From: a virus
IMG/VR virus record: IMGVR_UViG_3300050175_000080
Location: 1-37,376 of that record
Length of the DNA: 37,376 bases
Reading direction: 5' to 3' (one strand)
Part shown: positions 1 through 37,376 of the stretch, piece after piece
Position numbering within the stretch: position 1 is the first letter of the stretch
Layout: every line of letters starts with the position of its first letter
Program-made: the position numbers and the translations under genes
The notes under the pieces: generated by a model
What the model was told of the DNA's origin: nothing
The model's input: the letters and a program-made list of their open reading frames with translations, nothing else
Databases searched by the model: none

Positions 1-121
1 CAGAATGTAAGGCCAATGGCTATTTTTTGCACGGAATAGCCTGCCCTTTAATAATTTTGTTGCCAACGATAGATACAGCCGTTTTTTTGCCAGGATCAAC
101 CGATTCGATTTTAAAATCAAA
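1..121. repeat. Left copy of 121-bp terminal direct repeat
   Basis: Bases 1-121 are identical to the last 121 bases of the window. An exact overlap of this kind is what a circular or circularly permuted molecule gives when assembled as a line. It is more likely an assembly overlap than a physical phage end, because a gene crosses it: the 120-aa lipoprotein gene begins inside the repeat, and the 158-aa gene starting at 496 ends inside it. Joining the ends gives about 37,255 bp. Confidence 0.93.
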
Positions 122-496
122 GTCATAATAAACATCTTCCTCATCGGAAGGGGTGATCATCACGCGAGAGGCTGTCACAAAAGTATTTAAAAGTGTGGGC
201 GTAAATGCCGGATCATACTCTGCATTCATATTATCGCTAAAATAGGCCGTCTTGGTCGTATCGATTGTGATGACAGTTCCAGGAGGGCCGCTTGTGAACG
301 AGTTTTCCCATTTAGCCGTAGATGCATACCCGCTATAGCAGAAAGTAAAAGACCCACTCCACAAATTAACTAGAACGAGTTGATTGATATCGGTATCAAA
401 CGCCCATCTTATCTGGCTATTCCCCCCAAATTCAATGAGGTAATCTTGCCCATTGTGATTGCTATCTAACCAGTTATGATATTCAAATTGGCTCAT
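20..496 (-). CDS. Hypothetical protein, 158 aa, end of tail/lysis operon
   Basis: I do not recognise this protein. It is soluble, has no signal peptide or membrane segment, and is rich in aromatic, Thr and Asp residues in an alternating pattern typical of beta structure. The start ATG overlaps the TGA of the upstream membrane-protein gene as ATGA, with GGGAG eight to ten bases before it, so the two are translationally coupled. Its TAG lies within the next gene downstream (the lipoprotein across the circular join). No muramidase Glu-Asp-Thr triad or amidase His/Cys set is visible. A tail accessory protein is as likely as a lysis role. Confidence 0.7.
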   Translation of the reverse strand: MSQFEYHNWLDSNHNGQDYLIEFGGNSQIRWAFDTDINQLVLVNLWSGSFTFCYSGYASTAKWENSFTSGPPGTVITIDTTKTAYFSDNMNAEYDPAFTPTLLNTFVTASRVMITPSDEEDVYYDFDFKIESVDPGKKTAVSIVGNKIIKGQAIPCKK

Positions 497-789
497 TGTT
501 TACTGCTCCCATTGTTTATGTGATGTTCTAAATACTCAATTCGATTGCTCAATTTATTAATTTGTCGCCACGCTATTTCCTTGCCCATTTTCTTTTCCGT
601 ATTAGCTTGTATTTCTGTTCGTAGCACCTGCTGATAATTCCGCGTTTCTTTAAGCATCTGTATATAGCCCCCGTCTTGCTCAACTGACGACTTATAGGCA
701 TACAAGAAGCCACTCACCACACCAAACGCCGTTGTAATAAGACCTAGCACAATGAAGACGATACTCAATCCATTGGTGCTCTTTTTCAT
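493..789 (-). CDS. Single-span membrane protein with coiled coil (spanin- or holin-like)
   Basis: The 98-aa product has one strong hydrophobic segment at about residues 7-31. A charged, heptad-like region rich in Glu, Lys, Asn and Gln follows to the C-terminus. A signal anchor followed by a coiled coil is the layout of inner-membrane spanins (Rz type) and of some small holin-associated proteins. I chose the ATG at 789 because it overlaps the TGA of the preceding gene as TGATG; a longer reading frame upstream lacks a ribosome site. Its neighbours are a 158-aa unknown and, beyond the join, a lipoprotein, so a lysis cassette is plausible. The function is inferred from layout only. Confidence 0.7.
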   Translation of the reverse strand: MKKSTNGLSIVFIVLGLITTAFGVVSGFLYAYKSSVEQDGGYIQMLKETRNYQQVLRTEIQANTEKKMGKEIAWRQINKLSNRIEYLEHHINNGSSKQ

Positions 790-1649
790 CACTTCACACG
801 GTAGACTAAAAGGCGTGCAGTGGCAGAATTTGGCCATGACCCTGGGAAAGCAGCAGGCGGCGTAGCATCGTAAAGCTGAAGGCCATTGGCAGCCGGAGAA
901 GTCGTTCCCATCCTAAATTCTAGCTGGTCGCCGGCGTCTAGGCACATACGAAAGTTGACGGCAATAGATTCAGGGGTTGTGGGAATAAGGGGCGATCTTA
1001 CGATAAGCGTTTGAGGAATGGAAAGGCCGTTTCGCCATGCTGAAAAATAGGCAGAAGCCAGCGTGGTAGTCTCAAGATTTCCTCGAAGCTCCATATCATA
1101 CCAACCGCCCAAATTGACTTGCATCATTATGTTGCCGACCACTTGAACGGGATCAGACGCGGTCCCCACATTGGGGCCTATGTTAATAGCAATCGGCACC
1201 AATAGATTAACGTCAGGAACTGGCTGATTTGCCAGCAACGACGTGGCGTCCAAGACAAGCTGAGGTTCCATTGGCCTTGATTTGCGAAGATTTGTGCCAT
1301 CGGAGGTTAGAATAACAGAGCCGTATGGACATGCGATGGTCGCGTTAGCCTCTTGATCAATCGTTTGACCAGATTCTCCCACAATGGTAATAGGGAAAAA
1401 CGGATTGGCGAGACCGCGCTCATCTTTTATTTCAATGCGGAAACCGCTTTTTGAAATATCGCTGTCGCTAATGGTCACGAGATAGGGAGTAGAGCGAACA
1501 CCAATATACGTGCGCCCCGCACTTAGAATAGGGCCTGCGCCAGTGGCTTTAACCACGTCCTCTAACACGTATTTGACGCCGCCAACAACGCCAGATGACT
1601 GTGTGCGCTTAATGCCATCGACCCAATTTTCAATCATACGAGTAGCCAT
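789..1649 (-). CDS. Putative tail-associated structural protein, 286 aa
   Basis: This is the largest gene downstream of the injection proteins on this strand, in the zone where P22-like phages carry tail-tip or tailspike genes. The N-terminal 60 residues are polar. The rest is Gly, Thr, Pro and Val rich with few charged residues, which suggests a beta-sandwich or decorated tail protein. I see no pectate-lyase-like repeats and no endorhamnosidase resemblance. The ATG follows GAGGAAA at good spacing, directly after the TGA of the 47-aa gene. Receptor binding is a guess from position; no sequence family was recognised. Confidence 0.65.
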   Translation of the reverse strand: MATRMIENWVDGIKRTQSSGVVGGVKYVLEDVVKATGAGPILSAGRTYIGVRSTPYLVTISDSDISKSGFRIEIKDERGLANPFFPITIVGESGQTIDQEANATIACPYGSVILTSDGTNLRKSRPMEPQLVLDATSLLANQPVPDVNLLVPIAINIGPNVGTASDPVQVVGNIMMQVNLGGWYDMELRGNLETTTLASAYFSAWRNGLSIPQTLIVRSPLIPTTPESIAVNFRMCLDAGDQLEFRMGTTSPAANGLQLYDATPPAAFPGSWPNSATARLLVYRVK

Positions 1650-1659
1650 GACTATTTCC

Positions 1660-1803
1660 TCAATCGTTATCGGCTAATTGCGTGCCATCATTGTCTAGCA
1701 AAAACGCCCCGTCATTGTCCAGCAACTCCACATATTCTTGATCAACCGCATGGAGATGCGCGAAAAGAAAAAATGCTGGTGGCGGAAAGAAAGGTGCGAT
1801 CAT
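1660..1803 (-). CDS. 47-aa microprotein with LLDNDG-type repeat
   Basis: This small gene fills the space between two tail-region genes. GGAGGT lies five bases before an ATG that overlaps the previous stop as TAATG, so start and coupling are well supported. The N-terminal 20 residues are rich in Pro, Phe and His. The rest carries a repeated acidic motif, LLDNDGAFLLDNDGTQL. Short phage tail proteins with runs of Leu-rich, acidic DG repeats are common, and I infer that it is a minor structural or assembly factor. Its stop is eleven bases from the next start. Confidence 0.65.
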   Translation of the reverse strand: MIAPFFPPPAFFLFAHLHAVDQEYVELLDNDGAFLLDNDGTQLADND

Positions 1804-2120
1804 TATTGACCTCCGAATACGGTAATAGTGGTAGCAGTCGTGCCAGCACTTAAAAAACGAGTGCCGCGAAGAGGGTACACAATGCCAGAAAGAAGCGAGA
1901 CAGTCGCTAGCGTTTCATTCTCTACGAGTTCAATTTCAACATTCCATCCCTGAATAGGGGTGTCCATGATAATAAACGCGCCAAACTGCTCTTTTTGTGT
2001 CCACAATCCAGGAAAAATCTGGTTAAGATAGAGATCAAAATTCCCTGCGGTAATCGTGGTGACTTTAGTAAAAATGATGCCAAGCTCTTTAGCGAGCGCA
2101 GCCGGATCAATTGTTGCCAT
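1803..2120 (-). CDS. Hypothetical tail-region protein, 105 aa
   Basis: The product begins MATIDPAALAKELGI and is otherwise a beta-rich soluble sequence ending ATTITVFGGQ. The chosen ATG has GGAG eight bases upstream, inside the end of the preceding gene, and follows that gene's TAA by one base. A longer frame begins further upstream but has no ribosome site. The stop overlaps the next start as TAATG. I recognise no family. Its place between the tandem paralogues and the 286-aa protein suggests a virion or tail role. Confidence 0.65.
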   Translation of the reverse strand: MATIDPAALAKELGIIFTKVTTITAGNFDLYLNQIFPGLWTQKEQFGAFIIMDTPIQGWNVEIELVENETLATVSLLSGIVYPLRGTRFLSAGTTATTITVFGGQ

Positions 2121-2121
2121 A

Positions 2122-2577
2122 TTATTTACTCCATAGTAATGAGCTAGTTGGGCTAATGTCACGGGGCACGAGCACCCCTTGTAACGTCCATGCCGCGTCT
2201 TCTAAGACGTCTTGCGCTAATGAGCTAAAGTTATAGGTGATAAGCTTTTGATCAGCTCGAAAAAGCGCAGCATTTAGCTGGGCAGATTTGCCACCAGACT
2301 CCGCAAAAAGCGACATCATGAGGAAAGAATCATAGAAATCAACGCTTAAAAACTTCGTCAATTGCTCATTATTAAACAGATTGAAATTGCATATGACAGC
2401 CTGATCCCCGACTACTGCTGCGCTAGGTACGAAGAATTGCCCATCCACACGAATCTGCCCATCAAGATAACGAATCATATTAAGCTTGAGAGAATTTTTT
2501 GGGCCGCTTGTGAAAGGAGTGGCTACCACCGTTTCTATTTTAAATAAGTTAATTACCTCGGTATATTGCTCAGCCAT
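2122..2577 (-). CDS. Tail-region protein, second of two tandem paralogues (151 aa)
   Basis: The product is clearly related to that of the adjacent upstream gene (2578-3042). Both begin MAEQ(F/Y), then share LF-I--VV--PFT-GP near residues 11-27, a (V/L)DGQI/DGRI--GQ-(F/Y)V block near 35-50, an F(I/L)MM segment in the middle, and the ending P(S/T)SSLLW/SSLIW. The overall length is similar, so this is a tandem duplication followed by strong divergence. No enzymatic motif is visible. Start and previous stop are adjacent, so expression is coupled. Small beta-rich tail or receptor-contact proteins fit, by inference. Confidence 0.7.
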   Translation of the reverse strand: MAEQYTEVINLFKIETVVATPFTSGPKNSLKLNMIRYLDGQIRVDGQFFVPSAAVVGDQAVICNFNLFNNEQLTKFLSVDFYDSFLMMSLFAESGGKSAQLNAALFRADQKLITYNFSSLAQDVLEDAAWTLQGVLVPRDISPTSSLLWSK

Positions 2578-3042
2578 TTATGATCCCCATATCAGTGAAG
2601 AGGTGGAAGGAACGCCATTTGGCCAAATCCAACCCGAAAATGTCCAGTCTTTATCTGCCAGCACGGCTGCGCCTAGAGTTGTGGTGTTGTAAGTGATGTG
2701 TGCCTGACTGCGCCGATAGACGGCCATATTAAGCAGCGCGCTTGAGCCATCAACAGCCCCCATCATAATAAACCCTTCCTGATAGTTATCTGCCCCACCT
2801 GCAAAAATCTGGTTAAGTCGCTCGCTGCCGGTGTCGGTGAACTTGAACAGAACTTGGTTATTGGCAATCGGGATGCCGCTCAAGGTGCTATCCACATAGG
2901 CTTGGCCTTGGATTTGAATGCGGCCATCAACAAACCTTAGTAATTGAAGCTGGAACTCACCATTTGGGCCTCTCGTAAAAGGCTCTTGAACCACCCCTGG
3001 GATGGAGAATAGATCAAACTTCTCTGAAAATTGTTCTGCCAT
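2578..3042 (-). CDS. Tail-region protein, first of two tandem paralogues (154 aa)
   Basis: First gene of the tail-to-lysis block. I chose the ATG at 3042 because AAGGAGAG precedes it by seven bases; an in-frame ATG at 3090 has no such site. The product is soluble and beta-rich and is a diverged copy of the next gene, sharing the MAEQ start, the PFT-GP motif, the DGRI-GQ block and the SSLIW end. A 12-bp palindrome (3069-3080) and minisatellite repeats lie just upstream, so this gene probably has its own control region separate from the head operon. Confidence 0.7.
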   Translation of the reverse strand: MAEQFSEKFDLFSIPGVVQEPFTRGPNGEFQLQLLRFVDGRIQIQGQAYVDSTLSGIPIANNQVLFKFTDTGSERLNQIFAGGADNYQEGFIMMGAVDGSSALLNMAVYRRSQAHITYNTTTLGAAVLADKDWTFSGWIWPNGVPSTSSLIWGS

Positions 3043-3068
3043 GAGAACTCTCCTTTTTAAATAATGAT

Positions 3069-3080
3069 ATGTTATAACAT
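3069..3080. promoter_or_regulatory. 12-bp perfect palindrome upstream of the tail genes
   Basis: ATGTTATAACAT is a perfect inverted repeat 27 bases upstream of the first tail gene. The same 12 bases occur at 14271-14282 upstream of the scaffold gene. A site shared by two late transcription segments suggests an operator for a dimeric protein. It lies too close to the ATG for a full promoter to fit downstream, so it may overlap the promoter itself. Confidence 0.5.
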
Positions 3081-3112
3081 TACATTCCATTCCACAACTC
3101 TTGTGTTATTTT

Positions 3113-3234
3113 CCACTCCTTCCACTCCTTCCACTCCTTCCACTCCTTCCACTCCTTCCGCATCAAATGTTGCAGTTTCCGTATCAAATTTTGCAGTTTC
3201 CGCATCAAATGTTGCAGTTTCCGTATCGGATGTT
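3113..3234. repeat. Minisatellite: five 9-mers then 21-mers
   Basis: Five exact copies of CCACTCCTT run from 3113 to 3157. They are followed by three 21-base units (3158-3178, 3179-3199, 3200-3220; the first and third are identical, the second differs at two bases) and a partial fourth to 3234. Periods are multiples of three, so both strands stay open, but I do not think the open frames are genes. The CGTATCAAA portion also occurs in the repeat block at 29260-29308. Confidence 0.9.
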
Positions 3235-3243
3235 AAAAATGTC

Positions 3244-3272
3244 TTGGCGCTCAACGTCAAAAACTGTATGAT
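3244..3272 (+). promoter_or_regulatory. Sigma-70-type promoter for the small membrane protein
   Basis: TTGGCG (3244-3249), a 17-base spacer and TATGAT (3267-3272) lie 34 bases upstream of the ATG at 3306. This is the only evident signal that would transcribe the plus-strand gene, which is isolated among minus-strand genes. Confidence 0.6.
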
Positions 3273-3305
3273 CATACTTTACATTTAATTAACAAGGAGA
3301 CGATT

Positions 3306-3569
3306 ATGAAAAGAATAGAATATAATAAAGTTCACGACGCATTGTGGGGAAATCTGAAAACCTATGGATGCGGTTTATTGATTGCTGTAGCAGGATTGTT
3401 GTATTTTTATTATATATTTGGGCAACCCAGTTTCCCCGGATGGGCCATTCTTGGATTATTAGGAACCGGCTGGTTTGGAGGGGCAATTGATGCCACAAGG
3501 CGCAGTTTGATTAATTTTAATCGCGCTGTCCGAATTGATGAAGTAGAGAACTCGCTAAGGCGCCGCTAA
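3306..3569 (+). CDS. Small two-span membrane protein, SieA-position candidate
   Basis: The 87-aa protein has two hydrophobic segments, at about residues 19-38 and 44-60, separated by a short turn with Pro and Gly. A polar, Arg-rich C-terminal tail ends NSLRRR. AAGGAGACG precedes the ATG at good spacing, and a promoter lies upstream. It is transcribed against the flanking operons and its 3' end overlaps the end of the gp16-like gene by 53 bases. In P22 the membrane superinfection-exclusion gene sieA follows gene 16. The shared position and membrane nature suggest a similar role, but there is no sequence match I can claim. Confidence 0.7.
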   Translation: MKRIEYNKVHDALWGNLKTYGCGLLIAVAGLLYFYYIFGQPSFPGWAILGLLGTGWFGGAIDATRRSLINFNRAVRIDEVENSLRRR

Positions 3570-5817
3570 CTTTAGAACGGGGAACCCTCCCTTTGCTCAT
3601 AATTCTTTGCATTAAGCGCTCAGGATCACGGGTTCCCATTTCAGCAGCCATATCGGACATTAGCCTTCCCACTTCAGGGGCTGCTGCATAACCCATCACG
3701 CCACCTGGTAATCCAAGCGCATGATGACCAATCAGTGTTCCCAATAAGCGTGTGCTGGCGTCAGCTATCAAATTACGTTTTGGCATATGTTTTTTAATAT
3801 ATTTAAAAGTATCCATCATCTTCTTTTCTTCTTTTGTAAAAAGCTTTGCGATTTGATCTTTCCCCATTTGGTCATAGCGAGTTACAGCCGCATTAATATC
3901 GGGCAACGATATGCCGTGCGTAGGCTCATAACGAAGAGTGTGCGCAAAGATCATGTCTCTGGCATGGTGCATGGCTTCATTATTGGGCAAGTGCCCTAAA
4001 ATCTTCTCAATCGTATCTAATTTCTTCATGTCTCCTTCGCCGGCTGCCGGCACAAGTCTTTTAGCAATGTTATGCGACTCCCCCCTCACATCATCAATGC
4101 CTAAAAATTTTCTTTTATAATTTCCTAGGCTATCAAATGCACCCTGCGCCTCTTTTTTACTTACAGGGTGATTTTTAGCAAATTCAATTTCACTTTCTAT
4201 CTTAGGAATAATATGTTTTCTGATATCCGCATGTTCCAAGAATGGCGCTACATCTTGTTTAAATTTTGCTGTTGCCTCCTCATAGGCTTTATGAAGATTA
4301 TGACGTTTTAAGAAATTAACTAAATCTTTTCTAATGGCCTCACCATATTGTTTATGCTGAATACTGCCTGTTGTTTCCCCTATTGTCCTTAATTTTGATT
4401 GTAGCTCATGAACACGAGCAGGATTTGCAAAATTTTCGCTCTCCATAATCTCTTGGTATGGCTTTAATGCTTTATGTCTCCCAAGAAAAGACAAAAGGTC
4501 TTTTTTTAAAGCATTTGCATATACCGTATAAGGGTCGTTTTTTATGCCTCTTCCCAATTGAAATAAATCTCTAGCTAAATGATGTACTTTTTCAGAATCA
4601 GCGACACTATCTCCTTCTTCGGTACCCCCTTTAGTTGCCATCCCTTGATAATCAGTCGCTAAATCATCTGCACCCGTTGCTTCAAAAGGAGGTGGGCGTA
4701 ATTGAGATAAATCTTTAGCACGTAATCGATTATAAGTAGGGAACTCTTTCTCAGACATTCCCAAGCGTGCACCTCTCAATATATTAAAAATTTTGCTGTA
4801 CATGGGATCGCTAACTTCAGGATTTGTTAATAAATTCTCTGGTCTGATAGCCTCTTTAGGAGGCTGGATATTCTCTCTTAAGTCTTGCGCTCGCACACTT
4901 CGATAATGCTTAAAGTCTTCGCCTTTCATGCCTGCTTTGGACTTTTTAAGCGCACCAAAAACTTTATTATACAAAGGTTGCGATTTGTTGCGCACCCTAA
5001 TATAAGCATCTCCAATCGCATTTATTAATCGCTCTCCAGGGGTTTGAGCAACCTCTAGCATATGCTTGCCATATTCTTTTAGTTTATTAATCGCGCCCGT
5101 ATCTCGTAATTGACGCCCAACAAAACCTACGCCTTGCCCAATAAGCTCTCCACCACCACCGCCTGCACCTCCCAATAATGCACCCATTCCTCTATGACCT
5201 GGATCGGTTGTTGCGCCACCTGCTACTGCTCCCGCGCCGGTTGCAGTCCCCACACGACCTCCTAGACGGGATAGAGCAGCAAGTGCTGGTTTTTTTTCTT
5301 TTACTAAGTTCGCGGCTATTCGTGAAGCCCCAGCCAGCGCCCCTGCGCCTTCAATACCTTTTGCCGCCACTCCAAATGGAAGGAAGAAAGTAGCACCTTC
5401 ACCTCCTATATAAGGCCAGCTATGCTCATCTGCCTTCATTTTAGGAATAATGGAGGGATGAATGGTCCGAGGATGTCCTGTAACCAGTTGAGATAGTTTT
5501 TGAGCGCCAGTTAACCCTAAATTACCAACGTGACCTAAATCATTTAGAACTCCACCTTCAAAATTTCGCACCAAAGGTTCTTTCTGTAATTTTGATAAAG
5601 CATCTACGGGAATAGGATAAAACGATGACATTTGTCTCCCAGTTGGGAATGGCAGTGTAGTGGGCTGAGATTGCTGTGAGGATGCTACAGAGGGCGCACT
5701 CTCTTGCTGCCATTGCTTGGCTTTTTTAAGGCTTAAAGGAAGATTGGGCGTCCTTTCGTCCCCTGCTGACTCTGCGTGCCATTTTTTTGCATTCTCTAAA
5801 TTAAATTCTATTGGCAT
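3517..5817 (-). CDS. P22 gp16-like DNA injection (ejection) protein
   Basis: At 766 aa it is longer than P22 gp16 (about 610 aa). In P22, gp16 leaves the virion with the DNA and helps it cross the cell envelope. The assignment rests on order (last of the gp7-gp20-gp16 set), size, and a Gly/Ala-rich stretch at about residues 140-235 that could insert into membranes. Two internal duplications are visible: an AK-W--ESA motif twice in the first 42 residues, and a YNKVF/YSKIF...GM...RA-DL module twice between about 275 and 375. The C-terminal half is charged and helical. The start lies two bases after the previous stop. Confidence 0.7.
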   Translation of the reverse strand: MPIEFNLENAKKWHAESAGDERTPNLPLSLKKAKQWQQESAPSVASSQQSQPTTLPFPTGRQMSSFYPIPVDALSKLQKEPLVRNFEGGVLNDLGHVGNLGLTGAQKLSQLVTGHPRTIHPSIIPKMKADEHSWPYIGGEGATFFLPFGVAAKGIEGAGALAGASRIAANLVKEKKPALAALSRLGGRVGTATGAGAVAGGATTDPGHRGMGALLGGAGGGGGELIGQGVGFVGRQLRDTGAINKLKEYGKHMLEVAQTPGERLINAIGDAYIRVRNKSQPLYNKVFGALKKSKAGMKGEDFKHYRSVRAQDLRENIQPPKEAIRPENLLTNPEVSDPMYSKIFNILRGARLGMSEKEFPTYNRLRAKDLSQLRPPPFEATGADDLATDYQGMATKGGTEEGDSVADSEKVHHLARDLFQLGRGIKNDPYTVYANALKKDLLSFLGRHKALKPYQEIMESENFANPARVHELQSKLRTIGETTGSIQHKQYGEAIRKDLVNFLKRHNLHKAYEEATAKFKQDVAPFLEHADIRKHIIPKIESEIEFAKNHPVSKKEAQGAFDSLGNYKRKFLGIDDVRGESHNIAKRLVPAAGEGDMKKLDTIEKILGHLPNNEAMHHARDMIFAHTLRYEPTHGISLPDINAAVTRYDQMGKDQIAKLFTKEEKKMMDTFKYIKKHMPKRNLIADASTRLLGTLIGHHALGLPGGVMGYAAAPEVGRLMSDMAAEMGTRDPERLMQRIMSKGRVPRSKVSGALASSLLHQFGQRD

Positions 5818-5819
5818 CG

Positions 5820-7556
5820 TTAACCACCCAATTGTTTAATAACTTGCGCTTGTTGAGCGGACGTGAGTTTTTTAAACCAGTCTTCCTGCTCATTCTCTGA
5901 ATTAAACTGAGGAATCGTCATAGCGCCTCCCGTTTGACCTTGCGCTTGCATTTGAGGAGCTTGCATTTGCTGTATTTGTGTCCCCCCTCTCTGATCGTCC
6001 CATTGAGATAGCGGAGCGAGATTTTTTGATATTGCTCCAAATGATTCATCTACCCATTTGGTTAAATATTCCTGAGATTTTGCAAAAACTTCTGGTGTAA
6101 CAAATTGTCTGAAGGCATCAAACTCCCCATAAGTTTTGTTGGAGATATGTTCAATGGCGCGAATACTTACGGTTCCCGCAAAAGCGGCATTACGTGCGGC
6201 CGATGCTTCAGGGCCTAATGCACTAGCGGCAAGAAAACGCGCCTGCCGATCTGGATTTTCACCCTTAATTTGCTCATAAATCTGTTTAATCGACTTGCCT
6301 TTATACTTAGGCCCTGAATAAGGAGCAAGGCCAGAAGTTATATATGGCTGTACGGCATCCAGTGCATCAATCGCAATTTTACGAGTTTGAATTTGTGCTA
6401 GTGCTTTAGGGGTGGGCGCATTAATGGGGCTTACATCCTTAAGTCTTACATGTTTTTCTTTCGCCATACCCTCTAAAGTACCGCCCTTCAAAAAATATTT
6501 TACAGCATCGTCTGGGGCAACCCCCATTCCCATAGCATAAGCTACCATCATGTGCTGATCATCAGGAGGCGAGCGAAGGTAACCCCCTCCTCCTACGAGC
6601 TGCTTATAATAGTTAGCGCGGGCACTTTTTTCTCCCAATTGCGCTTGGATAGACTGATGAATCATATCGGCTGGTGATTGGGATGACCCACGCTGAGCGC
6701 TCTGATTAAATGGCGATGTTTGCTGCGCTTGCTGCAAAATAGAAGGAGGGGCAATTTGTTGTCTTTGTGCCAGTGCAGAAGGACGGCTCATTGCAGCCGA
6801 TAGCGCGCGAGCTTGAGGCACTTGGGCTGTTGCTTGCGGTAGTGCTTGGTGAGGTAGCACTCCTCTTGGTTGGGCTTGCGCAGGTAATTGCCCTTGTTGC
6901 TGCGAAGTTAGAAAGAACGGCGCACCCATCGCTTGAGAAACTTGTTGCTGAAGAGGGCTTAATAATGCGTGAGAGGGCATTCCCGAAGACGCAAAGTTTG
7001 GTGTAATCGCTTGCGATATTTGGCGATTTAACAAAGGAGACGTATCCCTTTGTGGCAGTTGACCAGCCATAAAATCTGGCGTAATGGCTTGGGAAACTTG
7101 ATTCTGAAGATGAGGAGAGCCATATCCCATACCGCCTTGAGGGGAGGGTTGCGCTGCTATGGCATTTGCCATTGAACCTGATGGCGCACCAACTCCTTGA
7201 GGAGCCGCTTGAGGAGCTGCCTGTGTTTGAAGAGAAGATTGGGCTTGCTGCTGTTGATGGTCTCGCATATATTGTTCATAAGCCATTGCCTGAACGATAG
7301 GAGATTTGCTATCAATTCCTGGATATTTTTGCGCTAATTGCGCCATCGAAAGCTTAGATTGCAATAAAGCTTGTTGTAGGGGGGCTTCTGCTTGCGCCTG
7401 CTTCATCTTCTGGCGCTGATAACGCTGAGCTAATGCATTCCCATAGAGGCTCTGAAGGGTGGAAGCAGTTCCAAGCCCAGAAGACAGCCCACGCTGAAGG
7501 CCAGCCCAAGGACTCATGCCGCCACTCATCAAAATCATATCCGACATTGTTGCCAT
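5820..7556 (-). CDS. P22 gp20-like DNA injection protein, Gln-rich
   Basis: The 578-aa product is very rich in Gln, Ala, Ser and Pro over residues 45-300, as expected of an unfolded ejection protein that passes through the tail. Three spaced copies of a (V/I)SQA(I/M) motif, two continuing as TP(D/N)F, occur at roughly 150-225. The C-terminal 250 residues are a more ordered helical domain with conserved-looking aromatic positions. It sits between the gp7-like and gp16-like genes, as gene 20 does in P22. Sequence likeness to P22 itself is not obvious; composition and gene order carry the call. Confidence 0.62.
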   Translation of the reverse strand: MATMSDMILMSGGMSPWAGLQRGLSSGLGTASTLQSLYGNALAQRYQRQKMKQAQAEAPLQQALLQSKLSMAQLAQKYPGIDSKSPIVQAMAYEQYMRDHQQQQAQSSLQTQAAPQAAPQGVGAPSGSMANAIAAQPSPQGGMGYGSPHLQNQVSQAITPDFMAGQLPQRDTSPLLNRQISQAITPNFASSGMPSHALLSPLQQQVSQAMGAPFFLTSQQQGQLPAQAQPRGVLPHQALPQATAQVPQARALSAAMSRPSALAQRQQIAPPSILQQAQQTSPFNQSAQRGSSQSPADMIHQSIQAQLGEKSARANYYKQLVGGGGYLRSPPDDQHMMVAYAMGMGVAPDDAVKYFLKGGTLEGMAKEKHVRLKDVSPINAPTPKALAQIQTRKIAIDALDAVQPYITSGLAPYSGPKYKGKSIKQIYEQIKGENPDRQARFLAASALGPEASAARNAAFAGTVSIRAIEHISNKTYGEFDAFRQFVTPEVFAKSQEYLTKWVDESFGAISKNLAPLSQWDDQRGGTQIQQMQAPQMQAQGQTGGAMTIPQFNSENEQEDWFKKLTSAQQAQVIKQLGG

Positions 7557-7560
7557 AGTA

Positions 7561-8001
7561 TTACCTAAATAAATTGCTCATCGTATTGCCACCCACTATA
7601 GCGCCCATCGGGCCACCAAAATAGCCGCCGACACCCATGCCAAGCAAATTGCCCATGAAATTAAAAGGGGCCATCCCTTGTTGTTGATGAGCAGTTTGCT
7701 GAGCAATGTCAGACTGACCAATATTGCCCATTAGCCCCATTTCTTCTGCCACTTGCCTCTGAACATCCTGATTGATGGCCTCTGTTGCCCCTCGTGAGAT
7801 GGATTGATTCATCAATGTGGAACCTGCCAGACCGGTATTGTAAGCTTGTGGCAGCATGGATGACTTTAACTGACCAACTTGCTGCAACGCAGCAGGGCTA
7901 GCATGAGCGCCACTCAAGGCACGATCATATAAATCCTGAGCTTGATCTAGGTAGCTATTCCAATCTGGTGAGGGCGTTGAGCCTCCAAACATATCACTCA
8001 T
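7561..8001 (-). CDS. P22 gp7-like DNA injection protein
   Basis: The product has 146 aa. The first 75 residues are polar and helical. The middle is Gln-rich (TAHQQQG), and the last 35 are Gly/Met-rich and weakly hydrophobic (NLLGMGVGGYFGGPMGAIVGG), which could contact membrane. It is shorter than P22 gp7 (about 229 aa) but lies exactly between the gp14-like and gp20-like genes. The ATG overlaps the previous stop as ATGA, and the downstream gene starts four bases after its own stop. Confidence 0.58.
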   Translation of the reverse strand: MSDMFGGSTPSPDWNSYLDQAQDLYDRALSGAHASPAALQQVGQLKSSMLPQAYNTGLAGSTLMNQSISRGATEAINQDVQRQVAEEMGLMGNIGQSDIAQQTAHQQQGMAPFNFMGNLLGMGVGGYFGGPMGAIVGGNTMSNLFR

Positions 8002-8438
8002 TTCTCAAACTCCGTGACCAAATAATTTGGTGTTTTAAAGGTGCGGGCTGGTTTTAGCATTCTAGCAAAAATACATGCATGACGCCATTTAAGGGGCGTA
8101 AATCCTACTATCTTGCCGTATTTTTTAAGCTCTGTCTCCAACCATCTGCGGCAAATCCTAATCGCTTTTTTCCCTCGAATGACCCGCGCAAACGCAATAT
8201 GCACCATATATTTCGCTGGCGCATTTTTTAGCTTCTCAAGGATAATTACGCCGCGTATTTCTCCATTATCTAACACCCCCCAATGAAGCGCATGAATAAG
8301 TGCCTCTTCGCTAATGGTGTTTTCTGCAAACATGTGAGAACAATCATGCTTTGCCAGAAACTCTGTCGTGGTCATTGGCCCAATTTCCGTATAATTGAGC
8401 TTATAACGGCGTGGTTTCAATTTTATGCAGTTTTCCAT
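7998..8438 (-). CDS. P22 gp14-like head assembly protein (DUF2824/GNAT-like)
   Basis: The 146-aa product has an acetyltransferase-like outline: an N-terminal strand region, a central strand with YMVHIAFAR, then RGKKAIRICRRWL, resembling the GNAT strand plus pyrophosphate-loop helix. P22 gp14, assigned from memory to DUF2824, has this size and position and helps head assembly. The start at 8438 is supported by CGGAG about ten bases upstream. It overlaps the 3' end of the preceding gene by 38 bases in another frame; the frame remains open further upstream but without a ribosome site. Enzymatic activity is unproven. Confidence 0.62.
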   Translation of the reverse strand: MENCIKLKPRRYKLNYTEIGPMTTTEFLAKHDCSHMFAENTISEEALIHALHWGVLDNGEIRGVIILEKLKNAPAKYMVHIAFARVIRGKKAIRICRRWLETELKKYGKIVGFTPLKWRHACIFARMLKPARTFKTPNYLVTEFEK

Positions 8439-8670
8439 TGATAATAATCTCCGCTCGATGGCTGTTCTTGTTGTAGTACGTTGTCCCATTAGAATTGTCG
8501 CCCAACTCACCTGCGCTAATCGTAGGGAGGTGCGTCCCTTTTTGATTGAAATTATTCGACATTTGAGAGTAAGCACTTTTAAAGAATTTTTGCCAAGGGG
8601 CGGACATATTCCCCTCTTTATCCACCATCTTTTCTTTATATGGCGGATAAGCCACATTAAAAACACTCAT
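8401..8670 (-). CDS. Small virion-region protein at the tail-needle position, 89 aa
   Basis: The product begins MSVFNVAYPPYKEKMVD, followed by GNMSAPWQKFF, a pattern seen in short proteins beside podovirus tail-connector genes. The C-terminal half is polar and predicted to be beta. In P22 this slot holds the trimeric needle gp26 (about 233 aa, coiled coil). Here the protein is much shorter and lacks long heptads, so it may be a different plug or adaptor. The ATG overlaps the stop of the gp10-like gene as ATGA. Confidence 0.62.
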   Translation of the reverse strand: MSVFNVAYPPYKEKMVDKEGNMSAPWQKFFKSAYSQMSNNFNQKGTHLPTISAGELGDNSNGTTYYNKNSHRAEIIINGKLHKIETTPL

Positions 8671-11375
8671 TCAATACCTTCTTTTTCATAATAAGCCACA
8701 CCGCCCACCACAATGATGGGATAATTGCATTCAAATCGAATGATAGCTTCCAATACTCCCTTTGTATAGGAGCAATCGACTTGGCGTCTATTCACTGTCA
8801 AAGGCAGCGGGCCTTCAATAATCGAGAAATTGCGGCCACCATCCTCACTGATTGAAACCGTATAAACTGCATCCACTGGCCAATCTCCCAAATCATCAAT
8901 CGGAAAATCTAAATGGATTAAAATTCTGTTTAGTACAATAAATTCGCTCTCATCCTCAATCCTGAGTGAGTCAACGACATAATTATTAGGCAATTCACTT
9001 AAAGTGAAACTTGTGGGCAGTGAAGGGGAGCTATAGACAAAAAATTCACCAGCGACTGCATCATAAACCGTTTTAATACTATTCATGGATGCTGTCACTA
9101 AATGACGCTCTTGCACCCCTGAAATGCCATCTAATTGCGCCCATCGATTGTCTTCACTGATAAGAAAATAAGATGAGACTTCACCGACTGTTTGACTGTC
9201 CGCCAATCCAAGTAATATATAATCTTTTCCCCACCAATTGAGTGTTTGCAACGTGATGTCTTGCAAGTCATTATTGGATTTTAGCAGCGTATAGAACAAA
9301 GTATTGTCCAGTTGCATTTTTTTGTATTGACCATCTTTTATTTGAATAATGGTCAGCACATTAGCCTCATTAGAAAGGCACACAATCACATACGTACCTT
9401 TATAATAAGCCCATCTTGAAATCGGTAAGGTGAAAGTTTCCTCATCAGACAATGGCAATAAATGATAAGGAATGCTGAGATAGTTTTCTTTTCTAAAGGG
9501 AAAACCAGCAGCCCCAACATTCTGCCAAATTTCAATACCGCGCGAACCCAACAAATAGAATTGATCAACAGTTGTTATGATATCAACAATTGAACCCGCA
9601 TAAGTCGTGCTAATTAATCCTTCCAATCCTTCTGACGTGATAATATTGGATTCAAGTGTGTCAATACTAAGATTATCAATATTTTTGTAATAGAAAGATC
9701 CTTTATTTTCAGAATTTCTAAAAATAAAAGCATCTCCAGCAACCCAAAGGTTATCCGATGGAAGAAAATAGCCCGGTGCTCCCGATATAAATGTGTTAGT
9801 TTGAGCATCATAAGAAGCAATAACCGCATTTGCATCAATGTTACTAGAACCAACTTCATTAAAGAGAAAGTAATAGGTGAATATATCAACTTTTACGAAA
9901 TCCCTAAGTTCAAAGGTATAATTTTCAGAAATAGTATTTGATACGATTATAAGGGATGTTAGTCCAAACAACTTGCCGGATCTTATTCCTTTGCCAATAA
10001 GGTTAGCAATCCAGACCCCTCTGAATGCAGCAGTAGGAGAGTGAATAGTCCAAACCGTAGATACGAAAGTTTCTTGGTCAATATGTTGTTCTTTCCGTGT
10101 CACAATAACTGGCCCAAGTATATCAACGCGCCCCTCATAAAAAGATAAACGACTAAGTCCTTCTGCTGTGGTTAATCCGCATACAATAGTAATATTTCCA
10201 TTATTGCCAGATCCATCAGTTTCAATATATTTTCCTTGCGACACCGTCTGAATTGAGTGATTGAACATTTGAGTGCTATTAAGGAAAGTGAATCCGTCTG
10301 TGGTTGAATTATAAATAATTGCACTTAACCCATTTTCAGTAGCAATAACAATTCCGCCTTGAACTGCTGGCCCTCCCCCATCATCCACAGACTGACAAAT
10401 ATCATTCACAACATCTGATTTAATAAATACGCTGGTTGATAATGTAAATATTTCCCAGTCAGGTTCGAGCGTAGCATTAAAATTATCAGCCAACCCAAAT
10501 CCATCTCCTTGGCTAGCAATCATGATGGGTCGTTTTGAAGTGGCATAATCTTCTGCGCTCCTAGAATAGCGAAGAATAAAAGAGGCAGTATCCGAACGGA
10601 ACGGAGAATCATAAACCATAAAATTAGTAGTAGGGATTTCATATACTAAAATGACTCGGCTTTCTCCTTTTCCACAACTAATATAAACGGTTCCTAGTAT
10701 ATCAATTATAAGGCTATTAAAATTAGATAGATTAGCAGGAAGCGTAGTTATTTGAGTAAGTGTTGGGGAAGGAAAAGACATCTGATAAAGATTACTGTCA
10801 TCAATAAGATAAATATCATTCGATAAAACATTATAGGCAATATCAATAATCTTTATATCAACTGAAACTAAAGTATCCTCTAAGGCAATCCCACTAGCTT
10901 GAGGCAAATAACTTCCAACAGCTCCTACAAACCCAACATAATAGGTATCATTGAAGTTATCACAAATATTAAATGCGGTTAATGCTTTAAAGTTCCCAAC
11001 AATTGGCCCATCACCATCGGCTTGGAAATTAAAAGTTCTGTACCCATAATTTCCTTCATCGCCTAAACCTTTATGCGCTACCATGAAATCAATATCAAGT
11101 GATTCACCACCGCCAACAGGCGTGGCACTAGATGCCATAAACAAAGCTTCTAATGGCTCACCGGCTGCGCCAATAAAGTTATTGTTTTGTATTTTGTAAC
11201 TAATCTGAAAGGCTGCATCAACCGTAATAGGCGCAAAGGCATTATTGAGTAAATATTGTGGAACAGGATAACAATGCTTTTCCCAAGGGATGGCATTAAG
11301 CATTTGGCCTTGATAGAAGAACTGGACATCACTTCGATAGCCGCCTGAAAAATCTAATTTGAATGTTTTAGGCAT
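8667..11375 (-). CDS. P22 gp10-like packaged-DNA stabilisation / tail hub protein
   Basis: In P22, gp10 binds below gp4 and closes the packaged head. At 902 aa this protein is nearly twice P22 gp10 (472 aa). The C-terminal half has the phrase GSRGIEIWQNVGAAGFPF at about residues 610-630, which I associate with podoviral DNA-stabilisation proteins, followed by a beta-propeller-like region (ISRWAYYKGTYVIVCLSNEA). The N-terminal 550 residues are also beta-rich with repeated Y/F-V/I strands, perhaps an extra propeller. The gene lies just after the gp4-like gene, three bases away. Family assignment is good; the extra half is unexplained. Confidence 0.75.
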   Translation of the reverse strand: MPKTFKLDFSGGYRSDVQFFYQGQMLNAIPWEKHCYPVPQYLLNNAFAPITVDAAFQISYKIQNNNFIGAAGEPLEALFMASSATPVGGGESLDIDFMVAHKGLGDEGNYGYRTFNFQADGDGPIVGNFKALTAFNICDNFNDTYYVGFVGAVGSYLPQASGIALEDTLVSVDIKIIDIAYNVLSNDIYLIDDSNLYQMSFPSPTLTQITTLPANLSNFNSLIIDILGTVYISCGKGESRVILVYEIPTTNFMVYDSPFRSDTASFILRYSRSAEDYATSKRPIMIASQGDGFGLADNFNATLEPDWEIFTLSTSVFIKSDVVNDICQSVDDGGGPAVQGGIVIATENGLSAIIYNSTTDGFTFLNSTQMFNHSIQTVSQGKYIETDGSGNNGNITIVCGLTTAEGLSRLSFYEGRVDILGPVIVTRKEQHIDQETFVSTVWTIHSPTAAFRGVWIANLIGKGIRSGKLFGLTSLIIVSNTISENYTFELRDFVKVDIFTYYFLFNEVGSSNIDANAVIASYDAQTNTFISGAPGYFLPSDNLWVAGDAFIFRNSENKGSFYYKNIDNLSIDTLESNIITSEGLEGLISTTYAGSIVDIITTVDQFYLLGSRGIEIWQNVGAAGFPFRKENYLSIPYHLLPLSDEETFTLPISRWAYYKGTYVIVCLSNEANVLTIIQIKDGQYKKMQLDNTLFYTLLKSNNDLQDITLQTLNWWGKDYILLGLADSQTVGEVSSYFLISEDNRWAQLDGISGVQERHLVTASMNSIKTVYDAVAGEFFVYSSPSLPTSFTLSELPNNYVVDSLRIEDESEFIVLNRILIHLDFPIDDLGDWPVDAVYTVSISEDGGRNFSIIEGPLPLTVNRRQVDCSYTKGVLEAIIRFECNYPIIVVGGVAYYEKEGIE

Positions 11376-11377
11376 AA

Positions 11378-12112
11378 TTAATTGTACGGATAATTATTGA
11401 AGTAAGAACGCTCGCCTAATCTTGAAAGATCATTAGGACTGCTGTCAATTGGCGCGTTTACATGTAATATTCTCTCATATTCTTTTAAATCTTGTTCATA
11501 ACCACGCTTGTTCCACAAATCTCGTGTGCCCCCTTCATTGGATAGTTCCTTGGCTAGTAAATAGGTTAAGTAATTAATAAAGGTGGTTTCAATCGTGGCA
11601 CTTGGAGAGGCCGCATCTTCATAAATTCTTAATCCACTCAAAAAGAGAACAATAGGCGCATTAGTCGGTTGTGGTTGTAATAAACATTTCGTATATATAT
11701 TATTATTTTGCAGTTCATTGGCATAATAGAATGTACCAGGCGTACCTACCGTTGCAAGATAATCCGTTTGATTGAGCGTTGCCAGTCCTCGCACTAATAG
11801 AGACGCACGGGATTCAGGCAAATTAATAGCCGCTCCGAAGATCATCTTAAATGGGGCCTCATCAATCACAGTGATATTGCTACCACCCGTAATATTGCGG
11901 CCAATATAGATAAAGCCCGTATTAAGATTTTGAATGGCCAGTTGAGAAAAAAAGCTCGAAAATGCTAACTGAAGTTTTCGGGCGTCTAAAATGTTATTAA
12001 GCATTTGCTCGCCATCTGCCTCTTCAGTTGCTGAAATCGTATCGCCTGCCTTCTTTGATTGAAGACCGGCAATATAATAGGCTCTTTGAATTATCGAACT
12101 GACATCAGCCAT
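11378..12112 (-). CDS. P22 gp4-like head-to-tail connector
   Basis: The 244-aa product starts MADVSSIIQRAYYIAGL and continues with a mostly helical fold. Its C-terminus has a helix (TFINYLTYLLAKELS) followed by EYERILHVNA, as in P22-type tail accessory factor gp4, which forms the ring under the portal. The P22 protein is about 166 aa, so this one is extended. The start overlaps the stop of the coat gene as TAATG. Position between coat and the gp10-like gene matches the P22 order and is the main support. Confidence 0.75.
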   Translation of the reverse strand: MADVSSIIQRAYYIAGLQSKKAGDTISATEEADGEQMLNNILDARKLQLAFSSFFSQLAIQNLNTGFIYIGRNITGGSNITVIDEAPFKMIFGAAINLPESRASLLVRGLATLNQTDYLATVGTPGTFYYANELQNNNIYTKCLLQPQPTNAPIVLFLSGLRIYEDAASPSATIETTFINYLTYLLAKELSNEGGTRDLWNKRGYEQDLKEYERILHVNAPIDSSPNDLSRLGERSYFNNYPYN

Positions 12113-13449
12113 TAATTACTGCTCATTACTCGGATAAGATAAGCTTCATCCATACCAGCACCATATAAACATGCCAATTCATGTTGGTTAGTTTCTTGCG
12201 ATAAGCTACCTTGAGATGCCCATCTTAAGCTAACACCTTTGCCATCACTCCATTTAACTGTTGCATTATCGATGCGTTTCAGTTTTGGAGAAGCAAAAGA
12301 AATGCCAGATTTTGTAATGTAGTTTCCAGCCACATGATCACCGAAGAAATCAACAAATGTTCCAACAGGAATCACGTTCGCAGGCGCGTCCACTACTTGA
12401 AAGTTACCTTCAGTTTTAATAGCAGTCGTAACTGGAATAGTCACAGTGCCGCCACCAGTCACAGTATAATAGCCTTCTGTATCAGCCAAGAATGTGAAGT
12501 TGGCATTTTCACCTGGAGGAGGGCCAGCCGTGAAATCAACATTAGTGGCATCAGCAGCAACAATAAACGATGGCTTGTCTTCAGCAGCCGAGATGATATT
12601 AAACTCACTACGACCAACTGAGCGCACATTTGCGCTATTAAATTCAAGCGGAGAACCCACACGAATAATTGCGCCAGGTGTCATATTGGCCAGATCAATA
12701 GTCGTTGCACCATTAGTAATATTAGTAGCAACAGTGGTTGTACCATTGTCATTAAGCGCATTGCCTGTTTTGAACAATTTAACATTATGATAAGACTGTA
12801 AATCTCCAAAATAACCGAGAGTAGGGTTAGACGCTGATAAAGCAGGATTAGAGGCTTTAGTATTGAAATAAGGCCCAAATGACGCTTGGATATCAGTGCC
12901 AGCACGTAAAGACGTGAGAAGACAACCTAAGTCAGGCATATTATGCAATCTGGCCTTTTCGCAAATCCGACCTAGACTGGTTTGATTTCCTAGCGATGAA
13001 CTAGCTGAGCCTGCTAATATCCGGGACTTTAGTAAAAGCTTTTCATAAATATAGCCAGTTACATGGTTTTTTTGGCTGCCCGTAGCCGCGCGAACGGTTT
13101 CATCATCTACAACATCATTGTTGAGATAAAATTTCTCATTGACCGTGTTAATTTTGAAGTCCGCATAGAAAAACTTTTCAATCGGAACATCAATCGTTTC
13201 CATTTCGACTGGCTGGATATTTTTTGTAATGGCCCCATTGAATTGAGAAGGATCAAGCGTTTCTCCCTTGGTAGTCGGGCGTCTTCTGACCTGTACAGTC
13301 GTACCAACCCCAAATTGACCTACTTCCCATTCTTGAGTTCGGTTAACAATTTCAGTATTGGCATACCGTAAGTAGGGAACTGTATTTTGAAATGCAGCAT
13401 TATAAGCATCCAGCACTCGCTGGGTACTGGTATAAACATTCATAGACAT
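12112..13449 (-). CDS. Major capsid (coat) protein, P22 gp5-like
   Basis: At 445 aa it is close to P22 coat (430 aa). The N-terminal part (NTVPYLRYANTEI, then GTTVQVRRRP and an EMETIDVPIEKFFYADFK segment) is typical of P22-family HK97-fold coat proteins, where a long helix precedes the E-loop. A Thr/Gly-rich inserted domain at about residues 220-360 corresponds to the region where P22 coat has its I-domain. A GAGGT ribosome site precedes the ATG. It follows the scaffold gene by 21 bases, the usual stoichiometric pairing. Confidence 0.88.
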   Translation of the reverse strand: MSMNVYTSTQRVLDAYNAAFQNTVPYLRYANTEIVNRTQEWEVGQFGVGTTVQVRRRPTTKGETLDPSQFNGAITKNIQPVEMETIDVPIEKFFYADFKINTVNEKFYLNNDVVDDETVRAATGSQKNHVTGYIYEKLLLKSRILAGSASSSLGNQTSLGRICEKARLHNMPDLGCLLTSLRAGTDIQASFGPYFNTKASNPALSASNPTLGYFGDLQSYHNVKLFKTGNALNDNGTTTVATNITNGATTIDLANMTPGAIIRVGSPLEFNSANVRSVGRSEFNIISAAEDKPSFIVAADATNVDFTAGPPPGENANFTFLADTEGYYTVTGGGTVTIPVTTAIKTEGNFQVVDAPANVIPVGTFVDFFGDHVAGNYITKSGISFASPKLKRIDNATVKWSDGKGVSLRWASQGSLSQETNQHELACLYGAGMDEAYLIRVMSSN

Positions 13450-13470
13450 CGTGAAAGTACCTCATAAAAG

Positions 13471-14217
13471 TTACTTCCTGAATCTATCCATAAAATAATC
13501 AAAGCCTTTTTCGGAGGGGCCAGTTTTAGGTTGCCCACCCACTTTGCCTATAGGAGCCATCGGTGCTTTAGCTTTTTTCGGAGCTGCCTTCGGATTGCGA
13601 ATATCTTTCAACATTTTCCGTATTGATCGGTATTCCACATCTGGTACACCATACGAAAAGTTTGATGTTTCCATTTGCTTTTCCAATGCAGCTAGCTCAT
13701 GAGGCTCAATGCCATCAATTACACATTGCTGAATCGTCGCTTGTGATAATAACATCACATTACTATCTTTATCTGCTAGGATATCCTGTACTTGACGACC
13801 TATTTCGCTTTCTGCCGCATCTTCCGAACGCCGTAAAGCTAAAACTTCTTTGTCAAATGTCTTTGCGCCGCGCTGATATTGTCGGTCTATCTGCCCATAG
13901 TTTTGATTCTGTGGATATTCAGGTTGTGGTTTAGTTTCCGCAGGAGTAGTGGGTGTCTCTGATTTTTTATCAACCTGATTGTAAAGGGCTTGAACCGCCT
14001 CTAACATCTCATCTTGCTTGGCTTCCATCTGTCTGATTTCAGCTTGCAGTTCTCGATATCGTGGCTTTTTCTTAGGGGTACTTTTTGGCGCTTCTTCGGC
14101 CTCATTTCCCTGCTCTTCAGTCTCTACATTTTCTTGTTCAGGTGATTCTTGCTCAGGTAAAGCGGTACTTTCACTATTTTCCACATTCTCTACATTCGCG
14201 TTTTCATCAAATGACAT
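13471..14217 (-). CDS. Scaffolding protein
   Basis: The 248-aa protein is highly charged and low in complexity. Its acidic N-terminus repeats short NVENVE and EQE runs, a basic patch KSTPKKKPR follows at about residues 47-55, then long helices rich in Gln, Glu and Arg, and a basic C-terminus ends GFDYFMDRFRK. P22-type scaffolds are helical and bind coat through a basic C-terminal helix-turn-helix. Position between portal and coat gives the call. AGGAG precedes the ATG, and the gene has its own upstream promoter-like signal. Confidence 0.75.
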   Translation of the reverse strand: MSFDENANVENVENSESTALPEQESPEQENVETEEQGNEAEEAPKSTPKKKPRYRELQAEIRQMEAKQDEMLEAVQALYNQVDKKSETPTTPAETKPQPEYPQNQNYGQIDRQYQRGAKTFDKEVLALRRSEDAAESEIGRQVQDILADKDSNVMLLSQATIQQCVIDGIEPHELAALEKQMETSNFSYGVPDVEYRSIRKMLKDIRNPKAAPKKAKAPMAPIGKVGGQPKTGPSEKGFDYFMDRFRK

Positions 14218-14243
14218 ACTATCTCCTATTGTATTAAACCTTT

Positions 14244-14271
14244 AGTATATCACGAGAAAAGATAGATGCAA
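14244..14271 (-). promoter_or_regulatory. Promoter-like signal upstream of the scaffold gene
   Basis: On the minus strand TTGCAT (14266-14271), a 16-base spacer and TATACT (14244-14249) lie in the 79-base gap between portal and scaffold, the largest gap in the head operon. The upstream edge touches the 12-bp palindrome at 14271-14282. Extra transcription of scaffold and coat, which are needed in large amounts, would make sense. Confidence 0.45.
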
Positions 14272-14282
14272 TGTTATAACAT
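14271..14282. promoter_or_regulatory. 12-bp perfect palindrome upstream of the scaffold gene
   Basis: ATGTTATAACAT is identical to the site at 3069-3080. It abuts the -35 element of the promoter-like signal, where an activator or repressor would bind. A direct ATAACAT half-site follows immediately. Confidence 0.5.
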
Positions 14283-14296
14283 AACATTAAGGAAAG

Positions 14297-16327
14297 CTAA
14301 AAATTAGACATCCGACCAACAGCGTCTAGGCGTGCCTTTTCAATTTCGGCTTCAGCTTTGACAATTTCAGCATGAGACCGCTCTAGGCTTGCCTTTTCTT
14401 TGGCGTCTGCTTCTTCCATGCCAAGCTGGAACTTGGACGCACTTTCTAGCTCTTCCATTTGCTGTTTAGCCTTCTTGAGTTCCAGTTCTACCCGCTTGAG
14501 TTCCAGTTCTTCTTGTTGAATAGCTAGTTTTTGTTGCTGCCCTTGGAGTTTCATTTGATGCTCTTGCTGGACTTGCTGTTGTGCTGCCCCTTGCATTTGT
14601 TGTTGCTGCTGTTGGTTCTGCTCACCCATTTGTTCTATTTGACGCATGTCATCTGATTGCATGAGCTTGTACATCTGTGGATTAGAGTAAGCAATAAATT
14701 TGTTAAATACATCTAACAATCCAGGCAAGTTAGGTATTTCCATAGCTTCCATCATCATTGGAGCCATAAGAACTTTCATCTGATCAGGAGCAGATTTGTA
14801 GATTTCAATCATCATTTGAAGCGTGCGCTCTTTCTGAATCGCAAAGGCAGCACCGACCTGAATAGAGATATGATAAGCATTAGTATCGAACTCATCATCA
14901 TTGAAATTAAGTCCTTCCTGATCATCGCTGTTAATACTGAAAGCATCTTTGCCAGAGATGATTTCATTAGGGGCGACATATACTTTGGGTATCATTTCTT
15001 TCAGCACATCCCCCAATTTTTCAATCGCCATTAGCATTGGGTGCAAGTAAAAGTAAATCGGCAGATTGCCTTGAGTGATTTGCATGGATTGGGTTTGGCT
15101 AGATATTTGAGGGGTAGAGTTACCTTGAGTGGCCTCATATCTTCCGAGCGTACTATCAACCTGCGCCATGTTTTCTTGGTACATTTTTAAAAGCGTCATA
15201 GGCACTTCTTCGGCTGGCCATCGAATGGGTCGATTATTGGGGTCGCTCAAGTCCATTATGATGTTAGCTGGCTCCATTGGATTTTTAAGCTTGTTCATGG
15301 TGGCGTCTGGTAAGTCTTTTGGCCAGATAGTTGTGGGTTTACGCATGTAAAGCACAGACGCGCAAAGCTGTGCTAACATGATATTCTGAAACCGCTGGAT
15401 GCCGTGAGTTTCATAGCCGTATGAAATCGGATAGTACCGACCTGCAATGATTGTGTGATAACCTTGACACGCAATAAGTGGAAATGAGTGGATAGTTAAT
15501 TCTTTCTCTTCAAGAATTTCTACACCTGAAAGCTTATAAGACATGATTTTGCTAGGGGTTACTTCACGTTCCTGTACAATTGCCTCTCCAGGTGGAAGCA
15601 CATCCTTATCAGTAAGCACTAAGCCCGAAGTCGTGAGATACTGTTTAAACTTTTTGCCTTGAACTTTCCTAAAATGATGCGCTATCACAATTTGATTATC
15701 GTCCTCGCTATTCATCCAAGTATCAGTGATGCCAGCTTCATATCTTTCAAAATCGAGTGGGGCTGCTTTTGGATATTCGGCCTTAAAAGCTGCCTTTGAC
15801 ATCCGACATAGATACCCCATAAATTCGCCATCTTGTTTGGTAATGTGAGTTGCTGCGGGGTCAAAATAGAAGTTTTCAAAACCAATCGGATCAATGCGTA
15901 TTTTTTGTTCAAAGCCTCCATTCGGATCGACATAATCATTATAGACATACAGCGCACTATTCATCCCTGTCCTAAGCAGCGTATCATAGACATCTACAAA
16001 TGCCGACTTCCCGTCTTTTAAAATCATCTCGATTAATGCTTGATAGGTTTTGACTGCCTTTTCTGACGCTCCCTTTTTCCCTTTCACTTCCAGTGCGGGC
16101 ACATTGGCAGCGAACTCGGCAACCGCTGTCTTGATATGCTTAGCAATGATGTTTTGTTGTACCTTGGGCATTTTCATTTTCTTCAGTACTTGGACATCTT
16201 CCAAAGACCATTGAGATTGGCCGTAGCCAAAAGATCGTTGTTCAGACGCATCGTCTAACGGCTCGCTAAACAGGTTGTAATAAGTTTCTATCTGGTTACT
16301 TAAGTCATCAAATCGTGTGCTACTCAT
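14297..16327 (-). CDS. Portal protein, P22 gp1-like
   Basis: The dodecameric portal forms the DNA entry channel at one head vertex. At 676 aa it is close to P22 portal (725 aa). The N-terminal 400 residues show the expected pattern: NIIAKHIKTAVAEFAANVP, a crown/wing region with DPIGFENFYFDPAATH, and a clip/stem region GIQRFQNIMLAQL. The C-terminal 120 residues are almost pure coiled coil rich in Gln, Glu and Lys, matching the P22 barrel. The ATG overlaps the terL stop as ATGA. Confidence 0.9.
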   Translation of the reverse strand: MSSTRFDDLSNQIETYYNLFSEPLDDASEQRSFGYGQSQWSLEDVQVLKKMKMPKVQQNIIAKHIKTAVAEFAANVPALEVKGKKGASEKAVKTYQALIEMILKDGKSAFVDVYDTLLRTGMNSALYVYNDYVDPNGGFEQKIRIDPIGFENFYFDPAATHITKQDGEFMGYLCRMSKAAFKAEYPKAAPLDFERYEAGITDTWMNSEDDNQIVIAHHFRKVQGKKFKQYLTTSGLVLTDKDVLPPGEAIVQEREVTPSKIMSYKLSGVEILEEKELTIHSFPLIACQGYHTIIAGRYYPISYGYETHGIQRFQNIMLAQLCASVLYMRKPTTIWPKDLPDATMNKLKNPMEPANIIMDLSDPNNRPIRWPAEEVPMTLLKMYQENMAQVDSTLGRYEATQGNSTPQISSQTQSMQITQGNLPIYFYLHPMLMAIEKLGDVLKEMIPKVYVAPNEIISGKDAFSINSDDQEGLNFNDDEFDTNAYHISIQVGAAFAIQKERTLQMMIEIYKSAPDQMKVLMAPMMMEAMEIPNLPGLLDVFNKFIAYSNPQMYKLMQSDDMRQIEQMGEQNQQQQQQMQGAAQQQVQQEHQMKLQGQQQKLAIQQEELELKRVELELKKAKQQMEELESASKFQLGMEEADAKEKASLERSHAEIVKAEAEIEKARLDAVGRMSNF

Positions 16328-17943
16328 TGCATATATGCCTCTTGGCTATTGTAGAAGTTATTTAGGTTGACGCCCTGCTCACCTTTCGGAATAAGCATCT
16401 TGCCAGACTCCAATAATATCACACCAGCCGACAAAACATCTAAAAGGTCATCGTGAGCAGAGAAAGGGAACTTCGTTAATTCCTCATTGATGATCACGGC
16501 TACTAGATCATACCATTGTTTTGTTACGGTGTAGCGTGGCAGTGATTCAGGGAACAGGATTTTATGTTGCGTAAAGTAAGGCTCAAGCTTCATGATTCTG
16601 GTTTCTTTTGCGCCCTGCGGTGTAAGCTTGTGAAACTTGTTAGCAAAGTAATGGCCTTCTCGGTTCATCGCTTCCTTGAAGTGGAAAAGATCGCTACATA
16701 GTCCTGTATCTTCATAAAAAATGGCATCGGGCAAATGGGTATTGTATAGCATCTTGACCGCCTCCCAGCGTTGAGTTGGGTTAAGTCTGTCGCGCAATCC
16801 GTCTATTAATATCACGTTACCGCTAAGGTCGATGCCTAAGACCACCATTGCCGTGAAGTCAGTCTTTTTACTTTTCCCGCTTGCGGGGTCACAGATCAAG
16901 TATCGATTCATGGCGGAGAAATTTGTCATGTGATGGGTAACGATATCTTTTTTGTCCAGCGTCAAGGCAGATTCTGCCAAGGGTATTTGTAGGTATTGAG
17001 AGGACCAGGTAAGTGAGCCTTGTTCACGTCTGATTTTGCGCAACTCTGTCGCCGTCTTTAGCCAGCCTTCACCATCGCGTTTGCTTTGGTCAATAAAGGG
17101 GTTATAGATGCGTGGGGTGGCTGCTTCCCGTTCGATGATTGTGCTGTAAGTATCATCCAAGTGCTGGCGCGTTCCTATGTATCTAACTGTCCCATTTCTG
17201 CTAGTCAGGTTAAGGGACATTTCCCATGCTCGCGTTGCTTTGTACATACTGTATCGAGTTAAGGCTTGATCAGGTGAAAGCATGTCGTCATACACACAGA
17301 TGTCAAAGTGTTTAGAGGTTGGCTGACCTTCGACCACTCCCCACGCTTCGATAGTGCACTCTTTGGGGTTGCCCTTGCGCTTGACGATGATTCCTCTATC
17401 CAGCGACCACTTCGGCGAGTCCTTGGACGGGTCATCGTACAGGATGTCGGAAAATAACGCCTTCATGGCTTCGTTCCGCTCAAACTCCCTTTTAATTTGA
17501 TCAAGAAAGGCTTTAGCAATGGGCGCGGTGAAGCTAAAAATAGCGATGGTCTTTTCGCCCGTGTGCGCCCCTTCGCCATGTGAGCGCAAGATATCGAAAA
17601 TTGTCATGCCAAAGGTGATGATGGTTGACTTGTAATGATCGCGCGCCCAAAGGTCGATGAAACCATCTGGGGCTGCTTGTACCTCTCTAGCACGCTCAAG
17701 ACAGCCTTTCTGTAGCATGTCCTTACGCTCACAAAGGACTGCCAGCATTAAGAATAGGTCGGTACGAAATAGCTCTCGCGCTTCGTGGATATCGCTTACG
17801 TTCCGTAGTTTCTGTGCGAGTTCGTCAGAGAAGGGCTGGACAATATCCGCGTGCCTCTGTAGGTATTCTTCTACATCAAAGTACGAAGAGTGCATGAGGG
17901 TTTGTAAGCGTTCGTAGTCTTTTTTAAGGCGTTGGAGCGACAT
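16324..17943 (-). CDS. Terminase large subunit (packaging ATPase/nuclease)
   Basis: The 539-aa motor pumps DNA into the prohead and cuts the concatemer. The ATPase half has a deviant Walker A, RDHYKST (residues 101-107), and Walker B, ICVYDD (215-220), followed by an SRNGTVRYIGTRQ coupling region. The nuclease half has acidic positions in LICDPASGK (Asp 352), IFYEDTG (Glu 411) and AHDDLLD near the C-terminus. The start overlaps the small-subunit stop as TAATG. Gene order and size suit a headful-packaging podovirus. Confidence 0.95.
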   Translation of the reverse strand: MSLQRLKKDYERLQTLMHSSYFDVEEYLQRHADIVQPFSDELAQKLRNVSDIHEARELFRTDLFLMLAVLCERKDMLQKGCLERAREVQAAPDGFIDLWARDHYKSTIITFGMTIFDILRSHGEGAHTGEKTIAIFSFTAPIAKAFLDQIKREFERNEAMKALFSDILYDDPSKDSPKWSLDRGIIVKRKGNPKECTIEAWGVVEGQPTSKHFDICVYDDMLSPDQALTRYSMYKATRAWEMSLNLTSRNGTVRYIGTRQHLDDTYSTIIEREAATPRIYNPFIDQSKRDGEGWLKTATELRKIRREQGSLTWSSQYLQIPLAESALTLDKKDIVTHHMTNFSAMNRYLICDPASGKSKKTDFTAMVVLGIDLSGNVILIDGLRDRLNPTQRWEAVKMLYNTHLPDAIFYEDTGLCSDLFHFKEAMNREGHYFANKFHKLTPQGAKETRIMKLEPYFTQHKILFPESLPRYTVTKQWYDLVAVIINEELTKFPFSAHDDLLDVLSAGVILLESGKMLIPKGEQGVNLNNFYNSQEAYMQ

Positions 17944-18554
17944 TATACAGGGATGGCTTGTTTCTTCGGCTTCTCTGCACGCTCACAGCGTCCAGGGGCT
18001 TTTGTCATCTTTTCTTGCTTGGCTTCTAGTGCTTTGAGTTCTTTTTGCATATCGCCTATGACCTGATCTCCTTCCCCGCCACGAATACGCTGGATAAGTA
18101 CTTGATATTCAAAGGAATTAATCGTTCCTTGGGCTAGGGCGTCATCAACAACCTTCATTTTGTTATCAATTCCTTCATGCTCTGCAAGATTAAACGTGTG
18201 TATTCTGCGTCCATATCCGTACATCTTGTTTAAGACATCTACGCACTGGGCTACAGAGGATGCCTGCTGACGCTCTACACCTATGTCGATAGCTTCCATA
18301 AGCTTTTTCGTACAGTACGCTGGTAACCCGTCCATGTGTGACTCGATATCCCACCTGATCGATGCTATGTACTGCCTAATAGCTGCCTGACTTAAAAGGT
18401 GGCGTCCCATCTGTTGGGCACTCGGCAGATCAGTCGTATCATAGCTAGCAAAAACCGCCTGCGCCGCATCATCTTTCGTTACATAGGCGCGGCAAAAATT
18501 GCGTTGCTTTTGTGTAAGAACTTTGACCTTATCGTATGTAGCTTTTTCCGACAT
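17943..18554 (-). CDS. Terminase small subunit
   Basis: The 203-aa protein would recognise the packaging site and pass DNA to TerL. It opens with LTQKQRNFCRAYV, a helix typical of terminase small subunits (as in the Terminase_2 family). The sequence after it (DAAQAVFASYDT, then MGRHLLSQAAIRQYI) matches a helix-turn-helix followed by the conserved ----L--L----I/V-- region. The C-terminal 40 residues are charged (Lys/Glu) and probably contact TerL. It lies directly upstream of terL. Confidence 0.88.
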   Translation of the reverse strand: MSEKATYDKVKVLTQKQRNFCRAYVTKDDAAQAVFASYDTTDLPSAQQMGRHLLSQAAIRQYIASIRWDIESHMDGLPAYCTKKLMEAIDIGVERQQASSVAQCVDVLNKMYGYGRRIHTFNLAEHEGIDNKMKVVDDALAQGTINSFEYQVLIQRIRGGEGDQVIGDMQKELKALEAKQEKMTKAPGRCERAEKPKKQAIPV

Positions 18555-18560
18555 GTTGAC

Positions 18561-18656
18561 CTACTTCTTTTTTTTAGGCATGTATGCCTTGCGTGCTGTC
18601 TTGCGTGCCATCCCTTTTTTAGTACCGCTTTTTCCGCCTTTACACTTGCCTTTCAT
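18561..18656 (-). CDS. 31-aa lysine-rich microprotein
   Basis: An AGAGAGG ribosome site lies eight bases before the ATG. About half of the 31 residues are Lys, Arg or Gly (GKCKGGKSGTKKGMARK at the start, KKKK at the end). It sits between the 67-aa basic gene and terS with gaps of 15 and 6 bases, so it is in the same operon. Tiny Lys/Arg-rich proteins are common beside phage packaging genes; binding to DNA or the head interior is a guess. Too short for family assignment. Confidence 0.6.
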   Translation of the reverse strand: MKGKCKGGKSGTKKGMARKTARKAYMPKKKK

Positions 18657-18671
18657 CTTTTTACCCTCTCT

Positions 18672-18875
18672 TTACTTTCGCCTGCGCCGACCTGCTGCGG
18701 ACATGCTCGCCATCTTCTTAGCGCCGTACTTTTTGCGGCCCATCTTTGCAGCGACCGCACCGCCTATCGCCTTAGCTTTTTTAGCGGACATTCCTTTTTT
18801 CTCATAGCTTTTTGCTACACTGCCAGACAATTTCTTAAATCTTGCCCCGCTTCCAAGTTTCGGTTTTTTAGCCAT
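18672..18875 (-). CDS. 67-aa basic, histone-like small protein
   Basis: Probable first gene of the 15-kb head operon. It is very rich in Lys, Arg, Ala and Gly, with alternating SAKKAKAIGGAVAAK-like helices and an RRRRK end, resembling histone H1 tails and small basic phage proteins. I infer nucleic-acid binding. The ribosome site GGGG is weak. No aromatic core or Cys residues suggest a stable fold. The operon promoter was not identified with confidence: a TTGACA hexamer on the minus strand at 18942-18947 has no good -10. Confidence 0.65.
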   Translation of the reverse strand: MAKKPKLGSGARFKKLSGSVAKSYEKKGMSAKKAKAIGGAVAAKMGRKKYGAKKMASMSAAGRRRRK

Positions 18876-18945
18876 TTTTTAACCCCATATATAGACCAAC
18901 ATCCTTCTAGCAGTCTACCAGAGATCACCCACAAAACAAAGTGTC

Positions 18946-18958
18946 AATGTCTTACAAA
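18946..18958. promoter_or_regulatory. Shared 13-mer AATGTCTTACAAA, copy 1
   Basis: Nine bases upstream of the -35 of the early promoter. The same 13 bases lie at 29414-29426 before the second plus-strand operon. An 11-of-12 match (ATCTCTTACAAA, minus strand, 25116-25127) lies between the divergent genes at 25.04 and 25.14 kb. Candidate regulator site. Confidence 0.4.
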
Positions 18959-18966
18959 GAAAAACC

Positions 18967-18995
18967 TTGACGTTTTGACGCTTACCATCTATACT
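18967..18995 (+). promoter_or_regulatory. Early promoter P1
   Basis: TTGACG (18967-18972), a 17-base spacer and TATACT (18990-18995) start the plus-strand operon, 48 bases before the first ATG. The spacer is nearly identical to that of the internal promoter at 20419-20447 (TGACGCTTACCATC in both), so a common regulator probably binds over it. Confidence 0.75.
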
Positions 18996-19003
18996 ATCTT
19001 TAA

Positions 19004-19022
19004 CGCTGGCGAGGGGTCAGCG
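19004..19022 (+). promoter_or_regulatory. Leader hairpin, copy 1
   Basis: CGCTGGC, loop GAGGG, GTCAGCG form a 7-bp stem with one G-U pair, 9 bases before the AGGAGACGA ribosome site. A second copy at 19328-19346 keeps the stem through a U-A to U-G change and has a different loop. Confidence 0.5.
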
Positions 19023-19043
19023 CAAACTTTAGGAGACGATAAA

Positions 19044-19319
19044 ATGATACATAACACAAAAAATTGTTTTTTGATAGCGGTAAAAGATGGGGATTGGTAT
19101 TGCGCAAGAATCCATGAAGAGTTATATCACGAAGCAAGAAACCCGTATCTAACTAGAATGAAAGTATTAGCACAACACTATGGGGATTATGAAAAAGCGA
19201 AGGCTGCGACTGTATGCGGCGTAACAGCGCGTTATAGCTACGTGGCTGACCTTGCAAAAGAACACAACTTAACAAAAATCTATATTTTTGATAAAGACTG
19301 GAAAATAACTCAAATTTGA
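19044..19319 (+). CDS. Hypothetical early protein, 91 aa (related to the 22204 gene)
   Basis: First gene of the plus-strand early operon. The ATG follows AGGAGACGA at good spacing. The frame is open for a further 600 bases upstream, but that part overlaps terS and the basic genes and has no start signal. The C-terminal 40 residues (VADLAKEHNLTKIYIFDKDW) align with LASLAEEVKTKSIYIFDVKW of the product of 22204-22500, so the two are paralogues at opposite ends of the gene array. Function unknown; early expression before an array of paralogues suggests a host- or defence-directed protein. Confidence 0.72.
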   Translation: MIHNTKNCFLIAVKDGDWYCARIHEELYHEARNPYLTRMKVLAQHYGDYEKAKAATVCGVTARYSYVADLAKEHNLTKIYIFDKDWKITQI

Positions 19320-19327
19320 ATTTTTAA

Positions 19328-19346
19328 CGCTGGCACAGGGTCGGCG
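19328..19346 (+). promoter_or_regulatory. Leader hairpin, copy 2
   Basis: CGCTGGC, loop ACAGG, GTCGGCG. The 7-bp stem matches copy 1 with a compensating change, and the flanking TTTAACGCTGGC, GGGTC and GGAGA are shared with copy 1. It lies 20 bases before the ATG at 19367. Confidence 0.5.
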
Positions 19347-19366
19347 AAAACAATGGAGATAACATT

Positions 19367-19666
19367 ATGGCTTACATACAGGTAAAAATACTAGGGGAAA
19401 AAATCCCTTTTGAATTGACCGAAAGCCCATCTTACGACTGGAATGGTGAGCATTGGAGGTGGGGGGGTGAGTATTCCCCTTTTACGCGGGAAGACATTAA
19501 GCATTTTATTAAAAAACGCCGTGATGACTGGGAAAGTGGAAAAATACAACCACTCGCTAAAAAGTATCGCCCTTGGAATGAATATACCGCCCAAGAAAAA
19601 AGGGACTTTATAGTGCGAGATATACAGATTAATACCTGCTATAACTTCCGTCCTTTTATTTATTAA
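19367..19666 (+). CDS. Hypothetical early protein, 99 aa
   Basis: Soluble, aromatic-rich protein with WNGEHWRWGGEYSPF in the first third and a basic IKKRRDDW helix in the middle; no Cys-based metal site. An ATGGAGA leader precedes it, but here the upstream ATG is out of frame with the gene. That argues that the GGAGA, not the upstream ATG, is functional in this whole family of leaders. I recognise no family. Confidence 0.65.
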   Translation: MAYIQVKILGEKIPFELTESPSYDWNGEHWRWGGEYSPFTREDIKHFIKKRRDDWESGKIQPLAKKYRPWNEYTAQEKRDFIVRDIQINTCYNFRPFIY

Positions 19667-19704
19667 ATTTTAGGACGGCATTATTAACCAAAGGAAACTA
19701 CATC

Positions 19705-19953
19705 ATGAAACAACCATCCCATTACTACGAAAAGCTAACCGAAATTATGACAGGCTCCCGCGATAAGAGTGAACGCGAAGAATTAGAGGTACTTTTTGAA
19801 AAAGCCCTAAAAAAGAAGAAAGCGGACTACATAAAAAGCTTATCACCAGCTGAATTAGAACAGCGATTAAGAGATGAGTGGGGGCTATCAGGGCGACAAG
19901 CATCTTGTATCGCCGACAAACAGAGATTTCTATGTAGCGCGATAGAAGGCTAA
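19705..19953 (+). CDS. Hypothetical early protein, 82 aa
   Basis: Small helical protein, highly charged (SEREELEVLFEKALKKKK at about residues 22-39), with an LSPAELEQRLRDEWGLS segment resembling a helix-hairpin DNA- or protein-contact motif, and two Cys near the C-terminus. It follows leader-element copy 1, in which AAGGAAAC replaces GGAGA, so the ribosome site differs from the other copies. No family recognised. Confidence 0.65.
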   Translation: MKQPSHYYEKLTEIMTGSRDKSEREELEVLFEKALKKKKADYIKSLSPAELEQRLRDEWGLSGRQASCIADKQRFLCSAIEG

Positions 19954-19993
19954 ATTTTAAAGACGGCATTATTAACCAATGGAGAATACGACT

Positions 19994-20422
19994 ATGAAAA
20001 TGATTATCCCACTTACACAGATAAAAGCCCTCGCGGAGCTAAACGCCTTTGATATATGGGTAGCCACACAAATTGATGAAAATGATATTGTTAGAACTTA
20101 TGGTGATCTATCCCTTAATATGCCCAATGATATATTTAACAATCGCATATACAACGAAGACATGATCTACGCGGATTACAAACATACGATATGGGACAGT
20201 TTCTTAGCTTACCAAGAAAAGTATAACAAAAAATATCTTACAGACTTAGCGCACCATCATGATTTTATATACATGCTTTTATCGATAGCTACGCGACATG
20301 CTTTAGAAAAGATGAGCGATAAATTACACACGCACAATCCTAAAGCCTATGCAAAAGTTATGCCCCTTGAATTAATACAAGAAGAATGCAAAAAACGATA
20401 CAAAGAAAAAATTAACCCTTGA
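19994..20422 (+). CDS. Early array paralogue 1 (142 aa), divergent member
   Basis: Most divergent of five tandem paralogues. It keeps the family layout: an N-terminal helix, a central (D)YKHTIWD motif at about 67-73 and a C-terminal helix YMLLSIATRHALEKM at about 100-114. I chose the second ATG of the leader, eight bases after GGAGA; the in-frame ATG upstream is part of the ribosome site. The stop coincides with the -35 of the next promoter. Family similarity is to phage proteins of the DUF7222 type, as I remember them; function unknown. Confidence 0.65.
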   Translation: MKMIIPLTQIKALAELNAFDIWVATQIDENDIVRTYGDLSLNMPNDIFNNRIYNEDMIYADYKHTIWDSFLAYQEKYNKKYLTDLAHHHDFIYMLLSIATRHALEKMSDKLHTHNPKAYAKVMPLELIQEECKKRYKEKINP

Positions 20423-20447
20423 CTTTCTGACGCTTACCATCTATAAT
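20419..20447 (+). promoter_or_regulatory. Internal early promoter P2
   Basis: TTGACT (20419-20424), a 17-base spacer and TATAAT (20442-20447), a better -10 than P1. The spacer repeats the TGACGCTTACCATC of P1. An AT-rich leader of about 90 bases follows, ending in leader-element copy 3. It would boost the last nine genes of the operon. Confidence 0.75.
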
Positions 20448-20542
20448 AGAATTATAAAATAAAAACACCAAACTAAAATAACACAACACAATATAAAATA
20501 AAGGACGGCTTAAATTTTAACTAAACAATGGAGATTACGATT

Positions 20543-20872
20543 ATGACTATGTACGATTATTTAGACAACTTAGAAGGCTATAGCTGGTACACAAACAATA
20601 CTAGTAGGCTAGAAAGTGAACTATTACACACATACGACCTAGAAGATTTTGAAACTATGAAAGAAAACGTGGCAGAAGCAGTTATAGGGTGGGATGACGC
20701 GTTAGGGCTTTACGAGGAACACAAAAATGAAATATGGCAAAAATGTAGCCCATCAATTCAGCTAGAGAACTGCGACTTTCCCGAGTTATTCGAGGTCCGC
20801 ATGACTTATGAAGCCATCGAAAATATTGCTTACAAAGTGATGGAAGAATTAAAAATAGCACAAGCAGCCTAA
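20543..20872 (+). CDS. Early array paralogue 2 (109 aa)
   Basis: Begins MTMYDYLDNLEG. Family motifs: a leading (K/Y)DYL helix; LYEEHKNEIW at about residues 54-63; and a C-terminal helix TYEAIENIAYKVMEEL at about 87-102. It is the shortest of the five because it lacks most of the loop between the LY and C-terminal motifs. The product is acidic, typical of small inhibitors or anti-defence proteins, but this is only a general trend. First gene after promoter P2. Confidence 0.68.
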   Translation: MTMYDYLDNLEGYSWYTNNTSRLESELLHTYDLEDFETMKENVAEAVIGWDDALGLYEEHKNEIWQKCSPSIQLENCDFPELFEVRMTYEAIENIAYKVMEELKIAQAA

Positions 20873-20913
20873 GAACCAAAAGACGGCATTTTTAACCAAT
20901 GGAGAATATGACT

Positions 20914-21309
20914 ATGAATATGAAAGACTACATCATGACCTTAAAAGCGGAATGTCCTGCCTGCTGCAAGTATCAAAAAAACGAGCTAGCAAAATGGCTA
21001 TGCGAAAATTTAGGTTACAAACAATTTGAAGAGATTGCTACGTATGGAGTACGACATGATACGAGCTTAGGAATGCAAGGAGTTAGCGTAGAAAAAGGAC
21101 TTGAGAAATTTTATCATCATTTTAGCAAAGCCATCGCGGAGATATGCGCAATGTATGAGGATGAAACAGGCCGTAAAATTATTGAGAGCACACAGCCACT
21201 AGAGACCGTGAAAAATTACATAGATTTGATGACGTGCGCTGCCATCAGAGAGATTGCCTGCCACTTAATACATCAAATAGACGAAACAAAGAAAAAAATG
21301 ACGGCTTAA
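20914..21309 (+). CDS. Early array paralogue 3 (131 aa)
   Basis: Begins MNMKDYIMTLKAECPACCKY. It is closest to paralogue 4: both have Y-KNELAKW near residue 25, (H/Y)G at about 45, AI-EI--MYED--G in the middle and TCAA(I/M)-EIA--I at the C-terminus. Three Cys in the first 20 residues (CPACC) are not conserved in paralogue 4. Its stop lies within leader-element copy 5, so that leader overlaps coding sequence. Function unknown. Confidence 0.68.
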   Translation: MNMKDYIMTLKAECPACCKYQKNELAKWLCENLGYKQFEEIATYGVRHDTSLGMQGVSVEKGLEKFYHHFSKAIAEICAMYEDETGRKIIESTQPLETVKNYIDLMTCAAIREIACHLIHQIDETKKKMTA

Positions 21310-21338
21310 ATTTTTATTAACCAATGGAGAATACGATT

Positions 21339-21737
21339 ATGACTATTAACATAAACATGACCGACTACTTAAACACCTTAGGCGACAAATGCCCCAAAAG
21401 CTTTCGATACGAAAAAAACGAGCTGGCGAAATGGATGGTTAAAAATCTAACTTATAAACACATAGATGATATAGCCCATCATGGCGCGGAGCGAATGACG
21501 AATGACGCTTGTGAAATAGAGGCAGCAATACTAAACCTTTATTATGACAACAAGGAAGCAATAACAGAAATATCATCTATGTACGAAGACTCACAAGGTC
21601 ATCCAATTATCTGCACGCTAGACGGGATAGACTCTTGGGAAGATTACATCTACTGCTTAACCTGTGCTGCAATGGAAGAAATAGCACAAGACACAATTTA
21701 CAGAATAAACGAAATAAAACAAAAAGAAGGTGCTTAA
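21339..21737 (+). CDS. Early array paralogue 4 (132 aa)
   Basis: Same fold outline as paralogue 3 and the closest pair in the array, so probably the most recent duplication. Conserved blocks are YEKNELAKWM, HHGAE, LYYDNKEAITEISSMYED and LTCAAMEEIA. The HGA followed by an LY-D-(K/E)--I block is what reminds me of DUF7222-type phage proteins. The start follows leader-element copy 5. Confidence 0.68.
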   Translation: MTININMTDYLNTLGDKCPKSFRYEKNELAKWMVKNLTYKHIDDIAHHGAERMTNDACEIEAAILNLYYDNKEAITEISSMYEDSQGHPIICTLDGIDSWEDYIYCLTCAAMEEIAQDTIYRINEIKQKEGA

Positions 21738-21784
21738 CCCAAAAAGACGGCTTAACTTTTAACTAACCAATGGAGACTACGACT

Positions 21785-22162
21785 ATGACTATGAAAATGA
21801 TTGATGCGTTACGAGACATCGACAAAAAATACGGAGAAAAAAACAAATGGAATGAGTTTGAATGGTGGGCATTAAACCACTATAGCTATGACGACTTTAA
21901 AGCTGCTTTTCGGAGTGGGTACGGGGCGATCGCGGTATATTTAACACACGAACATATGGACAAGCTCTACAATTATCATCGAGAAAATATTTGGAAAATT
22001 ATTGAAGATTACGATATGGCAAGACAAAAATCCACGCTAGAAGAATTAGGGAAAATGGACATCACCCACCCGCTTGATTTCAGTTATTGTTTTATGGGTA
22101 CAGCCATAGAGGGACTAGCATATAAAATATTGCCACTTATGGGAAAGCATAGAAAGGGCTAA
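21785..22162 (+). CDS. Early array paralogue 5 (125 aa)
   Basis: Begins MTMKMIDALRDIDKKYG. Family motifs: NEFEWWALNHYSYDDFKAA near residues 23-41, LYNYHRENIWKIIEDY near 61-76 and FMGTAIEGLAYKI near 104-116. The central motif is closest to paralogue 2 (LYEEHKNEIW). It is preceded by leader-element copy 6. Function unknown. Confidence 0.68.
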   Translation: MTMKMIDALRDIDKKYGEKNKWNEFEWWALNHYSYDDFKAAFRSGYGAIAVYLTHEHMDKLYNYHRENIWKIIEDYDMARQKSTLEELGKMDITHPLDFSYCFMGTAIEGLAYKILPLMGKHRKG

Positions 22163-22203
22163 AAATCAAAGACGGCAATTACCAACCAATGGAAAATACA
22201 AAC

Positions 22204-22500
22204 ATGACTAAATTAAATTACACCCCCATCATCTTAGCGGTAAAAAAGCGTACAGGTTATAAGGCGATAGGTTCCCTTTTTGAACAGGACTCACATTGGC
22301 GAACTATCCTTGAGTCGCTGCAAAATAGAGTAACCACGCGCTATCAGGCACTTAAATTAGTGAAGAATGGCTCTATATTCTCGGACTATGGGCTGGCAAG
22401 CTTAGCCGAAGAGGTGAAAACAAAAAGCATTTATATTTTTGACGTGAAATGGGAGCTAAACCCTTTTCCATTCAACCAACTAAATGGGAAACAAGCATGA
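22204..22500 (+). CDS. Hypothetical early protein, 98 aa (related to the 19044 gene)
   Basis: Ends the leader-element array; its leader copy is degenerate (GGAAAA instead of GGAGAA). The C-terminal half shares LA-E-----IYIFD-KW with the first gene of the operon. The N-terminal half is basic. Its TGA overlaps the next start as ATGA. Unknown function. Paralogues at both ends suggest the array grew between two copies. Confidence 0.65.
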   Translation: MTKLNYTPIILAVKKRTGYKAIGSLFEQDSHWRTILESLQNRVTTRYQALKLVKNGSIFSDYGLASLAEEVKTKSIYIFDVKWELNPFPFNQLNGKQA

Positions 22501-22799
22501 CACAAATAGCATCAACCAAACTGGGACAAGTGCGTGATTTACTGGGGACGCCCTGGCGTTTAAAGCAAATCGATTTTGCCCACAAGATAAACGTCGTTTG
22601 CGTAAAGGAATTCGGCTATCTATACAAAGGCGTGCCGGTGATGATCAAGTATTTAAGTTCAATTCACATTTTCTCGCGTGCATCGATCGAAGAGGGGCTA
22701 TATAAGCACTGGCAAGCTTACCTAAAAATTGATGACAGGCGATGCGTTGAATTGGGCATATCACGGCGAGAAGCAGAAATCAGCACACAACTTAACTAA
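22497..22799 (+). CDS. Hypothetical early protein, 100 aa
   Basis: The product is basic and soluble, with a strand-rich centre (NVVCVKEFGYLYKGVPVMIK at about residues 29-48) and a C-terminal GISRREAE helix. The ATG overlaps the previous stop as ATGA, with GGGAAAC as a weak ribosome site. No family recognised. A small DNA- or RNA-contact domain is possible but not shown. Confidence 0.62.
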   Translation: MTQIASTKLGQVRDLLGTPWRLKQIDFAHKINVVCVKEFGYLYKGVPVMIKYLSSIHIFSRASIEEGLYKHWQAYLKIDDRRCVELGISRREAEISTQLN

Positions 22800-22808
22800 G
22801 GAAACAAC

Positions 22809-23150
22809 ATGACTAAAAAAGGGGGCAACCCAACAAAAATTAATTTTAAAGAGTATCAATTATGCTACACATACGAAGGCACAAAATTTAAGCATACGTA
22901 TGATCACGTATTGGCAATGCTTGATGCAACGATGGACGACAACACATACGGGGGTCATGCTTTAATCCGCATGATAACAAAGCACTGGTCGGATCTAAAA
23001 GAACAGAATTTAAAGCCATGCGAAATATTTGCTCAGTGGGGTTCTTTTTTTGAGGAAACGCTTAACAGCCCCGAAGATATTGATGTATATTTTAAACATT
23101 TATTCAAAACGCTTGCTTTTGAGCTTAGACGATTTAAGGAAACAACATGA
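22809..23150 (+). CDS. Hypothetical early protein, 113 aa
   Basis: Soluble, with a basic N-terminus and a helical C-terminal half containing FFEETLNSPEDIDVYFKHLF. AAGGAAAC precedes the ATG. The last four bases overlap the start of the downstream Xre-like gene. No family recognised; coupling to a regulator gene suggests joint expression. Confidence 0.62.
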   Translation: MTKKGGNPTKINFKEYQLCYTYEGTKFKHTYDHVLAMLDATMDDNTYGGHALIRMITKHWSDLKEQNLKPCEIFAQWGSFFEETLNSPEDIDVYFKHLFKTLAFELRRFKETT

Positions 23151-23356
23151 CTAAACTAGAAAAAATATTGTACGAAAAACACATCTACCATGCTCGATCA
23201 GTTCAGCGCATCGGGCTAGATGGTTTTTCGAGGCAATGCGGGATTTCTCGCACCACGCTCGCTGATCACATCAAAGGTCGGCGAAGGATGGGCGATAAAT
23301 CCCTTAAAAAGATAGCCGCCTATTTTGGTGTGCCTGTGACTAACTTAATTGATTAA
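23147..23356 (+). CDS. Small Xre-family helix-turn-helix protein, 69 aa
   Basis: A complete lambda-repressor-type HTH: FSRQCGISRTTLADHIKGRR (about residues 27-46) gives helices 2 and 3, followed by a conserved SLKKIAAYFGVPVTNLI helix and turn. There is no dimerisation or cleavage domain, so it resembles Cro-sized regulators. The start overlaps the previous gene as ATGA. A possible target is the repeated promoter spacer at P1 and P2 of its own operon, which is an inference. Confidence 0.82.
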   Translation: MTKLEKILYEKHIYHARSVQRIGLDGFSRQCGISRTTLADHIKGRRRMGDKSLKKIAAYFGVPVTNLID

Positions 23357-23377
23357 CTAACCAACGGAGAAAATCCA

Positions 23378-23638
23378 ATGACTAAAAACATAGAAAATTT
23401 AAAGTTTAAAGAAGAATGCAAAGATATAATCGCGCATAATATCTTAAAATTGCTGGAGCCACAGGAGAATAATAATAAAATTATATCTCTTTTCAGCCTA
23501 AACATGAAACTTGGCTTAAGTGACGCGACAATGCAAAAATATGTAAGCCGTGTTCAGCTTCCACAGGTACATATTCTCATCAAAATTGCGGATTATTTTG
23601 GCATAACACTCGATGAGCTAGTAAGAAAGAAATTATAA
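23378..23638 (+). CDS. Second small Xre-family helix-turn-helix protein, 86 aa
   Basis: Last gene of the early operon. An N-terminal helix of about 25 residues precedes an HTH with FSLNMKLGLSDATMQKYVSR and the family ending ILIKIADYFGITLDELV. The upstream gene encodes a sister HTH, 21 bases away. Its leader has CCAACGGAGA, a variant of the operon's CCAATGGAGA. The two may be antagonistic (repressor and Cro-like), but neither looks like a full-length prophage repressor. Confidence 0.78.
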   Translation: MTKNIENLKFKEECKDIIAHNILKLLEPQENNNKIISLFSLNMKLGLSDATMQKYVSRVQLPQVHILIKIADYFGITLDELVRKKL

Positions 23639-23658
23639 TTAGAAATGGAGAGGGGGCG

Positions 23659-23724
23659 TTAAGCCCCTTCCACAGCCCTCACAATAAAATAAACCAAAAT
23701 CAATAAACAAATAATGTCAATCAT
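23659..23724 (-). CDS. Possible 21-aa hydrophobic peptide
   Basis: An ATG with GAGGAAAAG upstream opens a 21-codon frame that is almost entirely one membrane segment (MIDIICLLILVYFIVRAVEG). It lies just beyond the terminator of the minus-strand block, so it would need read-through. Its stop lies in a small GGGGC/GCCCC hairpin. It resembles small toxic membrane peptides in form only. Confidence 0.3.
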   Translation of the reverse strand: MIDIICLLILVYFIVRAVEGA

Positions 23725-23741
23725 TTCTTTTCCTCTTGCTT

Positions 23742-23768
23742 AAAAAAAGCCCCCGCCCGAATGGGGGC
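23742..23768 (-). terminator. Intrinsic terminator of the 23.8-25.0 kb minus block
   Basis: On the minus strand GCCCCC, an 8-base loop and GGGGGC are followed by seven T. It lies 21 bases after the last gene of the minus block and faces the end of the early plus-strand operon. Confidence 0.88.
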
Positions 23769-23789
23769 AACCTGCTTGGTGGAATCGGG

Positions 23790-23987
23790 CTAATCTTTGG
23801 TTTCCTTTCTAATGCTTCTTAAGATATGTTGCATTTTTTCATGAACTGGAATTTCAGCCTCACGCCCACTCCCCGTGTAATATCTGCTTAATGCTTCATA
23901 AATGGCCCTCACTTCTCGCATTGTTAATGTTACTACTTCATCATCTCTGGGCTTGTCAAATTCATTAATGATTTCAAATTTTCTCAT
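23790..23987 (-). CDS. Hypothetical protein, 65 aa
   Basis: Last gene of the minus block. The product is charged and helical (VVTLTMREVRAIYEALSRYY at about residues 18-37). GAAGGGGAAG lies before the ATG at 23987, which is why I prefer it to an in-frame ATG six codons earlier. Two further genes of the block (starts at 24554 and 24759) have nearly the same purine-rich leader. No family recognised. Confidence 0.65.
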   Translation of the reverse strand: MRKFEIINEFDKPRDDEVVTLTMREVRAIYEALSRYYTGSGREAEIPVHEKMQHILRSIRKETKD

Positions 23988-24027
23988 TTGTCTTCCCCTT
24001 CGCAATATCTTCTATCTCGCTCGCTGC

Positions 24028-24171
24028 TCAACCTAATTCCCTGACTGCCATGCAAAGAGGCTCTATCATGCTTTGATATCTCACCTCCCGATTAGCTATT
24101 TTTTTGATAGTAGAAATATGGTCTATTGTTTTTCTAATTTCATAAAATAGTATTTCATCAAGTTCGTTCAT
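24028..24171 (-). CDS. 47-aa microprotein in the minus block
   Basis: Starts MNELDEILFYEIRKTID and is helical with mixed charge and one Cys. The ATG overlaps the stop of the preceding gene as ATGA, with GGGGAAGGAG just upstream, so the gene is well supported despite its length. It fills what would otherwise be a 180-base gap. No family recognised. Confidence 0.62.
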   Translation of the reverse strand: MNELDEILFYEIRKTIDHISTIKKIANREVRYQSMIEPLCMAVRELG

Positions 24172-24554
24172 CTCCTTCCCCCCTTCCAAACAATAGGTTC
24201 CACTAAATCAGGCTCATACCGAAAAGCATTCTCGCTAATAAACTTATCATCACTCGCCCTAATCGCAATCTCTCGATCAAGCAATTTTCTGATTTCATAT
24301 TCAAACTTACCAGCAATATCTTTACACATCTGTGCAGCCCAATCATAATATTGTTCTTGCGTGTAGCCATTCCTTAACATATCCAGCGCCATAGTCGTTG
24401 CTCGATCGCTATAGATTGTATCATCATTAATCCATTTCTCAGGATTTTCTTGTAAATACAAATCAGCTAGTTCATATTTTTGCTCGTCCGACAGGTCATC
24501 GTAGTGATGATAATCGTAGGCTAAGTCTTCTAGCATTCTATTTAGTTTGTTCAT
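24168..24554 (-). CDS. Hypothetical acidic helical protein, 128 aa
   Basis: Largest product of the minus block. It is strongly acidic in the first half (DLAYDYHHYDDLSDEQKYELADLY lies within about residues 9-32), with Tyr-rich helices and a mixed second half ending VWKGGRR. The start at 24554 follows AAAGGGGAAG. It overlaps the previous gene by 17 bases. The acidity could suggest a DNA mimic, but this is weak evidence. Confidence 0.63.
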   Translation of the reverse strand: MNKLNRMLEDLAYDYHHYDDLSDEQKYELADLYLQENPEKWINDDTIYSDRATTMALDMLRNGYTQEQYYDWAAQMCKDIAGKFEYEIRKLLDREIAIRASDDKFISENAFRYEPDLVEPIVWKGGRR

Positions 24555-24759
24555 CGGCTTCCCCTTTTTCATTTTCATATCCTAATAAGAAGTCAAAATG
24601 AAAATAATTATTTACATGCTTTATAATTTTTTCATTTTCCTCCAGCATGGGTTGGCATGCCAGCGCAACGCCAATATAAATAGTTTGAGCCTCTTTATCG
24701 CTAATTATCAAATTTGGCTGGTCTGATTCATATCCCTCAATAATCTTAATCTCTCTCAT
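24538..24759 (-). CDS. Hypothetical protein, 73 aa
   Basis: Small protein beginning MREIKIIEGYESDQPNL, with a helix containing AQTIYIGVALACQPML and an acidic C-terminus. GAAGGGGAAAG precedes the ATG, which overlaps the previous stop as ATGA. Its start (MREIKIIEGYE) resembles that of the last gene in the block (MRKFEIINEFD), so the two may be distant paralogues. Confidence 0.62.
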   Translation of the reverse strand: MREIKIIEGYESDQPNLIISDKEAQTIYIGVALACQPMLEENEKIIKHVNNYFHFDFLLGYENEKGEADEQTK

Positions 24760-25040
24760 TTTCTTTCCCCTTCATTAACCACATCCACCCATCGTGTATT
24801 CAAAATATTAAGATGCGCCTGCCGCTTATGCACATCGTCTTGTATGTCCGTAATCAAACCAACCACCACAGGCGGTATACTGCGCGGATACTCTATTCTT
24901 AGCTGATGAAATTCTTGGCTTAACACCCGCATAGCAATTTCAATTAATTTATCCACTTTCCCCGCAATTTCTACTTTGATTTTTGTTGACTCGACCAAGT
25001 CTTTTTTAGCCGTGTCGAGCGTTTTCTGTTTGTCAGTCAT
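24756..25040 (-). CDS. Hypothetical protein, 94 aa, first gene of the minus block
   Basis: Helical protein with an N-terminal coiled-coil-like stretch (TLDTAKKDLVESTKIKVEIA) and a second helix pair. No Cys, no membrane segment. AGAGGAAAC precedes the ATG. About 95 bases separate it from a divergent gene; the gap holds the third copy of the shared TCTTACAAA site, read on this strand, which may serve as or overlap the -35. Confidence 0.63.
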   Translation of the reverse strand: MTDKQKTLDTAKKDLVESTKIKVEIAGKVDKLIEIAMRVLSQEFHQLRIEYPRSIPPVVVGLITDIQDDVHKRQAHLNILNTRWVDVVNEGERK

Positions 25041-25135
25041 TTTGTTTCCTCTTGTTAAATAAAAACAACTATAGCCTCTCCCTCAAAAACATGCTATAAG
25101 TAATCCCCACCACGTTTTGTAAGAGATGTCTTAAA

Positions 25136-25378
25136 ATGAAGTATTATTTTATCATTGACAAAGAGGGCGACGTGCTTGGCCCGTGCAAAGACTTGCTCAA
25201 TAAAGCAAAAGATAGAGCAGTTATTATCACAACGCCGAGGCCCATCAAAGAAGAGCATGAAAAAAGAAGGCTGGGCATGACGCTTGCGGGTAGGCTAGAG
25301 ATTGAGCGTTACCCGTCCTTTTTGCAAGTATATATTGACGGGCGATTAGAGCAAGTGGACTTAGAGCATGTTAAATAA
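25136..25378 (+). CDS. Hypothetical protein, 80 aa
   Basis: Divergent from the minus block. It starts MKYYFIIDKEGDVLG and has a strand-rich outline ending FLQVYIDGRLEQVDLEHVK. The ribosome site is weak (GAGATG, ten bases before). A TAAGA-GATG-TCTTA inverted repeat lies immediately upstream, so it may be repressed. No family recognised. Confidence 0.6.
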   Translation: MKYYFIIDKEGDVLGPCKDLLNKAKDRAVIITTPRPIKEEHEKRRLGMTLAGRLEIERYPSFLQVYIDGRLEQVDLEHVK

Positions 25379-25439
25379 CTACCAAGGCAATCACCATAAT
25401 AATTACTAACCACATAAAAATTTCATTTTGTAGCTTCAT
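25371..25439 (-). CDS. Possible 22-aa membrane peptide
   Basis: A 22-codon frame overlaps the end of the 57-aa gene and is nearly all hydrophobic after MKLQNEIFMW. The ribosome site is poor (AGAAAG), so translation would depend on coupling. Low confidence. It is noted because a 21-aa peptide of similar nature lies at 23659-23724. Confidence 0.28.
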   Translation of the reverse strand: MKLQNEIFMWLVIIMVIALVVI

Positions 25440-25596
25440 GTTTAGCACATCTTTCTGCGTGAATGGGTGGATGCTGATCCTTATGAATATATTTTTGCAC
25501 TAAAATTGTAAACCCTAACATTATTCCCCCTATTAAAAAAAGACATACTATCATTTGCAGAATAAAAACAAACCACTCATTAAAAAAATCTTTCAC
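25423..25596 (-). CDS. Small single-span membrane protein, 57 aa (GTG start)
   Basis: GAGG lies eight bases before a GTG. The product has one membrane segment at about residues 9-33 (VFILQMIVCLFLIGGIMLGF) and a short His-rich polar tail (HKDQHPPIHAERCAKHE). It lies 30 bases downstream of the tRNA-like RNA on the same strand, so both may come from the promoter at 25877-25904. No family recognised. Confidence 0.58.
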   Translation of the reverse strand: MKDFFNEWFVFILQMIVCLFLIGGIMLGFTILVQKYIHKDQHPPIHAERCAKHEATK

Positions 25597-25626
25597 TTTA
25601 TTATCCTCTATGTTTTATAAAGCGGA

Positions 25627-25736
25627 GACGCGAAGCGGGACTCGAACCCGCATTTGCCTTCCTGACGACAACACTCCGCGAAGTGTCACAGGCATTCTAC
25701 CGATGCTCAGTCGTTTGAGCTTGAATTATTCGCGTC
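25627..25736 (-). ncRNA. 110-nt tRNA-like structured RNA
   Basis: On the minus strand an 8-bp end helix (GACGCGAA with TTCGCGTC) closes directly on a canonical T arm (GCGGG-TTCGAGT-CCCGC, 25635-25651), as in tRNA. A D-arm-like hairpin GCAT-CGGTAGA-ATGC (25692-25706) has the conserved GG in its loop. The anticodon position holds a longer arm, CCTG...CAGG with an inner ACACT/AGTGT stem and a 6-base loop (25661-25692). About 20 extra bases, able to form GCTCA/TGAGC, lie between the 5' end helix and the D arm. It is too long and irregular for a normal tRNA. A Y-RNA-like or degenerate tRNA is possible. Confidence 0.55.
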
Positions 25737-25742
25737 ATAAGC

Positions 25743-25819
25743 GAGAAAGAAAAGGCGCTGAGCGGTACACAACCTCCTCAGGTCAACTAGCACCAGCGCT
25801 CCTGCACCCTCTCTTTCTC
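25743..25819 (-). ncRNA. Long purine/pyrimidine hairpin preceding the tRNA-like RNA
   Basis: GAGAAAGAGAGGG pairs with CCTTTTCTTTCTC through 13 continuous pairs (two G-U). A bulge follows, then CGCTG/CAGCG, GTGC/GTAC and a terminal GACCT-GAGG-AGGTT hairpin. It ends six bases before the tRNA-like end helix, so both are probably domains of one transcript from the promoter at 25877-25904. Confidence 0.45.
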
Positions 25820-25876
25820 TTGATAACGACCTTGCAGCTTCATGTACATGGCAAAAAATTTAACGCTATCGAAGTG

Positions 25877-25904
25877 AGTATAACACCCCCAACAAATCTG
25901 TAAA
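25877..25904 (-). promoter_or_regulatory. Promoter for the tRNA-like RNA transcript
   Basis: Minus strand: TTTACA (25899-25904), a 16-base spacer and TATACT (25877-25882). Transcription would start near 25870 and run through the hairpin, the tRNA-like RNA and the 57-aa gene. The surrounding 25840-26044 has no convincing gene. Confidence 0.65.
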
Positions 25905-26045
25905 TAAGACATTCCTGTAACTTCATGTAAGCCATTTCGCACAAACTATTTCAAACTTTTCAATTGATGCAGCCCTTAAATTCTGCGATTATTATCCTAC
26001 ACCTCAAAGATGTATTGCAACAGTCATTGCTATTCTTTAGGTTGT

Positions 26046-26066
26046 GGCCCCTTGATTGGGGCCTTT
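26046..26066 (+). promoter_or_regulatory. GC-rich leader hairpin before the 131-aa gene
   Basis: GGCCCC, loop TTGATT, GGGGCC, then TTT. The hairpin is followed nine bases later by AGGAGA and the ATG at 26085. The T run is short for a terminator, so attenuation or RNA stability is as likely as termination. Confidence 0.45.
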
Positions 26067-26084
26067 AAATATAGGAGAACTGTT

Positions 26085-26480
26085 ATGCTTGATTATTTGT
26101 TTGGTTTATGCCCTCCTCATCCTTATCATGTTACTACCTCTGAAGAGATTCGGCGTGCTTTCTGTCCCACCCCAGAAGAAAGAGCAAAAGACAGTGAAGC
26201 ATTAGCAAAAGCCATGCGACCGATGACACAAGAGGAAATCGATAAGATTAATGATCCAAAACTATTAATTGACATAAGTGCGCCAATGGGCTACTACACG
26301 CACGGCCCTGACCGCATAATCCATTGTCCTAAGACTGGTTATTACGAACGAAAAAACAACAAGATTAAACCTATCAGTGAAGAAGAAGCTGAAAATCGAA
26401 AAGATGAAGTGATTAAAATTTCGCGGTGGAAGCGGTTGGTGAAGAAAATGATGAGGGGTTGGAGAGTAAAAAATGACTGA
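26085..26480 (+). CDS. Hypothetical protein, 131 aa
   Basis: Starts MLDYLFGLCPPHPYHVTTSE. The N-terminal third has Cys/Pro/His residues, the middle is acidic and helical, and the last 40 residues are very basic (RWKRLVKKMMRGWRVK), suggesting nucleic-acid or membrane contact. I chose the ATG at 26085 because AGGAGAAC precedes it; a longer frame begins before the hairpin. Its stop overlaps the next gene by eight bases. No family recognised. Confidence 0.65.
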   Translation: MLDYLFGLCPPHPYHVTTSEEIRRAFCPTPEERAKDSEALAKAMRPMTQEEIDKINDPKLLIDISAPMGYYTHGPDRIIHCPKTGYYERKNNKIKPISEEEAENRKDEVIKISRWKRLVKKMMRGWRVKND

Positions 26481-26862
26481 CAAACAAAATTTAATTAACT
26501 TGTGGGAAATGTTCTTAATGAATAAACCATTAGGCTTAACAGAACATGGGAACACAGTCTGGAAGCATATCGACTTTGCTAAAATCGAAGAAAAAGTTAA
26601 ACGAATGGCTTCATCGGAAATTGAAGCCGAAAGAGGCTTATCTTTTATCGCATGGGTAATTCCACTCTTAGCCGATGAAGGAGACGCAACGCGCCCACGC
26701 AAGCTTGTTTTTGCATGCTCACGACGTCAGCTCGAAGCCTTTTTAGAAACGCTTGCTTTTGAAAGTGGGGCGACTGCGAAAGGCTTCACGCCAAAATACG
26801 AGCGTGGCAGTGAAGAATATGCGAGGATGGCAGAGATGAAGCGCGTCTCGCGGTTAGTATAG
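26473..26862 (+). CDS. Hypothetical protein, 129 aa
   Basis: Soluble, mixed-charge protein beginning MTDKQNLINLWEMFL, with a helix LSFIAWVIPLLADEGD in the middle and a basic end. No metal-binding or catalytic motif seen. The ribosome site GGAGAG precedes the ATG, inside the 131-aa gene. The two genes form a small plus-strand operon between RNA genes on the other strand; together they resemble an accessory pair. Confidence 0.63.
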   Translation: MTDKQNLINLWEMFLMNKPLGLTEHGNTVWKHIDFAKIEEKVKRMASSEIEAERGLSFIAWVIPLLADEGDATRPRKLVFACSRRQLEAFLETLAFESGATAKGFTPKYERGSEEYARMAEMKRVSRLV

Positions 26863-26894
26863 GAAAGGGTTACAAAATGAAACCAGTTGAAAAA

Positions 26895-26971
26895 TGGTAG
26901 CGGGGGCAGGATTTGAACCTACGACGTCAAGGTTATGAGCCTTGTGAACTGCCAGACTGTTCTACCCCGCG
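26895..26971 (-). tRNA. Initiator-type tRNA-Met (CAU)
   Basis: A 77-nt cloverleaf with encoded CCA. Acceptor CGCGGGG with CCCCGCT leaves positions 1 and 72 as an unpaired C and U; bacterial initiator tRNAs are defined by a 1:72 mismatch (C:A in E. coli). The D stem GAAC/GTTC has the A11:U24 pair typical of initiators. Anticodon loop is CTCATAA. The anticodon stem is CAAGG/CCTTG, so only two of the three consecutive G-C pairs of initiators are present. T arm is GTAGG-TTCAAAT-CCTGC. It would charge Met and may act in initiation, favouring phage mRNAs. Confidence 0.9.
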
Positions 26972-27000
26972 AAAAAAAGGGCGAAACGGAGGCAACGCCC
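26972..27000 (-). terminator. Intrinsic terminator with CCTCC loop (unit 1)
   Basis: Minus strand: GGGCG, loop TTGCCTCCGTTT, CGCCC, then seven T. The T run touches the 5' end of the tRNA gene. It would end the short RNA from the promoter at 27048-27075. Confidence 0.8.
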
Positions 27001-27041
27001 TATTATTAATTTTAATCAAATTCGAGGAGACGAAAGTTGAT
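26972..27041 (-). ncRNA. Candidate small RNA 1, anti-ribosome-site
   Basis: A promoter and a terminator define an RNA of about 70 nt with no open frame of note. Its 5' part holds UCGUCUCCU, complementary over nine bases to AGGAGACGA in the ribosome sites of the genes at 19044 (19031-19039) and 3306 (3295-3303). The terminator loop holds CUCCGUU, complementary to AACGGAG before the gene at 23378. Expression and pairing are inferred. Confidence 0.45.
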
Positions 27042-27047
27042 GAGAGC

Positions 27048-27075
27048 AGTATAGCATGTTCGGGGGCATAGTCAA
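27048..27075 (-). promoter_or_regulatory. Promoter of candidate small RNA 1
   Basis: Minus strand: TTGACT (27070-27075), a 16-base spacer and TATACT (27048-27053), close to consensus. It could also supply the tRNA by read-through of the terminator. Confidence 0.7.
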
Positions 27076-27084
27076 ATTACTGGC

Positions 27085-27115
27085 AAAAAAAGGCCGACAA
27101 TGGAGGGGATCGGCC
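27085..27115 (-). terminator. Intrinsic terminator with CCTCC loop (unit 2)
   Basis: Minus strand: GGCCGA, loop TCCCCTCCATTG, TCGGCC, then seven T. It ends both the 140-aa gene transcript and the short RNA from the promoter at 27152-27180. Confidence 0.9.
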
Positions 27116-27145
27116 AAGGATTTGTTTTCTCACCTAATAATAAGG
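27085..27145 (-). ncRNA. Candidate small RNA 2, anti-leader
   Basis: A near-consensus promoter directly after the 140-aa gene and the shared terminator would give an RNA of about 60 nt. The terminator loop contains CUCCAUUG, the exact complement of CAATGGAG. That 8-mer is the ribosome site and flank of six early-operon leaders (genes starting 19367, 19994, 20543, 20914, 21339 and 21785). Regulation by loop-to-leader pairing is an inference. Confidence 0.45.
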
Positions 27146-27151
27146 AATTAG

Positions 27152-27180
27152 AGTATAGCGCACCATTTTGGGGGCGTCAA
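27152..27180 (-). promoter_or_regulatory. Promoter of candidate small RNA 2
   Basis: Minus strand: TTGACG (27175-27180), a 17-base spacer and TATACT (27152-27157). The -10 lies in a 12-base sequence, TAGAGTATAGCG on the plus strand (27149-27160), repeated exactly at the promoter of the 140-aa gene (27639-27650). Confidence 0.7.
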
Positions 27181-27189
27181 CAAAAAGGA

Positions 27190-27612
27190 TTAATCTTTTG
27201 CGGCCCCTCTCAACCGATTCTGATAATGCCCATCTTGCTTCAAGCAGTCTTCCATGCCGCAAATACAGGTGTCGTTTTTCAGCTCAACCAAATAATCGAG
27301 CGACTGTTCAAACTGCTTTTGATGCTCAGATCCAAATCTCAAATAGCGCATGTCGATAGGCGGATTGGGGTGTTTTTTTAGAAAATCGATGTATTCATCC
27401 CATTTCGTAAAATTCGGCTTATCTTGCTTCCATCGTGCAATGAACTTCTTCAGCATCGACAAGGACAAACACACAAACACGGGTCTAGGCAGTGGAGCTT
27501 TTGAGAAATGCGCCGCTTCTGGCTCCGTGAAATGATTGTACAAGATGACAGGCTCTAGGAAATAGCCCTTCGATTGAGCTTTCTTAAATTCTTTTTTCTC
27601 AGCATCGTTCAT
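27190..27612 (-). CDS. Moron-like protein with Cys/His cluster, 140 aa
   Basis: Stand-alone gene with its own promoter and terminator. The product is basic in the first 20 residues, has a hydrophobic PVFVCLSLSMLKKF segment, and ends with CICGMEDCLKQDGH, a Cys/His arrangement that may bind zinc. A related CYCGHEQCARHK occurs in the protein of 34237-34572. AAGGA lies eight bases before the ATG; a TTG two codons earlier is an alternative. Morons often protect or alter the host cell, but this one matches no family I know. Confidence 0.68.
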   Translation of the reverse strand: MNDAEKKEFKKAQSKGYFLEPVILYNHFTEPEAAHFSKAPLPRPVFVCLSLSMLKKFIARWKQDKPNFTKWDEYIDFLKKHPNPPIDMRYLRFGSEHQKQFEQSLDYLVELKNDTCICGMEDCLKQDGHYQNRLRGAAKD

Positions 27613-27641
27613 GTGCAAGTTCCTTAATAGAGGTTAAATAG

Positions 27642-27670
27642 AGTATAGCGTTTATACATGGTCTTATCAA
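27642..27670 (-). promoter_or_regulatory. Promoter of the moron-like gene
   Basis: Minus strand: TTGATA (27665-27670), a 17-base spacer and TATACT (27642-27647). The -10 region GCTATACTCT is identical to that of the promoter at the other end of the gene. Confidence 0.72.
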
Positions 27671-27730
27671 ATATTCTTATTATCCAAATTTCTTTTTTAT
27701 ATATAGATATTCTTAGAGACTAGATTATAC

Positions 27731-27817
27731 AGGACACTTAATAGCCTAGTCCCAGGACACTTAATTTTTTGGAGGGTAGTTTATGCACAAGTTATTCACA
27801 TGGCGAGGACACTTAAT
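27731..27817. repeat. Three AGGACACTTAAT direct repeats (iteron-like)
   Basis: Exact 12-base copies at 27731-27742, 27754-27765 and 27806-27817, all in the same direction. The first two starts are 23 bases apart (about two helical turns); the third lies beyond the DnaA boxes. A partial match, GTGTACTTAAAT, is at 27931-27942. Candidate initiator binding sites. Confidence 0.75.
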
Positions 27818-27849
27818 TTCTTTCCTTTGGTCGGTGCTTGATTTTGGGA

Positions 27850-27900
27850 GGGGTATAAGGGGTACAACCAGAGGGGTATAAGAGGTATAAGGGGTAAAAT
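27850..27900. repeat. Tandem GGGGTATAAG-type repeats
   Basis: GGGGTATAAG (27850-27859 and 27873-27882), GGGGTACAAC (27859-27868), AGGTATAAG (27883-27891) and GGGGTAAAAT (from 27891) make five related units of 9-10 bases between the DnaA boxes and the initiator gene. Confidence 0.7.
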
Positions 27901-27973
27901 GTAAAGAATACGGACAAAAAGCGTGTTGAAGTGTACTTAAATAATGCGTGGGGAAAATTGGAGCCGAATTTAA

Positions 27974-28831
27974 CTATGTGAGGATTGGGTATTTCTCGTC
28001 AGTTTTGGCTTTGACTGTCTCGAACGGTAAGCCATGATCCATCAAGTGCTTGGAGTAGGCTATGCGCTCTTCGCTGCGCTTCACCCGTTGATCGTGGGTT
28101 GTCTTGGCAGCGACACGCTTATAAAGCGGTCGAGGGGGTGGCGCAGCAGCCTTAGGTGTTGGTGCGACTACGGCAGCTGGTGCAGGCTCGTTTTTGCATA
28201 GAGCGCTTTTTATCATTGAGGCGAGTCTTCCCTGATTTCGCTTGCAAGTTTCTTTTTCAGCTTGTGACTCATAGAGCGGGGCTGATTGAGCCTTCTTCTG
28301 CTTGGCTAAGCTTTTGCGTTTGTAATGCTGGGCGGTTTCAAGAGAGGCATTTGATATGCGAAGGTCGTAGAAGAAGGTTCGGGCAATCCGAATCAATCGC
28401 TGACTAACCCACTTACCACCCACCTTAGCCCGTCTGTAGTGGACATAGAGATAACCTGCTTTGATCATGTCTTTGATCGCGCGATAAGCTCTTTTGCCTC
28501 TAACACCAGCCTTCTGACAGATGTAGGTTGCTTGAGCAGGGAGCGTCTCTCCATTGTCCATTGGTGTGCCAACCTGCAAATCCTCTAAGTTGAGGTGAGA
28601 AACCAGCACTTGCCCCACCAGACTGATGCTTTCACGGCGCTCCGAGCGCTGGGCGTGCGCTTCAGAATTGATATGACGCAAAACAGGGAGATACTTATCA
28701 GGAGTATAATAAAAGGATTCAAGCGCCTTATGACAGCGCTTGATAAAATGAGGCAAGCTGCCTTTGGATTTCAAGAACCTTGGGTTGAGCGGGTCATGCC
28801 CACAAAGATTTCCAGCAGTTGTGCTCGTCAT
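27974..28831 (-). CDS. Plasmid-type replication initiator (RepA, IncFII-like)
   Basis: The 285-aa protein would bind the adjacent origin and start theta replication. The N-terminal DPLNPRFLKSKGSLPHFIKR echoes the NPNPVF...GTLKFCEKL opening of IncFII RepA. A winged-helix part follows (QATYICQKAGVRGKRAYRAI, then KDMIKAGYLYVHYRR), like the RATRAL...LGLITYQ region of that family. The C-terminal third is basic and Ala/Pro-rich, a probable DNA-binding tail. The ribosome site is weak and the leader is about 215 bases, as in plasmids with antisense copy control. Family call from memory; initiator function is more certain than subgroup. Confidence 0.68.
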   Translation of the reverse strand: MTSTTAGNLCGHDPLNPRFLKSKGSLPHFIKRCHKALESFYYTPDKYLPVLRHINSEAHAQRSERRESISLVGQVLVSHLNLEDLQVGTPMDNGETLPAQATYICQKAGVRGKRAYRAIKDMIKAGYLYVHYRRAKVGGKWVSQRLIRIARTFFYDLRISNASLETAQHYKRKSLAKQKKAQSAPLYESQAEKETCKRNQGRLASMIKSALCKNEPAPAAVVAPTPKAAAPPPRPLYKRVAAKTTHDQRVKRSEERIAYSKHLMDHGLPFETVKAKTDEKYPILT

Positions 28832-29052
28832 AATTTTTAATTATACCTTGAACCTTGCAGAAAAACACCCCCTTTAACACCTAATTCCTAAAGCTCGTAC
28901 CCACCAGATGGAAGGAAGCACTAAAGGCATGAGAAAGGCCTTATGTATTCTTCTGTTCCCGAATATGCGTCCTTGTACCCTAGACTGGAGAACACCAGCC
29001 ACGCACACCATACGGAGACAGTTCGGGCACAATCGACGACTTCGGTAATAAT
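28832..29052 (-). promoter_or_regulatory. Long leader of the replication initiator, with possible leader peptide
   Basis: Between the promoter and the initiator ATG lie about 215 transcribed bases. One 45-codon frame (28874-29011, ATG start, poor ribosome site) ends about 43 bases before the initiator, and an AGGC/GCCT inverted repeat is present near 28927-28943. IncFII replicons use such leaders (leader peptide plus antisense RNA) to set copy number. I found no antisense promoter by eye. Confidence 0.4.
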
Positions 29053-29082
29053 ATTATAGTCTATACGCTCCCTTTCCAGCAA
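29053..29082 (-). promoter_or_regulatory. Promoter of the replication initiator
   Basis: Minus strand: TTGCTG (29077-29082), an 18-base spacer and a perfect TATAAT (29053-29058). The start would be near 29046. The rest of 29083-29504 holds repeats, the shared 13-mer and no convincing gene. Confidence 0.65.
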
Positions 29083-29259
29083 CCCCTGTCTCGCAAAAAG
29101 ATATTATCGCCTTTTATCAATCAGTTAAGTAGACGTATTGACAGACACCCCCCTAGCTAGTGGCGCGTAGAATGGCTTTTGCGCTCCGCTAAGGTGGTGG
29201 TGGAATCTGCACGCTCCCCTAAAGTACTTAACGCTTTCACAAAATGAAACAACCCATTT

Positions 29260-29308
29260 CGTAGCTTTCGTAGCTTTCGTATCAAAAGTTCGTAGCTTTC
29301 GTATCAAA
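29260..29308. repeat. Nonamer repeat block CGTAGCTTT / CGTATCAAA
   Basis: CGTAGCTTT at 29260-29268, 29269-29277 and 29291-29299; CGTATCAAA at 29278-29286 and 29300-29308. The second nonamer is also inside the 21-base repeat at 3179-3199. Two unlinked non-coding loci of one genome thus share a repeat vocabulary of 9-base units. Confidence 0.8.
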
Positions 29309-29413
29309 TTAATGCGCTTTTTGTGCATTGCGCCTATTGCTTTCCCTCTTATGCCCTCCCATTGAACCTTTAAGTATGGCTTAACAGTTCGCCCTACCAC
29401 AAAAAAATTAGCA

Positions 29414-29426
29414 AATGTCTTACAAA
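29414..29426. promoter_or_regulatory. Shared 13-mer AATGTCTTACAAA, copy 2
   Basis: Identical to 18946-18958, in the same orientation toward a plus-strand operon. TTACAA within it is followed after 18 bases by GATAGT, a possible weak promoter for the 29505 operon. Confidence 0.4.
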
Positions 29427-29504
29427 TCTTTACACAAAACACTGATAGTCAAAAATTTTGAGGCTGCTAGACTGTGTGCAGATTAACTAAACTAGGAAAC
29501 CAAT

Positions 29505-29993
29505 ATGACAATTGACAAAAAAGAGATTAAACAAATGGTAAAAGATCTAGCTAAAGCTAAAGAAAATGTCGCAGAAGCACAGGGCGAGAAAGAGACTAAG
29601 GAAGAGATTAAGGAAGAAGATAAACCAATGAAGCGCACCACCCCGAAAAAAGTAATTAAGCAGCCCCCCAAGAAAAGCTACTTTGAGGAAAAGGTAGAAG
29701 AGATCAATAAAGACTTTGAGAAAAAAATTACTGGAATTATATGGGCTGAAACTGAGATTGAGGTGTATTCGGGTAAATTTGGGAGATGGCCAGATTCTTA
29801 TCCTGAGATGGTAAGCGGGGAGGCCAAAAGATATGCTCGCCAACTTATGAAAGAAGCAATGGAGGCGCATGTTAAAGAATTTATGGATAAATACCTTTCC
29901 TACTATTTATGCTCGGATCATAAAATCATCAGAAATAAAAATGTCAAAAAAGATACGTTGGCCGAAAAAGTAGAGGAAACCACCAATGATTGA
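29505..29993 (+). CDS. Lysine/glutamate-rich protein, 162 aa, first of the recombination operon
   Basis: The first 75 residues are low-complexity Lys/Glu/Pro (AKAKENVAEAQGEKETKEE), probably disordered or coiled coil. Residues 80-150 form a compact domain with Trp, Tyr and helices (EAKRYARQLMKEAMEAHVKEF). AGGAAAC precedes the ATG. Its end overlaps the next gene by eight bases. I recognise no family. A role with the recombination proteins downstream is suggested by position only. Confidence 0.7.
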   Translation: MTIDKKEIKQMVKDLAKAKENVAEAQGEKETKEEIKEEDKPMKRTTPKKVIKQPPKKSYFEEKVEEINKDFEKKITGIIWAETEIEVYSGKFGRWPDSYPEMVSGEAKRYARQLMKEAMEAHVKEFMDKYLSYYLCSDHKIIRNKNVKKDTLAEKVEETTND

Positions 29994-30360
29994 CTGGGAA
30001 ACAACTGACAAACTAGTCTCGCTAAAAGACGAAATATCAAAACACACCAGCAAGCACGGCATTACCTGGGATATGTCAGAAATAGACAACGCCATCAAAC
30101 GCTCGATCAGGTGCAAAGAAAAGATTGCTATTGAGGCCATCACTTCAAAAAGCGGGGTGACAAGAGAAAAATCGCAATCCCCCGACGAGCAAACCCAATC
30201 TTATCTTTTGAATGTGCTACGAGAGAATGACAAGTTTAACTTTGTTCAACTGCAAGGCTATTTAGAAAAGCAGGGGCAGAAAATAAAACGAAAAGAGCTT
30301 GAGGCGCATTTAGATGCATTGGCTGAGGCTGGTCAATTGCCGTATGAGATAAGGGGATAG
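29986..30360 (+). CDS. Hypothetical protein, 124 aa, winged-helix-like C-terminus
   Basis: The N-terminal 60 residues are helical with mixed charge. A disordered SQSPDEQTQS linker leads to a C-terminal segment (FVQLQGYLEKQGQKIKRKEL, then LDALAEAGQLPYEI) that reads as a small winged helix. This could be a DNA-binding accessory factor of the recombination or replication system. Ribosome site GAGGAAAC. The start overlaps the previous gene. Confidence 0.62.
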   Translation: MIDWETTDKLVSLKDEISKHTSKHGITWDMSEIDNAIKRSIRCKEKIAIEAITSKSGVTREKSQSPDEQTQSYLLNVLRENDKFNFVQLQGYLEKQGQKIKRKELEAHLDALAEAGQLPYEIRG

Positions 30361-30363
30361 AAG

Positions 30364-30606
30364 ATGAAAGAAACTGAATTTTATTTAGCTGAATTACATT
30401 CACTGCTTAAAGGCTTAGAGGCCAGGACAAAGGCGATAAGCGAGTTCTGGTTTGAGAATCGAATAAAAATTGCATCGGAGGGTTGTCTAAATGCCGTTGA
30501 GTTAATGACCGATGAGCTAGATATACAAGTAACGCTACTTGCATCAGCATCTGCTAAGATCGAAAGGTTTCGTAACGAAATGAGGGAGGGGAAAGATGAA
30601 GAATGA
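30364..30606 (+). CDS. Hypothetical helical protein, 80 aa
   Basis: Almost entirely helical, with heptad-like hydrophobics (YLAELHSLLKGLEARTKAIS) and an acidic C-terminus. GGGGATAG precedes the ATG three bases after the previous stop. It overlaps the next gene by eleven bases. No family recognised; a coiled-coil adaptor is possible. Confidence 0.62.
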   Translation: MKETEFYLAELHSLLKGLEARTKAISEFWFENRIKIASEGCLNAVELMTDELDIQVTLLASASAKIERFRNEMREGKDEE

Positions 30607-30847
30607 AGAACTGAAGAGAATCCTACTAAAATTGATGATAAGAATAAGAGCCGATGATATTACAATCCATCAATGTTGGTGGCCATCTGATGTGGCTAGT
30701 ACTTTTGACAAGTGTGGCATTTATTCTTTAGTGGCGCGTACCCATAAAAATAGCGAATATTATAGACAAGTTATTAGGTCTATTATAGGAAGCTTAAAAG
30801 AATTTGATTTAACCAAGGAGACAGAAAATGATACTACCAAAACATAA
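30596..30847 (+). CDS. Hypothetical protein, 83 aa
   Basis: Starts MKNEELKRILLKLMIRIR, a basic amphipathic helix, then HQCWWPSDVAS and a helical end. GGAGGGGAAAG precedes the ATG. It overlaps the exonuclease gene by 20 bases, so it is translated with it and may be a partner. No family recognised. Confidence 0.62.
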   Translation: MKNEELKRILLKLMIRIRADDITIHQCWWPSDVASTFDKCGIYSLVARTHKNSEYYRQVIRSIIGSLKEFDLTKETENDTTKT

Positions 30848-31736
30848 AGAAGAGGACTTTGATGAGTTCCGCAGAAAAGGCCTGTGCGGTTCTGACATTG
30901 CAGGCATATGCGGGGTGAGCAAATGGGTAACTGCTTTGGATGTTTACAAGCGCATCAAAGAGGGGACTAAGTTTGGGCCTAGCGATGAAACAAGCGCCTA
31001 TTTCGGGCGCCAAATGGAAGATGTGATTGTTTCTTGCTATTGTGATAAGCGGGAGGTTAAAGTTAGACAGCACGCGCAGATTATTCACGACAAATATCCT
31101 TTTATTCGTGGCAATACCGATGGGTTATTGGATGCCCCTTTTGTTCTGGTTGAAGCTAAAAATATAGGGCCATCTGCTATGCGCGAATGGAAGCTGGGGG
31201 ATAAATGGATAGTGCCAGCTAAGTATCGCTTCCAATGTTTTCACTATTCCAACATCTTGCAGCCTGAACGAATTGATGTGGCTGTGCTATTTTGCGGGAA
31301 TAAGCTAGAAATCATCACGCTTGAAAGAAATCTGAAATTTGAAAAAGCGATTGAGAATAAATGTATTGACTGGTGGGAAAAGCACATCATTAAAAATTGT
31401 GCGCCTAAGCCTACAAGAGTTTCCGACATTGACCGCTATGTAAAAATAATTCCAGAGAGTACAATAGAGATAACTGATGAGATACAACAAAAAATTGAGC
31501 GTATAAAAGAATTGAATCCTTGCGTAAAAGAACTGAAAGAACTTAAAGACGATATTAAGTTATTCATGGGGCCTCATCAACACTTAATGTGCAAGGGAAA
31601 AGTTGTAGGAACATTCAAAGAGTTTCAAGTAAACCGGTTTAACATGCAGAGACTTAAACAAGAAAATCGGCATTTCTTTAATCAGTTGCAAGACGATTAT
31701 TATGACGAAACAACAAGTAAGAGGTTAAGAGTATGA
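30828..31736 (+). CDS. YqaJ-type viral exonuclease
   Basis: The 302-aa member of the YqaJ/lambda-exo PD-(D/E)XK family would resect 5' strands of linear DNA so that RecT can anneal them. Motifs: GSDIAGICGVSKW (residues 21-33), GRQMEDVI with its Glu, GNTDGLLD giving the catalytic Asp, and LVEAKN giving the Glu and Lys. The length is typical. GGAGACAG precedes the ATG, and RecT follows three genes later. Together they can recircularise terminally redundant packaged DNA, the role Erf plays in P22. Confidence 0.88.
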   Translation: MILPKHKEEDFDEFRRKGLCGSDIAGICGVSKWVTALDVYKRIKEGTKFGPSDETSAYFGRQMEDVIVSCYCDKREVKVRQHAQIIHDKYPFIRGNTDGLLDAPFVLVEAKNIGPSAMREWKLGDKWIVPAKYRFQCFHYSNILQPERIDVAVLFCGNKLEIITLERNLKFEKAIENKCIDWWEKHIIKNCAPKPTRVSDIDRYVKIIPESTIEITDEIQQKIERIKELNPCVKELKELKDDIKLFMGPHQHLMCKGKVVGTFKEFQVNRFNMQRLKQENRHFFNQLQDDYYDETTSKRLRV

Positions 31737-31948
31737 ATAAAGCCAAACTAGACGCTTTGCTTGAAAAAGCACAGGAGGCCCACACGCAGACTTACTCCCT
31801 GCACGCTGCGCTGGCGGGTAAGGTAAGTCAGTTCAACGATGATATGCAAGAAGTCATATTTGAAGAGCGAAACAAAATCATGGAAATACAAAGCGATTTG
31901 ATTCATGAAATTGAGATATTTAAAAAAGGAGAAAGCAATGAAGAATGA
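31733..31948 (+). CDS. Small coiled-coil protein, 71 aa
   Basis: Helical throughout, with Glu/Gln/Lys heptads (LDALLEKAQEAHTQTYSLHA) and an acidic end. The ATG overlaps the exonuclease stop as ATGA. Its position between exonuclease and RecT suggests a minor accessory of recombination, but no family was recognised. Confidence 0.62.
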   Translation: MNKAKLDALLEKAQEAHTQTYSLHAALAGKVSQFNDDMQEVIFEERNKIMEIQSDLIHEIEIFKKGESNEE

Positions 31949-32279
31949 AAAATATCAGGAGCTGCGCTCTTGCCAAACTATTAAGATGATTCGGCGTCGC
32001 CTTCAAAACATCGAAAAAAAGCTGAACATAACCGGATGGGGAAAGCGAGATAGAGTGGACGAAGGGAGCGGGAAGATAAAAATAGATCTTGACATACCTA
32101 CATCCCTGCAAAAGCTACGAGAAAAAATTATTATGGATTTTCGCAAGGAGCGAAGTGATGAAGGTTATTCCCTTTCATTTAATACTAATGACTTGCACAT
32201 GCCTCAGGACTGGTGGGAGCAATTCGATAGTATAATTGCTCGTTGTTTGGAAGAAATTGAAAAAGGAGAAAGCAAATGA
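31938..32279 (+). CDS. Hypothetical protein, 113 aa
   Basis: Basic N-terminal half (MIRRRLQNIEKKLNITGWGK at about residues 14-33) and a helical, acidic C-terminal half. I chose the ATG at 31938 because AAGGAGAAAG precedes it. It overlaps the previous gene by eleven bases and the next by four. No family recognised. Confidence 0.62.
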   Translation: MKNEKYQELRSCQTIKMIRRRLQNIEKKLNITGWGKRDRVDEGSGKIKIDLDIPTSLQKLREKIIMDFRKERSDEGYSLSFNTNDLHMPQDWWEQFDSIIARCLEEIEKGESK

Positions 32280-32482
32280 AGCGATGCCCCTGGTGCTATC
32301 GACTCAAGCAATGGGCGATCAAGAAATGCTGTCCGAAGCCGAAGCCTTTTCCTACGGAAGAGCTATTTGAGCTAAGGCAAGATATAGGAAATTTGAGCGA
32401 ACACGTTAACCGGCGTCTCAGCATGATGTGGACGAAGGTTGATAAAATTATTTCACAAGGAGAAACCAATGACAATGACTAA
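32276..32482 (+). CDS. Cys-rich small protein, 68 aa
   Basis: Begins MKRCPWCYRLKQWAIKKCCP: CPWC followed eleven residues later by CC could bind metal, then a Pro-rich linker and a coiled-coil helix. It overlaps both neighbours (ATGA at the start, 14 bases into recT). AAGGAGAAAG precedes the ATG. No family recognised. Confidence 0.62.
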   Translation: MKRCPWCYRLKQWAIKKCCPKPKPFPTEELFELRQDIGNLSEHVNRRLSMMWTKVDKIISQGETNDND

Positions 32483-33245
32483 AGAACAAAAAGCCTTAAC
32501 CCCCTTAGCAACTATTTCTAATAAGCTTCGGGAAAAGGATTTCGCCGAAAAGATATTGAAAGCGATCCCTGAACAAACGGCATCCTCTTTTCCTGAAAAG
32601 ATTGCAACGCATGTCATGATGGAGATATCGGAAAATTCAGCACTAGCCAACTGTAAATGGAAATCTATTGCTAAGTGCGTGTTAGAGTGTTCCGCTTTGG
32701 GATTATTTCCTTCAAAGTTGCTAGGGCATATTTACTTAGTGCCTTTCAAAGACCAAGCGACCATCATAGTTGGGTATAAAGGGATTATTCAGCTATTTTT
32801 GAGAGACCCGAAAGTCTCGCGAGTCAAAGCTAAAGTGGTGCGCTCCCATGATGAGTTTAAAGTGATAGAAGGCACTGAGGATAAAATCATTCATAACCCA
32901 AACCTAAAAGAAAGGGGAGAAATAACCCATGTCTATGCTATCGTCTTTTACACGGATGGGAGCAATCAGTTTGAATGGATGGATAGAGCGGAAATAGATG
33001 AGGCAAAAAACCAAGCCAAAACACAAAAATTCTGGAAGCCTTATTTTAAGCAAATGGCACTTAAGACAGTTGTCAGAAGGCTAGATAAATATCTTCCGTT
33101 CAATGCTCTCTATGAAAAAGCATTAGAAATCGAGCACGAAACAGAAATTGACCCGGATGAAGGCTCAATCCTAGACGGCGAATACAGGGAAACGCAGTCC
33201 GATGAAGCATTGATCAACCTACTGGAGGAGGGGCGTGATGATTAA
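32469..33245 (+). CDS. recT: RecT-family single-strand annealing protein
   Basis: The 258-aa protein anneals complementary single strands made by the exonuclease. Family hallmarks: KCVLECSALGLFPSKLLGHI, then YLVPFKDQATIIVGYKGIIQLFLR in two halves at about residues 90-115, and KPYFKQMALKTVVRRLDKYLP near 195-215. The C-terminus is acidic, as in other RecT proteins. The start at 32469 follows AAGGAGAAAC. Length is normal for the family. Confidence 0.92.
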   Translation: MTMTKEQKALTPLATISNKLREKDFAEKILKAIPEQTASSFPEKIATHVMMEISENSALANCKWKSIAKCVLECSALGLFPSKLLGHIYLVPFKDQATIIVGYKGIIQLFLRDPKVSRVKAKVVRSHDEFKVIEGTEDKIIHNPNLKERGEITHVYAIVFYTDGSNQFEWMDRAEIDEAKNQAKTQKFWKPYFKQMALKTVVRRLDKYLPFNALYEKALEIEHETEIDPDEGSILDGEYRETQSDEALINLLEEGRDD

Positions 33246-33309
33246 AGAAGCCGTGCAGTTAAAGCTCGCGGCAAGATTGCAGGAGGATGAAAGAAATGAC
33301 ACGTATTAA
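33238..33309 (+). CDS. Possible 23-aa peptide after recT
   Basis: GGAGGAGG precedes an ATG that overlaps the end of recT, opening MIKEAVQLKLAARLQEDERN and three more residues. It may serve mainly to couple translation to the zinc-ribbon gene, which has almost no ribosome site of its own. Confidence 0.4.
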   Translation: MIKEAVQLKLAARLQEDERNDTY

Positions 33310-33320
33310 ATGTGAATAAA

Positions 33321-33572
33321 ATGCCAAGCCTTGAAGAATTTTGCGGTGATGAATGGCTAAGTATTCGCAAAGACGCGAAGAAGCTAGCCGCTGCGGCTGC
33401 GCTGCGCTCTGCTGACTGGGCGATCAAGCATGGCAAGATTCCTTATGGCTACACAAAGACGGTTGAGTGCGCCAATTGTGGCAAAGTGAAATTATGGCCT
33501 GAGTGTCCTGAAAAAGTGTTGGGGTGTCCTTGGTGTCATGTTGATGTTAAACCGGAGATTGATGATGAATGA
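33321..33572 (+). CDS. Small zinc-ribbon protein, 83 aa
   Basis: The C-terminal half has CANCGKVKLWPECPEKVLG followed by CPWC: two CxxC knuckles (about residues 50-53 and 70-73) with a Cys between, typical of a zinc ribbon. The N-terminal half is helical with an Ala-rich stretch. The start is uncertain; a GTG nine bases earlier is in frame, and neither has a good ribosome site, so coupling to the short peptide upstream is likely. Probably contacts nucleic acid or protein. Confidence 0.68.
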   Translation: MPSLEEFCGDEWLSIRKDAKKLAAAAALRSADWAIKHGKIPYGYTKTVECANCGKVKLWPECPEKVLGCPWCHVDVKPEIDDE

Positions 33573-33984
33573 GAAAGATAAGAACAGTATAAAAAAATTT
33601 ATAGCAACTGTTCAGAAACAGATTGATTATTTTGATCATGTGTTGAATAAAAACAAAGGCAACTTGTCTCTCCAGGCAAAATTCTATCCTTTGAAATATG
33701 AGTTTTCTAAATTACTTGAATACCTAGAACAAGAAAAGAATAGAACAAAAAGCTGGGGGAGAACCATTGAAACAGAAAATAAGATTTTCAATATTATTAA
33801 AAAACACGTGGAAGGCGTTTCAGTTAATTTAATTAAAATAGAATTAGACAACCAATCAGAAAAACCTATCAATGAATCTACAATGGCTAACCGATTATAT
33901 AGCCTGCACCGCGTAAGCAAGATTATCGAAAGAGTCTCTAAAGGAGTGTATAAAGTAAAACCTAAATTTGAGGAAGACAAATGA
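33565..33984 (+). CDS. Protein with C-terminal winged-helix-like domain, 139 aa
   Basis: The first 75 residues are helical and basic (IKKFIATVQKQIDYFDHVLN). The last 60 (FNIIKKHVEGVSVNLIKIEL, ending RVSKGVYKVKPKF) have the helix-helix-helix-strand-strand order of a winged helix. I chose the ATG at 33565 because CGGAGA precedes it; it overlaps the zinc-ribbon gene. Likely a DNA-binding factor, by fold pattern only. Confidence 0.63.
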   Translation: MNEKDKNSIKKFIATVQKQIDYFDHVLNKNKGNLSLQAKFYPLKYEFSKLLEYLEQEKNRTKSWGRTIETENKIFNIIKKHVEGVSVNLIKIELDNQSEKPINESTMANRLYSLHRVSKIIERVSKGVYKVKPKFEEDK

Positions 33985-34223
33985 ATATAAACAGTACATC
34001 TTTTTGGGCACTCGCTTTTAGTGGCCCGCTTTCTACAATTACCACCCTTTTTTTTATTGGGGGGTTCATCTGCGCTATAATAAGTATTTTTTCGTTTCTA
34101 TCCGGTATACCAATGCGCTACCCTGACTGCACTTGGCGTTCAGGGTTTGGGAGAGATTTACTTTTTTTTTCTATAATATTTTATATTATAGGTCTCGTAC
34201 TTTTAGGGTTTATAAATATATAA
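33981..34223 (+). CDS. Two-span membrane protein, 80 aa
   Basis: Two long hydrophobic segments, at about residues 16-41 (ITTLFFIGGFICAIISIFSF inside) and 60-79, flank a short polar loop with Cys and Arg (RYPDCTWRSGFGR). The ATG overlaps the previous stop as ATGA. It could be a holin, since holins of this size have two or three spans, but it lies in the early operon far from the putative lysis genes; superinfection exclusion is an alternative. Confidence 0.65.
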   Translation: MNINSTSFWALAFSGPLSTITTLFFIGGFICAIISIFSFLSGIPMRYPDCTWRSGFGRDLLFFSIIFYIIGLVLLGFINI

Positions 34224-34236
34224 TTAAGGAAGAAAA

Positions 34237-34572
34237 ATGAAATATTTACAAATAAGACAGTTTGACGAGGATAATAAGAATGTGACAGATCGCCAAATTT
34301 GCCTAGGGGTTCGTCAACTTCGCCTATTAGCTAAGCTTTATCCATCGACAGATATTCGTCAAGATTTGGCCGATGCGGAAAATGATGTAACTTATTCAGG
34401 CATACAATGGAATTATCCCTTAGAAAGCCCATCCTATGATGAATTTGAGGATTATGTCCTTGGCTGGGAAAGAATGAGGCCGTGTTATTGTGGCCATGAA
34501 CAGTGTGCTCGCCATAAAGAACGTACAGCACGCTACCGATACCCAGGAGATGAAAATGATGAAAGAAATTAA
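34237..34572 (+). CDS. Hypothetical protein with CxCxxxxC motif, 111 aa
   Basis: Starts MKYLQIRQFDEDNKN. A helical acidic middle leads to CYCGHEQCARHKERTARYR near residues 84-102, a possible zinc site. The motif resembles CICGMEDCLKQDGH of the moron-like protein (27190-27612). AAGGAAG precedes the ATG. It overlaps the next gene by 17 bases. No family recognised. Confidence 0.63.
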   Translation: MKYLQIRQFDEDNKNVTDRQICLGVRQLRLLAKLYPSTDIRQDLADAENDVTYSGIQWNYPLESPSYDEFEDYVLGWERMRPCYCGHEQCARHKERTARYRYPGDENDERN

Positions 34573-34933
34573 AATACCAACTGATGAAGAATTAAATAAA
34601 AAAGCAGATACTATCCTTGGGTGTGATAAGGCGTTTGATGGCTTTAATAGTTTTCTTAATAAGGTTAGCGATCAGCAACTGACAATAGAGTTTGAAGATA
34701 TAAATTATTGTTTTAACATAAGAATCGGCTCTTTGTTTCCTTATTTAAATATTCATGATATGTTTACGCTAGGAACAAAAAGTGCATTTTGCACTGAAGT
34801 TCTTCTATACCTTATGAAACATTATTTAGAAACTGGTTCATTTGAAAAAAGAATATATATTAATCCAGGCGAACCTTTTCAGAAAAAAATTTTCCTATTG
34901 TTAAATAAATGTCCACCTAATATATTACATTAA
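34556..34933 (+). CDS. Hypothetical protein, 125 aa
   Basis: Starts MMKEIKIPTDEELNKKAD. Mixed helical and strand sequence with INYCFNIRIGSLFPYLNIHD in the centre. I chose this ATG because AGGAG lies about six bases upstream; the following ATG is equally possible. No family recognised. Confidence 0.62.
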   Translation: MMKEIKIPTDEELNKKADTILGCDKAFDGFNSFLNKVSDQQLTIEFEDINYCFNIRIGSLFPYLNIHDMFTLGTKSAFCTEVLLYLMKHYLETGSFEKRIYINPGEPFQKKIFLLLNKCPPNILH

Positions 34934-34951
34934 AAGAAAGTGAGAAACATT

Positions 34952-35818
34952 ATGAGTTATACCATTAAGGGAAAATATTTCCCTGACCACTATACATTGA
35001 TAAAAGATATTCATAAAAAATATGGGAGTTGGGCAGAAATAGAAAGACAAACAGGGGTATCAGTCAGGAAATTTGGCGCAAAAACGCAGCGACACCAGCC
35101 GATGAGATGGCATTTATATCGCCCTCTATGGCTTAATTATTATAATGAAAATATTTCTTTTCCTCCTCTTCATCATTTAATAAAGCAATTACTTCAAATA
35201 TATAGATTGAAAGATATTACAGAAATAACGGGCATAATCCCACAAACTCTTTCTCTTATAAGAAAACAACAACAACAAACAACTTATTATGAAAATTATT
35301 TAAAAATATACCAATTATATGAAGAAAATAAAGGAGATATATTGGCACTTCCAGTCTCTACTTATTCGCCAATCATCTCTACAAAACGATTAATAAAATT
35401 TAGCGAGAGAAAGGGATTTCCACCCCCATCCTTTTTAATTAAAAAGATAAAGAAAGATAAAGGGGGTTCATACCGAAAACTAGCCAACTCAATAGAAATA
35501 TCTCGTTGTGTTGTAATGCGAATTGTCTTGAATGGTTGCGAAAGTGTGTCTTGTAAAACTTATGTAAAATTATTAAAAGGCGCCAATATTAAATCTCCTT
35601 TCCCAAACCTTTCGTTACATATGCTGTTAGATTTTCTATGCGAAAAGCATGGATCAATTGAAGGCGTAGCTCGAAATCTTAAACTTAATAATTCAAACAT
35701 AAGGAATTGGCATCTAAGGGATTACCAAGCAAGCAATATTTCTTATTTTAAATATCTTTATCTCTATTTTACTTACCAAGCGCATCATGATGAGTCTTCT
35801 AAAAAAGAAAGAACCTGA
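34952..35818 (+). CDS. Large regulator-like protein with four HTH-type repeats
   Basis: The 288-aa, strongly basic product reads as four related units of about 55-70 residues. Each has a helix, a short HTH-like pair, and an aromatic YxxYLKLY-type helix. The recognisable HTH parts are IHKKYGSWAEIERQTGVSV, LKDITEITGIIPQTLSLIRK, GGSYRKLANSIEISRCVVMR and KHGSIEGVARNLKLNNSNIR. Such an array could bind a long operator or several repeats. As last gene of the operon it may control late genes. A GTG four codons earlier is an alternative start. Confidence 0.65.
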   Translation: MSYTIKGKYFPDHYTLIKDIHKKYGSWAEIERQTGVSVRKFGAKTQRHQPMRWHLYRPLWLNYYNENISFPPLHHLIKQLLQIYRLKDITEITGIIPQTLSLIRKQQQQTTYYENYLKIYQLYEENKGDILALPVSTYSPIISTKRLIKFSERKGFPPPSFLIKKIKKDKGGSYRKLANSIEISRCVVMRIVLNGCESVSCKTYVKLLKGANIKSPFPNLSLHMLLDFLCEKHGSIEGVARNLKLNNSNIRNWHLRDYQASNISYFKYLYLYFTYQAHHDESSKKERT

Positions 35819-36114
35819 ATCATATTCGGATCATTCGCCTTAATCCATGTCGTAGGGATACGGTAAACTATATATCCCAGAGAGGCTGCCAGATTATATT
35901 TCTCGCAGTCTTTCTCATAGCCTGAGCCTCTGGTATGTCGCCCACCGGTATAGATGGCTCCCTCTACTTCAATAAGGATTTTCTTGGAAAGGATAGCAAA
36001 GTCAGAGCGAAAGCGTCTGGGAGGAGAAAAACGATATTCTCGCTCAAATGAAATACCTTTTTCTTTTAACAATGCAGCTAGAATATCTTCATAAACAGAA
36101 AGTGATTTGATCAT
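35785..36114 (-). CDS. PD-(D/E)XK endonuclease domain protein, 109 aa
   Basis: Motifs RFRSDFAI (Asp), ILIEVEGAIYTGGRHTRGSG (Glu-x-Glu) and YEKDCEKYNLAASLGYIVYRI match a compact phage endonuclease family with a restriction-like fold. The length is complete for that family. It overlaps the Dam gene stop by four bases and converges on the HTH-array gene with a 34-base overlap. Pairing with a methylase suggests modification plus cleavage, or resolution of DNA branches; specificity is unknown. Confidence 0.78.
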   Translation of the reverse strand: MIKSLSVYEDILAALLKEKGISFEREYRFSPPRRFRSDFAILSKKILIEVEGAIYTGGRHTRGSGYEKDCEKYNLAASLGYIVYRIPTTWIKANDPNMIQVLSFLEDSS

Positions 36115-36932
36115 GCCATACCCCTCAATATAACATCTTCTCCAGTGCGTGTCTTTAAATTAGAACTTATATTCCTGCGTGTACTAACAATTTCTATATC
36201 AAAATCCTCATAAAGCTCATGCACTAAAGGATGATTAGAATTGGTTAGCAAAACATAGCATCCTATTTTTCGTAAGCGTTTTACTTCCGAAGCTAGTTCT
36301 ATATGATCTTCTTCATAGAACTGTTCTTTTGTGTATCCCGTAAAATTAGCATATTTTGAGATAGGCAAATAAGGAGGGTCAAGAAAGATAAAATCCCCTC
36401 GCTTTGCAGTCTTACGCAATATATCTTTATAATCACCATAAATAATTTGGGTTCCTTTCAGTACATCAGCAGCCGCTAATAAAACATCAATTTGGCATAT
36501 ATTAGGTTTTTTGTAACGGCCAAAAGGAACATTAAAACCCCCCTTCTTATTCACTCGATACAATCCATTGTAGCATGTTCGATTAAGGTATATGGTTCTT
36601 GCTGCAGCGAAGTAGTTATTTAAATCTTCAAACACCATCGATCTTATTTTGTAGTAATATTCTTCAGTATTTTCAAAATTCTTAAGATACTTAATAACCC
36701 TATCAACACCAGAAGAAATTGATTCATAAACGTTAATAAGCTCAGGATTCAAATCTCCGATAATTCCTGTATGAGGATGAACGGAAAAAAACATTGCCCC
36801 ACCACCTATGAATGGTTCAATATATTTTCCAAACTTCTTAGGAGCTTTTTTCATCAACTCGGGAAGTAATTGGGTCTTCCCACCAGCCCATTTCAAAAAC
36901 GGTTTGGCATTGCGCTCCATTAGGTTAATCAT
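36111..36932 (-). CDS. dam: Dam-family DNA adenine N6-methyltransferase
   Basis: The 273-aa D12-class enzyme moves a methyl group from S-adenosylmethionine to adenine. Motifs: FLKWAGGKTQLLPEL (residues 12-26), EPFIGGGAMFF (motif I, cofactor) and DPPYLPISKYANFTGY (motif IV, catalytic). GATC is the usual target of close relatives, but the target here is not shown. The start overlaps the lipoprotein stop by eight bases; a second ATG four codons later is possible. It may shield phage DNA from restriction or affect DnaA-dependent initiation. Confidence 0.93.
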   Translation of the reverse strand: MINLMERNAKPFLKWAGGKTQLLPELMKKAPKKFGKYIEPFIGGGAMFFSVHPHTGIIGDLNPELINVYESISSGVDRVIKYLKNFENTEEYYYKIRSMVFEDLNNYFAAARTIYLNRTCYNGLYRVNKKGGFNVPFGRYKKPNICQIDVLLAAADVLKGTQIIYGDYKDILRKTAKRGDFIFLDPPYLPISKYANFTGYTKEQFYEEDHIELASEVKRLRKIGCYVLLTNSNHPLVHELYEDFDIEIVSTRRNISSNLKTRTGEDVILRGMA

Positions 36933-37287
36933 GTTCTACGTGGAACTTTTCCTGTCGCTTCTTATGAAGCTTGTATCTTCGATAGATTTCGCAGGGTGGG
37001 TCAATCATCCAGCCAATTAAAGCCAATGGCCAACCGACCATGAGAAGCCAAATAACTGACCAGGGGATAGTTGTAATCATCACTTGATTAGCAGCTTTGA
37101 CTTCAAGCAAGTCTCTGCCTGCTATCTCCCCTAGATTGTGCTTGGCATGGCTATTATCACCAATTTTGGTCTCAATTTGAAGCGGCGTTTTTTTAAGTGG
37201 CAGCACTTTTTTACCCGCAAGCCATCCCACCCCAGTGCACGCTGAGAGAACGAGGCAGAATGTAAGGCCAATGGCTATTTTTTGCAC
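36925..37287 (-). CDS. Lipoprotein with C-terminal membrane span (u-spanin-like candidate)
   Basis: The 120-aa product starts at GTG; the ribosome site is AAAGGGCAGG. Residues 1-17 are a lipoprotein signal ending in the lipobox LSAC. Residues 18-75 are periplasmic with an IETKIGDNSHAKHN motif. IPWSVIWLLMVGWPLALIGW (about 74-93) is a membrane span before a basic tail. A lipid anchor at one end and a span at the other is the layout of one-protein spanins such as T1 gp11, which join both membranes at lysis. The 58-residue periplasmic part is short for that. The gene crosses the circular join. Confidence 0.68.
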   Translation of the reverse strand: MQKIAIGLTFCLVLSACTGVGWLAGKKVLPLKKTPLQIETKIGDNSHAKHNLGEIAGRDLLEVKAANQVMITTIPWSVIWLLMVGWPLALIGWMIDPPCEIYRRYKLHKKRQEKFHVEHD

Positions 37288-37376
37288 GGAATAGCCTGCC
37301 CTTTAATAATTTTGTTGCCAACGATAGATACAGCCGTTTTTTTGCCAGGATCAACCGATTCGATTTTAAAATCAAA
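37256..37376. repeat. Right copy of 121-bp terminal direct repeat
   Basis: Identical to bases 1-121; see the left copy. The last 89 bases repeat the end of the 158-aa gene. Confidence 0.93.

Follow-up and report, generated by a model that had tools for sequence, protein, structure and literature searches.

What do two short transcription units, set in a row with a small gene on one side and a tRNA-Met gene of the initiator type on the other, do for the phage that carries them? The locus lies on the minus strand of a 37,376-base virus record (G+C 41.4%), which was analysed as a whole and is referred to here as the window. The first-pass annotation had proposed a self-targeting riboregulator pair that silences a whole family of the phage's own gene leaders. 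In our analysis, the tandem units with predicted anti-Shine-Dalgarno (anti-SD) loops were borne out, whereas the aim at the whole leader family met with statistics that were marginal or at chance level. The most likely reading, held at somewhat better than even confidence from the sequence, is that the pair would be anti-SD small RNAs blocking translation initiation.

The genes of the window include those for terminase, a P22-like portal, a RecE-like exonuclease, RecT, a D12-type adenine methylase and two small Cro/CI-type helix-turn-helix proteins, and no integrase was recognised in the subset of ORFs whose proteins were scanned. Protein queries (the genes at 27190 and 27974, terminase, portal, coat and an early gene) detected no close relatives among viral and genome contigs, phage records and plasmids, the only matches being distant ones (portal, ~22%; terminase, ~25%). 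DNA queries of the same collections with the leader pattern, the unit 2 loop 18-mer and the 209-base region returned only single leader matches in two unrelated contigs, L004 and L005. These leaders are near-identical to those of the phage; L004 has the leader in common by DNA, yet its proteins have no match to the window.

Two promoter-to-terminator units in front of a tRNA gene

On the minus strand, the order of features is a gene at 27612-27190 (140 aa, assigned to no family and served by a TATACT promoter of its own, 27670-27642), a promoter, a hairpin followed by U7, a second promoter, a second hairpin followed by U7, and the tRNA-Met gene at 26971-26895. Unit 2 (27180-27085) consists of a promoter-like site, TTGACG-17-TATACT (27152-27180, 10 of 12 consensus matches), and a terminator hairpin at 27085-27115 (z -3.3) with the stem GGCCGA/UCGGCC, the loop UCCCCUCCAUUG and U7, and the small RNA predicted between promoter and U7 (RNA 2, 27085-27145) would be ~61 nt long, its start being approximate (fold z -2.0). 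Unit 1 (27075-26972) has the promoter-like site TTGACT-16-TATACT (27048-27075, again 10 of 12) and a terminator hairpin at 26972-27001 (z -3.0) with the stem AGGGCG/CGCCCU, the loop UUGCCUCCGUUU and a U-run (U7); its predicted RNA (RNA 1, 26972-27041) would be ~70 nt long and folds with a z of -3.8, no shuffle being equally good. Thus both promoter-like sites and both U7-tailed hairpins of the tandem minus-strand units claimed earlier are present.

Promoter-like sites by themselves are not above chance in the window (50 vs 50.2 expected). When a cassette is defined as a promoter site that agrees with the consensus at 10 of 12 bases and has a strong terminator within 100 nt downstream, the whole window holds only two, both at 26972-27180, compared to a mean of 0.000 in 200 windows randomised with a first-order Markov model; in addition, only three strong terminators occur in the window, two of which belong to units 1 and 2. 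Since such cassettes are found only here and in none of the randomised windows, and since these units account for two of the three strong terminators, units 1 and 2 are very probably real transcription units, as far as promoters, terminators, predicted folds and loop content, all read from the sequence, can tell. A coding role of RNA 2 was considered and rejected: its sole frame starts with GUG, has 18 codons, lacks a Shine-Dalgarno (SD) sequence and extends beyond the terminator.

Several other features were observed in the surroundings of the locus. At 25620-25904 (minus strand), a promoter-like TTTACA-16-TATACT precedes a strongly folded RNA that ends in a tRNA-like 3′ half, with a T-arm GCGGGTTCGAGTCCCGC (weak tmRNA match, 14.5 bits), an acceptor-like ACGCGAA/TTCGCGT and an extra hairpin at the position of the anticodon arm; ARAGORN calls it only if introns are allowed, as tRNA-Val at 25624-25794 with a 76-nt insert. 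A DUF3800-IX RNA motif (RF02968) scores 47.7 bits vs a gathering score of 36.8 at 28965-29037 (minus strand), and on the plus strand GGACACTTAAT occurs three times in ~90 bases (27727-27817), with repeats of the GAGGGGTATAAG type further on, at 27848-27899.

Hairpin loops and the junction with tRNA-Met

RNA 1 is predicted to consist of two hairpins joined by an AU-rich linker, and RNA 2 of the terminator preceded by a weak 5′ hairpin. The 5′ hairpin of RNA 1 (27015-27041, z -2.6), AUCAA-CU-UUCG[UCUCCU]CGAA-U-UUGAU, was absent from the first-pass annotation; its first base is A27041, seven bases past the -10 box of unit 1, so that the hairpin begins at the predicted +1 and displays the hexaloop UCUCCU. 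Both terminator loops, 10-12 nt in length, carry CCUCC as had been stated, and they align as UUGCCUCCGUUU (unit 1) and UCCCCUCCAUUG (unit 2) with CCUCC at the same position. The two RNAs are otherwise different in their 5′ parts, being alike by eye only in the loop pattern U..CCUCC.UU. Hence, the anti-SD motif CUCC is displayed in three hairpin loops, two in RNA 1 and one in RNA 2, although the inner part of the unit 1 terminator loop may gain two extra pairs in the predicted fold, leaving only a CUCC tetraloop. Among the 64 GC-rich hairpins of the window (5-bp stem with at least four G-C pairs, loop of 6-12 nt), the terminator loops of the two units are the only ones with CTCC (none of the other 62). 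Furthermore, the loop region of unit 2, GAUC-C-CCUCC, resembles the 3′ end of 16S rRNA, GAUC-A-CCUCC, a likeness that suits a general anti-SD reading. It is probable that RNAs 1 and 2 would act by anti-SD pairing.

The same hairpins could be read on the plus strand, where their loops show GGA (AGGAGA, ACGGAGG and AUGGAGG) and might titrate a protein of the CsrA/RsmA type. CsrA/RsmA sites have the loop motif ANGGA, with which ACGGA and ATGGA agree; as promoter-like sites and strong terminators are present on the minus strand, while the plus strand has no strong terminator and, in 24627-28011, no promoter-like site, this reading is highly improbable.

The tRNA-Met (CAU) gene (ARAGORN; Rfam tRNA, 56.4 bits) has a 5′ end that is the base immediately after the U7 of unit 1, a junction missing from the first-pass annotation. 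It bears initiator-type marks, namely a 1-72 mismatch (position 1 unpaired) and A11-U24, and its CCA is encoded. Because RNA 1 stops exactly where the tRNA starts, read-through followed by RNase P cleavage would yield the same 3′ end of RNA 1 as termination. The arrangement also raises an explanation by transcription only, in which the hairpins insulate or attenuate transcription and have no role in trans: the second of the two promoters, P2, would be that of tRNA-Met, with a leader terminator that limits its output, and unit 2 a similar short transcript of no function. The start of the tRNA directly after U7 agrees with this, as does the lack of any further minus-strand promoter of at least 10 of 12 between P2 and the tRNA; yet attenuation leaves unexplained why CUCC occupies three of three hairpin loops and why a separate, complete unit 2 lies upstream, and we regard this explanation as unlikely.

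Matches between the loops and the leaders of the phage

If the loops do pair with SD sequences, it may be asked whether the leaders of this phage are their particular targets. The early genes at 19351-23378 (plus strand) share the leader GACGGC...TTAACCAATGGAGANTACGAYTATGAC. Two near-identical early promoters were also noticed in this region, at 18962-18996 and 20414-20448 (plus strand, 35 bases, 89% alike), in both of which two TTGAC/TGACG-like -35 boxes overlap.

The matches reported earlier were recovered. The complement of the unit 2 loop, CAATGGAG, is found in six early-gene leaders (19351, 19977, 20526, 20897, 21322 and 21768) and in no seventh; elsewhere it recurs at three positions within coding sequence and in unit 2 itself, read on the plus strand. 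For unit 1, the match to the leaders of the genes at 19044 and 3306 holds as well, AGGAGACGA occurring only at 3295, 19031 and 27025; the corresponding 9-nt stretch of the RNA, UCGUCUCCU, comprises the 5′ hexaloop and three stem bases, and pairing through it requires partial opening of the stem. As to CUCCGUU, which had been set against an AACGGAG before the gene at 23378, AACGGAG is indeed present at 23363 (also at 26985 and 10600), but the unit 1 terminator loop gave no significant result. One could thus suppose that the RNAs evolved against the repeated early leaders (CAATGGAG, AGGAGACGA and AACGGAG) and switch off the family of genes behind them, a supposition favoured by the 8-nt match of unit 2 to six leaders, by the 9-nt match of unit 1 to two, and by leaders that remain alike while the encoded proteins are only 13-41% identical. 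However, the conserved stretch of the leaders reaches well past the eight paired bases, which implies that it is not maintained by the small RNA.

Random loops in which the CUCC core was fixed and the flanks were shuffled or random provide a further argument against such a self-targeting pair (values from the own-leader tests are nominal, uncorrected for the number of comparisons). The 8-nt match of unit 2 had P values of 0.021 and 0.061 for the six-copy family, and of 0.23 and 0.25 for any of 55 leaders. In unit 1, P was 0.91 and 0.60 for the terminator loop, and 0.06 and 0.15 for the 5′ loop. When duplex energy was averaged over all leaders, no loop stood clearly apart from CUCC-keeping shuffles, and other CTCC-containing 65-nt stretches of this genome matched its own leaders equally well in 10-17% of cases. 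When accessibility was taken into account, RNA 2 paired at <= -5 kcal/mol with 11 of 55 start regions vs 6.4 +/- 3.1 for CUCC-keeping shuffled loops (P 0.08), and RNA 1 with nine of 55 vs 12.6 for shuffles (P 1.0). The best predicted partners of RNA 2 are the genes at 30596 (-11.5), 26473 and 24759, after which the CAATGGAG leaders rank (-6.5 to -7.5). Overall, the fit to own leaders compared with random or shuffled loops is at best marginal for unit 2 (P 0.02-0.25), and the unit 1 terminator loop does no better than random (P 0.6-1.0).

The preference for own leaders may also be judged against three other phages. RNA 2 pairs with 11 of 55 own leaders vs seven of 137 of theirs (P 0.004), which speaks for self-targeting, but this excess has P 0.11 with the six copied leaders counted once; since the six are copies of one leader, they were not taken as independent evidence. 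The value for RNA 1 was P 0.34. Tuning of the RNAs to the phage's own leader family, as estimated from these sequence comparisons, is therefore doubtful, and a pair evolved to silence that family is equally unlikely.

The first-pass annotation had offered as its own alternative that the plus strand here is a decayed copy of early-gene leaders, the match reflecting ancestry and not pairing. The plus strand does carry AGGAGACGA and, after it, an ATG at 27040; yet by eye the likeness to real leaders ends at the 8-9-mers, the ORF has only four codons, and no plus-strand promoter-like site is present in 24627-28011. Moreover, the bases flanking the 9-mer are palindromic and form part of the minus-strand hairpin, whose base gives rise to the ATG. 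This alternative has accordingly become very improbable.

Known anti-SD small RNAs and a proposed mechanism

Rfam matched neither RNA, at the gathering level or at a loose threshold (E up to 1). By anatomy, the phage pair works like several known systems, and by sequence it is a member of none. In Listeria monocytogenes, LhrC1-5 are multicopy RNAs that bind their target at the SD region through UCCC motifs, located both in a hairpin loop and in the loop of the terminator (PMC4132741); the redundant C-rich motifs are paralleled here by CUCC in three hairpin loops, terminators included, whereas LhrC is host-encoded, present in five copies and induced by LisRK, and has no sequence match at this locus (Rfam). 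The tandem NmsRA/NmsRB of Neisseria meningitidis repress through anti-SD stretches rich in U and C, found in a loop as well as in a region that is single-stranded (PMC5362039). As in the phage, two adjacent units share one intergenic region, but the NmsR siblings are host-encoded, have three stem-loops and are 70% identical, while the phage pair shares little besides the loop motif. In the rhizobial alpha-r14 or 'cuckoo' RNAs (NfeR1), a single anti-SD motif recurs on hairpins whose stems are dissimilar (PMC10746234), and the phage hairpins likewise differ in their stems and expose a common anti-SD motif; in contrast, one rhizobial RNA carries CCUCCUCCC in three hairpins, and the phage RNAs have CUCC/CCUCC in one or two hairpins each, CCUCCUCCC being absent from all three phage loops (UCUCCU, UUGCCUCCGUUU and UCCCCUCCAUUG). 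Small RNAs encoded by phages, with targets among phage or host RNAs, include lambda OOP, 24B_1, VpdS, AgvB and AsxR, the last of which pairs with the FnrS terminator loop (PMC12197685, PMC4104026); in the parts of these two sources that deal with them, none is described as two RNAs in tandem whose terminator loops are anti-SD.

For the preferred reading, in which small RNAs with anti-SD loops block the initiation of translation, we infer the following course of events. The main RNA polymerase of the host would transcribe both small RNAs from the predicted start sites, and each terminator loop would serve also as the target-recognition loop. An Hfq-type chaperone may assist, as the U7 tails and the AU-rich linker suggest. 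Pairing of loops with SD sequences would then cover the latter and lower translation initiation of several mRNAs, the best predicted targets in the phage being the gene at 30596, the CAATGGAG early genes and the genes at 3306 and 19044, possibly together with host mRNAs.

A more far-reaching proposal, which we consider speculative and rather improbable, is that the tandem small RNAs before the initiator tRNA form a translation-initiation control cassette, in which terminator loops that mimic the anti-SD sequence of the ribosome turn down the multi-copy early leaders, and perhaps host mRNAs, and thereby time the early-to-late switch or hold early genes off. RNAs with anti-SD loops are known from bacterial chromosomes. 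If true, the present locus would add a compact phage pair in which terminators are themselves the targeting loops and which is joined to an initiator tRNA gene, a means of acting on translation initiation by RNA only.

Follow-up and report, generated by a model that had tools for sequence, protein, structure and literature searches.

The window analysed here, a whole virus record of 37,376 bases, carries two sets of genes. In its left half, a block of terminase and portal genes lies on the minus strand, whilst the right half contains small early-type genes, the region around a replication initiator gene (repA), and genes for a RecE-like exonuclease, a RecT-family protein, a Dam-type methyltransferase and a DUF559-like nuclease. 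The two ends share an exact direct repeat (1..121 = 37256-37376), as in a circular or terminally redundant assembly, such that the unit is 37,255 bp long once the repeat is counted once. A sequence-only reading of this DNA had taken the end overlap to fit a circular molecule, and had suggested maintenance as such. The 121-bp repeat is real and fits a circular assembly; however, it is no evidence for a plasmid, as plasmids, circularly permuted headful virion DNA and true short terminal repeats look alike, and packaged phage DNA would appear identical. Relatives at the DNA level are few: plasmid records were matched over only about 61 bp, in the region of a DUF3800-V-type RNA described below, and phage records in the tRNA region only. 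This is a tRNA-Met (CAT) gene at 26895-26971 (minus strand), the sole DNA-level phage match of the right half (MT835748, from human faeces, 84%).

One virion gene (14297..16327, minus strand) encodes a P22-type portal protein (PF16510, E 6e-64), which has 20-25% identity to podovirus portals and only a marginal match to solved structures by sequence (E 0.01). It is adjoined by genes for the terminase large subunit (16324..17943, minus strand), assigned to phrog_38 by sequence comparison, and the terminase small subunit (17943..18554, minus strand), assigned by a family match to Terminase_2. A 902-aa protein weakly matches the head closure protein Hc3 (PHROG 578, E 8e-5; Thalassomonas phage BA3, E 4e-5), whilst the putative coat, scaffold and ejection proteins (445, 248, 578 and 766 aa) had no matches, nor did the coat have any meaningful sequence match among solved structures. 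Hence the proposal that the head and injection genes follow the order of P22 is upheld for the portal and, weakly, for the 902-aa protein; however, the large terminase is not close to that of P22, and the remaining assignments depend on position only. Similar portals (22-24% identity) are found in the podoviruses BA3 and ctfPj964 (MW202557). BA3, which has a weak Hc3 match like that of the 902-aa protein, has the gene order terS-terL-portal-scaffold-coat and carries RecE and Erf; MW202557, unlike the window, has an annotated DNA polymerase and helicase of its own.

Outside the virion block, the gene-like open reading frames of more than 160 aa encode the RecE-like/YqaJ exonuclease (30828..31736, plus strand) and the RecT-family annealing protein (32439..33245, plus strand), both identified by family matches, together with RepA, the Dam-type methyltransferase, a 292-aa HTH-like protein and a 162-aa protein with no family. 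As originally reported, no integrase, phage polymerase, primase or helicase could be recognised in the window. In the non-virion half, the open reading frames reach 302 aa at most, and those of large size correspond to the RecE-like, RecT, Dam, RepA and HTH proteins, so that neither a polymerase nor a replicative helicase could be accommodated. It would be very improbable for this to be an integrating temperate phage with an integrase too diverged to recognise, using RepA only after excision. The tRNA-Met gene, which is close to the replicon, might in principle serve as an attachment-type sequence; however, the integrase family PF00589 was unmatched in the window and, outside the virion block, only the open reading frame of the 292-aa HTH protein (34940-35818) is both unassigned and as large as a recombinase.

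The repA gene (27974..28831, minus strand) encodes a 285-aa protein identified as a replication initiator through homology, the motifs GNxCGHxPxxPRF and RSERRE, and its predicted structure. Searches with tblastn matched 186 plasmid records (best E 1e-16), including those of Legionella, Spongiibacter, Methylocaldum (annotated as RepA), Nitrosococcus (annotated as IncFII RepA family), Pseudomonas and Aeromonas, as well as nine Aeromonas phages, bearing out the suggestion of a RepA-like initiator. An alignment-based search with the family added 24 viral contigs; these are distant relatives, no close relative of the window RepA itself being found among viral contigs. Relatives were also present at 46 loci in bacterial genomes, every one with a gammaproteobacterial record title. 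Homology to the family of alignment A1, including the motifs GNxCGHxPxxPR and RSERRE, spans the N-terminal part and the winged helix, and residues G7, N8, C10, H12, P14, P17, R62-E64, R66-E67, G88, P90, R114 and R117 are invariant in 13 aligned relatives. In a phylogenetic tree, the window RepA, which has an identity of 34% or less among the tree rows, sits on a very long branch (2.93) amid plasmid sequences, with an uncertain placement. By sequence comparison, then, the 285-aa protein is a diverged relative of gammaproteobacterial plasmid RepA initiators.

The predicted structure of RepA has a helical N-terminal part, one winged helix at around residues 63-150, in keeping with the winged-helix region originally proposed, and a separate C-terminal helical pair attached through a disordered linker. 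The model retrieved generic winged-helix matches only, including a plasmid Rep-DNA complex (Z 6.5), and these therefore support the fold rather than the family; comparison by sequence with solved structures gave no meaningful match. The protein had also been described as IncFII-like from its opening, and the LNPRF motif is indeed present at residues 15-19. The NCBIfam model RepA_IncFII_LM (NF040977) matches the window RepA below threshold (E 1e-4; 21.9 bits, the cut-off being 70) and seven of the 13 aligned relatives, with a best E of 1e-9. However, no Pfam family matches the protein, IncFII_repA (PF02387) included, and none of the curated families reaches its cut-off. Membership of IncFII was hence rejected as too specific. 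A match of the protein to a non-replication family was looked for and not found, as were an integrase or lytic replisome encoded elsewhere in the window.

Immediately downstream of repA lies a set of repeats with the appearance of an origin, as the sequence-only reading had anticipated. Three exact copies of TTAAGTGTC are present on the repA strand 157, 209 and 232 nt past the repA stop codon, and the rest of the genome has none; the corresponding GGACACTTAAT copies are at 27732, 27755 and 27807, a number reached in none of 100 shuffles. These putative iterons occupy, on the minus strand, 27807..27817 (iteron 1), 27755..27765 (iteron 2, 52 bp from the first) and 27732..27742 (iteron 3, 23 bp from the second, a conserved spacing). 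Between them are two perfect DnaA boxes on the plus strand, TTATGCACA at 27781..27789 and TTATTCACA at 27792..27800. There are four DnaA boxes across the whole window, a count reached in 13 of 100 shuffles and not significant alone; what counts is the location of these two within the origin. Relatives, those of Legionella and Aeromonas among them, also have such boxes after repA. A 91-bp stretch of 23% GC (27640..27730), within the lowest 0.6% of windows, lies immediately past the last iteron and is a candidate DNA unwinding element. A repeat search further found, at 27848..27899 in the interval from repA to the iterons, three direct repeats of the GAGGGGTATAAG type.

The TTAAGTGTC motif was first noticed in the window and then checked in 38 separate loci from bacterial genomes, making the test independent of the window; this set does include related loci, for example at least seven from Legionella. 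At 32 of these loci, the 400 nt that follow repA contain at least two copies, allowing one mismatch, on the same strand as repA. Exact copies number 57 in the 15.2 kb after repA, compared with two in 535 kb of flanking sequence, whilst 73 of 76 copies are on the repA strand and 22 or 23 bp is the prevailing spacing. The window fits the family pattern of two or more same-strand copies 130-290 nt after repA and 22-23 bp apart. Plasmid replicons of Legionella, Nitrosococcus, Methylococcales, Halomonadaceae and Pseudomonas likewise consist of RepA followed by TTAAGTGTC iterons 22-23 bp apart, one example being pNWAT01, annotated 'IncFII RepA protein family'; these differ from the window in that their RepA proteins are only 25-39% identical to its own and they have no relative of its portal. 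A Methylobacter plasmid has the identical 52/23 layout (at 194, 246 and 269), with one mismatch per copy. Neither a clade of viral contigs (L028-L044) nor Aeromonas phage Ahp2 had the motif after repA, and so it marks only part of the Rep family. In a literature search for TTAAGTGTC in connection with RepA or iterons, none of the papers listed contained it. The comparative evidence is therefore strong that RepA and the downstream TTAAGTGTC region represent an initiator with its cognate origin, to which it would be expected to bind. This initiator-origin pairing is conserved across the Gammaproteobacteria, and the iterons provide a sequence test for replicons of this type in other phages and plasmids.

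Given the homology of RepA, the conserved origin and the failure to find a polymerase or helicase, the phage most likely replicates from this RepA-oriR replicon by means of the host replisome. RepA, as a winged-helix initiator, would bind the TTAAGTGTC iterons that follow its gene, and DnaA would assist at the adjoining boxes; the AT-rich stretch would then be opened and the host replisome loaded for theta replication. Recombination of the RecE/RecT type could subsequently make the concatemers needed for packaging. The same replicon could also allow the genome to persist from one infection to the next as a circular plasmid. We are confident in the replicon itself, which homology, motif conservation and gene content support, whilst binding, opening, the theta mode and any prophage state are what we infer. 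It is accordingly highly probable that the genome is that of a complete tailed phage with a P22-type portal and a plasmid-type RepA-oriR replication module, a judgement that applies to the replicon and not to the lifestyle. In this phage, a plasmid replicon stands in for recognisable phage replication genes. This pairing with a P22-type portal looks unusual on present comparisons: the portal family was found in none of 16 other RepA-bearing viral records, several of which are fragments. The portal relatives BA3 and MW202557 lack a RepA of this family, phage matches to which were from Aeromonas only.

The window thus combines phage virion genes and plasmid replication genes on one molecule, as is expected of a phage-plasmid, and it had been proposed to be one. 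The plasmid-type replicon and its adjacent origin are strongly supported; the plasmid maintenance that the proposal also entails is not. Lysogens in which the genome persists as a circular plasmid under RepA control are nonetheless given slightly less than an even chance. There is no integrase, two small Cro/CI-type HTH genes are present, and two complete circular Aeromonas plasmids of similar size, NZ_CP121813 (38,948 bp) and NZ_CP149128 (37,925 bp), carry, besides a Rep of the same family, genes for terminase, portal or capsid, and tail. After repA, both have a DnaA box and a motif that differs from TTAAGTGTC by a single mismatch, comparable to those in the window. Hence phage-plasmids with such a Rep replicon very probably exist. 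However, these two differ from the window in having other virion types, with no P22 portal, and in carrying ParA and tyrosine recombinases. We compared gene content across 22 records, comprising the window, 16 RepA-bearing viral contigs, the two Aeromonas plasmids, two phages and one portal relative. ParA was found in 16 and a tyrosine recombinase in 14, with the window and Aeromonas phage AhyVDH1 having neither. Partition and multimer-resolution functions, which are usual for a phage-plasmid if not strictly required, were not found in the window; neither were a toxin-antitoxin system, a recognised S24-type repressor or a repressor circuit, and no plasmid record contained a detectable relative of the portal. 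Lacking ParA, a tyrosine recombinase and a recognised S24-type repressor, the genome offers no support for stable plasmid maintenance.

The nine Aeromonas phages with RepA relatives are Ahp2, AhyVDH1, 3, 32, Asp37, 59.1 and 13/14/85AhydR10PP. Ahp2, 3, 32, Asp37 and 59.1 are myophages, with cos ends in 3, 32, Asp37 and 59.1 (PMC5539321). Unlike the window, Ahp2 carries ParA and an integrase, and phages related to it have been predicted to be temperate from the integrase gene (PMC5539321); however, a PCR test of ten resistant colonies detected no Ahp2 lysogens (PMC8001559). As this RepA family occurs in phages isolated as lytic, such as Ahp2, RepA is informative about the mode of DNA copying and not about lifestyle. 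It is hence quite plausible, at just under evens, that the window represents an obligately lytic phage using a plasmid-type RepA-oriR for vegetative replication only. This would resemble AhyVDH1, a lake water phage that has RepA and, as in the window, neither ParA nor an integrase, although the RepA proteins of Ahp2 and AhyVDH1 form a separate clade. Against a lytic lifestyle are the two Cro/CI-like genes and the observation that most carriers of the RepA family are plasmids or par-bearing elements. Overall, a phage-plasmid and a lytic phage with a plasmid-type replicon appear about equally likely. Should plasmid maintenance prove true, phage-plasmids would be extended to one with a P22-type-portal virion and to one without partition genes. 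The viral contigs L028-L044, many of them 37-45 kb, have a related RepA and in most cases ParA and a tyrosine recombinase, with no TTAAGTGTC iterons; on their gene content they are candidate phage-plasmids with a diverged origin.

Upstream of repA, Rfam was searched for an antisense RNA opposite the leader, such as the CopA of R1-type replication control. The only RNAs detected there were two on the repA strand, with matches to DUF3800 RNA families (RF02968 and RF02964). A DUF3800-IX RNA (28965..29037, minus strand; 47.7 bits, gathering score 36.8) is followed, 10 nt away, by a DUF3800-V-like RNA (28859..28954, minus strand), which at 31.2 bits falls below its gathering score of 37.4 and has E values of 2e-6 to 8e-5 in small searches. 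The tandem ends 28 nt before repA, and a perfect TATAAT with a weak -35 sequence can be read by eye just upstream of it. The stability of the whole leader is not unusual (z -0.7). The structure is kept among aligned IX copies, both partners having changed in 15 of the 23 predicted pairs. In a sample of 369 genomes from the class of a Stutzerimonas genome, IX was present in three and V in six, never both in one. A convergent DUF3800 gene abuts the RNA at most IX and V loci examined elsewhere (five of six for IX, five of seven for V), whereas the window has no match to such a gene (PF12686). A 40.5-kb viral contig (L019) also has a DUF3800-IX RNA (168-238) with no DUF3800 gene, at a position near the contig end where the gene may have been cut off. 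Neither RNA was found in any of the RepA relatives searched, and hence they look like a feature of the window phage and not of the replicon family.

To our knowledge, the DUF3800 RNA families are known only by their gene neighbour. One speculative explanation, which we consider rather unlikely, is that the orphan IX and V RNAs are either phage-borne mimics acting in trans on the DUF3800 proteins of hosts, plasmids or rival prophages, or a regulatory leader recruited by repA. The former would be analogous, in principle, to phage pseudo-antitoxin RNAs. Either would give the DUF3800 RNA families their first function, and the position of orphan copies beside repA provides a handle on RNAs of uncharacterised function.

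Several further repeats and genes were observed in the right half. In the interval separating the repA leader from the rightward early genes, CGTAGCTTTCGTA occurs three times at 29258-29308, a number reached in none of 100 shuffles, and is a possible operator. At 19665-22199 (plus strand), around seven copies of a 37-58 nt repeat (GACGGC...TTAACCAATGGAGAATACGACTATGA) extend over the ribosome binding site and start of successive small genes. The 'MENTTM' start common to the encoded small proteins may consequently derive from the DNA repeat, with the true starts a few codons later. Phage HTH regulators are matched weakly at several different places along the 292-aa protein (34940-35818, plus strand), which possibly consists of repeated HTH units. 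Finally, at 35785-36932 (minus strand), the gene for the Dam-type methyltransferase adjoins that for the DUF559/MTES_1575-like nuclease, the two perhaps forming a small restriction-modification pair.
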